NCBI GenBank assembly: GCA_031265955.1
Contig: JAISBY010000010.1
Location: forward strand, 124,001-188,000
Length of the DNA: 64,000 nucleotides
Reading direction: 5' to 3'
Source of the DNA: Mycoplasmataceae bacterium
GTDB taxonomy: Bacteria > Bacillota_I > Bacilli_A > Mycoplasmatales > Mycoplasmoidaceae
Shown: positions 1 to 64,000 of the stretch, one piece after another
Layout of the letters: every line of letters begins with the position of its first letter
How positions within the stretch are numbered: position 1 is the stretch's first letter
Notes under the pieces: model-generated
What the model saw: the letters and a program-made list of their open reading frames with translations, nothing else
Databases searched by the model: none
Told to the model about the DNA's origin: nothing
Position numbers and translations under genes: made by a program

Positions 1-372
1 TGCTGTAAATTCTGTAAGACTATTGGCAGTTTCTGTTTCCCCGTCATATTTGAATGTATTCATTCCGGTTCAACCAACATTGTCGGTAATGTTATATCCT
101 TCTCCAGTTGAAGGCCCCCCCACGTTTGGGCCGACGCTTAGACTACTTGTGTTAAAATTAGTTGGAGTGGTTGAAAAATCATTAATTTTAGCTCTGGATG
201 TTTCTCCAGTTTCAAATGAACGATAAAACTTTACATCCTCTACATCGTTTTTAGCTAAAGTTGCTTTTATTTCTTTCGCCACCATTGGAATAGTTGGTGT
301 AAGAAGCGCAGTGGCACAAGCTGTAGCCAATATTATTTTTCTTGATTGGTATTTTTTATTTTTGAAATGCAT
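1..372 (-). CDS. Surface/secreted protein, N-terminal part (runs off left edge)
   Basis: The frame starts at ATG 372 and stays open to base 1 when TGA at 70-72 is read as Trp, giving 124 residues so far. A basic N-terminus followed by a hydrophobic stretch (ILATACATALLTPTIPMVA, about residues 13-31) looks like a signal peptide or anchor. There is no lipobox Cys. The visible part after it is rich in Ser, Thr, Asn and Gly. The family is not recognised. A run of seven G (coding strand) lies in codons near residue 84-85. A TATAAT six bases before the ATG suggests a leaderless mRNA. It lies downstream of the sugar operon ending at 401, in the same direction. Confidence 0.6.
115..121 (-). repeat. 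G7 homopolymer in coding sequence
   Basis: Seven consecutive C on the plus strand (G on the coding strand) inside the partial surface-protein gene, encoding part of VGGPST. Slippage by one base would shift the frame. Confidence 0.6.
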
Positions 373-384
373 TCAAAAATTATA
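373..384 (-). promoter_or_regulatory. Leaderless promoter of left-edge surface gene
   Basis: On the minus strand TATAAT is followed by TTTTGA and then the ATG. This six-base gap puts the expected transcription start at the start codon. No Shine-Dalgarno sequence is seen. Confidence 0.5.
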
Positions 385-400
385 AATTTTTATTTGGCAA

Positions 401-1258
401 TTACTTAATGAGAGTTAAGGCACCATTGATATTGGCATCGTTACTATCATGACACTTTTCTAGCTTAAAAGACTTTGTTTGCCCAGATAGTTTCATTAAA
501 TGATCTACTTTTTTTGTTAATAATTTCATGTATGTTTTATTGGCAGAAATAGCTCCGCCAATAAATACATATTTGACATCTAGAAAAAGTGCGTGATTAA
601 TAATTACTTTTGATAAATTAAATACTACTTCGTCAATAATTTTGGTAGCAATCTTACTTTTTCCATATAAAGTAATAATGTCTTTACCATTTAGCTTTTT
701 ACTAGTCTGATTAAAATAACGGCTGGTAATGGCGTATGTAGATGTTGCGGTAGAGATGTTGTAAAACTTTTTGTTTTTTAATTCACTGACACCAATACCA
801 ACTTCGCCAGCCCCACCGTGTGAGCCTTTGTATAATTTTCCACCAATAATTGTAGCACCACCTAGACCCGTACCAACTACTAATACGATAGCATTATCAA
901 TGGAAGGATTGAGACTTAATTCATAAAGTGCTGCACAATTAGCATCGTTTTCAATAAAGACCGGAATATGTCGTTTGGCAAAAAATGTTTTCCAATTAAC
1001 ATTGTTGTAATTATTAATGCCACCTAGCCCAGAAATTTTGCCCGTTTTATTATCAACAATGCCAAGACTTGATATAGCTATCTTGGTAATAGGGTATTTT
1101 TGTTTTAAGGTAGTATAAAGTTTATCAACAATGCTTAAGATTTCTTTATTATTAATTATTTTATGATAATGAATGGTGTTGCTAAATATAGGCTTACGTT
1201 GTAAATTAAAAACTTTAAATTTGAGGGACGTTCCACCAATATCTAGAACTAAATACAT
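401..1258 (-). CDS. ROK-family sugar kinase
   Basis: A 285-residue protein of the ROK (repressor/ORF/kinase) family, which phosphorylates hexoses or hexosamines at C6 with ATP in the cytoplasm. The phosphate-binding DIGGT is at residues 6-10, the catalytic-site motif ENDANCAALYE near 100, and the Gly-rich VVGTGLGGATIIGG near 127. The usual ROK zinc motif (CxCGxxGCxE) after AGEVG is absent, as in some ROK glycoside and mannose kinases. There is no helix-turn-helix, so it is a kinase and not a NagC-type repressor. It is the last gene of the PTS/alpha-mannosidase operon, starting three bases after the EIIA stop. It may phosphorylate the unphosphorylated mannose released by the mannosidase; the substrate is inferred. 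Confidence 0.85.
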   Translation of the reverse strand: MYLVLDIGGTSLKFKVFNLQRKPIFSNTIHYHKIINNKEILSIVDKLYTTLKQKYPITKIAISSLGIVDNKTGKISGLGGINNYNNVNWKTFFAKRHIPVFIENDANCAALYELSLNPSIDNAIVLVVGTGLGGATIIGGKLYKGSHGGAGEVGIGVSELKNKKFYNISTATSTYAITSRYFNQTSKKLNGKDIITLYGKSKIATKIIDEVVFNLSKVIINHALFLDVKYVFIGGAISANKTYMKLLTKKVDHLMKLSGQTKSFKLEKCHDSNDANINGALTLIK

Positions 1259-1260
1259 AT

Positions 1261-1722
1261 TTAAATAATTTCTACTTTATTAATTAGTTCAAATAATTGC
1301 TGTTGGGTAGTTGCAGTTGTTAAAGAACTGCGAAATTCTTCATCAACTAATTTACGAGCAATAGAAGAAAGAATTTTAATGTGTTGGTCACCACTAACAT
1401 CATCTGGAATTGCTAAAGCAATTGCAATTTTAACTAGTGATTGATCAATGGAATCTCATTCGACTGGAGTTTTGAACTTAAAAACAAAAACACCCGCTTT
1501 AGTAATTTCTTTAATTCGAGCATGAGGGATGGCAATACCGTCATTAAAACCAGTGGTGCCTTCGCTTTCTCGTTTTTTTAAACCCTTGTAGCATTTTTTA
1601 AAGTCATTAGAAACTCCGCCATCTACAAATTTTTGAGCGATATATTTAAAAGCTTCCTTTTGAGAGCTAACATCAACGTCTACATTAATGTGGTTGATAT
1701 TGAATATTTCTTGATTAATCAT
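1261..1722 (-). CDS. PTS system EIIA component, fructose/mannitol family
   Basis: A 153-residue cytoplasmic phosphocarrier that passes phosphate from HPr to EIIB. The active-site His lies in GIAIPHAR at about residue 65, the hallmark of the fructose-type EIIA (PTS_EIIA_2). The start is set at ATG 1722 because AGGAGAAG lies just upstream; an in-frame ATG at 1746 lacks this. The start overlaps the end of the alpha-mannosidase gene by eight bases, suggesting translational coupling. One TGA (1456) encodes Trp. It complements the EIIBC protein at 4709-6634, which has no EIIA domain of its own. Confidence 0.9.
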
Positions 1723-4369
1723 CTTCTTCTCCTGACATATTAGCAATACGATATGTCTTGATTTCGTATTTGTTAACTATATCAACATTAATATTATGTT
1801 TAAGCATTTTTTCTGCCAAATTCAATGAATCTACACCGGTCGGTTGATTGTTTGCATTACTAAAAATCAATTTAATTTGTTTCTCAGAATTATTAAATCC
1901 TCTGATGATTAAATCATCAGAATATTCCATTCTTTTGATAGCCAGAATTGTAAAATATGGATTATTAATGAACGGAATTTTAGCTTTATTTTTAAAATTC
2001 AATTTTCCATATAGTGGTAAAAAGAATTTATCTAATACTCGATACAATTTATCGTATTTCTGATTTTGATAGTAAATTGTACGAATGTTAAAAGTTAACG
2101 CCAAATTTCAGACATTAGTTGAAACATTTGTAGCGAACCAGCCCACTCTAAAGTTAAGGTCAGTTAATAGTTGAGCATCAGGAGTTTCCATTGAAAATTC
2201 ATCAATTCCACTAGCACGTCCAGGACGATATAGTAAATCACGTTTTCCTAAAGAACCAACGCTACGGAATAAAGTTAGATAGATTCAAGTTTTACCATGT
2301 TCATTTCTAGCTTCCACATTATTTTCACCAGATGTCAAAAAACCAAATTTATATTTTTTATTAGCAATGTAAGCATAAGATTCATTAGTTCAAATATCGG
2401 CCGGATACTCTGATCAACTATCTTTTCTTCATACTTTTTCATCTTCTTTATCATCAACTGGATGTTTGGAAGTACAATAAGCATGGTTGCAATAAATATC
2501 GTTGGTTAAGATGTCTCCATGTGCTTTGATTAATCAACGAGCATCCTTGACTTTGTTATTCAATTTAATATTAATGGCAATAGTATCGTTGTTAGTAATG
2601 TGAAAAATTATATTCACAACTTGTTTAACTTTTTCGCCACCATGCTCATTTGGAATTTCATAAACATTTTGTAAATCAATCCGATGATACTCGTCATAAG
2701 AAGTTAACTGATATTTAGATTCAATTATTTTGTTAATTTTGCCAGGAGTCTGCTTGGAAGGAGAAAAATCGTAAGAGTCACCACAATCATGTTCCACATA
2801 GATTTCAAATTGATTACGATATGTTTTATGAGATTTTTTATCAATGATATTTAACGTACCGTCAGTATTGATATTAATATTTCAACGTTTGTTATTAATT
2901 TCGTTGTTTGGTAGTAATTGGTGGTCAGTAGTTGAAGGAACTATTTTAAAATGACTTACATTAAACAACGGTAGATGAGGACTTCTAATAAAAACTCGAT
3001 AAGTAAAGTACGATGGATTGTTAGAACGACGTTTTCAGCAATCAAATTTTAATTTCTCACCAGTTTTAACATTGACTAAATCAAACTTTTCATGTTTTGT
3101 AAAAAGTGTTATTTCATAATGTTGATTGTTTTGTTGTTCATTGACATGGGGATTGAATAAAATAAACTCTTCGTTTTTAATCCGAAGTGACTCAGCCATT
3201 ATTTTAATAAACCTAGTCGTTAATGAGTTTACTAAATCGTTTACTTGGATGAGTCGAGTTTTAATATCGTTATTAGTTTTATCGGTAACACAACCACCTA
3301 ATGAATCGTGAGCCTGGCAAGTGATTAATTTCTTGAGGATATATAAAATAACTGAATGATTATAGATACCGCCAACCGTAGTAAAAAACGCTGTTAACGG
3401 TTCTAGTTTGTTATAGATACCGTATTCAATCCATTTACAAAGTTGTTTGATGTCTACTCGTTGCGAAGAAATAGTACGATGTACCCGGGAGTAAGCAGAA
3501 GATAATAAATTACCCTTAAAAGTATGCATTTTGCTCTCGTTAGTATCTACATGCTTGATGAAACGATCATAATCAGAAAGAATTCATTTATGTTCATGAT
3601 CCAATTTATTTACTTCTGAAATGAATTCAGACAAATATTTCATAATTGGCGCTTGGTCGCCACCTAGAGGTATTAAAATGGAGTTATTAGTAAAATTGGA
3701 TAATTTTTTAATACTTTGGAATTGATTTTTAAATTCTTTAACAAATTTCTTTGCTTTAGTTGAGACATTCTTAGCGGTAATTGTATTGTATGGATATAGA
3801 GTCCCCATTGGTCAATATCCATATCTTAAGTTGTATGCCAAAATTTTTGTTCCATCCGCACCTTCTCATCACGCCGCTGATGATTTTTTCATATCTTTAG
3901 GATGGATGCCACGTCAATAAATTAAATTTTCTAGACCAAATTGTTTGTATATTTGTGGCATTTGCTCGTTTTGCCCGAATGAATCAGGAACATAAGCAGT
4001 TTTTAAATAATCAGCATGATAACGATTGGCAACATAAATTCCAATTAATAAATTTCTTGTTAATGATTCGGAAGTAGTATTAAAAAAATCAGGTTGAATA
4101 TATCACGGACCAATGATTAGTTTTTTACGAGTTATTACTTCTTGAAATTCTTCGCTTTTACTAAAATTATTAATTAGGAAGTAATCATCAACAATTGATG
4201 ATTGTCCGTCATAGGTAAAGTTAAAAATATCACGATTTTTTTGATAGAAGCGAATGTATTGTTTAATATTGGCATCTAATACAACCTCACAATCTTCTTT
4301 AGTAAAAAATCATTCTTTATCTCAATGTGTATGTGGAACAACATATACTTTTCATTTTTTATTTGTCAT
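1715..4369 (-). CDS. GH38 alpha-mannosidase / mannosylglycerate hydrolase-like
   Basis: An 884-residue protein, close to the length of E. coli MngB (about 877). The N-terminal GH38 domain starts with PHTHWDKEWF (residues 12-21), whose His and Asp bind zinc. VPDSFGQNEQMPQ near residue 130 is the GH38 segment containing the nucleophile Asp. The central and C-terminal parts match mannosidase middle and beta-sandwich domains in length only. Several TGA codons are read as Trp. No signal peptide is seen, so it acts in the cytoplasm on a glycoside imported by the adjacent PTS. The arrangement EIIBC, GH38, EIIA resembles mannosyl-glycerate utilisation (mngAB), but phosphorylated mannosides from host glycans are equally possible. 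Confidence 0.88.
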
Positions 4370-4373
4370 ATTA

Positions 4374-4706
4374 TTATTTCGTTTCTGTTATCGTTGTTTC
4401 TTTAGCTATTTGTGGTGCGGCGTCATCTTTAGGTATTGCTTCGCAAGAACAAGATTCAGCATTTTTCTTCTTGTTTAAATGTTTCCTTATTAGTACAGTT
4501 GTAAAGAATGAAAAATACCCAACGAAGCCTACAACTAATAGTACTCAGCCAGATATAACGATTGGTCAATTAGTGGTGTTATCATCACCTTGTGAACCAA
4601 CACGATAACCAATCATTATTAATGAAAAACCAGCCACTAATAAAAGCACAAAAATTGGAATTAAAATTCCCAAAGATAATTTAAATTTTTTTTCTTTAGT
4701 CAACAT
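4374..4706 (-). CDS. Small two-helix membrane protein in PTS operon
   Basis: A 110-residue protein read from ATG 4706 with two hydrophobic segments (about residues 11-31 and 45-70), a basic stretch RKHLNKKK after the second, and a polar C-terminal tail containing a CSCEA motif. I do not recognise a family. It sits three bases after the EIIBC stop and five bases before the alpha-mannosidase ATG, so it is co-transcribed with them. It may assist the PTS permease or anchor something at the membrane, but the sequence does not show a function. Confidence 0.65.
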
Positions 4707-4708
4707 TT

Positions 4709-6634
4709 TTAAATACTATCTTTCTTTTCATCATCCGGACGTTGCTTTTTAGAAACAAAAGGGTTAGATATTTTCTTGCCGAGTCGTGCGATTCGTTTAC
4801 CAAATCTACCAAATCTGTCACCTCATAATTCAAATCATTTTTGAATTTGCTCACCACAATTGATTCAATAATCTAACGCTCCAATTTTATGTTTTTGCTT
4901 AAAGTTTTTACTATAGACATTCATTTTTTGAAAAGCCTGTTTTGGATGAGTGAACAATAGTTTTACATTAGTTGCAGCATGTTTATGTTGTATTTTTTTG
5001 TCAGCTCTTCACTGTCGTAATTCAACCATTTCCTGCTGGTTGATTCTTTTTCTTAATAAGCCCAAACAAATTGCTGCAACAAAAGCACCACTTCAAAAAC
5101 AAGCTGCTCAGACAAATACTCACCAAGCATAATTATTTTGAAATTGTGCAGTGTTACCATAAGTAAATAAGCCTAATGGTCCAGCCACTCCGCCGACGAA
5201 TTTGGCGCCTAATAACACTGAAACAACGCCAGTTATGCCACAACCTAGCATGCAACTGGGAATAACACGAACTGGATCAGCAGATGCGAACGGAATAGCT
5301 CCTTCAGTAATTCCAAAGATTCCAGTTGGTAAGCAAGTTTTGCCCATTGCTCTTTCATCTCTGGTAAACTTGGTTTTAAACATAATAGTCGATAACCACA
5401 ACCCTAATGGTGGAACACAAATGGCAGCAATCATGCCAGATCATGGAATGAAGTTAGCATCTCACATACTTAATCCTTGACCAGTAACATTTGATAATGA
5501 TTGGTAGAAAGTGATGGTTGCAAAAATATTAGCTGTTTTATTAATTGGTCCACCCATATCAATCGACATCATCATACAAATGATGATGGCAATTACAATT
5601 GGGAAGGCAATTGATTTTTCTTGCAACGATTGCAAACCCGAAAACATTCCGATTACTAATTCAGCAATTAAAGCACCAATACAGTATCTAATAAATATCG
5701 CTACTACAAAAGTAACACACACTGGAATAATTAGAAACGGCACAATTCCTTTTAACATCTTAGGGAAACGTCAACTACGAATATATTTAACTAAATAACC
5801 AACAATAAAACCGACGATTAGCGCACCAATAAAACCAGCTCCTGGTTCAATCGGCATAACAATACCACCAGTACCACCAGTGTCTATATTAACACCTAAT
5901 AGATTGTTATCGTTAATAATCCAACCACAGACTAACGCTGGGACTAAGGCTGGTTTATCACCGATGGAATAGGCGATATAGGCGGCGAATAACGGTACCA
6001 TTAATTTAAAACCAGCAATGGCAATGTCGGCAATGAATCTTACAAATGGTTTACCACCACTTCAAATTACGCCAACTAATGAGTATGTGCCATTCGCATC
6101 AGAATATAAGTTTTCATTGCCAATGGCGTTGGCAATTGCTAATAGTAAACCACAAGCAACAATTAAGGGCATTGCTCATGAAATACCAGTCATGACATGA
6201 GCTAATACACCTTTAGCTTTACCACCTAATACAACAGTACTAGTGGTTTGAGACGTAGATTGTTCACCTTCAACTTTAGCTGAACTATAAGCCCTTTCAA
6301 TTAAGCCTTTAGGATCTTTAATTGCTGCACCAACTCCAGTTGATAAGATACGTTTACCTTTAAAACGAGAAGTATCAATTCGAACGTCACTAGCAATAAT
6401 GACTAAATCAGCATCAGCAATTTCTTGTTCGGATAAAATTGTTTCTGCACCGCTTGCGCCTTGCGTTTCAATTCTGACTTCATATCCCAATTTTTTACCA
6501 GTTTGCTTTAAAGAATCAGCTGCCATATAAGTATGAGCGATGCCAGCTGCACATGCAGTAATGCCGACTATTTTTTTTGATGCTTTGCTTTCATCAGCTT
6601 TAGGAACAACTGGTTGAATAATATCATTTGCCAT
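4709..6634 (-). CDS. PTS fructose-family EIIBC permease
   Basis: A 641-residue transporter. The EIIB domain has the phosphorylated Cys at residue 28 in GITACAAGIAHTYMA, the fructose-EIIB signature. It is followed by EIIC with about nine to ten membrane segments and conserved Gly/Pro-rich loops such as MPIEPGAGFIGAL. There is no EIIA domain; it is a separate gene (1261-1722). After the last helix the protein continues for roughly 100 charged residues rich in Lys, Arg and Gln, which is unusual for the family. TGA encodes Trp at several positions. It lies between a lipoprotein gene (stop at 6637) and the small membrane protein. The substrate is probably a mannoside, given the GH38 partner. Confidence 0.92.
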
Positions 6635-6636
6635 AA

Positions 6637-7521
6637 CTATTGCAACCCCGAAGAACGTAAATCAGCATTAACATAGAACCCAACAGGTGGTGCTTCCTGT
6701 GCAAATGGATTTGGCGAGAAAGTTACTAGGTAGCTTACTGTGAATATATTATCGCTTCCATTTTTAAATGTAGTAATTTTGGATGTGCCATCATCATCTC
6801 AGATTATATCGCTTCATAATCAATTAGTTTCTAAATATTGATAATTAATTGCACTATGATCTGCGGATAAATATTCTGGTTCTTGTTTTGGTATTGTTCG
6901 GGCAGGATCTTCGTATATGGCTAAATCTTCAGAGTCCTTATTAAATTCTTGTTTACATTGAAATGATTTAAAAGCTTTACTATTAGGGGTATCATCACCA
7001 TAGTTATAAACTCAAGCAGGGCCAGAGCTGTCAGAACTAACAGCCTTGATATTAGCAACATGAGCGGTAAAATACTGATCTCTAAAACTATTGTATCCTG
7101 GAATGTTTTTAATCAGTTGATCAGTGTTATTACCGTCAATTGTATTGGCTGATTTAACGGTGTTAGTAATTCATGTTTTGATAGGAGCGGTGATAACGTC
7201 TGAATAACTGATAGCATCTGCTGTTGCTTGATCATAAGGTTTGCCAGAAGTGGTGTTATCCCAATTTTTAATGTCTTCTTTAAATGCATCTTGTTTAATA
7301 GGGTTATCTGGAAAAGATCCAATGATACCGACATTAATAATGTGATCATCATCTCCAGGAATATTAATTGATGCTTCGTTACGATAAGTTTGTAAAATAG
7401 ATGAAATATATTTTGTCGGCATGCCTTTTTCAGCACAAGAGGTAACTGTTAATGCTACAGGAATGGTCACTACTCCAATTCCTAAAAATGGTAAAAACAT
7501 TTTTAATAGTTTACGTCTCAT
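6637..7521 (-). CDS. Lipoprotein at head of sugar operon
   Basis: A 294-residue predicted lipoprotein: basic MRRKLLK, a hydrophobic core, then lipobox TVTSC with Cys near residue 29. The mature part is polar and Asp/Asn-rich, without a domain I recognise. It is the first gene of the minus-strand operon, ending two bases before the EIIBC start. TGA codons are read as Trp at 7168-7170 and later. Its position suggests a surface protein that captures or presents the sugar substrate; this is inference. TATAAT lies six bases upstream of the ATG and no Shine-Dalgarno is seen. Confidence 0.75.
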
Positions 7522-7533
7522 AAACGGATTATA
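7522..7533 (-). promoter_or_regulatory. Leaderless promoter of PTS/mannosidase operon
   Basis: TATAAT (7533 to 7528, minus strand), then CCGTTT, then ATG at 7521. The six-base gap predicts that transcription starts at or next to the start codon. Confidence 0.55.
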
Positions 7534-7573
7534 TATTAATAAAATTATGTGATTCTGTTATATTGAGTTACTA

Positions 7574-7613
7574 TAAAAAAATCACCTTTTGACGAGTAAA
7601 AATCAAAGAGGTG
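7574..7613 (-). terminator. Intrinsic terminator after LRR surface protein 1
   Basis: On the minus strand TCACCTCTTTGA pairs with TCAAAAGGTGA (one bulge) and is followed by seven T. It lies 43 bases past the LRR stop codon and ahead of the promoter of the PTS operon. Confidence 0.75.
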
Positions 7614-7655
7614 AAACGAAATTTAAGGATTACATTTTTATGCTAATAGATATTA

Positions 7656-9482
7656 TTAGGTTACATCTACTACGTAAGTTCACCCTGCAGGTAGGTGTCA
7701 GTTATTTATATCTATAGAAGTATCATAGCCTTGAGTGACGTGGAGTTCACCATTTGCTGCACAACTAAGGAACCAACCACTTTCGCTAGGAAGAAAAGTA
7801 GGAACACTGTCTCCATGTCAATACAAAGTATTTAATTTTGTACAACCGTTGAAGGCGTTTCCATCAATGGAGAAAGTTCCTAAATCAACGCCAGTTAAAC
7901 TTGCAAGGTTGTAAAAATTCTTGATGGTGTCAGTAAAATAAGAATTAAGAGATGTGCCCACATTACCAGCTAATAAAGCATTATGGCCTGATGATGGAGA
8001 AGAAAAATTATCTTTTCGAAAAATTGCCGCACCGGAAGTACCGTTTTGAACAAAGTCTAAATTACTCGTATCAATCTTATTACCTAATGCAATAATTCCA
8101 GAAACCGATAAACTCTCACAGTGTTCGAAGGCATAAGAATCGATTGAATTAATTTGTGTGTTTGTAGAATCTGAAGGTAGAGACAATGTTTTTAAATTCG
8201 TACATTCTCGGAAAATCGAATTGGTGATACCGAATGTAGCGTTCGGGAGCGTAATTGATATCAGACTCGCACATCCACTAAAAGTTCGCCCAGCTGTTGT
8301 TGATGATGAAGTTGGGAAGATGACATCGTAATAAATATTAAAAGATGCACCGATATCACCTGCCACTAAAATACCACCAGTATTGATTCAAGATGTTGTA
8401 ACTCTTGACACAATTGCCGCACCGGAAGTACCGTTTTGAACAAAGTCTAAATTACTCGTATCAATCTTATTACCTAATGCAATAATTCCAGAAACCGATA
8501 AATTCTCACAGCCATAGAAGGTCGAAGAGCCTATTGAAGAAATTTCTGTGTTTTCTGAATTTTTAGGTAAAGATAGCGACTTTAAATTTGTACAATTTCA
8601 GAAAGTTAAATCTCCGATATTGAATGCGGTATTCGGGAGCGTAATTGACGTTAAACTTTTACATGCATAGAAGCCATAATCATCAAAAGGTTTAATCATA
8701 AAATCAAAAAAATAAAAATCAAGGGAGCTGCCAATATCACCCGCCACTAAACCGGCGCCAATAATTCATTTCTGGTTTTGTGCCGACACAATCGCCGCAC
8801 CAGAAACACCATTTTGAGCGAAATACAGATTATTAGTAATCTTGGCACCTAATGCAATAATTCCGTCCACCGATAAATTCTCACATTCAGCGAATGCGTA
8901 ATCGTTAATAGCCGTAATTTGCGTGTCTTCAGAATCAGATGGTAAAGACAATTGTTTTAAATTTATACATAATTGGAAGGCTTGTGCACCAATGGAAAAA
9001 TCAGCATTTGGAAGTACCACATTTGTAATTGATGTGCAACCTATAAAGGCCATCATTCCAATAGAAGTAGCATTGGTTGAATTTTCAAATGTAATTGTAA
9101 TACTTTTGTTTGGATTACTAAAAGACGAGTTTATTTGAAGGTCCGCAAAGGCCATAAAAGATATGGAAGAAAAGCTTGAAAAATCTATCCCATCATATGA
9201 TGAATTATTAAAAAAGGTATCGCCACCTGTTATGAAACCAGTCATGTTTCCAGTTGTTTGACTACCAAAACATGTTGCTCAGTCTTTAGGATTATTTTCT
9301 GGTGATAAAATATTTAAAACTACTGGAGTCGGTGGTGTTGGCGGTGGGTTCGGTTTTGAACATTGAGTTAAACCAATTCCTAGTGCAGCAGACCCCATTA
9401 TACTTACAGCTCCAATCATACTATTAATGGCTATATTTAGTTTTTTGTGCATTGTTTTCTTCTTCTGTATTTCTTTTTTCAT
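7656..9482 (-). CDS. BspA-like leucine-rich-repeat surface lipoprotein 1
   Basis: A 608-residue protein from ATG 9482, chosen because GAGGAAG lies six bases upstream. The N-terminus is basic, then a hydrophobic segment ends in LTQCSK, a plausible lipobox, followed by a Pro-rich linker. The rest consists of LRR_5/BspA-type repeats (pattern AFxxCxxLxxixLPxxxxxIGxxAF) arranged as three tandem modules of about 126-130 residues, each ending in an IIALGxKI...AQNG/VQNGxSGAAI segment. Two modules share 91 identical bases. BspA-like proteins are surface adhesins in other bacteria. It is divergent from GH1 and preceded by a structured leader with a terminator hairpin. Confidence 0.85.
8022..8112 (-). 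repeat. 91-bp perfect direct repeat, copy 1
   Basis: Identical base for base to 8412-8502. The offset is 390 bp, exactly 130 codons, so recombination between the copies would delete or add one LRR module in frame. A diverged third copy begins near 8790. Confidence 0.85.
8412..8502 (-). repeat. 91-bp perfect direct repeat, copy 2
   Basis: Second copy of the 91-bp repeat within the LRR gene (see 8022-8112). Confidence 0.85.
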
Positions 9483-9524
9483 ATTATCTTCCTCAATAAT
9501 TTGTGATTTTGTTAATGAGACAAT

Positions 9525-9560
9525 AAAAAAATACAAGCAGCAATACTTGCTGCTTGTATT
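9525..9560 (-). terminator. Terminator hairpin inside LRR1 leader
   Basis: TACAAGCAGCAA pairs perfectly with TTGCTGCTTGTA over a three-base loop and is followed by seven T on the minus strand, only 43 bases upstream of the LRR1 start codon. No gene lies upstream that needs it, so attenuation of LRR1 is the likely role. Confidence 0.75.
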
Positions 9561-9590
9561 AAATTATTAGATTGAGAAAAACTAGTTAGC

Positions 9591-9632
<42 letters not shown>

Positions 9633-9682
9633 ATGCGAAATTCACTATAGTTTTCTCTCTCATAAACATACCTTAATGATAA

Positions 9683-9694
9683 TATAATAATTAA
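9683..9694 (+). promoter_or_regulatory. Leaderless promoter of GH1 gene
   Basis: TATAAT at 9683-9688, then AATTAA, then GTG at 9695. It overlaps the divergent LRR1 promoter region. Confidence 0.5.
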
Positions 9695-11206
9695 GTGAAG
9701 TACAACAAAAATAAAAGAATACTGTTTTGCGCCACGACTAATGCTTTTCAAATTGAAGGGGGTCGTCATTTAGGTAATCGTAAAGATTCTATTTGAGACG
9801 AGTTTACTAAACGACGTTACCACATTCCTCCTCCTAATAAGCCAGAAAGAGAAATCAATTCGGTTGAAGTGGCTTCAGATTTCTACCATCAATATCAAAT
9901 CGATGCTAAGATTTGTGGCAATTTAAAATTAGATGCCTTAGCATATTGTTTAGATTGAACAAGAATTTTTCCTAATAATAGTAATGACGTTAATCAAACA
10001 GGAATTAAATTCTATTTAAATGTATTTGAAGCTTTTAAAAAACAAGGGGTGAAAATCATTCCTATTTTATTTCATTGGGATACTCCATTATGAGCACAAA
10101 AACTAGGTGGTTGAGAAAATCGTCAATGTGTGCAATGATTTAAAAAATATGCTGCGACTGTTTTTAAATATTTTGGAAAATACTCTGACATTTGATTTAG
10201 CAGTGATGAAAATTCTTCGTTTACCCATTTTGGCTACCTAGATACATACTTTCCACCAGAACGTAATAACCCAACTGCATTTGTTAAAGCCGTTCACCAT
10301 CTAGCATTAGCATCGTCTGCTACCAAGGAAGAATTTATCAAAGCCCAGAAAAATGGCTCTATTAGTAAGAATGCATTATTAGGGATTGATAGTGATTGAT
10401 CACCACCATTAGCTTATCCTGCTAATTGTAAGAAAGCCATAAAAGCAGTAAAGGCATATAACGAATGAAACCTGGGCTTGTATTATGATCCATATTTATT
10501 AGGCACATATCCATCAATTTTTTACGAATTCATTAAAAAACACAATATTAATTTTACTATTTCTAAAAAAGATCTAGATTATTTGAAAAAATATCGTGTT
10601 GATTTAATTGGATGGAATTATTATCGTCCCTTCTATGTAAGTGATTATGATTACCAATTAAAACAAGAACAAAAACCCGAAGAATTATCTATTACCAAAC
10701 AATTCAAAATAGTTTATCCAAAACAAGGTGTGAAATATACCCCTTGAAATTGAATTATTGATGCTAGTCAAATTATTCCAGGTCTGAAATGATTACATAA
10801 GCGTTACGGAAAGAACGTACCGATTATGATTATGGAAAATGGCACTGGTGCTTTTGATGATAAATCCAAACCGATGATTATTGACAAAGCACGAATCCAG
10901 TATTTGCATGATCATATTAATGAAGTTGTAAAGGCCAAAAAATTGGGCTGCAATGTTATTGGTTATAGTATGTGAACTTATTGTGATATTTTTTCGCCAA
11001 GTGGTGGATATCGCAAAGACTATGGCTTAGTTAGCGTTGATTTCAAATCAAAGAATAGAATGAGAAAACCAAAGTTAAGTTACATTTGATATAAAAATGT
11101 TATTAAAAGTTACGGTAATGATTTATCTATGGATTGAAAGAAACTTACTTCCTCGTTAAAAAAAGAATTAGTTGATTGAAATAAGATTATTTCTGAAAAA
11201 ACGTAA
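9695..11206 (+). CDS. GH1 6-phospho-beta-glycosidase family protein
   Basis: A 503-residue glycoside hydrolase family 1 protein. Family landmarks are FCATTNAFQIEGG near the N-terminus, DWTRIFP, FHWDTPLWAQ, GGWENR, LIGWNYYRP and the nucleophile in IMENG. The acid/base Glu is retained, but the usual TxNEP context reads SSDENS, an odd substitution. No signal peptide; it probably hydrolyses PTS-imported phosphorylated disaccharides in the cytoplasm. No in-frame ATG exists near the expected N-terminus; GTG 9695 is chosen because it gives a normal start and lies six bases after TATAAT. Many TGA codons encode Trp, including conserved ones. Confidence 0.85.
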
Positions 11207-11240
11207 ATAGAGTTCAAGTTAATAGTTAAAAATAATTGAA

Positions 11241-11280
11241 AAAAATCCGAAAAAATTGCGAAATGATTTTTCGGATTTTT
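11241..11280 (+). terminator. Terminator after GH1
   Basis: AAAAATCCGAAAAA pairs with TTTTTCGGATTTTT across an 11-12 base loop. It is nearly symmetric, with T-rich ends on both strands. Confidence 0.8.
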
Positions 11281-11321
11281 GTTTTATTATTGTCTCTTTG
11301 TAGAAAGGAGAAAAACGACTC

Positions 11322-11363
11322 ATGAAAAAGAAATCGTATAATATAGAGTGTAAAAATGGCTAA
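11322..11363 (+). CDS. Possible 13-residue leader peptide
   Basis: ATG 11322 is preceded by AGAAAGGAG, the best Shine-Dalgarno sequence in the region, and encodes MKKKSYNIECKNG before TAA. Its stop overlaps the ATG of the coiled-coil gene (ATGGCTAA), an arrangement typical of translational coupling. A TATAAT at 11337-11342 lies inside it, so the downstream gene could also be transcribed on its own without this peptide. Whether it is translated is unknown. Confidence 0.35.
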   Translation: MKKKSYNIECKNG

Positions 11364-11676
11364 AAAAATTGTTAACCATGTTGAATTCGCTAATTTCATT
11401 CTTGAAAAAGATAGAACCGGTGAATTTGATACAATTAAAAGGACAAAAGTTGTGACTGATACTGAATTACTAAAACAAATTATTAATCGTCTAGATAAGA
11501 TTGATGTTCGTTTGGACAATATCGACATTCGTCTAGACAAGATTGAAACTCGTTTAACTATCGTTGAATCAACTTTAGTTGAGCATGGCAAAGAATTGAA
11601 AGCTCTTCGAACTGATGTTAATGGTATCAACTCAAGGATTGATAATCTTGTTGTGAAAAACAACTTGAGAGAATAA
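11356..11676 (+). CDS. Coiled-coil protein, DUF16/UPF0134-like
   Basis: A 106-residue hydrophilic protein. Residues about 40-100 form a repeating coiled coil (LDKIDVRLDNIDIRLDKIE and onward) with hydrophobic residues spaced by sevens. The organisation, a short N-terminal region followed by repeated LDKIxxRL units, resembles the DUF16/UPF0134 proteins of Mycoplasma pneumoniae; this is pattern similarity only. No membrane segment. It stands alone between two terminators. TATAAT ends 13 bases before the ATG. The function is unknown; oligomerisation is likely. Confidence 0.65.
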   Translation: MAKKIVNHVEFANFILEKDRTGEFDTIKRTKVVTDTELLKQIINRLDKIDVRLDNIDIRLDKIETRLTIVESTLVEHGKELKALRTDVNGINSRIDNLVVKNNLRE

Positions 11677-11691
11677 AAGGAAAATGTTCCC

Positions 11692-11730
11692 ATAAAACAC
11701 TTAATGACTTGTTAAGTGTTTTATGTTTTT
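11692..11730 (+). terminator. Terminator after coiled-coil gene
   Basis: ATAAAACACTTAA pairs with TTAAGTGTTTTAT over loop TGACTTG and is followed by GTTTTT. Confidence 0.85.
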
Positions 11731-11774
11731 AATGAGTAGTGAATATACTTTGATTATTTTGAATGGTTGTTTAC

Positions 11775-11790
11775 TATAATTTTACGGTTT
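11775..11790 (+). promoter_or_regulatory. Promoter of lipid kinase gene
   Basis: TATAAT at 11775-11780, ten bases before ATG 11791, with TTGATT at 11750-11755 as a weak -35. The mRNA would have a leader of only a few bases. Confidence 0.45.
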
Positions 11791-12669
11791 ATGACTTACC
11801 ACTTTATTTATAACCCAATCGCTGGACATGGTCTTTCTAAACGTAATTGACTATTGATTCAAAATTTTCTTGCTAGTATTAATTTTAAATATTCCCTCCA
11901 CACAACCCAAAACGAAAGACATGCTGAGATAATTACAAAATATTTGACTAGTAAAAATGAAAACATAACAATCATTTGTCTAGGTGGGGATGGTACTCTT
12001 TCGGAAATAGTTAATGGCATCCAAAATTTTGACCGCATTACATTAGGAATTGTTCCTTCTGGTTCTGGTAATGATTTTGTCTTAGGCACCAAAATTCCAC
12101 AAAATGATCCAATTGCAGCTTTAAAATTTGCTTTAACAGCACAACCTCGTAAAATCAATTTTATTGATGTTAATAATCGTAGAGCTATTAATGTGGTTGG
12201 ATTTGGGTTGGATACCGATGTTTTAAGGTTTTATTACAAGCTTAGGTTTTTTCCAAATAAAATGCGTTACAAAATTGCTACTTTTTGAAAAACGTTATTT
12301 TTCAAATGACACGATAGTGAAATTAGCGTTGATGGTTCACAACCAAAACCTATTACATCATTAATGTTATCGATTGGTAATGGTGTTGCAATTGGTGGTG
12401 GAATTAAAATGTGCCCTGAAGCTCAAATTGATGACGATTATTTAAATTTTACCTATATTACAAAATTTCCGAGAATTAAAACTATCCGATACTTAATGCA
12501 AGTGATGAAAGGTAATGTTTTAAAGCTACGCGTTACTACAAGCGTTAAGTGTAAGAAAGTACAAATTAAGATCCCCAATAAAACTTTTCAATATGATGGT
12601 ATCATCTCTAACGGTGATAGTACATTAAACATTTCCATCGCTAAAGAAAAAATTAATTTTTTAGGATAG
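11791..12669 (+). CDS. Diacylglycerol/lipid kinase family protein (DagK/YegS)
   Basis: A 292-residue protein of the diacylglycerol kinase catalytic-domain family. The nucleotide-binding CLGGDGTLSEIVNGI is at about residues 65-80 and PSGSGNDF at about residues 90-97. The C-terminal part is the usual beta-rich lipid-binding lobe (SIGNGVAIGGGIKMCP). It probably phosphorylates diacylglycerol or a related lipid at the membrane, feeding phospholipid synthesis. Two TGA codons encode Trp. It ends tail to tail with the sirtuin gene, overlapping it by nine bases. Confidence 0.85.
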
Positions 12670-13377
12670 TTGTTTAAATATATTCGCCAAGTCATCTCTA
12701 ATAATGAGCGATGCACGATAATCAAATGGCGTGGCTTCATTATTTAAAATAACTAAGTGTTTCCCTTTAAACATGCTAACAATACCGCCAGCCGTAGAAA
12801 CGGTAAGACCCGTTCCGGCAACAATTAGTAAATCAGTTTTATTTAAAGCATCATAGCAAGTTTCAAAAACACCTTCGTGCAATGATTCGCCGTATAAGAC
12901 AACATCTGGTCTAATTAAGCCACCACATTTACATTTAGGTATACCATCACTGTCCTTGATATATTTTAGCGAGTATTGGGTATTACATTTTAAACAGTAA
13001 TTACGATGAACTGTTCCGTGTAACTCAACAACTCGTTCGTTACCAGCAAGTGAGTGCAAACCATCAATATTTTGAGTGATTACATAACCAATGCGATTCT
13101 CTTTTTCTCAATTTGCTAATTTATTATGAATGATATTAGGTTTAATGCCATTTAGTAGCATTTGTTCTTTATAAAATTTATAAAAAGCTTCTGTATCATT
13201 TATTAATGCTTCGTGGCTTAGTAAATATTCGGCATTTTTAAATTTTTGATACAAACCATTTTTACTACGAAAGTCTGGAATGCCACTTAAAGTTGAAACA
13301 CCAGCTCCGCTTAGAAAAACAAAGTTGGGGTTGGCTTTAATTAATTGTTTCAATTTTTCAATCTTAGTTGAAGTCAT
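12661..13377 (-). CDS. Sir2-family NAD-dependent protein deacylase
   Basis: A 238-residue sirtuin. Motifs in order: GAGVSTLSGIPDFR (NAD site), TQNIDGLH, catalytic ELHGT, four zinc Cys in CLKCN and CKCGG, RPDVVLYGE and GTGLTV. It removes acyl groups from protein lysines using NAD. Length and motif spacing are normal, so it should be active. One TGA (13105) encodes Trp. The start codon lies only nine bases from the start codon of the divergent PHP gene; TATAAT on the minus strand about 16 bases upstream is a plausible promoter inside that gene. Confidence 0.92.
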
Positions 13378-13386
13378 AACTCATCT

Positions 13387-14178
13387 ATGAATGATTATAA
13401 TTATTATGTGAACAATCTATTTTTTAAACACAATTATCATACTCATACTATTTATTGTCATCACGCCAAGAATACAGTTGAGGAAAATATCAAAGTGGCT
13501 ATTAAGTTTGGATATAAGACTCTAGGATTCAGTGAACATGCTCCTTTGAACGTACATCGAAACTTTCGCTTAAACTTGAATGAAATTGACGATTACATTA
13601 ATGAAATTAAATTTTATAAAGCTAAGTACAAAAAGAACATTAACATTTTAATTGGTTTTGAAGCGGAATATCATCGTAGCCAATACCAATATTACAAAAA
13701 ATTAAGAACTAAAGTGGATTACATGATTTTAGGAAATCATAATATTGGTAATCCTCATAAATCTCGTGATTTAAAAGTGATTAAATTGCTAAATTTGGAT
13801 AAGTATGGCGAACAGTTAGAGGATGCATGTAAATCTGGTTTGTTTTCAGCAATTGCCCATCCTGATTACATTTATAACTTTTATCATAGTTGAGACGAGG
13901 ATGCAATCCGTTTGGCTGATTTAATGATTGATTGTTCCTTGGAGTATGATATTCCTTTATGTTTTAATATTAATGGGTTGATGAACAAAAAAACTAAAAT
14001 GCAGTACCCAACCGATTATTTCTGAGAAATGGTGGCTAATACCAAATGTAAAGTATTACTAGAAGCAGATGCTCATGATGTGTGGACAATGAGCGAAAGA
14101 CCGGTAACGAAGGCACTCTCATTAATTAAGAAATGAAATTTGCAAAAAAATTTAATTGCTAAATTAAAGTTTAAGTAA
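13387..14178 (+). CDS. PHP-domain phosphoesterase (histidinol-phosphatase-like)
   Basis: A 263-residue PHP (polymerase and histidinol phosphatase) protein. Metal ligands are seen in YHTHT (near residue 17), SEHAPL, GFEAEYH, GNHNI, IAHPDY and LEADAHD, a complete trinuclear site. The overall pattern is that of HisK-type histidinol phosphatases. No histidine-biosynthesis genes are nearby and Mollicutes normally lack the pathway, so the substrate is probably another phosphoester. Three TGA codons encode Trp. It ends immediately beside the convergent ABC exporter gene with no gap. Confidence 0.8.
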
Positions 14179-16140
14179 CTAAATTTCAATTCCCTTTTTA
14201 AATTGAGAATTGTACAGTTCAGCATAAAAGCCGTTGCGTTTAATTAAATCATTATGGTGCCCTTGTTCAACAATTCTGCCGTGATTAATGACGAGAATAT
14301 TATCGGCATTTTTAATGGTTGATAAACGGTGAGCAATTACAAATGAGGTTCGTTCTTTCATTAATTGATTCATCGCTCCTTGAATTTCCATTTCAGTTTT
14401 AGTATCAATTGAAGATGTCGCCTCGTCTAAAATAACGATGCGAGAATTGGAAAGAAAGGCTCTGGCAATCGCTAATAATTGCCGTTGTCCTTGTGATAAA
14501 TTGCTGCCATTATCTTCAAGCACAGTGTCATAACCTTTTGGCAATTGCATAATAAAATTGTGAGCACGCGCCATTTTAGCTGCTTTTATCACATCATTCC
14601 TAGAAGCATCTAATCTACCATAATGAATGTTTTTGTATATGGAAGTACTGAATAGATAAGTGTCTTGTAAAACCATAGTAATATTCTTACGAAGGCTCTC
14701 ACGTTTAATTTTTTTGATAGAAATACCATCAATTTTTAAATCACCATTAGTAATTTCATAAAATTTTGTAATCAAATTTACAATTGTAGTTTTTCCAGCG
14801 CCTGTCGGCCCAACCAACGCTACTACCTGCTGTGGTTTAACGTGAAAATTTACATTCTTCAATACAGGCTTGCCGGGAATATAACTAAAATCTAAATGTT
14901 CGGCTTCCACTAATCCATATACCTCTTTTAATTCTTTAGCATCCGGATCATCTTGTTCAATTGGTTCCTTTAAAACCTCTAAAACACGTTCAGCTGAAGC
15001 TAAAGCTAAGAATAGAGAACCTAAAGCTGAAATCATTTGGTTAATTGGGTTGTTCAAATTACGAGCACATAGCGTGAAAATAATTAATAACGAAGTTTTT
15101 TGGATTAAACCAATTGCTTCTGGTGGAATATCATATGTTGGATCGTACACTCAACTCGGTGGATCAAAATGAATTAGACCTCAATTGACGCTAATTCATC
15201 CGTCGTTATGGGCACCACCTTTGAACATTCCAAAAGCACCAATTGCTGCAAGAATTACGAATGACATATTGTTCATGAAGATGTTAATTGGCATCAACAT
15301 ATTAGTAGTGGCTTGCGCAACAATAGAGTTTTTAGTTAAATCTTTATTTAATTTAGCAAATACCGCTTCCGTTTCATCTTTCATTTTGAACAAAGAAATA
15401 ATTTTTAATCCTGAAATATTTTCTTCAATAAAACCATTTAATACACCTAAGCTTTTTTGTTGTTTACCAAAAAAAGGTTTAACTTTTTTCATAATCAAGA
15501 TATTAATTACTAAAAAAATTGGAATAAGTACAATGGCGAATAATGATAATACCGGATTGATGAAGAACATTAATACTAACATTGTGATAATCATAAAAAT
15601 TCAATAAAAAATATTTCCTAAATATTGAGACAAAGCTTGTCCGATATTATCAACATCATTAATTGTCCGAGACATAATATCGCCAGAAGGAGTGCGGTCA
15701 AAATAACCGATAGGCATATTATTTAATTTTGAAAACACAGCATCCCTGAGGGTGTAGCTACCACTTTCCGATAATTTTAATAGTAAGTATGATTCCAATC
15801 AGTTAAAAGCATTAGAAACCAAATATACAGTCAACAATCCAACGCACAACCAAACGAAAGACACTAAGCCGAAAACAGTGTAATTTATTGGTGGTATTGG
15901 TGAACCTGCTTCATGAGAACCAGTAATAAAAGCCGAAGGAATAATGTACTTACAATAAATAAATCCATTTAACAAAATGGCCGAAGTTGCAGCAAGTCCG
16001 CCAATCAATGACAAGATAACGGCAACAACGAATAATTTCTTGTAGTTACGGTAGTAAAAAGATAATTCGCGAATAGTTTTTTTAACATTAACTGGTTTAT
16101 TACTTAACTTAGTAACACTTCTAGGTCCCATCGGTGGCAT
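14179..16140 (-). CDS. ABC exporter half-transporter with canonical ATPase site
   Basis: A 653-residue type IV ABC exporter: an N-terminal six-helix membrane domain (about residues 30-370) and a C-terminal ATPase domain. It has Walker A GPTGAGKTT, signature LSQGQ, Walker B IVILDEATSS with catalytic Glu, and switch AHRLST. It is partner to the upstream gene (16140-17930), whose ATP site is degenerate; the pair matches heterodimeric exporters of the LmrCD/TM287-288 type, where the second subunit often carries LSQGQ. Start and stop overlap as TAATG. It is likely a multidrug or lipid exporter. Several TGA codons encode Trp. Confidence 0.9.
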
Positions 16141-17930
16141 TATTCGAACCCTCCTTTTCCCAATTGTGATTCAACAATTTGTCGGTAAACATGACTAGTT
16201 TTAATTAACTGTTTGTGTGTTCCCATTGCTAAAATTTTTCCGTTTTCCAAAACTAAAATCTTATCAGCATTTTTAACTGATGAAATTCGCTGACTAATAA
16301 TGATTTTGGTTATTCCCTTGTAATTTTTTTGCAAATTACTTTGGACACGAGCTTCGGTAAGTAAGTCTAAAGCACTAGTCGTGTCATCCAATATTAATAT
16401 ATTCGGCTTCTTGATTAATGTTCGTGATAAAGAAATTCTTTGTTTTTGTCCGCCAGAAAAGTTACGACCTCTTTGTTCAACGACACTATTAAATTTCTTT
16501 GGTAGCTTACTAATAAAATCTCAACTGCATGCATTAATTGATGCTTTCTTCATATCAGCTAATGTTGCATTTTGTTTGCCGTATTTTAGATTACTTTCGA
16601 TTGTTCCAGAAAACAACAGAGCTTCTTGTAGTACGACGCCAACATTATCACTAATATCATTTCGTGAAATATCTTTAACGTTCACGCCACCTATTTTAAT
16701 AGAACCTGAATCAACATCATAAAATCTCGGAATCAAATTAGCGATAGTTGATTTGCCACTACCAGTTCCACCTACAATTCCCAACATTTGTCCAGATGGA
16801 ATTTCAAAACTTACATCATTTAATGCATATGCTTTGGCTTTTTTATTGTATTTAAATTTGACATGATCAAATTGTAACGAATGGTCATTATTTAATTTAA
16901 GTAACTTATTACTATCTTTGATAGTTGGTTCAGTGTCTAATACAGCATTAATACGTTTAATTGATGCCATGGTTCTAGTCGTATTGACAATTACGAAAAC
17001 TGCAATCATGGAAGAAAATAAAACAATCGCAATTAACTGTGTGAAAGCGTAAATGCCAGCATTAATAGGTGTATGACTGCCGTTCACAAAAATAATGCCG
17101 GCAACCATTAGAATAATAACAATACTAGCATTTAAGAGAAATTGAATGACACTCATTACAGGCAGCATTAAAGCTTGGCCACGAATATTGTATTTTTTTA
17201 GTTGGCGATTTTGTTCGTCATATCTTTCGTGTTGATTGGTATGAATATTGAATGCTTTGATTACTCGAGCACCCAAAATGTTTTCACGCATAATCGTATT
17301 AGTAGTATCCAATTTTGTTTGCGCATTGGTAAATATCGGTAGAACTCTCAAACCAATGATAGCGATTACGGTCAACATTAGTATTACAATTCCAATTGTA
17401 ATACAGCCATAAGTAACATTACCCATTGGCGGAGTAAAAGCGTTGATAAGACTTATGGTGATGGTTACGGGCGCTCTAAATAACATTGTGAAAATCATTT
17501 GTAAATTAATTTGGTGTCGTTGCACATCGTTTGATAACCTTGTGATCAATGAAGCGGTAGAAAATTTATCAACTTCATAGAATGAATAAGACATAACTTT
17601 TCCATACATCGCTTGTCTTGTGTTCATAGCAGCGTATAAAGCGGCTGCTGAACCTAAAAAGGAACCACACAATCCCAATATTAACGATGATCCAGCGTAT
17701 GCTGACATCATAATTACCGATGGCCAGAAGCACCAATATGTATTTCCATCTAAAGTTCATTGTCACCCACCAGAATCACCTCATCATTTATTTTGTGACA
17801 GGGAAGTTATGGCGTCGTTTAAAAATGTGGGTTGAGTGGCATCAAAATACGCTGCACCAACAACGCAACAAATGCCGATGATGGTTAGTATTAAAGCTTT
17901 TCCTTTGATATAACGTGCGAGTTTAAACAT
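16140..17930 (-). CDS. ABC exporter half-transporter with degenerate ATPase site
   Basis: A 596-residue ABC exporter subunit, membrane domain then ATPase. Walker A is GGTGSGKST and the signature NFSGGQ is intact. Walker B reads NILILDDTTS, with Asp replacing catalytic Glu, and the switch His is Gln (ISQRISS). These two changes mark the non-hydrolysing site in heterodimeric exporters. The start ATG 17930 overlaps the MarR stop by eight bases, so translation is coupled to the regulator; a longer frame from 17969 lies entirely inside marR and is less likely. The transported substrate is unknown. Confidence 0.88.
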
Positions 17931-18393
17931 TTTTAATATTTTCAACCTCGGTGTAAGCAATGTTAGCAATTTTTTCTAACAGAAATGTTAACTGTTCTAA
18001 TTCTTTTCGACTTAACTTATTAATGATAGACCTATATCATTTATGAATTATTCTTAGCTTTCTTAAAAAATTTAATTCCCCAGACTTAGTTAAAGATAAA
18101 TTGACTTTTCTTCCGTCGTGAGAATCTTTAGTCATATGAATGTATTTTTTCGATTCTAGCGTTCTTAGAGTTTTTGCTACCATCGGAGTTGTCATATGGA
18201 AATGTTTAGCGATTAAAGAAGGTGTCACAGGTTCTTGCCCTCCCCCCCCCATATGTCCGTGGCGAGCAATGTATCCTAAAACATTAAATTCTGCTCCTAT
18301 TTTAGTATTACGAAGAGCACGTTTGATTTTAATTAAGGAAAAGAATATTTTTTTGTTCAATACCGAACCTAATCATCATTTGTGAAAATCCAT
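17923..18393 (-). CDS. MarR-family transcriptional regulator with G9 tract
   Basis: A 156-residue winged-helix regulator. The HTH is SLIAKHFHMTTPMVAKTLRT (residues 59-78), followed by a wing with SHDGR. It is the first gene of the operon with the two ABC exporter genes, the usual arrangement for a local repressor of a drug exporter. The start at ATG 18393 has AAAGGG 13 bases upstream; an internal TTG at 18360 is less likely. Nine consecutive G encode most of Gly49-52, immediately before the DNA-binding helices. A change of one G would truncate the protein before the HTH, so the gene is probably phase-variable. Confidence 0.88.
18242..18250 (-). repeat. G9 tract in marR coding sequence
   Basis: Nine C on the plus strand (nine G on the coding strand) starting at the G of an ATG codon. 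It is in frame in this sequence. Confidence 0.8.
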
Positions 18394-18593
18394 AATATTG
18401 ATATTCCCTTTCTAAATTGCTAACTTGGTTAGGTATTATATAGTTAAATGAAATATTTGAATGAAAATTTAAAAATTTTTTAAATAAAAGATGATTAATT
18501 TTGCTTACTTCCCCCTATAATACTAAAAATAAATCTGAATCTACTGTATTTTTATGTTAAGTAAATGTTTTTTAAACAAAGGAATTAATCATT
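18394..18593. promoter_or_regulatory. Divergent intergenic region marR / rnjB-like
   Basis: 200 bp between two divergent starts. On the plus strand TATAAT at 18516-18521 is the likely -10 for the RNase J-like gene, giving a leader of about 65 bases with AAGGA before the ATG. The AT-rich left half should hold the marR promoter; I see no clear operator palindrome. Confidence 0.45.
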
Positions 18594-20297
18594 ATGTCTA
18601 AAATTGAATTTTTCGCCTTGGGCGGATTGGATGAGAGAGGGAAGGATTGTTATGTCCTAACAATTAATGGCGATATTTATATCATTAATTGTGGCATTAT
18701 CACTCCCCCAAGCGTTTCACTTGGAGTTAAAAAAATTATTCCTGATTTTAGTTGAGTTAATCAAAACAAACGTGCAATTAAAGGTATTTTTATTGGTACA
18801 CCAAGCTACGATCATTTTGGTAGTCTTGAATTTTTTCATGAGTTTATTCCTAATGTTCCTATTTTTGTTTCTAACATTGGCGCCACTATTTTGAATACAT
18901 ACTTTCAAAAACGTGCTCATCGCCATAATTTGCAATCATTAAGATTGAACCTTAAAATAGTTGAGCCTTTAAAAACCGAACGTATTGGTGCGGCAATAGT
19001 TACGCCGTTCAAGATATCCAACCCTATGCCGCGATCATTAGGTTTCATCTTTAACACACCAGAAGGAGCAATTATTTATATTGATGATTTTATTATCTCT
19101 TCTAATCGTAACATGCTATTTGAAGATGAAATTATGGAAATTAATCGTTTTACTAATCACAAAAATCTTTTGCTAATTGTTGGTGCGGGATTAGTCGGAC
19201 GTTCTAAAGGTTTTACCAACCCAAATCACCGAATTGCTGCATATTTTGAAAACATCATGATTGATTCACCAGGAAGATTATTAGTAGCTTGCTATGATCA
19301 TGATGTTTACAAAGTCTTAGGATTAGTTTCAGCAGCTGCTAACAAAAGCAGACCAGTTAATGTTTATTCAACTACGTTCATCGAATTATTTAAACTTTTA
19401 AATACTAATAATTATTTAGGTAATAAAAAGTTGCTAATGCTTTCTGACGATAAATTAGATGAGTCTGATAATGCTGTTATTGTAATTACTGGCACAACGC
19501 AAAGATTATTTCCTAAATTAGCAAAAATCATTGCCGACGATGATCCTAAATTGCACGTTAAGAGTACAGACACTTTTATATTTGCTGAAAATACGATTCC
19601 TGGGTTTGAAACATTTGAAGCTGATTTATTTGATAATGTTGCAAGAACTAATGTTGAACATATTTATAAGTTACCAAAAGAGATTGTTCCGATTTCAGCA
19701 TCTAATGAAGACCATAAATTCTTAATTGAAACTTTAAAACCGAAATATGTTGTACCAGTTGGGGGATTGTATATGGATTTTGTAGAATACCAAAGAGCAG
19801 TTATTCAAACTGGAATCCACAAACAAAGCATTTTACTTTTAGAAAACGGACAATGTATATCTTTTAATAATGGCACACTTGAACCTAAAACTAAATTTAT
19901 TAATCTTGAGCAACAATATATTGGTACCCAAGGTGTGCTAGATGTCGGTGCTTCTAGTATGTTTGAACGAGATCAAATGAAAGATGGTGGAGTTGTTCTT
20001 TTAAGCATTCTTTATAGCAAAGAAGAAAAGATTATTAAGAAATTCAATTATGATGCAGTTGGTGTAATTAATATCACCGATGACAACCGCTCAATCGTCA
20101 ATGTCATTATTGAAGAATGTAATAAAACAATTTCTTCGTTATTAGCAACAGCAGCTGAGAAAAATGCTTTTGATATGAAAGAAATCAAAACTAATATTCG
20201 TAAAATTGTGGATAAACAATTTGAAAAGAAATTTAATAAAAAACCTTTAGTTCTTACTACTATAATTTTCGTCAAAGGTTCAAATAAAACAAAATAA
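18594..20297 (+). CDS. RNase J2-like protein without catalytic motifs
   Basis: A 567-residue protein with the RNase J layout (metallo-beta-lactamase, beta-CASP, C-terminal domain) and alignable throughout to the RNase J1 at 60448-62139. The HxHxDH metal motif is replaced by TPSYDHFGS, the later His/Asp positions read MPRSLGF and YIDDFIIS, and the J1 motif ASGHA reads SASNED. It is therefore very unlikely to cut RNA and resembles the inactive or weak RNase J2 partner of Firmicutes, which forms a complex with J1. It is followed by ftsK with TAATG overlap, matching the Bacillus rnjB-spoIIIE neighbourhood. Confidence 0.8.
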
Positions 20298-22231
20298 TGC
20301 CAACAATAAAATTAGATGAAGGTAAATCTGTTAGAGTGGAAGAGCCTAAACATGCAACCAATGTAGCGTTAGACGATTCAAACGTTTTACCAGAAGAAAT
20401 TACTAAAACACGTAGACGTTTTGCAATATTTTTTCATTTGATTACTCTAGTAATTATCAGTATGTTTGTGGCGAGAGTGCCATTTATTGGTAGTTATCCT
20501 GATTCCTACATTTTCGAATTTATCTTTGGTAATCTAAAATATGCAGTGTACGCCATTGTTATTACATGATTAATTTTTAAACTATTTCGTTTTAAGATTG
20601 TTCGAATTTTTAAAACGAAACGGTTTATCTTAGGAACTATTCTATGTATGATTGGATTGATATTAACATTAGCAATTGCTCAAAAGTACTTGTTAGTTAA
20701 TTCTGATGTAAACTTAGAAACTTATATGACTGGTTTTACCAATTGAGCTAACAGTAAAGACGCTCAAGTTTACAACCCCTTCATGCCTACTATTTGGGCA
20801 GGAAGACCGTATTTGGACGCTGGTATTATCGGGACGTTACTAGTGGTAGCTTGGCAATATGTCGCAGCTGTATTGTTATCAATCGTAGCATTATTATTGA
20901 TTACAATTGGTGTTATCATTTTTATAAATCGTCGTAATAATAAAGCTGTAGCACTCGTAAAGAAGTGATTAATTAATTTATTGGGCGGGAGTGTTTATAA
21001 AAATAGTTATGATGAACTTTCTGGTGATAAAAATGATACTAAACCAGTTATTCATAAAAACATTGAAATTCAGCAAGAAGCCGATAAATTAGAACAATTG
21101 ACACCACCAATCAGCTTCTTAACAGATACAGGTATTGATAACTACTTTGAAAATAAAAGTCGTGCGGAAAAATATCAACAGACTCTTACGAAATTTATTC
21201 GTAAATTAAGTTTAGATGCAGCATATCGTGATACCGTAATCATGCCACAATATACCGAAATTAATTTTGAAGTTGCATCCAAGTCGCAAATTGACGATAT
21301 TTTAAAGGCACAATCAGAATTGTTGCACGTATTACAAGTTGAGGCCTTCAACATTTCTTTTAAAGGGAATATCGTGATGTTTGAAATTCCAAATAAAAAA
21401 GTTTCAAAAATATCAATGCGCCAAATTTTTAATTCCATGGCTTCCATTCAAAACGACGAGGCAATTGCTGGAATGGGTTTTGATAATGCGCCATTATTGA
21501 TTGATATTAATAAACATTCAAATATGATGATCATCGGACGAAGAGGTAGTGGTGCGGCAATGCTGTTAACAACAATGTTAATATCGCTCGCTTATTTAAA
21601 TTCACCTAAATCATTGGAAATGACAATATTAAGTCCGCTAGGCGATCGTTCTTTGAAGTATTTTGATAGTCTACCACACATGCAGTATCCGTTGATAACT
21701 GATTTAGAAGAATGTTTAATTAAATTACATGACTTACTAAAACAAATTGAAGAACGTGAAACTAAATTCAAGGATGCTGGAGCTAAAACATTAGAAGAAT
21801 TTAATAAATATCAAAGTACTGAATCATCTAGATTCAAAACATCAATTTTAGCAATTTCTTCTTTTGATCATCTACTAAAAAATAGTTTACAAAATATTCA
21901 ACTTCTACACGAAATTTTAACTCGTGGTCCAAGCGTAGGCATAAGAACTATTCTATTATCTATTAATGTTAATAACGAAACTATTGAACCAAAGATTTTC
22001 GATGTAATATCAGCACGTTTTATCTTGCGTTTGGAATCAGAACATGAGTCATTAAAATTATTTGATAATTACCGCGGCATTCAATTAAGCGGCAATGGTG
22101 ATGGTTATTATTTTGATGTAAAAAGTAATAAGAAAAATCGTTTCCAAACTTGCTATTTAAATGTAAATGAACTAATGGAAACTATTAAAATTATTAAAAC
22201 TTTTTATTCTACTAAAGATCGATCTAATTAG
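20297..22231 (+). CDS. FtsK/SpoIIIE-like protein with lost Walker motifs
   Basis: A 644-residue protein with about four N-terminal membrane helices (near residues 43-63, 80-97, 113-131, 188-213) and a C-terminal RecA-like domain aligning with FtsK/SpoIIIE (SNMMIIGRRGSGAAM; GPSVGIRTILLSI; GNGDGYYF). Walker A lacks the Lys (GRRGSGAAM instead of GTTGSGKS) and Walker B lacks DE (ILAISSFDHLL instead of VDEFADL). DNA pumping by ATP hydrolysis is thus unlikely. The gamma domain is also absent. The start overlaps the RNase J2-like stop. It may keep a structural role at the division site. Confidence 0.75.
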
Positions 22232-22234
22232 TTA

Positions 22235-23608
22235 TTAAACCATTTTCTTAGGGTCAACTAATTTATCAAAGTCAGCTTCTTTTACTAAATGTAATAATTG
22301 TGCTGCCTTTTTTAGGGTGGTATTGTGTTTTAAAGCGTATTTAGCAATCTCTGAGGATTTTTCATAACCGATATGATCGAGTAATGCTGTAACTAACATT
22401 AGCGAGTTCTGGACATAATGACTCATACGTTCATGGTTGATAACAATGCCGCTAACGCAACGAACATCAAAAGAATGTATCATTTCTGAAAATAAAGTAA
22501 CTGATTGGATGAAGTTCTGCATTAAGATTGTACCAAAGGTATTTAATTCAAAGTTACCTTGACTTGCCAAAAATGTGATAGTTGTATCGTGACCCATAAC
22601 TTGTCCACAAATCATCGCCATACCTTCACATTGCGTTGGATTTACTTTTCCTGGCATGATGGAACTTCCTGGTTCGTTTTCAGGAATGGAAATTTCTCCG
22701 AAGCCACTACGTGGACCACTTGCGAGAAAACGAACATCTTGAGCTATTTTATAAACATTGGTAGCCATGGCTTTAATAGCGCCGTGTAGATAAACAAAAT
22801 TATCTTTACTCCAAGTGCCATGAAATTTATTTGGAGTAACTTTGTATTCGTTTGATTTTAATATCTTATTTAAAAAAGCGACACAATAGGTGTCGTAATT
22901 TTTAGGCGCACTATAGCCAGTTCCTACTGCTGTACCACCCATATTAATTTGAAACATTGACTCTAATGCTTGAGTAATCATTTTTCTTGTATTTTGTAAG
23001 GCATACATTCAAGCACCAACTTCTTGACCGAAAGTAATTGGCAAAGCATCCTGGATGTGAGTTCTACCCATTTTAATTACATTCGCACCTTTTTCTTGTA
23101 ATTTTTTACAAGACATAATTAATCCATCAACTGCTGGTAGTAATTTGTGTCTTACTAAATAAACGGCAGTAATATTCATTGCAGTCGGATAAACATCGTT
23201 TGTACTTTGCGACATATTACAATGATCGTTAGGATGCACTAGATTCTTTTTAGCTAACTCATTAGCACGGTGTGCAATAACTTCGTTAACGTTCATATTA
23301 GTTTGTGTGCCACTACCCGCTTGATAAGCCCGAGTTGGGAAATGATCATTTAATTTACCAGACATAATTTCTTCGCAAACTTTACAAATTAGGTCAGCAC
23401 GTTGTTTGTCTAATTTTTTACATTTTTCATTCGCCCTAGCTGCAGCTCATTTAACAGCAGCTGTAGCATAAATTAAATCCATTGAAACTATTTCTTTGCC
23501 AATATTAAAATTTGACAAGCTTCTTTGAGTTTGAGAACGTCAATATTTGTCAATCGGGACCTCCATTACACCTAATGAGTCTCGCTCGATTCTTGTTTTT
23601 TGTTTCAT
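22235..23608 (-). CDS. fumC: Fumarate hydratase class II
   Basis: A 457-residue class II fumarase, interconverting fumarate and malate. The N-terminal ERDSLGVMEVPIDKYWRSQTQRS favours fumarase over aspartate ammonia-lyase. SGTQTNMNVNEVIAHRA, TAVGTG and the superfamily signature GSSIMPGKVNP with the catalytic Ser are intact. The start at ATG 23608 has AGGAAAA just upstream. Other citric-acid-cycle genes are not visible here and most Mollicutes lack the cycle, so the role may be fumarate/malate salvage or NAD recycling. It is convergent with the ftsK-like gene, three bases apart. Confidence 0.88.
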
Positions 23609-23746
23609 AGTTATTTTCCTAGTGATATATGTTTTCATATATTTTAGTCCTAATATGTATAATTAACAACTATTTTTTGGTAATGAAATTCTTCCCTTTA
23701 TCACTAGAAAATAGTATTAAGCTATAAAACAAGGAAGTAAAATAAA

Positions 23747-24016
23747 ATGGCAATAAGTAAAGCGTTCAAACAAAGTCTAGTAAAAGAATTTGGTGGTGCA
23801 GAGAAAAATACTGGTTCTACTGAAGTTCAAATTGCAATTCTCACTGCTGAGATTAATGCAATAACTGCACATGTGTCTACAAATCAAAAAGATTTTTCGA
23901 CTAAACGTGGTTTATTCAAGAAAGTTTCACAAAGACGTTCGTTGTTAAATTATCTTGAAAGAACTGATATTGAAAAATATCGTGCGTTGGTTAAAAAACT
24001 AGAAATTCGTAAATAA
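23747..24016 (+). CDS. rpsO: 30S ribosomal protein S15
   Basis: An 89-residue protein, the standard S15 length, binding 16S rRNA in the platform of the small subunit. Typical sequences are [28 protein letters not shown] and [17 protein letters not shown] lies eight bases before the ATG. It is monocistronic, bounded by fumC on the left (divergent) and a strong terminator on the right. Confidence 0.97.
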
Positions 24017-24020
24017 AACT

Positions 24021-24052
24021 AAAAAACGTAAAATTAATACTTTACGTTTTTT
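24021..24052 (+). terminator. Terminator after rpsO
   Basis: AAAAAACGTAAA pairs perfectly with TTTACGTTTTTT over loop ATTAATAC. Confidence 0.9.
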
Positions 24053-24088
24053 GACTTAGAAAGTTGTTTTTAAATTAGTGTGGGACAC

Positions 24089-24254
24089 TATAATACACTT
24101 GTTTATGAGAGAACAACTTAGCGATAGTATTTCTACGCACGCAACGCTATCAATTTTCCAAGCACAATAATCTAATACAAGTACCAAGCATTTGACACTT
24201 GTATTTTTTATTTTCTCATAAGACAAGTAATTATTAAATAAAAAGAGAGAAAAA
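24089..24254 (+). promoter_or_regulatory. Structured leader (attenuator candidate) of LRR gene 2
   Basis: TATAAT at 24089-24094 is followed by the leader from about 24101: GTTTATGAGAGA (24101-24112); a helix TAGCG/CGCTA or GATAG/CTATC around ACGCACGCAACG; AATAATCTAATACAAG (24166-24181); a terminator hairpin; TTTTTTATTTTCTCATAA (24204-24221); ATG at 24255. The same blocks precede LRR gene 1 on the other strand. TTATGAGAGAA pairs with TTTTCTCATAA (11 bp, one G-U), closing the whole structure; flanking ACTTGT/ACAAGT extends it. ACAAGT at 24177 and 24223 can compete for ACTTGT at 24197, which would allow alternative folds. Confidence 0.65.
24174..24214 (+). terminator. Terminator hairpin inside LRR2 leader
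   Basis: AATACAAGT pairs with ACTTGTATT over a 14-base loop and runs into TTTTTTATTTT, 41 bases upstream of the LRR2 start codon. The 3' arm and U-tract resemble those in the LRR1 leader. Confidence 0.75.
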
Positions 24255-25967
24255 ATGAAAAGACAAAAAAGAATAACAAAATATTTAGGTAAAGGTGATA
24301 AGTCATCGATCGTTTATCGCATGTGAAAACATCATCGACGTGCCGTCGCAGCATCTACAGCCGCTAGTTTAATAGCGATGGGAGGGGCTGGCGTAGGAAT
24401 TGGGTATGTAGTTTGACACAATAAAAATTCCAACCCAGATCCAATTCCTTCATCAACTGTTAATATTTATGGTAATTCATCTGCACAAGGGCAAAGTGGT
24501 ATAGTTGGCAGTGTGAAATTTAACGCTGTTACTAATACCGGGAGAGACATAACAATTGGAGCGGATTGATCCATTCAAGGTACTGACAATCAATATTTTA
24601 ACATTAGCGACGGAGTACTTAGCTGAGGAGTCGATGTTCCAGATAATAATTACCAATTATCAATTGGGTGTACTTACCAAACATTTGTGGCAAAAAGTGT
24701 TGACTTATCCGTAGACATTACCGCTGAACCTATCCCGATTGGCGGTACATATATTAAATTTAGTGCAGTTAGCGAATACTTTAATTGTGATTCAAGTACT
24801 AAAACGCTTAGTGGGTTTAAAACTGACCAAGATCCGATTTTCAATCAATGAATGTTAGGACACGGTTACAACGGAATTGACTTTTTTGATGACATTGCTA
24901 CTATCAATTCTACCTTCGCGGATTCAGTCAGTACAGGAATTAATGGTAGTATGCAATTTTTAAAATTTAATCATATAGCTGACTTGGGAGAAGAAGCGCA
25001 AGCTTTTCAGAATTGTGTCAGTTTAAAACAAGTTTATTTAGGCCACGGTAGTATTTCTGACAACAGAATATTACTTCCTGCTCACTGTTTTGATGGATGT
25101 AAAAATTTATACTATTTTGGTTTGGCAAATGACGCCAGAATAACTTCTATTGGTTTGGAAGCCTTTTCTCAATGTGCTAGTTTTACTAACCGCGAAATGT
25201 TTCACGTTAGCCAAGATAATTTAGGAAACATCGGAACTTGGGTTGATTCCTCTGACGGTAAAGGGTCATGAATTATGAAACCTGACGGATCAGGTTGTTT
25301 GGCCTGTATCGCTTTTGGTGAAATTGAAATAGACCAGCTTTCATCATTCGGAGATTCTGCTTTTGGAAATTGTGCAAGTATTAAAACTGTTAAGAGTTGA
25401 AATGTAAATAGTAGCTTAACATCCATTTCTTCCAATGCCTTCTATCAATGTAAAAATTTAGTTAACATTGAAGTTCCAAGTTTTGTTACTAGTATTGGTA
25501 ATTCAGCTTTTAGTAGTAGTGGGTTAACATCGTTATCCTTTGATTCCACCACTACAGCAGCATCATCTTTAACTGCAATAGGCAACCATGCTTTTGATGG
25601 TTGTACTAATTTAAAAAATATTAGTGTGCCTTCTACAGTAACCTCTATAGGGGAACAGACTTTTGGTTCTTGTTCAAATTTAAAATCATTTGAATTTTAT
25701 AAATATGCACAAGGTACGGTAGCCAATCTTAGTATAGGTGTGAATGCATTTTTAAATTGCATTAGTTTGCAATTAATTCAATTGGTTGATAAAACCGGAA
25801 CACTTTCATGTGATACCAATGCTTTTTCGGGTGCTGCTATAGATGGTACCATACGAGCTGATGGAAGTTATGATGGTAGTATGGCTGCAAACTTGATTAC
25901 AAATTACCTGCCAGGTACAGGACAACAAGTGTGATTTTTTCATACTAATTCATATTCGGCAACGTAA
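24255..25967 (+). CDS. BspA-like leucine-rich-repeat surface protein 2
   Basis: A 570-residue protein. A basic N-terminus is followed by one hydrophobic segment (AASLIAMGGAGVGIGYVVW, near residues 38-56) acting as signal or anchor, with no lipobox Cys. Residues about 65-160 are beta-rich with an Ig-like look. Then come LRR_5/BspA repeats (AFxxCxxLxxIxVPSxVTSIGxxAF). It is probably an exported adhesin exposed on the cell surface. Many TGA codons encode Trp. Only GAGAG precedes the ATG, a weak ribosome-binding site. It is related to LRR protein 1, but without the near-identical internal repeats. It ends five bases from the convergent lepA. Confidence 0.8.
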
Positions 25968-25971
25968 ATAA

Positions 25972-27768
25972 TTAATCTTCGCTTAGTAGTTTAATAAATA
26001 CATCTTGAGGTACAGAGACGTTACCAATTGCTTTTAATTTCTTTTTGCCTTCTTTTTGCTGCTCGAGTAATTTCTTTTTACGAGAAACATCCCCGCCATA
26101 ACATTTAGCTAAAACGTTTTTGTAAATGGCTTTAATTGTTTCCCGAGCAATAATCTTACCGCCAATCGCAGCTTGAATCGGCACTTCAAATTGTTGCTTT
26201 GGAATTAGTTCTTTTAATTTGGTGCAAAGTTTGTTAGCTTTAGCATAAGCAAAATCTTTGTGACTAATAAAAGACAATGCGTCCACCTTCATGTTGTTTA
26301 ACAAGATATCGACTTTAATTAGATTTTGAGGGCGATAATCTAATAGATCATAATCCATTGTGGCATAACCTCTGGAAATTGTTTTCAAATTATCAAAGAA
26401 GTTGTAAATGATTTCGCCTAATGGTATTTCATAACTCACTCGGTGTCTTTTACCATCTAAATATTCTAAATCTTTATAAATACCACGATGGTTTACACAA
26501 AGTTTCATAATGTCACCCAAATATTCTTCAGGAGTTACAATTGATAATTTTACAAAAGGTTCCTCAATTTGTTTCACATAAGCTCGATCAACTAATTTAG
26601 AAGGATTATCAATCATTTCACTAGTGTGATCAGTTTTAATAATCTTGTATTTAACGCTTGGTGTCGTCATGATTAAATCAATTTTATATTCTCTTGCAAT
26701 TCTTTCACGAATGACATCCATGTGTAACAAGCCTAGAAAACCACAACGAACACCATAACCTAATGCTTGTGATGTTTCGTATTCATATGTTAATGATGAA
26801 TCACTTAACGATATTTTTTGCATGGCATCTTTTAAAGCATCAAACTGAGCATTATCAATGGGGTATATACCGCAATATACCATCGGTAGTATTTTTTTAT
26901 ATCCCGGTAGTGGCTCGCTAGCTGGATGATCAAAATCAGTAACGGTATCACCGACACTAATATCGTGGGCTGTTTTAATAGAGGCAGCGAATCAACCGAC
27001 AAATCCACTTGCTAGTTTATCTTGGTTTACGATTTTCGGTGTGCGGACACCAACTTCGGCAACAATAAAATCTTTACCAGTGGACATCATTTTAATATGT
27101 TGTCCCACTTTCAAAACACCATTTTTAACTCTAATTAAACAAATTACCCCTTTATAAGAATCATAATAAGAGTCAAAAATTAATGCGGTAAGAGGAGCGT
27201 CATCATTTCCGACAGGTGGAGGGATATATTTAATAATGGCGTCCAAAACATCCTGCATATTTAATCCGGTTTTAGCCGAAACAATTGGAGCAACACTTGT
27301 ATCAATACCAATTAACTCTTCAACTTCATGCTTTGTTCGTTCAACATCTGCCGAAGGCAAATCAATTTTATTAATGGTGGGAATAATCTCTAAGTTATTC
27401 TCTAAGGCTAAATAAACATTAGAAAGAGTTTGTGCTTCCACTCCTTGAGTAGCGTCCACTACTAAAAGTGCGCCTTCACATGCTGCTAGACTTCTAGATA
27501 CTTCATAAGTAAAGTCAATATGCCCTGGTGTATCAATTAAATGAAGCACATATTCTTGGTTATCTTTACTTTTATAGTGGAGTTGCACCGCATTTAATTT
27601 AATCGTGATACCACGTTCACGTTCTAAATCCATGCTGTCTAATATTTGATCTTGCATTTCACGTTGACTAACAGCATTAGTCATTTCAATGATGCGATCA
27701 CTTAATGTAGATTTCCCGTGATCAATGTGGGCGATGATGCTAAAATTTCTAATGTTAGATTTATTCAC
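25972..27768 (-). CDS. lepA: Elongation factor 4 (LepA), ribosome back-translocase GTPase
   Basis: A 598-residue protein, full length for LepA. G1 [10 protein letters not shown]2 RERGITIK, G3 DTPGHIDF and G4 NKIDLP are present, followed by the LepA-specific C-terminal domain ([26 protein letters not shown] in part). It remodels stalled or pre-translocation ribosomes. The start is GTG 27768, six bases after TATAAT on the minus strand, so the mRNA is probably leaderless. TGA encodes Trp once in the domain linker near 26989. Confidence 0.95.
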
Positions 27769-27780
27769 AAAGCCATTATA
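27769..27780 (-). promoter_or_regulatory. Leaderless promoter of lepA
   Basis: TATAAT (27780 to 27775, minus strand), GGCTTT, then GTG. It has the same spacing as the GH1 GTG start. Confidence 0.55.
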
Positions 27781-27796
27781 TTATTAATTCCTATTG

Positions 27797-27802
27797 TATA
27801 AT
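27797..27802 (+). promoter_or_regulatory. -10 element of membrane protein / ppa operon
   Basis: TATAAT 37 bases before ATG 27840. An ATG overlapping this box at 27801 is excluded as the start because the predicted transcript begins after it. Confidence 0.5.
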
Positions 27803-27839
27803 GTTAGTCGCGTATAAAATAAGAAGAAAAATTGATTTT

Positions 27840-28412
27840 ATGGAAGATAACAAAGCTGCAAATACAACACCCGTTGGCGAAACTAAAGAACATTCCTTAA
27901 CTAGACAATTAAAACATGAATTAGGAATAATCAAAACAACCATAGCATCAAACGATTCAGATTCCAAGATATCAGCAATTTTTGCTTTTATTGCATCTGG
28001 ATTATGAATTTTGTCTGCGATTCTTGCAAATTTTAGTAGCTCTGGTAAGGGATTAGCAGTTTCTACATTAATGATTTCTCTTGTTGTGCTTGGCTTTGTT
28101 TGATTTTCTTGAAAGAAAAGCGCACTAACTCATAATGAATTTAAACATAAAAAATTAATTTGAAGGTTTATGTTCGTAGCTTTCATTGTTGTTATATGCG
28201 CAATAGTCATCAACATTACCCACATTACAGTTGCTTATAAATCAGGTACCGCTTCTTCTGGCATTGTTGTTCTGAGAGCTTTAACTTGAGTATTTGCTAT
28301 TATTGGTGTTGGTTTTGTTGGGACTAGTGGAGTTCTTTTAATAGTTTTCGGACGTTCAGGTCACGTTAAAAATTCATCCGAACATTCTGCAAATAATAAT
28401 GAAAGGAATTAA
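27840..28412 (+). CDS. Four-helix membrane protein, unknown
   Basis: A 190-residue protein with a polar N-terminus of about 40 residues and four hydrophobic segments (about 45-63, 71-89, 106-130, 145-170), ending in a Ser/Asn-rich tail. I do not recognise a family. It is the first gene of an operon with inorganic pyrophosphatase: its last codons contain the AAAGGA ribosome-binding site of ppa, and its TAA overlaps a possible ATG of ppa. Confidence 0.65.
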
Positions 28413-28417
28413 TGAAA

Positions 28418-28972
28418 ATGAATAATCAATTACTACTTGATGTCACGATTGAAATCCCAAAGGATTCAAAAGTGAAGTATGAGTTTGATCGTAAAACTCA
28501 ACAAATAAAAGTCGACCGTATCCTTTATGGCGCCAATACATATCCACAAAACTATGGTTTCATACCAGAAGCTTTAGATTGAGATGGTGATGAATTAGAC
28601 GTATTGGTATATGCCCAACAATCATTTAATCCTGGAACCATTATTCCCACACGTATTCTTGGTGCCATGGAAATGATTGACGACGGGGAGACTGATACTA
28701 AATTAATCGGAGTAATCGCTGTTGATCCAAGATTTAGTGGAAAAACATCGCTTAAAGATTTACCAGAACATTCTTTAAAAGAAATTAAGAATTTTTTTGA
28801 AACTTATAAACTATTACAAAACAAAAAAGTGATGGTAAAAGGTTTCAAAGATGCTAACTGGGCAACCAAAGAATATAAAGAATGTGTCAACATGATGAAG
28901 AAATATGGTAAACTACCAAAGGATACTTTCGTTAAGAAAATGAAAAAGGAACATCCGGAAAAATACAAATAA
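28418..28972 (+). CDS. ppa: Inorganic pyrophosphatase, family I
   Basis: A 184-residue soluble enzyme hydrolysing pyrophosphate, pulling biosynthetic reactions forward. Signature [11 protein letters not shown] (near residues 48-58), [15 protein letters not shown] and VDPRF are typical of family I. ATG 28418 is preferred because AAAGGA lies nine bases upstream; an in-frame ATG at 28412 is only three bases from it. Two bases separate its stop from the next gene. Confidence 0.95.
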
Positions 28973-28974
28973 TT

Positions 28975-29268
28975 ATGCCTAATAACAATAACAAACACAC
29001 AACACCTGACGAAATTCGTGCAATGACTCCAGAACAATGGCAAGCATTTCGCAATGACTCATGACAAAAAAAACGAGAATTATATTCTAATCCAATCCCT
29101 GAATGATATTTAAAAGATCGTAATTCTTATGCTCAGTTTATGGATCGTTTAAATAAACGTAAACAATTCGTTGCTCAAGGCGGACCTTCGCAACAAAAAG
29201 GTAGTCTAACACGTAAAGTTGAATCTTTAGCAGGCGATGATGTTGATTCATTCGCCAACGATAAATAA
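28975..29268 (+). CDS. Small hydrophilic protein, unknown
   Basis: A 97-residue soluble protein with three in-frame TGA Trp codons. It is rich in Asn, Gln, Lys and Asp, with a helical central part (TPDEIRAMTPEQWQAFRND). There is no recognised domain. It starts two bases after the ppa stop and ends just before a terminator, so it is the last gene of that operon. Codon use resembles its neighbours. Confidence 0.6.
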
Positions 29269-29284
29269 TCAGGTTAGAGATTAT

Positions 29285-29932
29285 TTATAAATTTTTTAAA
29301 AAGTCGAATACGACTTTTTTATTTGTCTGTTTCATTAGAAAAGAACCAATTACATAATGATCAACAAATTCCTTAGTTAATCGCATCACATCAAAATTGA
29401 CGCCACCATCTAATTGAATTATTAGTCTAGGATTAAGTTCGGTTTTAATTTTTTTTACTTTTTTTAAATTATCCATGACTTCAGGCATGAAAGATTGCCC
29501 ACCTTTGCCAGGAACAACACTCATAACAGAAACATAGTCACATGCTTTTAATAAATTAATATATTGATTGGCATCAATATTAGTTTTTAAAGCAATTCCG
29601 TATTTGACGCCATGAGTTTTTAAAATTTGGAAAGCTTGTTCGCAAATACTGTTATCCACAATTTCAGGGTGAAATGTGCAAGCATTCATCGGAAATTTGA
29701 CAAATTCATTAATTCATTTGACTGGATCTTGCACCATCATATGAACATTACTTAACATACCGTGTGCGTGGATATTAAGTAATGTTTGTGGGCCAAAAGC
29801 CGTATTAGGAACAAAAATACCATCCATCACATCGTAATGAATATAAATGGCTCCTGCGCTTTTGACTTCTTGAAGCTGTGAATTCAATTGTTTTAAATCA
29901 AATGCTAATAACGAAGGTTCAATTGATTTCAT
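29285..29932 (-). CDS. rpe: Ribulose-phosphate 3-epimerase
   Basis: A 215-residue TIM-barrel enzyme of the pentose phosphate pathway, interconverting ribulose-5-P and xylulose-5-P. Characteristic segments are PSLLAFD, HYDVMDGIFVPN, VHMMV, CTFHPE (family CTFHxE), VMSVVPGKGGQSF and QLDGGVN, with metal ligands His, Asp, His and Asp in place. One TGA (29711) encodes Trp. The start overlaps the ktrA stop as TAATG, so the two are co-transcribed. Confidence 0.92.
29298..29320 (+). terminator. Terminator of ppa operon, embedded in rpe 3' end
   Basis: AAAAAGTCG pairs with CGACTTTTT over loop AATA, then more T. The hairpin is within the last codons of the convergent rpe gene, so the same bases are coding on one strand and a terminator on the other. 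Confidence 0.8.
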
Positions 29933-30615
29933 TATTTTTTGTCAATATTGACATCACGTACAAAAAATTTCAAAATGTTATTTATTTTAGTATCGTGGCA
30001 CATAAAAGTAACAACATCACCTAATTCAAACTTAGTATCATTGGTTGGTGGGAAGATTACATGTCCTTGACGCTGAATCATCATAATCGTCGCTCCATAT
30101 TTATTACGAATATTTAGTTCGGCTAATGTTTTGTTTAGGATAATTTTGTTATTAATCGTTACTTTGACTCAGCTAAAACCACTACCAATATTAACAATGT
30201 CAATACCGATATTAAATAACGCTTGGAAAGCAATTCGATCTGCAATTTCAATTTCAGGGATGACTACTCTTGAAATACCCATTGTTTTTAAAACTCGTTT
30301 ATGAACATTATTAATCGCTTTAGCAATGATGTCCTTCAATCCTAATTCTCTTAAGTTAGCACAAATCATTATGCTTGATTCGATATTGCTAACAGCAACA
30401 ATAATTGTTCCGACATTAGTAATTCCTGTTTCGGCGAGGGAATGAATATCACTCGCATCTGAAACGATTGCTAATTCATGAATTTTGCCAGCTTTTTGAA
30501 TTAGATTGGGATCTTTGTCAATTACCATGACATTCTTACCCATTTTATTTAATTGGCTAGCAACCTCTGCCCCAAATCGTCCTAAACCAATTACACAATA
30601 ATCATTTTTTGCCAT
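29932..30615 (-). CDS. ktrA: Potassium uptake regulatory subunit (KtrA/TrkA RCK protein)
   Basis: A 227-residue cytoplasmic protein with a RCK-N Rossmann domain (CVIGLGRFGAEVASQL, residues 7-22, binding NAD(H)/ATP) and a RCK-C domain (about residues 150-227). It gates the KtrB channel subunit encoded divergently at 30687. TATAAT on the minus strand (30648-30643) is the likely promoter. One TGA encodes Trp. A homologue of TrkA alone is possible, but the adjacent KtrB supports KtrA. Confidence 0.9.
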
Positions 30616-30642
30616 ATCTTTGCACTCTTATTAATTGTGTTA

Positions 30643-30674
30643 ATTATAACAATAAGGTTTAACAATACTATAAT
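30643..30674. promoter_or_regulatory. Back-to-back ktrA and ktrB promoters
   Basis: TATAAT on the minus strand at 30648-30643 serves ktrA (27 bases before its ATG). TATAAT on the plus strand at 30669-30674 serves ktrB (12 bases before its ATG). Confidence 0.5.
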
Positions 30675-30686
30675 TACCTTTCATAT

Positions 30687-32369
30687 ATGGCAAAGAAAAC
30701 GCCTTTTGATTCTGGTACCAAAACCGTTCGTCTAAAGTGATGAAAAATTCTTTGACGTGTGTTGGTTGGGCGCACCATTCCTCAAAAATTATTTCGAGCC
30801 TATATTGTAGTAATTTTTTTAGGTTCAATCCTATTGTATCTACCAATTTCATTACAGCATGGCTATACAATGGTATTAGACAATGATGTTAATACAAGAA
30901 CATATACATATTGAGATGCTTTCTTTATTGGCGTTTCAGCTATTACCAATACTGGCTTAACCCCTGCTGTTATTAGTGAAACATTAACTACATTTGGGCA
31001 GGTTGTTATGGTTGTTCTGATGGAATTTGGTGGTTTAGGATTGATGACAATTATTTACTTGATTTGAAATTTATTTAGATTTAAAAACAAAGAAAGTAAT
31101 TTAAATCAAATTATTATGTTGCAATCTGAACGGGGTAATGCAAAAATTGCTGGGACTTTTAAATCCCTAAAAGTTAGTGTTTCATTCATTTTGATATGTC
31201 AAATTGTTTTTATGTTTCTTTATTCATTTTGATTATGTTGAATGCCAGTGTATCAACAAATACCCGCCACATTTGATGGTAATAATATTTCCACTATCTC
31301 TTCCTTAACCACAGATGGTACAGAAAAAATTGCGGCATACGGACATTACGGAACTGCTTTATGACAAGGATTATTTTTTACAGTTTCTTCTATCAATAAT
31401 GCTGGATTTGATAATTTTAATGGTGGAGTATCAATTGCTGCCTTTAGAAACGACTGAAATGTTGTTTTCCAGGTAATGGTACTATGTCAAATTATTATTG
31501 GTGGTATTGGGTTTCCGTTAATTTACGATGTAATTGAAAAAATTAGATGCAAACATAAAGGTATTCCGTATAAATTAACTTTATTTGGCAAGGTGGCATT
31601 AATTAGTTATATAGTTGTCGGTTTGATAACTGCAGCAGCGGCTTTTGGGTTTGAATACGGGTATACTGGATACCAAAGTGTTAGCGTTATTAATAATGAT
31701 AGTTTGAGCGTTTCAATACAAAGTGTCCCTATATACGATATTGCCCACTATAAGGAATATGCAAGCGAATTTGGAAAGAATGTTACATTCAATAAATGTT
31801 GAGCAATTTTCTTCAATTCAATGGCAACAAGAAGTGCGGGAGTTGGTACTATTAATCAATCAATTTTAGCTCCTGGTTCACAGTGACTTTATATTGTGAC
31901 AATGTTCATTGGTGGCTCGCCATCGTCTACTGCTGGTGGTATTCGTACAACTACACTAGCTATTATTATGATAACAATTCTTGCAAAAATTAAAGGACGT
32001 AAAGATGTTAATATTTTTCATCGAAAAATTCCTGTAGAAACAGTTCGTGAATCTTTTTTAGTGACATTGACTGCTGTTATGTTAGTTGCGATTTCAGCAA
32101 TTGTGATTTTCTATACTTTATCTAACCAAGGTGATTCTCCTGAACAATATACAGTTTTACAATGTGTCTATGAGGCTACAAGTGCTTTTGGTACTGTGGG
32201 TTTCTCAATGGGAATCACATCATATATAAACCATTTCGGACAAATTGTTTTGTGTTTGATAATGTTCGTTGGCCAATTAGGAGTTTCGTCTATGTTGCTA
32301 TCTTGGACTAGAAAGAATCCTAAAGGTAATCGAGTTTATTATCCTGAAGAGGATATTCGTATTGGTTAG
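30687..32369 (+). CDS. ktrB: Potassium uptake channel subunit KtrB
   Basis: A 560-residue membrane protein of the Trk/Ktr/HKT family with four M1-P-M2 units. The selectivity-filter Gly of each P-loop is visible in SAITNTGLT, SSINNAGFD, ATRSAGVGT and SAFGTVGFS. The loop before the third P-loop is enlarged (about residues 345-375). Several TGA codons encode Trp. It forms the potassium or sodium-coupled potassium uptake system with KtrA. The next gene, gmk, starts one base after its stop. Confidence 0.92.
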
Positions 32370-32370
32370 A

Positions 32371-32970
32371 ATGACTATGAAGAAAAAAGGTTTATTAATA
32401 GTATTAAGCGGTCCAAGCGGCGTTGGAAAGCATACGCTTTGAGCAAGTTTGCTAAAAGAAAAAAAGTTTAATTTGAAATATAGTATTTCCATGACAACTA
32501 GGCCAAAACGTTTTGACGAAACCAACGGTTATGAATATTTTTTTGTGACTAGAACTAAATTTAAAAAGGCCATTGACACCAATCAAATGTTGGAATATGC
32601 TGAATATTGTAATAACTATTATGGTACACCCAAGAAATATGTCGAAGATTTGCGTGATAATGGATACAACATTTTATTAGAAATTGAAGTACAAGGTGGA
32701 TTAAATATTAAAAAAATAATGGAGCAAACAAAAGACAGACAGTTTGTTTCTATCTTTATATTGCCACCTTCTACCAAAGACTTGATTAAACGTTTACGAG
32801 GTCGTGGAACCGAAGGAAAAGAAATCATTGATCATAGAATTAAACAAGCTAAATGAGAGATTAGTCAAGCTAAACACTATAAGTATCAAATTGTGAACGA
32901 TAAAATTAATGTAGCTAAAACTAAACTAAAAAATATCTTAATTAAAGAAATGGAAAAAAATGTCCAATAA
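32371..32970 (+). CDS. gmk: Guanylate kinase
   Basis: A 199-residue enzyme converting GMP to GDP with ATP. The P-loop is SGPSGVGKHT (residues 13-22), and the GMP-binding segment includes SMTTRPKR and GYEYFFV. ATG 32371 is taken; an ATG two codons later is also possible. Two TGA codons encode Trp. The 3' end overlaps rlmN by 11 bases. Confidence 0.95.
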
Positions 32971-34003
32971 AATATCAATTTATTCTTTAAGTCTTATTGA
33001 TCTTGAAAAACAACTCATTAAATTAAATTTGAAAAAACATAATGCTGCACAAATTTTTCAATGGATTTATCAAAAACAAACTTATGCGTTTAATAAAATG
33101 ACGAATATTGCCAAAACTTCCTATCAAATACTAGACAATAATTTTCAGTTTAATCACTTAAAACTCGTTCAAAAAAACGCTGATGAAAAAGAAGAGACAA
33201 TTAAATTTTTGTTTGAATTACACGACAAAGAATTAATTGAAACAGTCTTAATGAAGTTTGATTACGGTTACAGTATTTGTATATCCAGTCAAATTGGATG
33301 TAACATGGGATGCAAATTTTGTGCCTCTGGATTATTGAAAAAAATCCGCAATTTATCTACTGATGAATTAGTTTTACAACTTGTAGAAGTGCAAAAATAT
33401 CTACAAGATAAAAATAATGTACGTATTAGTAACATAGTGGTGATGGGTATTGGTGAACCGTTTGATAATTACGACAATTTGAAGCAAGCAATAAATATTT
33501 TTAATAATCATTATGGAATTGCGATTGGAAGTCGTCACATTACCGTATCAACGTGTGGGCTGGCACCAAAAATTTTAGAATTTGCTAAGGACTTTGCGCA
33601 AGTTAATCTCGCAATTTCTCTTCATGCTCCCAACAATTATCTTCGTAACCAGCTCATGCCAATTAATAAAAAATATGATTTAAAAATTCTAATGAATTCC
33701 ATTAAAACATATCTATCAATAACCAATCGTCGTATTAGTTTTGAATATATTTTATTAGAAGGTATTAACGATTTCAATGAGCTTGCTGAGGAGCTGGGGA
33801 AACTTTTGAAAGGTATGCTTTGCTATGTCAATATCATTGTATACAACAATGTTAACGAAACCAAATATAGGCCTTCTAATAAATATCTGTCATTCATAAA
33901 TATTTTAAAAAAATACGGCATCATTGCAACTAAACGATTAGAACGCGGCATTAAAATAAATGCGGCATGTGGTCAATTAAGAGCAAATCACATTACCAAA
34001 TAA
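32960..34003 (+). CDS. rlmN: 23S rRNA (adenine-2503-C2)/tRNA methyltransferase, radical SAM
   Basis: A 347-residue radical SAM enzyme methylating A2503 of 23S rRNA and A37 of some tRNAs. The iron-sulfur cluster motif is CNMGCKFC (near residue 113), VMGIGEPFDNY binds SAM, and the C-terminal NAACGQLR holds the second catalytic Cys. No TGA codon occurs in it. The start lies inside gmk. Confidence 0.95.
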   Translation: MSNKISIYSLSLIDLEKQLIKLNLKKHNAAQIFQWIYQKQTYAFNKMTNIAKTSYQILDNNFQFNHLKLVQKNADEKEETIKFLFELHDKELIETVLMKFDYGYSICISSQIGCNMGCKFCASGLLKKIRNLSTDELVLQLVEVQKYLQDKNNVRISNIVVMGIGEPFDNYDNLKQAINIFNNHYGIAIGSRHITVSTCGLAPKILEFAKDFAQVNLAISLHAPNNYLRNQLMPINKKYDLKILMNSIKTYLSITNRRISFEYILLEGINDFNELAEELGKLLKGMLCYVNIIVYNNVNETKYRPSNKYLSFINILKKYGIIATKRLERGIKINAACGQLRANHITK

Positions 34004-34055
34004 AACTATATTTAAATTCATTAATTTTCATAATTTAGGATGATAATTACGGAGT

Positions 34056-35282
34056 ATGAAAGAAATAATTACATTATCCGACATTAGAAAAGCACAGAAA
34101 AATATTGAGGGGATTGTTAGTGAAACTGATTTACTTTACGATTATCCGTCAAGTAAGAAATACAAAGCAAATGTTTATTTGAAATTAGAGAATACTCAAA
34201 TAGTTAAGTCGTTCAAAATAAGAGGAGCATTGAATGCCATTAAAAATTTGTCGCCTAAGCAGGCTAAAGTTGGTGTCATTGCAGCCAGCGCAGGCAATCA
34301 CGCTCAAGGTGTTGCATATTCGGCAAAACAATTAGGCATTAATTCTATTATTGTTATGCCGAATACCGCTCCGCTAGCTAAAATAAAAGCAACCATGGGT
34401 TTTGGTGGAAACGTTGTCTTCGGGCCGTCTGGTTCGTTCGATGACGCTAATAAATTGTCAAAACAAATGGCTGAGAAGTATGGATATACATTAATTCCAC
34501 CTTACGATCATCCAGATGTAATCGCTGGTCAAGGGACAATTGGATTAGAAATTTTAAAACAGAATCCCAAAATTGATACAGTTATTGTTCAAATTGGTGG
34601 CGGTGGATTAATAGCTGGCATCGCCACAACTATTAAAGCAATTAAACCTAGCTGTAAAATCATAGGAGTCCAAACTGAAAATTTTCCTGATGCCAGAGAT
34701 TTATTTAAAGGGAATAAATTGCGTACATCCAACCGTTACGTTCCTTCAATCGCTGACGGTATACATGTTAAGGAACCATCCAAATTAGCAATTAGCATTA
34801 TGAAAAAAAATGTTGATGACATCATTACTGTTAACAATGCAGAGATAGAAAATGCTATTTTATGGTTGGCTGAGAAAAATAAAATTATCGCTGAAGGTGC
34901 TGGAGCAACTGGAATGGCAGCAATCCTTGCCAGAAAAATAAATATTCAAGGTAAGAATGTAGCAATTATCGTGTCAGGCGGTAACATTGATATTGATCGT
35001 TTTATTGCAACAATGATGAATACTTTAAAAAGAGAACATCGTCGTGTTGCATTTGAATATTGATACACACCTGCTTCTTATAAAATATTGATAGATAGTT
35101 TGCAAGGAGTAAGCGGGCGTTTGTATATGATTGATAAAGATGACCCTTTATCAATTAAGGACAAATTGCCTAAAGGTTGAACAAATATCATTGCGTTTTT
35201 TCCGAATGCTAAAAGATCTAAAAATTATTTTGAAAAATTGACTAAAAATAAAGTTAAATTTAGACGCTGTAAAGTTAGCTAA
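34056..35282 (+). CDS. ilvA: Threonine dehydratase (threonine ammonia-lyase)
   Basis: A 408-residue PLP enzyme converting threonine to 2-oxobutanoate and ammonia. The PLP Lys is in KSFKIRGALNA (near residue 52), the phosphate-binding loop is GGGGLIAG, and ASAGNHAQG is typical. Residues about 325-408 form a short ACT-like tail, as in the catabolic/biodegradative forms. GGAG lies just before the ATG. The TGA Trp codons are in the tail. No isoleucine-pathway genes are present, so a catabolic role, feeding 2-oxobutanoate to energy metabolism, is likely. It is uncommon in Mollicutes. The tail overlaps convergent rlmB by eight bases. Confidence 0.9.
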
Positions 35283-35991
35283 TTTGTCGATTAATTTCAG
35301 CCAAAATAATACCGGTAGCTACCGAAACATTTAGCGATTGAACTTTACCAAGCATGGGAATTTTAATTTGAAAATCAGCTAGTTTAGTTAACAATTGGGA
35401 AACACCTTTTTCTTCGTTGCCCACTATAAGAACTGTTTTTGGCATAAACCTAACCTTTGTATAAGGGGCAGAATTTTCAGTTAAAGTCGAAACATAACTT
35501 CAAAAACCCGTCTTTTTTAAAGTGGTGATTACTTGATTTAAATTAGATACCTTAATGAGATTAAGGTGTTGAATTGCCCCCATACTAGTTTTAGAAACAA
35601 AATCGTTAATTTGCACTTGATTATTTTTTTTGTAGATTATTGCATCTACCTTCATCGCATCACATGTTCTTAATATTGAGCCAAAATTTTGAGGATCTTG
35701 AATACTATCAATAACCAATATGACTGAACGAGTTTTAAGATTAGTAAATTCAACTAGTGATTCAATTGTGGTAATTGTTTGCTTTTTGTCAATAGTAATA
35801 ACAATTCCTTGATGGTTAAGTTGTTTTGGGAAAGTATTAAAGAAAGTATCGTCTCTTATCTTGTAAGGAATATGATGTTTGTTTAATTCGCTAATTAAGT
35901 AACGATTCTGTTTAGATAAATCAACATTAATAATATCTTTACTATTAATGTTATCCATTAGCACTTTTTTGCCAAATAAATTATGCGCCAT
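35275..35991 (-). CDS. rlmB: SpoU/TrmH-family rRNA 2'-O-methyltransferase (RlmB-like)
   Basis: A 238-residue SPOUT methyltransferase. An N-terminal substrate-binding domain precedes the three SpoU motifs: DSIQDPQNFGSILRTCDA, VGNEEKGVS and IPMLGKVQSLNVSVATGI, the last forming the trefoil knot. It methylates a ribose in 23S rRNA. It is downstream of cysS with TAATG overlap; this cysS-rlmB (yacO) order is widespread in Firmicutes. One TGA encodes Trp. Confidence 0.92.
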
Positions 35992-37307
35992 TAAAAAACC
36001 TTTTTATCAGATAACTGTTTCCGATATTTATCTGAGAGAATGTAGTTTTTATCAACTAAAGCTTTTTGTCATTCATCAACTAATGATTTGATACTCGTAT
36101 CAGCTAATGGATTTGTGTAAATAATTCCTAATATGTCAAATTCGGCATTAATAGTGGCAACTAGCTTTTGAAAATTATCAAATTTTTTACTGCGAATTAG
36201 TGATGCTAGTTTCTTAATTTGTTTTGAAATTACAGTCTTGGCATTAGGAAAGTCCAAATCATCATTAAGAGCGTTTACAAATTCTTCATCTATTGTACCA
36301 ATACTTTTAAATGCCTTTATTTTTTGTAAATACATTTGAATGAAACCATAATTTATTTGTTGAAATATTTTTAATAACTCATTACTTGATTGTTCGAAAG
36401 TATCGTTGTTGAATTCTAAAGGGTTCTGATATCTAGTTTGGTACATGAATCAACGAATATCATTGCCCGAATGTTGCGTTAATAAGTCTTTAACTAAAAT
36501 AAAATTATGCAGAGATTTTGCCATTTTTTCGTGATTGACATTTATATGACCAACATGCATTCATAAATCTGCAATATTTCTTTTGAATAAGGCATAATTT
36601 TGCGCATTTTCATTTTCATGATGAGGGAATTTTAAATCAATTCCTCCACCATGGATAGTTGCGTGATCACCTATGTATTTATTAATAAATAGAGCACACT
36701 CAGTATGTCAACCCGGGCGCCCAGTTGATCAAGGTGATTTTCAATTTAAACCGCTATCTGTTTTCTTTCACAGAACAAAATCTAAAGGTGATTTTTTATC
36801 TTCCGCTAATTCTTTGCGAACGCCTTCTTGCAATTGGTTAATATTTTGATGAGAGAGAATTCCATAATTAGGCACACTTTTAACATCAAAATATACATCG
36901 CCTTTTTCAGTTGAATACGCAGCATTTGCCTTAATCAATTTTTCTATGTATTCAATAATACCAGGGATATTTTCTGAAACTTTTGGCATTTGTGATGGTG
37001 GTAAGATATTCAAAGATTTGCAAACGTCAAGGTAATGTAAATAGTAAGTGTTAGCAACTTGCGATTCAGTTTGCTTTAATAATTTCGCTTGATTAATAAT
37101 TTTGTCATCAATGTCTGTAACGTTATGAACATAGGTAATATGATAATGTAGAGATTTTAAAAATCTTATCAACACATCAAAAGTAATTAGTGGTCTAGCA
37201 TTTCCAATATGAATATCGTTATATACAGTTGGGCCACAATTGTAAATGGAAATATTCTTAGAAATTATTTCATATCGTTTATTGCTCAAAGAATCATAAA
37301 CTTTCAT
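35991..37307 (-). CDS. cysS: Cysteinyl-tRNA synthetase
   Basis: A 438-residue class I aminoacyl-tRNA synthetase. It has [16 protein letters not shown] (HIGH motif and zinc Cys), [15 protein letters not shown] (zinc ligands) and KMAKS in place of KMSKS. Many TGA codons encode Trp, including family-conserved ones such as GWHTEC. The protein is slightly shorter than bacterial averages because the C-terminal region is reduced. A ten-base inverted repeat overlaps its -10 element. Confidence 0.94.
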
Positions 37308-37313
37308 GATATT

Positions 37314-37339
37314 TTACTCTTTACCATTATAAAGAGTAA
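37314..37339 (-). promoter_or_regulatory. Inverted repeat over cysS promoter
   Basis: TTACTCTTTA and TAAAGAGTAA are perfect inverted arms around CCATTA. The arrangement contains the minus-strand TATAAT (37331-37326), 18 bases before the cysS ATG. It could be an operator. It is not a terminator for cysS, having no T-run in that direction. Confidence 0.45.
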
Positions 37340-37400
37340 TTTTAATATTTCATTGTGTAAAGAGATAATTACAGATTCGATGTTTATTTATCATTAAATC

Positions 37401-37421
37401 GGGGGGGGATAAGGTTATAAT
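37401..37421 (+). promoter_or_regulatory. Promoter with G8 tract in the spacer
   Basis: TATAAT at 37416-37421 is the likely -10 of the ABC-2 operon. Eight consecutive G (37401-37408) lie seven bases upstream of it, inside any normal -35/-10 spacer. No clear -35 is seen. Length change of the tract would alter spacing and promoter strength. Confidence 0.6.
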
Positions 37422-37433
37422 GAAAAGCGACTA

Positions 37434-38156
37434 ATGAGAGATATTTGAGTTGTATACAAATTTACTATTAAAAGTCTATTTCAGCGAATGAGTACTTATG
37501 TAATTTTATTTTGTTGATTATTTATTACCGCCTTTATATTCTTTATTATTCCGACAATTTTGCCTGCTATTAATATTGCTTTATTCTATAGTCAGCCAGC
37601 ATGATTAACAGTTATGTATCCCGCTTCTGTAATTTTAACAGCATCATTGGCAGCCGTAATTAGCGAATGTGTTGTAAATAAACCAAAAATGATTTATCTA
37701 GTGACTAAGCAATTTTCTCGTGGTCAATACTTATGAAGTCAATTTTTAGTTTCTTTAACAATTTTACTATGTTATGTATTAATAGTTTTTATGTCATTTT
37801 TTGGAATTGATCAGTATCTAATTAACACACACCAAGGTCATTTATTTTGAAGTGGGGTTTATTGATACGGAATTTTAATAACATTGATTATTTCTATGTT
37901 CTTAGGTTTGAGCGCAGTTTTTTGACATTTGCATATTAAAAACGGAATAAGTACATTGATTCTATTTGCATTAACAGCTATTTTTATTTTTTTATTCCCT
38001 ATGATTTGGTATGTTGATAGCACAGAAGACACAATTGTTGATCCTCATCGATTATGGTTTACTTTCTACGGACCATTGTGTATTTATTTACCTTTAACAA
38101 TTTTACTTTATAGCAATGGAATTATTTTTTTCTTGAAGAAAAGAATTAATATATAA
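37434..38156 (+). CDS. ABC-2-type transporter permease
   Basis: A 240-residue membrane protein with about six hydrophobic segments and a cytoplasmic N-terminus (MRDIWVVYKFTIKSLFQR), the usual form of a small ABC-2 permease. It is followed two bases later by an ATPase gene, supporting the assignment. Many TGA codons encode Trp. The substrate is unknown; the following lipoprotein and YhgE/Pip-like genes suggest a cell-surface role. The short gap of 12 bases between TATAAT and ATG leaves almost no leader. Confidence 0.75.
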
Positions 38157-38158
38157 GC

Positions 38159-38836
38159 ATGGCGAATATTTTAGAAGTTAAAAATTTAAACTACACAATT
38201 GGAAAAATAAAAATTCTGGATAATGTAAATTTTTATATACCTTCTGGCAAAATTTGTGCATTCTTAGGTAGAAACGGAGCAGGAAAATCTACTACCATCA
38301 AATGTATTTTGGGATTAATTAGAAATTATGATAACGGGGGGGGGATTACCTGTAACGGCGAATTTGTCTCTTCTCCAGTAGTTCGTAAATTCATCGGATA
38401 TGTTCCGGAAAATGATGCATTACCAAAGATGTCTGCATTTAATTTTTTATTAGAACAAGCTATGTATATTGGATTAAGTCGGAACGATGCAATCAAACAA
38501 ATTAAATGTTTATGTAGAGCGTTTGATTTTTCTTATGATCGTTTGCAGATTTCAACAAATCATTTTTCTTCTGGAGTAAAAAAGACAATTATTTTAATCC
38601 AATCTTTGCTAGGTTCACCCAAATTAGTTATTATGGATGAGCCAACTTTGAGTTTAGATTTTGAGACTCGTTTGCTATTTTATAAATTAATCACCAAACT
38701 AAAACACAAAGGTATCTCTTTTTTTATTTCCACTCATAATCTTTTTGAAATTAAAAATTTTGCCGACTGATATGTTTCTATCAAGGATGGTAGAATTACT
38801 AATATTGGCACTAAAAAATTAAAAATAAAATCATAA
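38159..38836 (+). CDS. ABC transporter ATP-binding protein with G9 tract
   Basis: A 225-residue ABC ATPase of the ABC-2/drug type. Walker A is GRNGAGKST (residues 37-45), Walker B LVIMDEPTLSLD and the switch His is in STHN. The signature is altered to HFSSGVKK instead of LSGGQ. Nine G encode three Gly (residues 60-62) in the loop between Walker A and the Q-loop region; a one-base slip would truncate the protein. It pairs with the permease at 37434. One TGA encodes Trp near the end. Confidence 0.88.
38336..38344 (+). repeat. G9 tract in ABC ATPase gene
   Basis: Nine consecutive G forming three in-frame GGG codons. Confidence 0.85.
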
Positions 38837-38846
38837 ATTAAACAAT

Positions 38847-40508
38847 ATGAAAATAAGGAAATATAGATCATTATTATTAATTGTTTTAAGTGCTATCGGC
38901 ACTTGCAGCATTTTCAATTTATCTTCGTGTTCATATGTAAGACCACAAATGAAGATAGATGGTAATGGCGGTACTTTGTTTAATGATATGGAATATATCT
39001 ATTCTTTGTCATGAAGAGGAATATATGATAGTAATATTGTTTTAAATAAATTTCGAGTTGATTATTACGACGATAACAATGGTAAAGCCGGAAAATTAGA
39101 TTCAACATATTCGCAATATTTTACGGATTGGCACGAAATAAACAACAACAATACCATAGAAAAAGAACATAAATTTGTTATCCGAACCAACGATAACGAA
39201 GTATTACCTACTGTTCCGTTTTGAATTCAAATTAGTTATTCTTTAGACAGAATAGAAGAAGCGATATCTTTGAAACAATTAAAACCTTATCTGGGTTCTA
39301 TTAGTTTGGATATGGATGTAAACGATAAATCTGATCCTTCGTTATTTTGCACACCTTTAACGCCTGAGAAGGATATGGATGGGTATAGCGTACTACTTAA
39401 TGATGAGTTAGGGAATCAAGAAGGATATATATTTGACGATCCAACTTTGGAACAGAGCAAATTGGTATACAACCGATGAAATTCTGATGTTATTTACGAG
39501 GTTAAAGATGCTGTGCAGTTGATAAAAAATGCAATTAGTATTCCAATTACAATTAAAAGTGATTGAACTGGACATATTGAATTTGATTACGATTTAAAAG
39601 GAGGCATCGTAACTAATTTCAAATTAAATTTGGATGCGAATATTGTTGCTTTCGGCATTTGGAACGTTAAAGTGAATATAAATATTGCTACGCATGATGA
39701 ATATGTTATTAACGGTGCTTTTTCATTTCATCCATGGGAAAACCAATATTACCAAAAGTGTAATGGTAATTATTTGTCTTTAGCACCAGTGAATACAGGT
39801 GGCATAGGTCAATTAGGTAGCTATTACGAGTGTAAAATTACTACTAATTCTTCGCTTTTAAATTTTAATGTGGACCAAGTTAAATTTTGTGATGGAGTCA
39901 ATATAACCGGATCATCTGATGAGAACATTGGTTTATATGTAAAAAGCTATTATTTAAGTGATTTTGAACAAATTGAAAAGGTTAAAATTAAAGAATTTAG
40001 CTACGACCCAAAATATTATGCAGGACATTCTGAATACATTCCTACAATCACTCAACCAAACAGAACTATTGATGATATACCTTACAATGAATATTTACAG
40101 TTTCAAAATAATGCGTTCACTTACTATCATTACAGTGATCAAACCCCAACTTTAAATATTTCCGAAGCATATCTAGATGATTCTGAAATTGTTCGTAATA
40201 ATTTAGGCAATCCATATGAACTAACTATGATGTACGGCGACGGATATCTCAAAGAAAAGTCAATTCCATGATATTATGGTATAAGTTACGGTCGAGCTGA
40301 TATGGTTGGTTTTCATAATGATTTGATTACTGACTGAAATGAAAGACCATTTCTCTTTTGAAATTTAAATTATGTTTATTCACCGATTGAAGGGCCTGAT
40401 AACCCAAGGACGTTACCCGATCCATGGGATTCTACAAAAGAATACGAACCTCGTTTCTTTTTTTATGCATTTCCACCTGATGTAATTAAATTTGTTGAGG
40501 CATCATAG
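38847..40508 (+). CDS. Large lipoprotein downstream of ABC-2 transporter
   Basis: A 553-residue predicted lipoprotein: basic MKIRKYR, hydrophobic LLLIVLSAIGTCSIF, then lipobox LSSC with Cys near residue 28. The mature chain is rich in Asp, Asn, Tyr and Pro, with no recognised domain. It starts ten bases after the ATPase stop, so it belongs to the same transcription unit and may share its phase variation. Numerous TGA codons encode Trp. An exported or substrate-binding partner of the transporter is possible. Confidence 0.7.
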
Positions 40509-40589
40509 TAATTTATAAATAGGCGAATTAATAAATTTTCTTGTAGATGTAATTTAAATTATTTGCAACTATTTTTGATGGCAAGCATT

Positions 40590-40602
40590 TATAATGTTAG
40601 CA
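40590..40602 (+). promoter_or_regulatory. Leaderless promoter of YhgE/Pip-like gene
   Basis: TATAAT at 40590-40595, seven bases, then ATG 40603. A nearer in-frame ATG at 40594 overlaps the box and is excluded. Confidence 0.5.
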
Positions 40603-43474
40603 ATGAAAAAAGATAAAGAAAAATCTGTAAGTATCTTTAAAGCTTATCTTATTGAAATTAAAGACCGTTGATTTTCATCTAGTAAACGAATTATGTCTAC
40701 CGTTGGAGTGCTATTTATTCCGTTTATTTATGCTTTTACATGCATTGCTGCCTATTGGAACCCTCTTCCCAAAATTGGCTTAGCACCAATATCAATCGCG
40801 AGCTTAGACAAAGAACAATTAGTTGTTCGTGATACTGATGCTCCTGATCCTAACAAAAAAGTGGTATTAGGTATTCCTTTGGAATATACAACCGATTCAT
40901 TCTATAGCGACGGAGCCGATTGGCATGAAATTTCTTCATCATATTTAACTAGCGTTGATAAATGAAATGGTCTTACCTCCGATGATGGTAAGCCTATCAC
41001 TTATATTCAAACACAAGCTGGTTCAATTTGTGATTATAGTCATACTATAAACAGCAGCGGCGCTGGCGATGCTAACATGATTTCTGTCGTTGACCAAGTA
41101 ATGGCTAAATGACAATCCGGTACTATGGTGAAGGAAGGTTTTGATTATGATTCAAAAAAGAATAGTTTTCATCTAAATTTTAGTAAAACTTTTCCTATTG
41201 AGAATATTAAATATCACAATATTGGCAATAGTAACAGTTTATCCAATTGAGCAACTGATGCTAATAAGCTAGCAACTCACGACAACGGCAAATGAGATAT
41301 TAAGAATAAAAATGATTATGTTCAAATTTCTCTTCCGCAAACATTAACTGAAAATTTGGTTGGATATTTAGACGCTAGTATTTCTAATAAGGTAGATCCT
41401 GAGACATATTTAGATAACATTCATAATGACCCTGTCGATTTATATTTGACTTATGAAAAAACATTTTTAGCTCCACGTATTATTAATGAAGTAGAAGATA
41501 TGCTTCCTACTTTATTGAATGGTTCTTTGCCTGTTGCCATAAGTTCATTAGCCGAAGGTTTGTTAGATGATGTAACAAGCAAAGTTTCTTTGCCTTGAGA
41601 CCAAGGCGGATATAGTTGAACGCCAACTCAGGAAATTGTTTTACCAACAGGTATTAGTTGGCATGATCATGGTTACGAACAAGAACTTACTCCTGAAACG
41701 AAAACGGGCGGAGATGTTCCAGAAGCTATTTCTGGTCGATTGATTTTAGAACCTGGTAAATTGTACACAATTCCAAATGAAGAATTTCGTGCTCAATTAA
41801 TTAACCAGATAACGACTGATTATCCCACTGACGCAGCTAAACTCGCAGCTTTGGATTCCAATAATAAATATCATTTAATCCCAACTATTGAAGGCATAAC
41901 CGGCACTGCTGCTAACTATAATTGAAACCCAACTAGTGATGCTGATACAGATCCTGAGCACTCACTACTTTATCAAATTAAAAATATTACAAGCACTCTG
42001 GTAGAAATTCCACTAATTAGAAATACAATAGCAGATGTAACAAATTTGATTGTTAATACAAATTTAGATAAATTAGTAGACGACGATACAAGCGTTCCTT
42101 ATGTGTTTTCTATTGATATTGGTCCTAACGACATAAAAACTTTATTAAGTTCAGATCAATTTCTTTCTGGATTATTAATGCAAGATTCGCGTTATATTAT
42201 TCCGGATGACCGAGCACCTAGTATTCCAGTAGTTGCTAATGAAAGCTTGCCAATTCCTATAGGAGCTGATTTAAATTTTGGAAGGATTATTGCGTTAATG
42301 TGCAATACCGGAGATACTCTCGGCGCTGTTAAGTTTGCTAATATATTTCAAACTTTCGATTTACGTAGTGCATATACCTCGAATAATACTAATTACAATG
42401 ATACCGATGTCTCATACCATAAAGGAGATATCTTGTATGATTTGGGGCTTCCTTCGCTTATAAGTCAATACGATTATGCAATCAACACTCCGATATTAGA
42501 GTCATCTGGTAGTTCTGATTTTAATTTTGTTACCAATTTAACTCATAACTATCAAATTATTTTAGGAGTGGCAGTCCAACAATTTGAAAAACTAGCCCCT
42601 GATTATTATGTTGATTACACTACTATAGGTGGTGAATACCAAGAATATGGAATTGGTCTAGGCGCCTTCTTTATTTGTATTGGAATGTGTGTTGGTACGC
42701 TAACACAAATCATGATTTATGATAAGAAGAAAAGAGTACGTCGCATTCGTGCGCCAAGTTGATATCGTTCCAAAACATTAATGATGGTATCAACAACTTT
42801 AATCCAGGGAAGTATCTTAGCGTTTAGTATTGGATGCTTAGGTTGGTTTTCAATTGGTTCAGCTTTTGTTTATGAATGATTGTTTATTTTATTTAGTGGA
42901 TTAATCTTTATTTCTATTATTCAGGCATTATGATTTAGTTTCCGTTATCGAGCTTTAGGGTTCTTCTGTGTGGTAATTTTTATGGTTTTAAACCTAGCGG
43001 CTGGTTGAGGTACGTTCCCACCTTATGCTCAGTTTGAAATATTTAATGTGATATCTAATATTCTTCCATTTACTTATATGATGCATGCACAAGATGCAAT
43101 CATCTACGGTATTAGTACTGGGGCACATGTCTTTGAAAACAGTATGGTAGTGTTAGAAAATGTTGGTATCTTACTAATTTACTTAGTTTTGTTTAATGCT
43201 TTAGGCACGTTTATGTCTTACCGTCGTGAACGAGAGTTACTATATGGTACATATAATCGAAAGCATTTAGGCGTTGTTTTAAAAAAGTTGGGTTACAGTA
43301 AATATTGTAAAACTTCTAAAAAAGGTGTGACATTGGTAGACTGGAAAAAGATTCCACACGAGGAAATGCCGAAAGTCAAAGGACTAGCTCAAACTCTATT
43401 CCCTTATGAAAAAATTAGGCAAAAATATAAAAGCCCAGAAATGATTCGTGATATTGTAGACTTTGATAATAATT

Positions 43475-43476
<2 letters not shown>
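40603..43476 (+). CDS. YhgE/Pip-like large membrane protein (ABC-2 superfamily)
   Basis: A 957-residue protein with one N-terminal membrane helix (about residues 30-52, IPFIYAFTCIAAYWNP), a large extracellular region of about 640 residues, and five or six helices near residues 685-900, then a basic cytoplasmic tail. The layout and the sequence after helix 1 (ASLDKEQLVV, like VNEDKG of the family) resemble phage-infection protein Pip/YhgE and EsaA-type proteins, which share the ABC-2 membrane fold. The role may be secretion or envelope stress; this is uncertain. TGA encodes Trp throughout. It has its own promoter but follows the lipoprotein directly. Confidence 0.65.
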
Positions 43477-45484
<2,008 letters not shown>

Positions 45485-45492
<8 letters not shown>

Positions 45493-47074
45493 TGATATTT
45501 TCCATATTCTTTATACTAAATATTTTATTTTCGCTTACATTATCTCCAATTCATAACGATAGAGGAATTATTATTAAAAAGTTTATGATGCCAAGGTCAA
45601 GCAAATTAGTATGAGCTTGTTCAGAAATTTTTAAAAAGATGTTAAGCGATAAAGGATTTATGAATAGAAAAATCATTAGAAATATTAACAACAAATACGG
45701 TTGCATAACATATTTACTTTTTTTAATTATAAAAACGACGATTGATAGAATTAATAGAGTAGATAAAATAATTCAAGAGCCAAGATTAAAATATATATTG
45801 AAATTAGAGTGCTTTAACATTGAAATTCCCCAGATGTAGTTATATGAATCTGGTCACAATTTCCAACTAAATTTGTAATTAAAAATAGTAATTGTAAAAA
45901 AGATTGAAAGGGTGTAGATGGCAATTGATGTAATAATAATGATAAATAATGGGTGACGATTTAATATTTTGCTACTTTTACTTATTACCGTTTTCAAAAC
46001 ACTATGAGAAAGTATTGCAAACATAATGATGGAAGCAACCAAACACACAGTCAATATGATTACATACGGAATGGTAGAAAAAAGTGGCATTCAAATGAAA
46101 AATACATAGGCAAATGGAAAAATGCAATAAAGTAATTGCCCAAATGGATTTAAGTTCTTTAAAGATGAATAACAGATATTAAATATTAATAGCAAAATTG
46201 TTAATAAAGTTAAATCAACATTTAACGCACTGAAAGAAATTATTAAGATAAGCATAATATTATTGGTGAGATTATCATTTCGATGTTTTTGTTGAAACAT
46301 TTGGTAACAATATAAAAGAACAGGAATACAAACCCAACTATTACCCAATATTGGGCTTTCATAAAATATAAAAGAAAATAGCAAAATGATGACTGATGGT
46401 AATAGTAAAGCAAAAATGAAAGATCATTTATTTGTGTTAATTTTTCTGTAAAAAAAACCGGTGATAGCACAACTAAATATGATACCAAATGTGATTATTT
46501 CTTGCCAGAATAGATATTGGTCAATTCTATTTGCAGAAATATTGAACACAGGTTTAAACATGGCTGCAAATATATTAAAAATAGAAAAATTTTCGTAATT
46601 AAAGCTATCGCTAGTTGAAAATTTAATGATATCGTTATATTTGTCAAAAAAACCGGCATTAAATAAATAAGAAACATCAGTCATTTGACTTGATATGGGT
46701 TTGAAATGATAAGCAACTGTTATCATAACGATTGTGAATATGATGGTTATAGAAAATAAACTTAGAAAATGAATTAAAGGTTTTTTTTGAAAATACCAAC
46801 TTAAAAATGTGTAACGATAATTTCATATGTAAATTGATAGAAGCAAAACTTGTAATGATAAAAAGAAAATTAAATAAGTCATTACTATTGCTCCAGATGT
46901 GTATAGAAATGAATAAAAAACAAACAATATGCTAATGAATGATAAAAAACCAATGGTTGTGGCCAAATAAACATTGATATCAATATAGAATCTCTTAATT
47001 AATCTCCCTAATAAATAGCTATTAAATAAAATGATAGCTGGAATTAGAAAAATGCTTAATAGTAAACCTGACAT
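45485..47074 (-). CDS. Polytopic membrane protein, unknown
   Basis: A 529-residue extremely hydrophobic protein with roughly 12-14 predicted membrane helices and short loops; the longest polar loop is near residues 115-165. No catalytic motif is recognised. The general look (many helices, aromatic-rich) would suit a GT-C glycosyltransferase or a flippase, but nothing specific supports either. Five TGA codons encode Trp. It is transcribed from its own promoter right after a tRNA terminator and overlaps ligA by eight bases. Confidence 0.65.
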
Positions 47075-47087
47075 TAAGGAAATTATA
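47075..47087 (-). promoter_or_regulatory. Leaderless promoter of membrane-protein gene
   Basis: TATAAT (47087 to 47082, minus strand), seven bases TTCCTTA, then ATG at 47074. It abuts the T-run of the tRNA terminator. Confidence 0.55.
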
Positions 47088-47091
47088 TAAA

Positions 47092-47127
47092 TAAAAAAAT
47101 AGCATCACTTAGATAGAAATGCTATTT
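47092..47127 (-). terminator. Terminator after tRNA-Gly
   Basis: On the minus strand AAATAGCAT pairs with ATGCTATTT over a 13-base loop, with seven T in total at the end, four bases after the tRNA CCA. Confidence 0.8.
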
Positions 47128-47130
47128 ATT

Positions 47131-47204
47131 TGGAGCAGATGACGAGAATCGAACTCGCGTCTCGACCTTGGCAAGGTTGCGTTCTACCATTGAACTACAT
47201 CTGC
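47131..47204 (-). tRNA. tRNA-Gly (GCC anticodon)
   Basis: 74 bases with encoded CCA. The acceptor GCAGATG pairs with CATCTGC; the D-arm is GTTC/GAAC; anticodon loop TTGCCAA gives anticodon GCC; T-arm GCGAG TTCGATT CTCGT. The discriminator base U73 is usual for bacterial tRNA-Gly. The anticodon stem has one A-C mismatch (28-42). It closely resembles the Bacillus tRNA-Gly(GCC). Confidence 0.97.
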
Positions 47205-47253
47205 GTAGAATTAAGATTATATAATAAGTGTAATTTTAGATAGAGGCATATTT

Positions 47254-48897
47254 ATGAAACAAAAATTAAAATCATTTTTAATTCCTATGAGTGCTTTAAG
47301 CGCAATTACCATTGGAGCCATGCCTTTAATATCTTGCAGTTCGGCATTGAATCAATTGGTCGCAAAACTCAAAAAACATCCTGAATACCAAGGAACAGAA
47401 CTGCAATTCAATAGTTATGCAAATGTCCCTAGTTACACTGTTCATACACATTTAGATGAATTAGTTAGTCAACTAAGACCAGTTTATACAAGTGAAGATC
47501 AATTGGATGCATTAATTGAAAATAAAACTGATTATTCCATTAAAACTGAAACAATTAACGGTAATACTTTTATTCCGGCTGCCGACAACTCAGAAGGTTC
47601 TGGCACAAATTATGATGCCGTTTGAGTGCGTGATAGTATTTGAGGATATTATGGTTTGTTATCGCAACAAAAATATACCGATGCTAAAAATGTTTTATTA
47701 ACTCAATTGAAATATTTTACCTCAGAAGCACAAATGGAAAGGATGGAAAAGGATGTTACCAATCCTAATTTAGTGTTAACTGACAAGAACGGACAAATGA
47801 ACGCTGTTCACATTCGTTTTAATGCAAAGTCACAAAATTTTGATGATGTCTATGAAAATGGGCAACCTCAACCATGGAATCATAAACAAAATGATGCACT
47901 AGGATTAGTGCTATAAGCGTTAAGCGATAATTTGAGTGGTAAAGAAGATGCGAGTGCGACAATTGGAATGACAGATTTGGATGATAATAACATTAAAGCA
48001 ATGATGTATTTGATTGAGTATTTGTATAAAATCAAATTTTGATCAATGTAAGACTCTGGAGCTTGGGAAGAATTACAACGTTTAAATACATCATCAGTCG
48101 GTATAGTTACATCGGCTATTCAAAGCTTTGTAGACAACAATTCTGATTTTCCAACTGAGTTTTGAAACAAATGAAACGCTATTGCAACTGGTGATTCTAA
48201 TTTAGCTGATTTAGGCGAAACCCATCGCGCAGTAACATTTGAATCCATGTTGACTAATGGATATGCACTAATTAATCAACAAATTGATATGGGAGGCGAA
48301 TCACCAAATTATGGTGAAAACGATAAACGTTACCGTACTGCAGATGCAGCACTATTAACTTTAATTTATCCATGTAAACATTTAGACGTAACCAAGTTTC
48401 CTATGATTCAAAAAGAAAAGATATTCGGCATTGTAAATACGTTAAATACTGAATGAGGAGTAAAACGTTACAATAACGACACCTATCAATCTGGAAATTA
48501 TTGATTTAATAGTATTCCAACTGATACAAATGATTCAAGTATCGCTAGCCGTAATAAAAATTTTATTGTTGGCAGCGAAGCTTCATGATTTTTCGATAGT
48601 TGAATGACTAAGGCAGCCATTTTATTATCGCAGGGGGGGGATATTTCAAATAAAGCCTTGTATTTGTCATATGCCACAATGCATTTTAATAAGACTATGT
48701 CTTTTATCAACAGACCATCACTATATGGGAACGGTAAAGAATGTTCTGGTAATTCATTGCCAGAGAGCTACAATGTTATTGCTACAAATAAAGACTGATG
48801 GCATCTCTCTAGTCCGATTGATCCATTAAATTGAAGCAAAAGTTCTTTTAGTTTAATGAAAGAAGACATTAACGCAATAATCAATTTTATTAGTTAA
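47254..48897 (+). pseudogene. Broken GH15-like (glucoamylase/PhK-like) lipoprotein gene
   Basis: One reading frame of 548 codons carries a lipoprotein signal (LISCSS near residue 28), WVRDSIWGYYGLL, QNDALGLVL, DSGAWEELQR and HLSSPIDPLNW, typical of (alpha/alpha)6-barrel GH15/phosphorylase-kinase-like enzymes. It is interrupted by two in-frame TAA codons (47914-47916 and 48049-48051), at positions where Gln (LQALSD) and Glu (EDSGAW) would be expected. The remaining 280 codons stay open, and the G8 tract is in frame. GAGG lies eight bases before the ATG. It is a recently inactivated gene, or contains sequencing errors. Confidence 0.75.
48633..48640 (+). repeat. G8 tract in GH15-like gene
   Basis: Eight consecutive G encoding the QGGD region, in frame with both the upstream and downstream parts of the broken gene. 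Confidence 0.8.
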
Positions 48898-49290
48898 TTA
48901 TTTTTTCCACAAACCGTGAATATTACAATATTCGTATAAGTTAGCATCACTATCAACTTTTAATTTGTGTTCTGGTTTGTTGCCTGGTTCCAACCATTTA
49001 ATAACCCATGCATTATTTGTGAATGAACCAATCCAATTAATATAGTGTTCAGGTAACATTGGGTGTGGGATACTACCAACCTGTACTTTGTAAATTGGAG
49101 CGTTAGCAACTTGACATTCTTTTATTTTCTCAGCTAAAACTGGGACATGTTTTTCAATGGCAGCATCGGTAGTATTAGCGGCTAACAAAACCATCGGTTG
49201 ATTGCAGCATGCTAATGTTTCAGACTTATCTTCTAATTTCAAAACAATGTTTCCACAAATATTACACTTATATATTTTTACTTGTTTCAT
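48898..49290 (-). CDS. dfx: Desulfoferrodoxin-type superoxide reductase (2Fe)
   Basis: A 130-residue protein. Cys9, Cys12, Cys28 and Cys29 match the desulforedoxin iron site exactly. His48, His76, His82, Cys122 and His125 supply the superoxide-reducing Fe(His)4Cys centre (EKHVPV, HPMLPEHY, CNIHGLW). It reduces superoxide to peroxide without making oxygen. GAGGT lies eight bases before the ATG. This enzyme is typical of anaerobes such as clostridia and sulfate reducers and is unusual for a Mollicute; transfer is possible but composition does not stand out. Confidence 0.93.
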   Translation of the reverse strand: MKQVKIYKCNICGNIVLKLEDKSETLACCNQPMVLLAANTTDAAIEKHVPVLAEKIKECQVANAPIYKVQVGSIPHPMLPEHYINWIGSFTNNAWVIKWLEPGNKPEHKLKVDSDANLYEYCNIHGLWKK

Positions 49291-49405
49291 ATTAAATACC
49301 TCATCTCAATATTTCTCGTTAATTATCAACCAAAATTGTGCTAAATATTACTTTCTTTTTACGTTATATTACGATGTATTACATTTTTAATTAAAGTAAA
49401 ACTAG

Positions 49406-49434
49406 TTGATACTTTCGAAAAACTTAAATATTAA
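49406..49434 (+). promoter_or_regulatory. Promoter of small-RNA candidate
   Basis: TTGATA (49406-49411), a 17-base spacer, and TATTAA (49429-49434). The expected start is near 49441. Confidence 0.4.
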
Positions 49435-49440
49435 AATCAT

Positions 49441-49592
49441 TTTAGGAAACAACTTCTCTCTCGTTTCCTCGTAATAATTTCTGTTTTCTATTTAATTGGA
49501 TTATGCGTATAGCCAACTCCCTTTTTGGTTCATATATAAACGTAATTCCAATTAAGAACAGGAAAAAAGTAGGATTAAACCTACTTTTTTAC
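49441..49592 (+). ncRNA. Candidate small structured RNA
   Basis: About 150 bases without a usable reading frame, bounded by a promoter-like sequence and a strong terminator (AAAAAGTAGG/CCTACTTTTT over ATTAAA, 49564-49590). Internal helices: AGGAAAC/GTTTCCT (49443-49469) and AATTGGA/TCCAATT (49494-49553), the latter enclosing CCAA/TTGG. The following gene mnmG has its own TATAAT after the terminator, so this is probably not its leader. It does not match SRP RNA, tmRNA or RNase P signatures that I can see. The rest of 49291-49440 holds the dfx promoter region. Confidence 0.4.
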
Positions 49593-49631
49593 GTTATATC
49601 CCCTATAAAACATTAATAACTTATACCAAGT

Positions 49632-49637
49632 TATAAT
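49632..49637 (+). promoter_or_regulatory. -10 element of mnmG operon
   Basis: TATAAT nine bases before ATG 49647, implying a leader of only about three bases. Confidence 0.5.
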
Positions 49638-49646
49638 ATTGATTCT

Positions 49647-51476
49647 ATGGCATCTTATGATGTAATTATTGTTGGAGCTGGTCACGCTGGTTTAGAAGCA
49701 GCTTTTGCTTGCAGTCATGCTGGATATAAAGTTGGTTTGATCACATTAAGCGAGGCTTCTATAGCTTTAGTGCCTTGTAATCCGTCAATTGGTGGCCCAG
49801 CTAAAGGTATTGTAACTAGAGAAATTGACGCGTTAGGTGGAATGCAAGCCAAAGCGGCTGACAATTGTCAACTGCAGATGAAACTATTGAATACTTCTAA
49901 GGGCGCTGGAGTGTGGGCATTGAGAGCTCAAATCGATAAAATTCAATATCAAAAGTGATTTTATAAAGAACTTTTAAAAGATAAAAACATCACATTGATT
50001 ATTGATGAAGTTTTGCAATTGTTTCTTAGTAAAAACAAAGTTATGGGAGTAGTTTGCGTTGCAAAAGGGAAAATAAAAGCGAAAAAAATAATTGTTACAA
50101 GTGGGACTTATATGAATTCCGTTACTCATATTGGTAATATAAGCAAGGCGGAAGGGCCACAATCACTCAAAAGAAGTAACAATTTGTCTACTTTTCTAAA
50201 ATCCATTGGTTTTGAATTGATTCGTTTAAAAACTGGGACACCGCCGCGAATTGAAACGGACAGCATTGATTTCAAGAAACTTATAAAAGAGCCAGGAACA
50301 AATAGCTTATTAAGTTTTCAACATTATGATTCAAAATATTTGGATTTTAATAAACAAGTTTTATGTTATTTGACTTACACAAATGATAAAACACATAAAA
50401 TTATTCAAGATAATATACATTTATCTTCAATGTATTCAGGAAACATCAAAGGGGTGGGACCAAGATATTGCCCGAGTATCGAAGACAAAATTGTACGATT
50501 CGCCAACAAGCCACGTCATCAAATATTTGTAGAACCTGAATCAAAAAAATTAAAAACTATGTATTTACAAGGCCTTTCTACATCGCTACCTGAAGATGTG
50601 CAGAAAAAATTGGTTCATTCAATTAGAGGATTAGAGAAAGCAAAGTTTAATAAATATGGTTATGCAATTGAATACGATGCCGTTAATCCTATTCAATTAT
50701 GGCCTACCTTAGAATCTAAAAAATATAAAAACTTATATTTTGCTGGACAAGTTAACGGTACTAGTGGTTATGAAGAAGCTGCGTGTCAAGGGTTGATGGC
50801 TGGAATAAATGTTTTTCTAGCTATTCAAAAAAAGAAACCGCTTATTTTAAAAAGGGATGAAGCCTATATAGGTGTTTTAATTGATGATTTAGTAACTAAG
50901 GGTGTGATTGACCCATACCGTTTGCTAACAAGTCGTGCTGAGCACCGTCTGTTACTTAGAAATGATAATGCTGATGATCGCTTGATCAAATATGGTTATC
51001 GTATTGGGTTAATAACAAAGAAACATTACGTTGCATACAATCAACAACATGAATTAATTAATGAAACAATCAAAACTTTGAAATCAGCATCATTAAAAAC
51101 ACAACCAAGATTATTGAAACGTTATGGAAATTCTTCACATTCTCTTTACGACTTACTAAAAAGACCACATACCAAATTAAAAGATTTAATTAAAACTAAT
51201 GGATTAAGCAAAGCATCTATTGGTAAAATAGAAATATTAATAAAATTTGCCGGCTACATTAAACATCAACAAAAATTTATTGAACGGTTTAATAAATATG
51301 ACAGTATTTCATTAAGCAAAATAAAAGACTATAGCTGTTTAAAGAATTTATCTTTGGAGGCCAGAGATAAATTAAATAAAATTAAACCATTAACATTAGC
51401 CCAGGCGAAAAGAATTAGTGGAATTAGCCTAACAGATTTAATGATAATTAAGTATTATATGGATAGTCATGAATAG
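49647..51476 (+). CDS. mnmG: tRNA uridine-34 carboxymethylaminomethyl modification enzyme MnmG (GidA)
   Basis: A 609-residue FAD enzyme that, with MnmE, modifies U34 of tRNAs. The FAD-binding [13 protein letters not shown] is at residues 9-21, [12 protein letters not shown] is the first GidA signature, and [16 protein letters not shown] the second. [17 protein letters not shown] is also conserved. One TGA encodes Trp near residue 104. It is the first gene of mnmG-rsmG-parA, overlapping rsmG by eight bases. Confidence 0.96.
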
Positions 51477-52170
51477 GGAGAAATTTAGAAAATCAATTAC
51501 TGAAATTTTTACCGATACTGATGAAATTTTTTTTCAACAGATAGAAATTTATAAAAATTTTTTACAAGAGTATAACCATAAAATGAATCTTACCAGATTA
51601 GATTCTGAGGAGAAAATTTATAGTGAATACTTTTATGAATCAGTTGTTCCTTATAAAGATATAAATTTCAAAAATGCAATTTCAATTTTGGATGTTGGTA
51701 GTGGATCAGGAATACCCGGGATTGTATTAAAACTTTTATATCCTCACATCCAATTGACAATTATTGAGTCAAGTCATAAAAAATGTGTTTTTCTTAACGA
51801 ATTAATTATTAAATTAAATATTGATGTAAAAATTTTGAATCAAAGAGCAGAAATTATTAGACCTGATTTAAGAGAATCGTTTGATCTAGTTACATCAAGA
51901 GCGGTAGCACCGTTACTCATTATTTTAGAACTTTCCCTTCCATATTTAAAAATTGGTGGTATTTGTATTGAACCAAAATCTAAAAATGGTTTACATGAAA
52001 TAATTGGAATTGAGACAATAATTAACAAATTAGGCGGAAAATTATTACTCACTAAGCAATTCACTTCAATTAACAATAAATTACATGTAGTAATAAATGT
52101 AAAAAAAATAAAACATACAAATATCATCTATCCACGAAATTGACAAACAATTATGAAGGGCGTTAAATAA
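51469..52170 (+). CDS. rsmG: 16S rRNA (guanine-527-N7)-methyltransferase RsmG (GidB)
   Basis: A 233-residue SAM methyltransferase. LDVGSGSGIPGIVLKLLYP is motif I (near residues 74-92), and SRAVAPL and EPKSKNG are GidB hallmarks. TGA at 52141 encodes Trp and extends the protein by nine residues to TAA 52168-52170, where TAATG overlaps the parA-like start. Confidence 0.94.
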
Positions 52171-52862
52171 TGGCTCGTATTATTTCTTTGATAAGTAACG
52201 ACATTAAAAGCGGTAAAACTACAATCGCTTTTAATATCGCAACTTTATTGGGAAATAAAAATAAAAAAACATTATTGGTTAATTTAGAACATAAGTCGTC
52301 TTATTTGAAATTAATGCCGAATAAAAATTCAACTGTAGTTAAAAACATTATTAAACCATTTGAGTTAGTTCAATACGAAAAACATTTTTCTATTCTAATT
52401 CTTTCTGATTCCAAAATTAATTGTAAAAAATTATTATTGAAACAAATTCAATTATTAACAAATAAATATGATTACATTATTTTAGATACGAGTTATATTT
52501 GGAATGACTTGACAAATGAATGTTTGAGGATTTCCAAAGAAGTATTTTTAGTTTATGATAGTAAAAATTTTGTAACTAACGAATTGAGGAGAAACCTTAA
52601 TTTCATTCGTAAATTGCAACCACAAAATCCCAATTTAAAGTTAACGACAATCATGCTTAATAATTATGATTTGCACAGACACATGGAAGCGTTATTAGAA
52701 ATTAATAAATTGACAAATAATAAATATTTATTAATTACGCTTCCTTTCCAAAAAGAATTACTTACAATTACAGATGAATCAATTAAATTTATTAAATATA
52801 ACAAAGCAACTGATTACGCAGATCAATTGTCAAAGGTTATTAATCACCTAATAAATGAATAA
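52170..52862 (+). CDS. ParA/Soj-like ATPase, divergent
   Basis: A 230-residue protein of the ParA/MinD P-loop group. The deviant Walker A is NDIKSGKTTIAFNIA, and YDYIILDTSYIW fits the Walker A'/B region. It follows mnmG-rsmG exactly where soj/parA stands in Firmicutes, but no parB follows; tyrS with its own promoter comes next. No TGA Trp codon occurs. A chromosome segregation or positioning role is inferred from position and fold. Confidence 0.75.
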   Translation: MARIISLISNDIKSGKTTIAFNIATLLGNKNKKTLLVNLEHKSSYLKLMPNKNSTVVKNIIKPFELVQYEKHFSILILSDSKINCKKLLLKQIQLLTNKYDYIILDTSYIWNDLTNECLRISKEVFLVYDSKNFVTNELRRNLNFIRKLQPQNPNLKLTTIMLNNYDLHRHMEALLEINKLTNNKYLLITLPFQKELLTITDESIKFIKYNKATDYADQLSKVINHLINE

Positions 52863-52884
52863 GTTTTAAAACATATCTAAATAA

Positions 52885-52897
52885 TATAATCATTGAT
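52885..52897 (+). promoter_or_regulatory. Leaderless promoter of tyrS
   Basis: TATAAT (52885-52890), seven bases CATTGAT, then ATG 52898. Confidence 0.6.
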
Positions 52898-54133
52898 ATG
52901 TCGTTTTTAGATGAATTAAAATGACGTGGTTTATTAAACAACGTCACTAATGAAAATAAACTTAAATTATTTGAACTTGAAAAAGGAACTGCTTATATAG
53001 GTTTCGATCCCTCTGGTGATTCACTACATTTAGGTAATTACATTATGATTTTGATTTTACGAAGATTACAGCAATTTGGGCTTAACGGAATCGCTGTGAT
53101 TGGTGGAGCAACAGGTCAAATTGGAGATCCGTCTGGTAAAAAATCTGAACGCCTTATGTTAGATATAAGAAAAACAAGAACTAATGCTCTTGCCATTCAA
53201 AAGCAACTTAAGAAATATGGTAAAGTACCTGTATTCAATAATGAAACCATTTATCGAAATGTAACGCTTTTTGATTTTTTAAGAGATACAGGTAAATTGA
53301 TTAATGTTAATTACTTATTAGAAAAAGACATTATTAAGTCACGCTTAGATACTGGAATTTCTTATGCAGAATTTTCATACAATATTATTCAAGGTAATGA
53401 TTTTGCCTGATTGTATAAAAATAAACACGTAACTATGCAAATAGGTGGTAGCGATCAATGAGGTAATATTACGACAGGTATAGAGATGATTCGTAAATTA
53501 CAAGGTGATAACAACAAAGCTTGTGGTTTGACAATAAATTTACTAACTAAAGAAGATGGCACAAAATTTGGGAAATCTGAAAGCGGAGCCATTTATTTAG
53601 AAAAAAAATACACTTCTGCTTTTGTAATGTATCAGTTTTTGTATAACCAAGCAGATCCTGATGTGGAGAAACTATTAAAATATTTTACCTTTCTTACCAA
53701 ATCAGAAATTGAAACAATCATTTTCGAACATCAATCAGTACCGTTTAAAAGGAACGCTCAAAAGAAGCTTGCAGAGATTGTAGTAACAGATATTCATGGC
53801 ACAAATGAATACAAACGTTGTCTTAAAATATCTGACGCCTTATTCAAGGGAAACATTGAAGCATTATCAAACGATGAGTTATACGATGGGTTAATTAGTT
53901 TGCCAACCATAAATGCCACTCAAACATCATATAACGTCATTGACTTATTGATTTTATGTGGTGCTTGTGCTTCTAAAACAGAAGGACGCAAATTAATAGA
54001 ATCTAATGCAATTTATGTCAACAATAAAATTGTTCATCAATTTGATTTGATTGTTTCGAAAAATGAGGGGTTAAGCAATAAATTTTCTTATGTAAAAAAA
54101 GGTAAGAAAAATTATTATTTAATTAAATGATAG
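52898..54133 (+). CDS. tyrS: Tyrosyl-tRNA synthetase
   Basis: A 411-residue class I synthetase. GFDPSGDSLHLGNY includes the HIGH-like HLGN, GGATGQIGDPSG is typical, and KFGKS stands for KMSKS. A C-terminal S4 RNA-binding domain covers about residues 345-411. Several TGA codons encode Trp, including GGSDQWGN. The last sense codon is TGA (Trp), followed by TAG. ffh starts three bases later. Confidence 0.95.
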
Positions 54134-54136
54134 TTT

Positions 54137-55477
54137 ATGTTTAAAACATTATTAAGTTCTATTGTTGCTAAACATTTCAAAAAGAAATTAGATAGTTGGA
54201 CTATTAAAGAAGAAGATGTTACTGAAGTATTGAAACAAATTCGAATTGCTTTATTAGATGCTGATGTCAATTTACTTGTTGTAAAAGAGTTCATAAAAAA
54301 TATTCGTCAAAAAGCTGTTGGTCGTGTAATTAACCAAGGTGAAGATCCTGAACAAGTATTATTAGCAATAATTAAAGATGAACTTGTTGATATCTTAGGA
54401 AAACACACTGAGACTGTTGATACCAACAAAAAACAAATTCGTATTATGATGGTTGGTTTACAAGGTTCTGGAAAAACTACAACCGCTGCCAAACTAGCTA
54501 ATTATTTCAAAACTAAATTTCAACGAAAACCACTTTTAGTAGCTTTAGATATTTATCGTCCTGCAGCAATTGACCAATTAGAAACATTAGCGAAAGAAAT
54601 CAATGCTGATTTCTTTCAAAAAGGTACACAGAACCCAATAGTTATCGCAAACCAAGCTTTAGAATTTGCTGAAAATAATCAGAACAATGTTATTATTTTT
54701 GATACTGCAGGCCGTTTACAAACTAATGATGAGCTAATGGAAGAACTTAAGGGTATTCGTAACCGTGTTAGTCCTGATGAAATACTACTAGTAGTGGATG
54801 CAATGAGCGGACAAGATGTCATAAATGTTGCGTCAGAATTTAATAAGAATTTAGATTTAACAGGCTTTGTAATCACCAAATTGGATTCAGATGCAAGGGC
54901 GGGCGCATCTTTATCTTTAACTCATTTGCTAAATGTTCCAGTTAAGTTTACCGGAGTTGGAGAACGCATTGGTTCACTTGACATATTTCATCCCGATCGC
55001 ATCGCTGACCGTATTTTAGGATTAGGCGATATAGTTACACTGGCTGAAAAAGCAACTGAAGTGTTAGATGAAGATAAAGCCAAAAAATCATTAGCACGAA
55101 TGTTAGCTGGTAAAATGGATTTTGAGGATTTGTTAGAGCAAATGAAGCAAATGTCAAAGCTAGGTTCAATGTCTACCATTACTAAAATGCTTCCAAATGC
55201 GCCAAAATTAACAGACGATAAATTGTTTGAAGCTGAGAAAAAAATGAAAACGTGACAAATTTTAATGACATCAATGACATTAAAAGAACGTCGTAATCCT
55301 GGTTTATTTAAAAAGTATCCTAACCGAAAAATTAGGGTAGTTAAAGGATCTGGTTGTAAACCAGACGATTTAAACAAGATGTTAGCTGAATGAGAAAAAG
55401 CTAAGAAAAAAATGTTTGAAATTGGTAGTATGATCCGGAACGGACGTAATCCTTTCAGCCAATTTGGCATTAAATAA
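54137..55477 (+). CDS. ffh: Signal recognition particle GTPase Ffh
   Basis: A 446-residue protein with N domain, G domain (GLQGSGKTTTAAKLA, DIYRPAA, DTAGRL, TKLDSDARAG) and a Met-rich M domain (about residues 300-440) that binds signal peptides and SRP RNA. It targets membrane and lipoproteins to SecYEG. Three TGA codons encode Trp, all in the M domain. It is followed by rpsP as in Bacillus. Confidence 0.97.
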
Positions 55478-55520
55478 ATACAATGCTATAAAGTATTTTT
55501 ACTATATACCCATATTTATA

Positions 55521-55526
55521 TATAAT
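55521..55526 (+). promoter_or_regulatory. -10 element before rpsP
   Basis: TATAAT, with an expected start near 55533. The leader holds a seven-codon ATG frame (55541-55564) that overlaps the TTG start of rpsP. Confidence 0.45.
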
Positions 55527-55557
55527 CTACGAACATTTTTATGAGCGAGGTAATAAA

Positions 55558-55956
55558 TTGGTAAAAATTAGATTAACTAGGTTGGGAAAACACAAAGCTC
55601 CTTTCTATCGTATTGTAGCGACTGATTCACGTACAAAACGTGACGGTAAGTATGTAGCATTGTTAGGAACATTTGAACCCAATGAAGGAATTGTTAAAAT
55701 TAAAAAAGATTTAGTGATTGACTTCCTATTGAAAGGAGCACAACCTACTGAAACAATTCTCAATATGTTGAAAGAGCAAAATATTTGATCAGACTATATA
55801 AAAACTAAAAAAGCAGTTAAGAAAAATAAGAGAAAATTAACAAAAAAACGTTACGCTGCTAAAAAAGCTAAAAAGGAAACTAAAAAAATTCTATTAGCTA
55901 AAAAAGTAACGGAATCAAAGAAGACTGAAGTTCCAAAATCAGAGGAAGCAAAATAA
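55558..55956 (+). CDS. rpsP: 30S ribosomal protein S16 with lysine-rich tail
   Basis: A 132-residue protein. Residues 1-80 are a normal S16 (VKIRLTRLGKHKAPFYRIV, DGKYVALLGTFEP). The C-terminal 50 residues are a Lys/Ala-rich basic tail not found in most bacteria. The start is TTG 55558, with GAGG eight bases upstream; no ATG gives the right N-terminus. One TGA encodes Trp. It heads rpsP-trmD-rplS; rimM, often between rpsP and trmD, is absent here. Confidence 0.93.
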
Positions 55957-55961
55957 TATTA

Positions 55962-56657
55962 ATGCATATTACTGTATTAACTTTATTTCCAAAGTTATTT
56001 GATAATTTTTTAAATCAATCAATTGTTAAAAAGATAATTGAAAAAAAAATAGTTAAAATTGATATCGTAAATTTTCGAAAATACTCAAAGCAAAAGACTA
56101 AAAGAGTTGATGATTATCAGTTCGGTGGTGGCCCAGGAATGGTTATTGCCTTACCATCAATTGTAACAGCGATTAAAAAATATCGAGTAGAGAATAGTAA
56201 GGTAATATTGCTTAGTCCACAGGGCAAAACATATACACAGGCAAAAGCTAAAGCCTATGCAGAACAAAAACATTTAATTCTTATTGCCGGGCATTACGAA
56301 GGTTTTGATGAAAGAATATTAAATTATGTTGATGAAGTAGTTTCTGTTGGTGATTACATACTAACTGGTGGTGAAATCCCGACAATGACAGTCATCGAAA
56401 CAGTTGTGAGGCTACTAGATAATGCTATCAATAAAAAGAGTTTACATAGCGAAACATTTGATGATAATCTATTGGATTATCCCGTTTACACAAAACCACT
56501 TGAATTTGAAGGATATCAAGTACCGAAAATATTGTTAAGTGGTAATCATCAACTAATTGAAAAATATCGCAAGGAAAAGCAAATTGAGAAAACAAAAAAA
56601 CACCGAAAGGATATATATAAAAAATATTTAAAGGAGCATAAATATGACAAAAATTAA
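55962..56657 (+). CDS. trmD: tRNA (guanine-37-N1)-methyltransferase
   Basis: A 231-residue SPOUT methyltransferase that prevents frameshifting at G37 of tRNAs. Conserved [32 protein letters not shown] and [11 protein letters not shown] form the knotted SAM site. It overlaps rplS by 14 bases, and the rplS ribosome-binding site AAGGAGC is inside trmD. Confidence 0.96.
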
Positions 56658-57000
56658 TAAAACAGCAATTCTTAGACGAATTGAAAAATCCCAAATGAGA
56701 GAAGATTTACCAGAGTTTCGAGCTGGTGATACTATTTCAGTTCATGTAAAAATTGTTGAAGGCAATAAAACACGTGTACAAAGATTTGATGGCATCGTTT
56801 TAAAAATAACAGGTAAAGGATTGTCTAGAACATTTATTATTCGTAAAGAGTCAAGTGGTATTGGTGTTGAAGAAACATTCTCATACCATTCTCCGCTTAT
56901 TGTGAAGATTGAAGTCGTTAAACGCGGAAAAGTTCGACGTGCTTATATTTCATATATGCGTGAGCGTTCAGGTAAATCTGCAAGAATTAAAACTAAATAA
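56644..57000 (+). CDS. rplS: 50S ribosomal protein L19
   Basis: A 118-residue protein of standard L19 length, at the 30S-50S interface. [25 protein letters not shown] and [15 protein letters not shown] are diagnostic. AAGGAGC lies seven bases before the ATG. Confidence 0.97.
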
Positions 57001-57017
57001 TCGTACAATTATCGCTG

Positions 57018-58322
57018 ATGTCAACAAAGAAGACAAAAACCAAAACTATAGGGAAAATTGGAAATGTTCAGAAAAAGGGACATCATATTTTGTCTTTTAT
57101 ACATCATCACAAAGAAGTGTTACCGGAATCATTTGATATTGGTAGATTTGATTACATTCAGGTTAAAGCAGGAAATGTAAAATTTAAAACTTTATATGGT
57201 CGTAAGGCATTATGAAAAAGATATCTAATCGCTATCATTGTTGGTTTTGTAATGGGAACGGCTGCCCAATTTTTAATTAAAAATACAGGTTTATATAATT
57301 CTGGTTTGAGTGGAATCGTACAAGGGATTGCTCGTATTAGCGATACTTTTATGATAAAAAATAATGTTGATACTCAAACGGCAACATTAATATTTAATTT
57401 GTTATTCTGGGTACTGTACATTCTTATTAATATTCCCTTATTTATATTTGCGTATAAAAAAATTGGAAAAACATTTGCAAATTTAACGATGGTTTTTGTG
57501 ATTGTTAATAGTTTATGAGGTTTTACCTTGTCATACATTCCTGGAACTAGCGATGTTTTTCTATTTGGAAATACATTAGCCGAAGGTTCGGGTCATGCTT
57601 GAGATCCGTCTGATAATGTTTTTGTTAAAAATTCTATTTATAACATTCCCTTTTGATACAAACCTTCTGGCTCAAATCCTGAGATTATTTTTAATCCAGA
57701 TTATGATCCATATAAGGCAGTTTTACTTTTTGTTTATGCGATTATTTTTAGTTTAATTTCATCTGTCGGTTATACCGTTTTATATATCGTTGGTGGTTGT
57801 AGCGCTGGCGGAGATTTTATTTCTATTTATCAGTCGTCAATTAAACATAAACCATTAGGTACGTTTATGATTATTGTTAATTCATCAATGTTATTCATTG
57901 GTTTTGTTATCGGTTCTTATGTTTCTGGCGGAATTGTTGACTCACAAGGTTTTGCATTTCCGTTTTTCCTTTCAGCAAATTTAATTGCTTCATTCTTGTA
58001 TGTAGTTCTTTTTGGTATTCTTATAAATCATTTATATCCGTTGCACAAATTTGTCAAGGTGGAAATAATTAGCGAAAAACTATATGAAATTAGAGACCAA
58101 TTATTTGCTTCTAATTTTACTCACTCAATGACTATCTCTAAGGGGGTTGGCGCATACTCAATGAAAGAAAAAGATATTTTATGAACCATATGCATGTATA
58201 TTGAAACTGCCAATTTAGTACGTCACATTCACAAAATTGATCCAAAAGCATTAACGATTGTAACTGATGTAAAAACAATTGATGGTTTTATGAAAATATA
58301 TCGTCAAGGTTCGATAGATTAA
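57018..58322 (+). CDS. YitT-family membrane protein (DUF161/DUF2179)
   Basis: A 434-residue protein. The polar N-terminus (about 65 residues) is followed by five or six membrane segments with the YitT motif GGCSAGGDFISIY and a cytoplasmic DUF2179 domain (about residues 345-425, ISEKLYEIRDQLF, MSISKGVGAYS-like, TDVKTIDGF). Six TGA codons encode Trp. The biochemical function of the family is unknown. It stands between rplS and rbgA, interrupting the rplS-ylqF order of Bacillus. Confidence 0.85.
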
Positions 58323-58325
58323 AAT

Positions 58326-59123
58326 ATGGCAATTAATTGATTTCCTGGTCACATGGCTAAAACCCTGCGTGATATACAATCTATCAAAAATGTTGATGTA
58401 ATCATTGAAGTGGTTGATGCAAGAGCTATTCAGACTTCTATTAACAAAGAATTAACTAAAACCTTTAACAAACCCAAACTAGTAGTTGCTTTAAAAAGCG
58501 ATTTATCTGATATTTCTGACATAGAAACCACTGATAATTTGCTGCTTGGTTCAATTAAAAATAGAAAATTTAAAAATCAAGTTATTCAAGCCTTGGATAA
58601 TATTTTTTTAACTAAAAAGCAACAACTTAAATCAAAAGGTTTAATTCATCCACAATTCTATGGGCTTGTAATAGGCTTACCAAACGTTGGTAAGTCATCA
58701 CTAATAAATTTCCTAGGCACTAAAACTAAAATGGTAACTGCTAATTTACCTGGTGTCACTAAAAACCGTCAATTAGTAAAAATTAACGACGAGTATTTTC
58801 TTTATGATACTGCAGGAGTGCTTCACAAAAGAATACATAATGACATTGATGGTTATAAGCTTGCGCTTATTGGTGCTATCAAAAAAGAGATATTGCCTTT
58901 ATCTGATGTGGTGCAATGAGGATATTCATATTTAAGACGAAATTATCCACATTTACTTCTACCTAATACCAATAATTTAAATTTTGTTAGTTACATTGAA
59001 ACAATATGTAATAAATATAAATTTTTTAAAAGTAATTTAGAAATGGATTCTGAACGAGGAATTAATTTTCTTTACAATAGTTGGATTAATAATCTAAAGG
59101 TGAATTATGAAAAAGAAAATTAA
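58326..59123 (+). CDS. rbgA: Ribosome biogenesis GTPase RbgA (YlqF)
   Basis: A 265-residue circularly permuted GTPase acting in late assembly of the 50S subunit. It starts NWFPGHMAK, then VDAR, the G4-like ALKSDL, then G1 GLPNVGKSS, G2 and G3 DTAG. Two TGA codons encode Trp, one in the N-terminal NWFPGHM signature. It overlaps rnhB by 17 bases. Confidence 0.94.
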
Positions 59124-59748
59124 TATGTATGCCTTTGAAAATAAATATCGTTTGAAAGGCTATAAAAAAATTGTTGGACTTGATGAAGCGGGTGGAGGGT
59201 CATGAGCTGGACCATTGGTTGTGGGTGCGGTTATATTGCCAACTAATTACCATAATGATGAAATAAATGATTCCAAGCAGCTATCAATTCAAAAAAGAGA
59301 ACAACTCTACGATGAAATCATAAAAAACGCATTGGATTATTCTATTATTTTTATCGAGCCCAATGAAGTAGATAAATTAAACCCTAAAATGGCTTCAATT
59401 ACCGGAATGAAACGTGCCATTGATGATTTGAGAATTAAGCCCGATGTTGCTTTGATAGATGCTGAGGTAATTGAAAGTAAAATTGAAACCAAATCAATTA
59501 TTAAGGGGGATGAAAAATCAATTTCCATCGCCGCCGCTAGTATTCTGGCGAAAGTTTCACGTGACCGTTATATGAAAAAAATGGATAAACAATATCCTCA
59601 ATATCATTTTGGGAAACATAAAGGATACGGAACAATGGAACATTTAAAAATTCTTAAAAAATATGGTCCAATTAAAAATTTTCATAGATACTCTTACAAA
59701 CCTATTCAAAAAATGTTAAATATATCAAGTAAAACAAAATCGTTATAA
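59107..59748 (+). CDS. rnhB: Ribonuclease HII
   Basis: A 213-residue enzyme removing RNA from RNA-DNA hybrids. GLDEAGGGSWAGPLVVGAV is the N-terminal active site, with Asp and Glu kept. LIDAEV and DEKSISIAAASILAKVSRD carry the other acidic residues. The GRG motif that recognises the RNA-DNA junction reads GGG. AAAGGTG lies five bases before ATG 59107, inside rbgA. One TGA encodes Trp in the motif. The order rbgA-rnhB is as in Bacillus. Confidence 0.9.
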
Positions 59749-59780
59749 TTACCAAATACTATTTTCAAGGAAACCAAATA

Positions 59781-60446
59781 ATGAAATCTACAATTAAGAA
59801 AATATCTAATATCAATGTTGAAAAAGAAGAAGTAATTAAATCTTTAAGAGTTGATCGCAGCATAGTTGAAATGCATATGAAGCGTTTAACAGAGTTATTT
59901 AAAACAGATACTCCACAACAAATTGGCCAGAAGCTTCAAAATATTATTATTCGCGATAATTTGTTTAATGTAATTATGGAAGAAGTGGCTAGAAATTATG
60001 AAGTTACATTCGATGAAGCAGAACTTAAAGATGTTATAAAACGTTTAGAACCGCAATTTCAAGGTAGAGATGAAAAAGTTATTACTGAAATTGCTAAAAA
60101 AGTAATTACTAAAACATTGATTTTCCAAGAAATTGCAAAAGAGTGAAAAATTAATGTCAATGATCAAGAAGTTAATGATTCTTTGGAGCAATATTATAAA
60201 TTTAGCAACGAACCAATCCGCGCATACAAGGAAGATAAAACAAAATTTGAAGGCATTAGAAACGTAATGCTAGAAGAAAAAATTGCTAATGAACTAATTC
60301 GTCGTTTTTCTAAAATTCGTTTAGATCATGAGGCAATTTTAAAACAATTTCAAGATGCTGCTAAAAGGCAACAAGAAGCAGCAACTACTAAAACAAAAGT
60401 AGAAGAAACTAATACAACAAAACCAAAAGAAGAAACAAAGAAATAG
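59781..60446 (+). CDS. Trigger-factor C-terminal-domain-like chaperone
   Basis: A 221-residue helical, charged protein. Its sequence resembles the SurA-like C-terminal arm domain of trigger factor (INVNDQEVNDSLEQYY, LEEKIANELIRRF), the substrate cradle. The ribosome-binding N-terminal domain and the FKBP prolyl isomerase domain are missing. The C-terminal 30 residues are Gln/Thr/Lys-rich and disordered-looking. It may be a stand-alone holdase working on nascent chains; full-length trigger factor may exist elsewhere. It is one base from the convergent rnjA. One TGA encodes Trp. Confidence 0.7.
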
Positions 60447-60447
60447 A

Positions 60448-62139
60448 TTAAATATCAAAAACTGTTGTTCTTACTAACGGCTTTTTCTTTTTATTTTTTC
60501 AAATAAAAAATCCTGTAGTGTTTTCGGCAATTCTTCGAATTTCATTATTGTTAATGTTGTAGTCTTTACGTTTCATCGCTGCCTCAACATTGTCTTTAAT
60601 TGAATAAGCAATTTTAGTAATTAAGGGAGCTGAAGTTTTTGCATAAAACGATCCCCTCGTAGAAATAACAGGTAATTCGGTAATTTTTTTATTAGCACGA
60701 TCAATTAACATAGTTACATTAAAAACACCATCTTGAGATAATATTTTGCGATATTTTAATACGCCTGTAGAATCTGAATTAATTTTGTTTCCATCTACAT
60801 AAACTTCACCACTATCAATGAATTGTTCGGTTGGTGACACAACATGATCAAGCAATTGAACTTTTTGTCCGTTAACCACTTGGATGACATTATTTTCGTT
60901 GATGCCTGATTCAATTGCATTATTTTTTAGCGATTTTAACATTTTATATTCACCATGAATTGGAATAACATATTGGGGGTTAATTAATTTGAACATTAAT
61001 TGTTGTTCTTGTTGTGTAGCATGTCCAGAAGCGTGAATTTTACGACTAGGAGTATTTTGAATAATAGTCATGCCTGTTTTATACATTTTATTAACAAGTT
61101 GTTCGACAGCAACATAGTTACCAGGAATTGGATTAGAAGACAAAATTAATGTATCTGTTGGTTTCAGAGTAATTCAATTATGTTTGCCATTAGCCATTTG
61201 ACTCAACGCTGCCATTTCTTCGCCTTGTGAACCTGTTGACAATATAAGAACTTCCTCGTCTTTATATTGATTAACATCTCGCGATTCAATAAAACACGAT
61301 TTGTTAACATTTAAAAAACCGACAGTAATAGATGTCTCTATGTTAGTTTCCATTGAACGACCACACAAGCAAATTTTACGTCCAGCTTTTATACCGATTT
61401 CAATTATTTCTTCAATTCGTCCTAAATTGGAGGCAAATGTGGAAATAATAATTCTTCCTTTGGCTTTTAAAATCAAACGGCGTAATTCATTGGTAATCAC
61501 TCTTTCGCTCATACTAAAACCTGGGGTATCTGCATTTGTTGATTCACATAATAGAACATCAATTTCTCGTCTACCAAAATCAGCCATTTTTAATATGTCA
61601 GATTCATCACCTTGAGTACAAAAATCAAATCTAAAATCACCAGTTGATACAATCTTACCGTTTGGTGTCTCTAAAAAAATTCCAAAAGCATCAGGAATAG
61701 AGTGACAAACCCTAAAAAATTCAATTTTAAAATATTTGGTATTTATTTTTGTATTATCATCATAATGTTCGAAATGAAACTGTAACAAATCTTTATGTTC
61801 TCTTAATTTTTTTTGAATTATTCCAGCAGTTAATTTAGATGCATAAATTCTTGGAATTGATAAAGTTTTTAACAAATATGGAATACCACCAATATGGTCT
61901 TCGTGTGCGTGAGTTACAATGAGAGCCTTGACTTTATCTTTATTTTCTACCAAATAATCAAACGGACAAATAATAGCATTTACTCCCAATAAGGTGCTTT
62001 CATCAGCAAATTTAATTCCACAATCAATGATAAAAAGCTCATTATCATGTTCAACGACATACATATTTTTTCCGATTTCTTCAATCCCGCCTAATGCATA
62101 GATGTATGTAGGTATTTTATTTATAGTGTTAGTTTCCAT
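60448..62139 (-). CDS. rnjA: Ribonuclease J1
   Basis: A 563-residue 5'-3' exo/endoribonuclease central to mRNA decay. Metal motif THAHEDHIGGIPYL (near residue 73), CHSIPDAFG, STGDFRFD, ESTNAD and the beta-CASP ASGHA are all intact, unlike the J2-like protein at 18594. TGA at 60499 encodes Trp and the true stop is TAA at 60448, adding 17 basic residues. It is followed upstream by def as in the Bacillus rnjA-def neighbourhood. Confidence 0.95.
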
Positions 62140-62157
62140 TTTTCCATTTTCCTTTAT

Positions 62158-62706
62158 TTAATATTTAATTCATTCTGGTTGAATATTTAATGGGTGGTTT
62201 TTATTGATGTGATCATAATATAGAACTCCAGATAAATGATCAATCTCATGTTGCAAGCATATTGCCAAAATTCCATCAGCATCAATAGTAATGTCCTTTT
62301 TATTTATCAAATCATAGGCTCTAATAATGATACGATTGCGACGTTTAACAATTCCTTCGTATTCAGTATCTACGCTTAGGCAGCCTTCGCCTTGTTCAAT
62401 ATATGCACAAACCATTGACTCAGAAATTATTTTAGGATTAGCAATCAAGTATTTATATTCTTTTTTATTGATATCAAAGTGAAGATATATCACTTTTTTT
62501 AATAATCCAACTTGTGGTCCAGCTAAAGCAATTCCAGCGCGTATTTTATATTTTTGTGTTTCCTTGTTATAACAAGCATCAATATAAGAAATCATACGAT
62601 TAATTAATTTTTGATCATCATTACTAACTGGTAAAATTAAATCAACTGTTTTTTTTCTCAACATTGGATCTGCATCGCTTAATAATCAAGATTTATTAGG
62701 TTCCAT
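62158..62706 (-). CDS. def: Peptide deformylase
   Basis: A 182-residue metalloenzyme removing N-formyl groups from nascent proteins. The three motifs are GIALAGPQVG, EGCLS and QHEIDHLSG, with metal ligands Cys, His and His. Reading two TGA codons as Trp moves the start to ATG 62706 (MEPNKSWLLSDADPMLR) and the end to TAA 62158; the N-terminal pattern matches other Gram-positive deformylases. Confidence 0.94.
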
Positions 62707-62791
62707 TTTATGAAAATAAATTATATATTCCGAATAAGTTGACTACATTATAGTAAAAAATGGTAAAAAAGAATAATTTTAAATAGTTTTG

Positions 62792-64000
62792 CTAAGCTTT
62801 AGACTTACTACGTTTTAAATATTTGCGCAAATATTCAGCTGTATATGAAATATCAGTTTTAGAAATCAATTGTTCCGGCGTGCCAGTTGCAATTATTTTT
62901 CCACCTAGTTCACCACCTTCTGGTCCTAAATCAATAATGTGATCTGCACATTTAATTAATTCAAAATTATGTTCAATGACAATCACCGTTGCGCCGTGGT
63001 CAACAATTCGATTTAAAACATTAATTAAATTCCCAATATCATGAGTATGCAAACCGGTTGTTGGTTCGTCAAGAATTAGCAAGGTGTTGTTAGAAGCGCG
63101 TTTTTGTAAGAATTTTGCTAATTTAATTCGTTGTGCTTCACCACCTGATAATTTAGTGGCGGGGGTTCCGAGTTTTATGTAACCTAAACCAACATCGTTC
63201 ATTAATTCCAATTTATGGCGAATGTTAGGAATGTTTTTAAAAAAATCTAAAGCCTCCACGACGCTCATTTCTAATACATCATAAATAGATTTGCTTTTGT
63301 ATTTGATAGCAAGTGTCTCGTCGTTGTATTTTTTGCCATTACATTCACTACAAGTGATGTACACATCTGGTAAAAAATGCATTTCAATACGAATGACCCC
63401 ATCTCCTCAACATTTTTCACAACGGCCTCCGGGAACATTAAACGAAAATCTTCCTTTGGTGTAACCACGAGCCTTTGCTTCTGGTAACAAAGCGAATAAT
63501 TCTCTAATGTCATCAAACACACCTACGTAAGTTGCTGGATTACTTCTTGGTGTTCTACCAATTGGTTCTTGTGATACTAAAATCAATTTATCTAAACCAT
63601 TGATACCTACTAATGATTTAATTGGTGGAGCACTAACAAACGGCATAAACAACATTTTTTGAATGTTCTTAGCCAGTGTCTCATTAATTAGAGTTGATTT
63701 ACCGCTGCCAGACACGCCTGTAACTACAATAAACTTTCCCAAGGGAAAGACAACTTCTAAATTCTTAAGGTTATGTTCGTTAGCACCTTTCAAAATAATT
63801 TTTTGACCATTACCTGAACGACGTGATTTAGGAATTGGAATATTAAGCTCACCACTCAAATATTTCCCGGTTAATGAATTGGGATTTTTCATAACTTCTT
63901 TTGGTGAACCAATTGCTACAACTTTTCCGCCGAATTCACCTGCACCTGGTCCAATATCAACGATGTAATCACTATTAAGCATTGTGTCTTCATCATGTTC
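62792..64000 (-). CDS. uvrA: UvrA, excinuclease ABC subunit A, C-terminal part
   Basis: The last about 402 residues of UvrA; the 5' part is beyond the right edge. The second ATPase has Walker [10 protein letters not shown], the zinc finger CEKC...CSEC, signature [12 protein letters not shown], Walker [13 protein letters not shown] and switch EHN. UvrA finds bulky DNA lesions and loads UvrB for nucleotide excision repair. TGA encodes Trp in the zinc-finger region (CEKCWGDG). The 85 bases up to def show no gene. Confidence 0.96.

Follow-up and report, generated by a model that had tools for sequence, protein, structure and literature searches.

A G9 tract in the marR gene of an ABC exporter operon, a probable slippage switch in an uncultured Mycoplasmataceae bacterium rich in poly-G tracts

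Introduction

The AT-rich genome of Campylobacter jejuni carries a poly-G phasome, in which G tracts of at least 8 number in the tens and form a class. That lineage is unrelated to the bacterium described here, in which many tracts lie in the signal peptides of lipoproteins, in promoter spacers, and in conserved leaders. Closer systems have been described in Mycoplasma. The P68 of M. bovis has 8-10 G, and nine G is the ON state that gives the complete protein, whereas in M. agalactiae polyG occurs in the 5' regions of spma and in p48-like (PMC2824730). Poly-G phase variation was also described for gsmA (PMC12103780) and a CpG methyltransferase (PMC9465063) of M. agalactiae, and Ca. M. girerdii has a methyltransferase controlled by a G8 tract (PMC5476646). 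Like the locus presented here, these poly-G loci belong to Mollicutes and hold G8-G11 within coding sequence or in a 5' UTR, where the frame decides between a full-length and a truncated product. However, their targets are lipoproteins, a glucan synthase, and a methyltransferase, whereas the tract described here, one of ~67 in its genome, would act on a putative local repressor of exporter-operon transcription.

In Neisseria meningitidis, the MarR-family repressor NadR and repeat slippage combine to vary the expression of NadA (PMC2791445). There, the repeat sits in the target promoter, whereas here the slip would take place inside the MarR gene. The exporter itself resembles the TM287/288 heterodimeric ABC exporters (PDB 3qf4) in its tandem half-transporters with one degenerate ATP site; unlike TM287/288, it is preceded and overlapped by a tract-bearing marR. 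Our literature search, which fell short of most subscription journals, turned up no earlier account of a phase-variable MarR gene that controls a mollicute exporter. The mechanism is known, and what appears to be new is the target (marR), the convergence, and the large scale.

Materials and Methods

The source genome (G000) comprises 980,658 bases in 11 contigs with 32% G+C. The window is the whole 64-kb stretch of DNA that was analysed (contig C3:124001-188000), and positions without a contig refer to it. Run statistics were taken from 815 kb (83% of the genome) read base by base, and the remainder was covered by pattern search. Expected run counts were calculated with a first-order model. 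Coding tracts, 44 in total, were those located in ORFs of 100 aa or more, and their coding state was judged by ORF length at tract lengths of -1, 0, and +1; a codon-score test was dropped because 120-nt flanks gave too little sensitivity. For marR, five congener orthologues upstream of the same exporter were compared (G042, G045, G024, G019, and G005). The evidence read from the sequence comprises the tract, its frame effects, the operon, the palindrome, the membership in a genome-wide class, the recurrence in orthologues, and one out-of-frame orthologue.

Results

The G9 tract and the marR gene

The genes of the window are open solely with TGA read as Trp, which identifies the source as a mollicute, and the marR reading frame is itself open only under genetic code 4. 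The original prediction placed nine G in the marR coding sequence just before the HTH, and the sequence agrees, with the difference that the start given there (18238) adds the preceding CCC-T to the run at 18242-18250. The features of the locus are listed in Table 1. The tract begins with the G of the ATG at codon 48 and runs through the first two bases of codon 51, and codons 48-52 read ATG GGG GGG GGA GGG. The MarR domain scored above the curated cut-offs of two Pfam families (PF12802, 28.9 bits against 27; PF01047, 27.2 against 24.6), and the product matched MepR with an E of 1e-8. The tract ends 2-3 codons ahead of the Pfam MarR match, which covers residues 53-97. In the MepR alignment, an insertion of ~6 residues, probably a loop, lies immediately N-terminal of the tract-encoded stretch.

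Table 1. Positions of the marR-exporter operon and of further G tracts in the 64-kb window.
Feature	Position	Strand	Basis or remark
G9 tract (C9 on + strand)	18242..18250	-	marR codons 48-51; assembly in frame
marR, MarR-family winged-helix regulator, 156 aa	17923..18393	-	ORF in code 4 (TGA=W), Pfam, MepR match
ABC exporter half 1 (ABC_membrane + ABC_tran), degenerate ATP site	16140..17930	-	TM287 chain E 2e-99
ABC exporter half 2, canonical ATP site	14179..16140	-	TM288 chain E 4e-142
8-nt overlap ATGTTTAA, exporter start / marR stop	17923..17930	-	candidate translational coupling
-10 box TATAAT, marR/exporter operon	18435..18440	-	by eye; same place in orthologues
Putative MarR operator CTAAC-N3-GTTAG, at expected transcription start	18420..18432	-	palindrome, between -10 and start codon
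G9, codon 59 of ABC-transporter ATPase	38336..38344	+	in frame here
ABC-transporter ATPase bearing that G9	38159..38836	+	PF00005 78.9 bits
G8 just 5' of a TATAAT, ahead of membrane-protein gene 37434-38156	37401..37408	+	sequence
G8 in ORF 48247-48897, in frame	48633..48640	+	sequence

In-silico slips of 1-2 bases showed that the tract length switches the full-length marR product on and off by reading frame. With slips of -2, -1, +1, and +2, the marR frame stops at codons 61, 59, 62, and 60 of 156, respectively. The claim that a one-base slip truncates the regulator was confirmed by the -1 and +1 frames. After the +1 slip, a 115-aa ORF from another upstream frame would rejoin the 3' part of marR, and a short MarR remnant is conceivable.

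The operon, its promoter, and a candidate operator

The marR gene heads an operon and is followed by two ABC half-transporters in tandem, which form a heterodimeric exporter, as had been claimed; it is a drug-type exporter and resembles TM287/288. The ATP site of half 1 has the Walker B LILDD and a Gln in place of the H-loop His (SQR), while that of half 2 has VILDE with the H-loop His present (AHR). The closest solved relatives of the halves include TM287 and TM288, and TM288 is the best solved-structure match of half 2. The claimed overlap between the exporter start and the marR stop was found as well, with the exporter ATG at 17930-17928 and the marR stop TAA at 17925-17923, and the same arrangement is present in G042 and G024. 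A plasmid similarity search gave zero matches, and a first scan for the exporter protein detected no encoded relative in any named genome covered. A later alignment-based scan for the exporter found relatives only in assemblies of other species ('Mycoplasmataceae bacterium').

Upstream of marR, a TATAAT is followed by CCTAACCAAGTTAG. The promoter consensus scan returned none on the marR strand, despite this box being seen by eye and conserved, with TATAAT or a close match at the equivalent position in the orthologues of G042, G024, and G005. Directly 3' of the box lies CTAACCAAGTTAG, which has a single copy in the window. The palindrome CTAAC-N3-GTTAG was found once in 64 kb against 0.03 expected, and TAATACCTAAC occurs a single time in 815 kb of the genome. 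Half-sites similar to those of the palindrome follow the -10 upstream of marR orthologues. The promoter palindrome fits a local autorepressor, as expected, and MarR would be the protein that binds it.

The G tracts as a genome-wide class

Long G runs had been regarded as rare in this AT-rich genome, a statement that did not hold, because the whole genome contains 67 G/C runs of 8 or more and these constitute a class. The explanation that G runs are simply rare in the source genome was rejected on this count. Of G/C runs of length 9, 25 were observed in 815 kb against an expectation of 0.13. For lengths 6, 7, 8, and 10, the same 815 kb yielded 3, 11, 31, and 5 G/C runs, whereas the first-order expectations were 26, 4.4, 0.75, and 0.02. 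The distribution of lengths is bimodal, with few runs of 6 and many of 8-9. The G9 in marR is therefore far from chance, yet it is not rare in its host genome. A/T runs behave in the opposite direction, as 10 runs of 9 were seen in 815 kb versus 116 expected, and runs of at least 9 are far under expectation. Among Gly codons, GGG is the least used (8.7%), as is CCC among Pro codons (8.2%).

The tracts are located in lipoprotein signal peptides, gene 5' ends, promoters, and leaders. Twenty-five of the 44 coding tracts lie within the first 60 codons, which make up 16.9% of the coding length (P 2e-9), and lipobox-like signals were found in 12 of the 44 tract genes against 62 of 698 background genes (9%). 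Fifteen of the 44 were out of frame, that is, the ORF was longest only after the loss or gain of one base; this number is approximate, as at least two are promoter or leader tracts, and part of these states, which come from metagenome assemblies, could be consensus errors.

The ratio of runs of 9 or more to runs of exactly 6 was 32/3 in this genome, 36/9 in G042, 30/9 in G024, and 41/11 in G002, in contrast to 0/16 and 1/19 in the tract-poor congeners G004 and G013. The tract-rich state is thus patchy across the genus. MutS (PF00488) was detected in none of 36 congeners, in a search whose control was positive in 11 of 14 genomes. Missing MutS may permit the tracts; however, it went unseen in tract-rich and tract-poor congeners alike, so its absence does not explain the patchiness.

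Tracts in the marR orthologues

Three of the five congener marR orthologues carry a run of 8 or more, each at another codon. The marR of G042 has a G8 at codon 6 and that of G045 a G8 at codon 33, both in frame, whereas that of G024, with a C9 at codon 86, is out of frame and gives 90 aa. The orthologue of G019 contains only a G6, and no long run was found in that of G005. Under uniform placement at each genome's own tract density, at least three hits in five orthologues have P ~5e-5, where the gene had been picked for its tract in the first genome and that genome is not among the five. With the density raised 3.4-fold for 5' ends, the same test gave P 1.7e-3. Since the tract codons differ between orthologues, the gains are independent, and the marR tracts are, as read from their positions, a convergent gain at four codons in four species. 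In G021, G001, and G006, the exporter is kept and no MarR relative was found, which indicates that the regulator is dispensable in some lineages.

These data bear on the reading that the tracts are neutral baggage of slippage, whereby G runs lengthen by drift without MutS, the placement in marR is incidental, and selection keeps only the frame. Such a history would agree with the undetected MutS of the genus, and with 67 tracts in the genome, one in a small gene is not improbable by itself. Nevertheless, drift of this kind sits poorly with A/T runs whose lengths in this genome fall short of expectation, with congeners that likewise lack a MutS match and have few long G runs (G004, G013, and G040), with the concentration of coding tracts at 5' ends and lipoprotein signals, and with the independent tract gain in three of five marR orthologues. 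We regard neutral baggage as unlikely.

An event at the RNA level, with the polymerase slipping during transcription or the ribosome shifting at the G run, would supply every cell with full-length and truncated MarR in fixed proportions while the DNA stays unchanged. For the p48-like polyG of M. agalactiae, ribosomal shifting has indeed been discussed as a possibility alongside mutation (PMC2824730). A purely RNA-based mechanism does not need the DNA itself to be out of frame, as it is in the G024 marR and in 15 G000 genes, and the tract position is unconserved among orthologues; this explanation seems improbable to us. A homopolymer artefact, a miscounted G or a poly-G read artefact, is the least credible, for although metagenome assemblies can miscount homopolymers and many G042 tracts lie near contig ends, the nine G of marR are in frame and encode an intact MarR, the tracts show no strand bias and are limited to some species of the genus, and most coding tracts are in frame.

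Other tracts and side observations

The marR orthologues of G045 (L086:988-1500) and G019 (L084:1025-1504) encode a very His-rich loop before the DNA-binding helix, e.g., NHEHGHHHIAPHHCSGHHH, which suggests a metal-sensing MarR in these two species. Seven G042 tract proteins, MarR included, match a G000 tract protein at ~45% identity or more.

Another transporter locus of the window carries two tracts, a G8 beside the -10 of the gene for its membrane protein and a G9 within the ABC ATPase gene (Table 1). In the G042 orthologue of this ATPase, the same site holds a G8, and the gene is out of frame. Elsewhere in the genome, tandem paralogues at C3:454976-461416 (L066) carry C8, C9, C10, and C8 near codon 40 in mixed phases, and they likely represent an antigen-like array.

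A conserved leader family was also found, with 23 copies in three species, ~120 nt upstream of lipoprotein or secreted-protein genes. Its members consist of TATAAT, 6-10 nt, an ATGCAA-type start, G7-G10, AGTGC-loop-GCACTAATTTAATC, and TTCTCTAAAAACAAGA. The G tract is in the 5' UTR, possibly inside a tiny leader ORF. The copies in G000 are located at C3:38816, C3:337481, C3:379493, C3:387503(-), C3:240046(-), C5:77268, and C2:68279(-), and those in congeners at G042 loci L136-L166 and G024 loci L120, L122, and L128. Additionally, many G042 leader promoters have an extra C tract in the spacer that separates the -10 from a -35-like TTATCA, for example L150:13142-13188, L163:2019-2067, L145:2023-2082, and L161:4136-4181. 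In these two-tract promoters, one tract would be transcriptional and the other lies in the leader.

Discussion

The G9 in marR is probably a contingency locus at which slippage deprives a random subset of cells of a local autorepressor. The original prediction of a probable phase switch gains support from the genome-wide tract class with 15 of 44 coding tracts out of frame, the tracts of the orthologues, the undetected MutS, and the promoter palindrome. The homopolymer is slippable, a change in its length switches the product, and relatives occur in other lengths and states, as one assembly of the source species compared with assemblies of other species reveals: the G024 marR is out of frame at C9, and the ABC ATPase is in frame with G9 here and out of frame with G8 in G042.

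We infer slippage in vivo, repression by MarR, and the exporter response as a sequence of steps. As the DNA replicates, the G run would gain or lose a G at a high rate, in a lineage for which we detected no MutS mismatch repair. In cells with nine G, the full-length MarR would bind the palindrome over its own transcription start and repress the marR-exporter operon. In cells with eight or ten G, translation would stop at about codon 60 and leave the DNA-binding helices incomplete, so that repression would be lost and the operon mRNA would rise. The exporter output would then be set by its reliance on ribosomes arriving from marR through the 8-nt stop-start overlap, and a compensating slip would restore the nine-G state. 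The translation of the truncated marR would end ~280 nt upstream of the exporter start, which may weaken coupling, and the lost coupling could cancel the derepression. The net outcome that we expect is exporter ON, perhaps damped, with low confidence in the size of the effect.

On a larger scale, we lean, with only modest assurance, towards an uncultured Mycoplasmataceae clade that runs a poly-G phasome of ~40-70 tracts per genome. This phasome would repeatedly recruit the local exporter repressor at new codons, with an inverse logic in which a slip turns the exporter on, and would include a surface-protein leader family with a G tract ~20 nt after the -10, some members having a second C tract in the promoter spacer.

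If true, the marR tract would place efflux under random, heritable on/off control by way of its repressor, in a minimal bacterium that has very few regulators. The independent gains at four codons in four species would make selection for switching, beyond tolerance, directly testable. The finding would also single out a group of species whose metagenome reads can be used to track poly-G phase variation across the whole genome.
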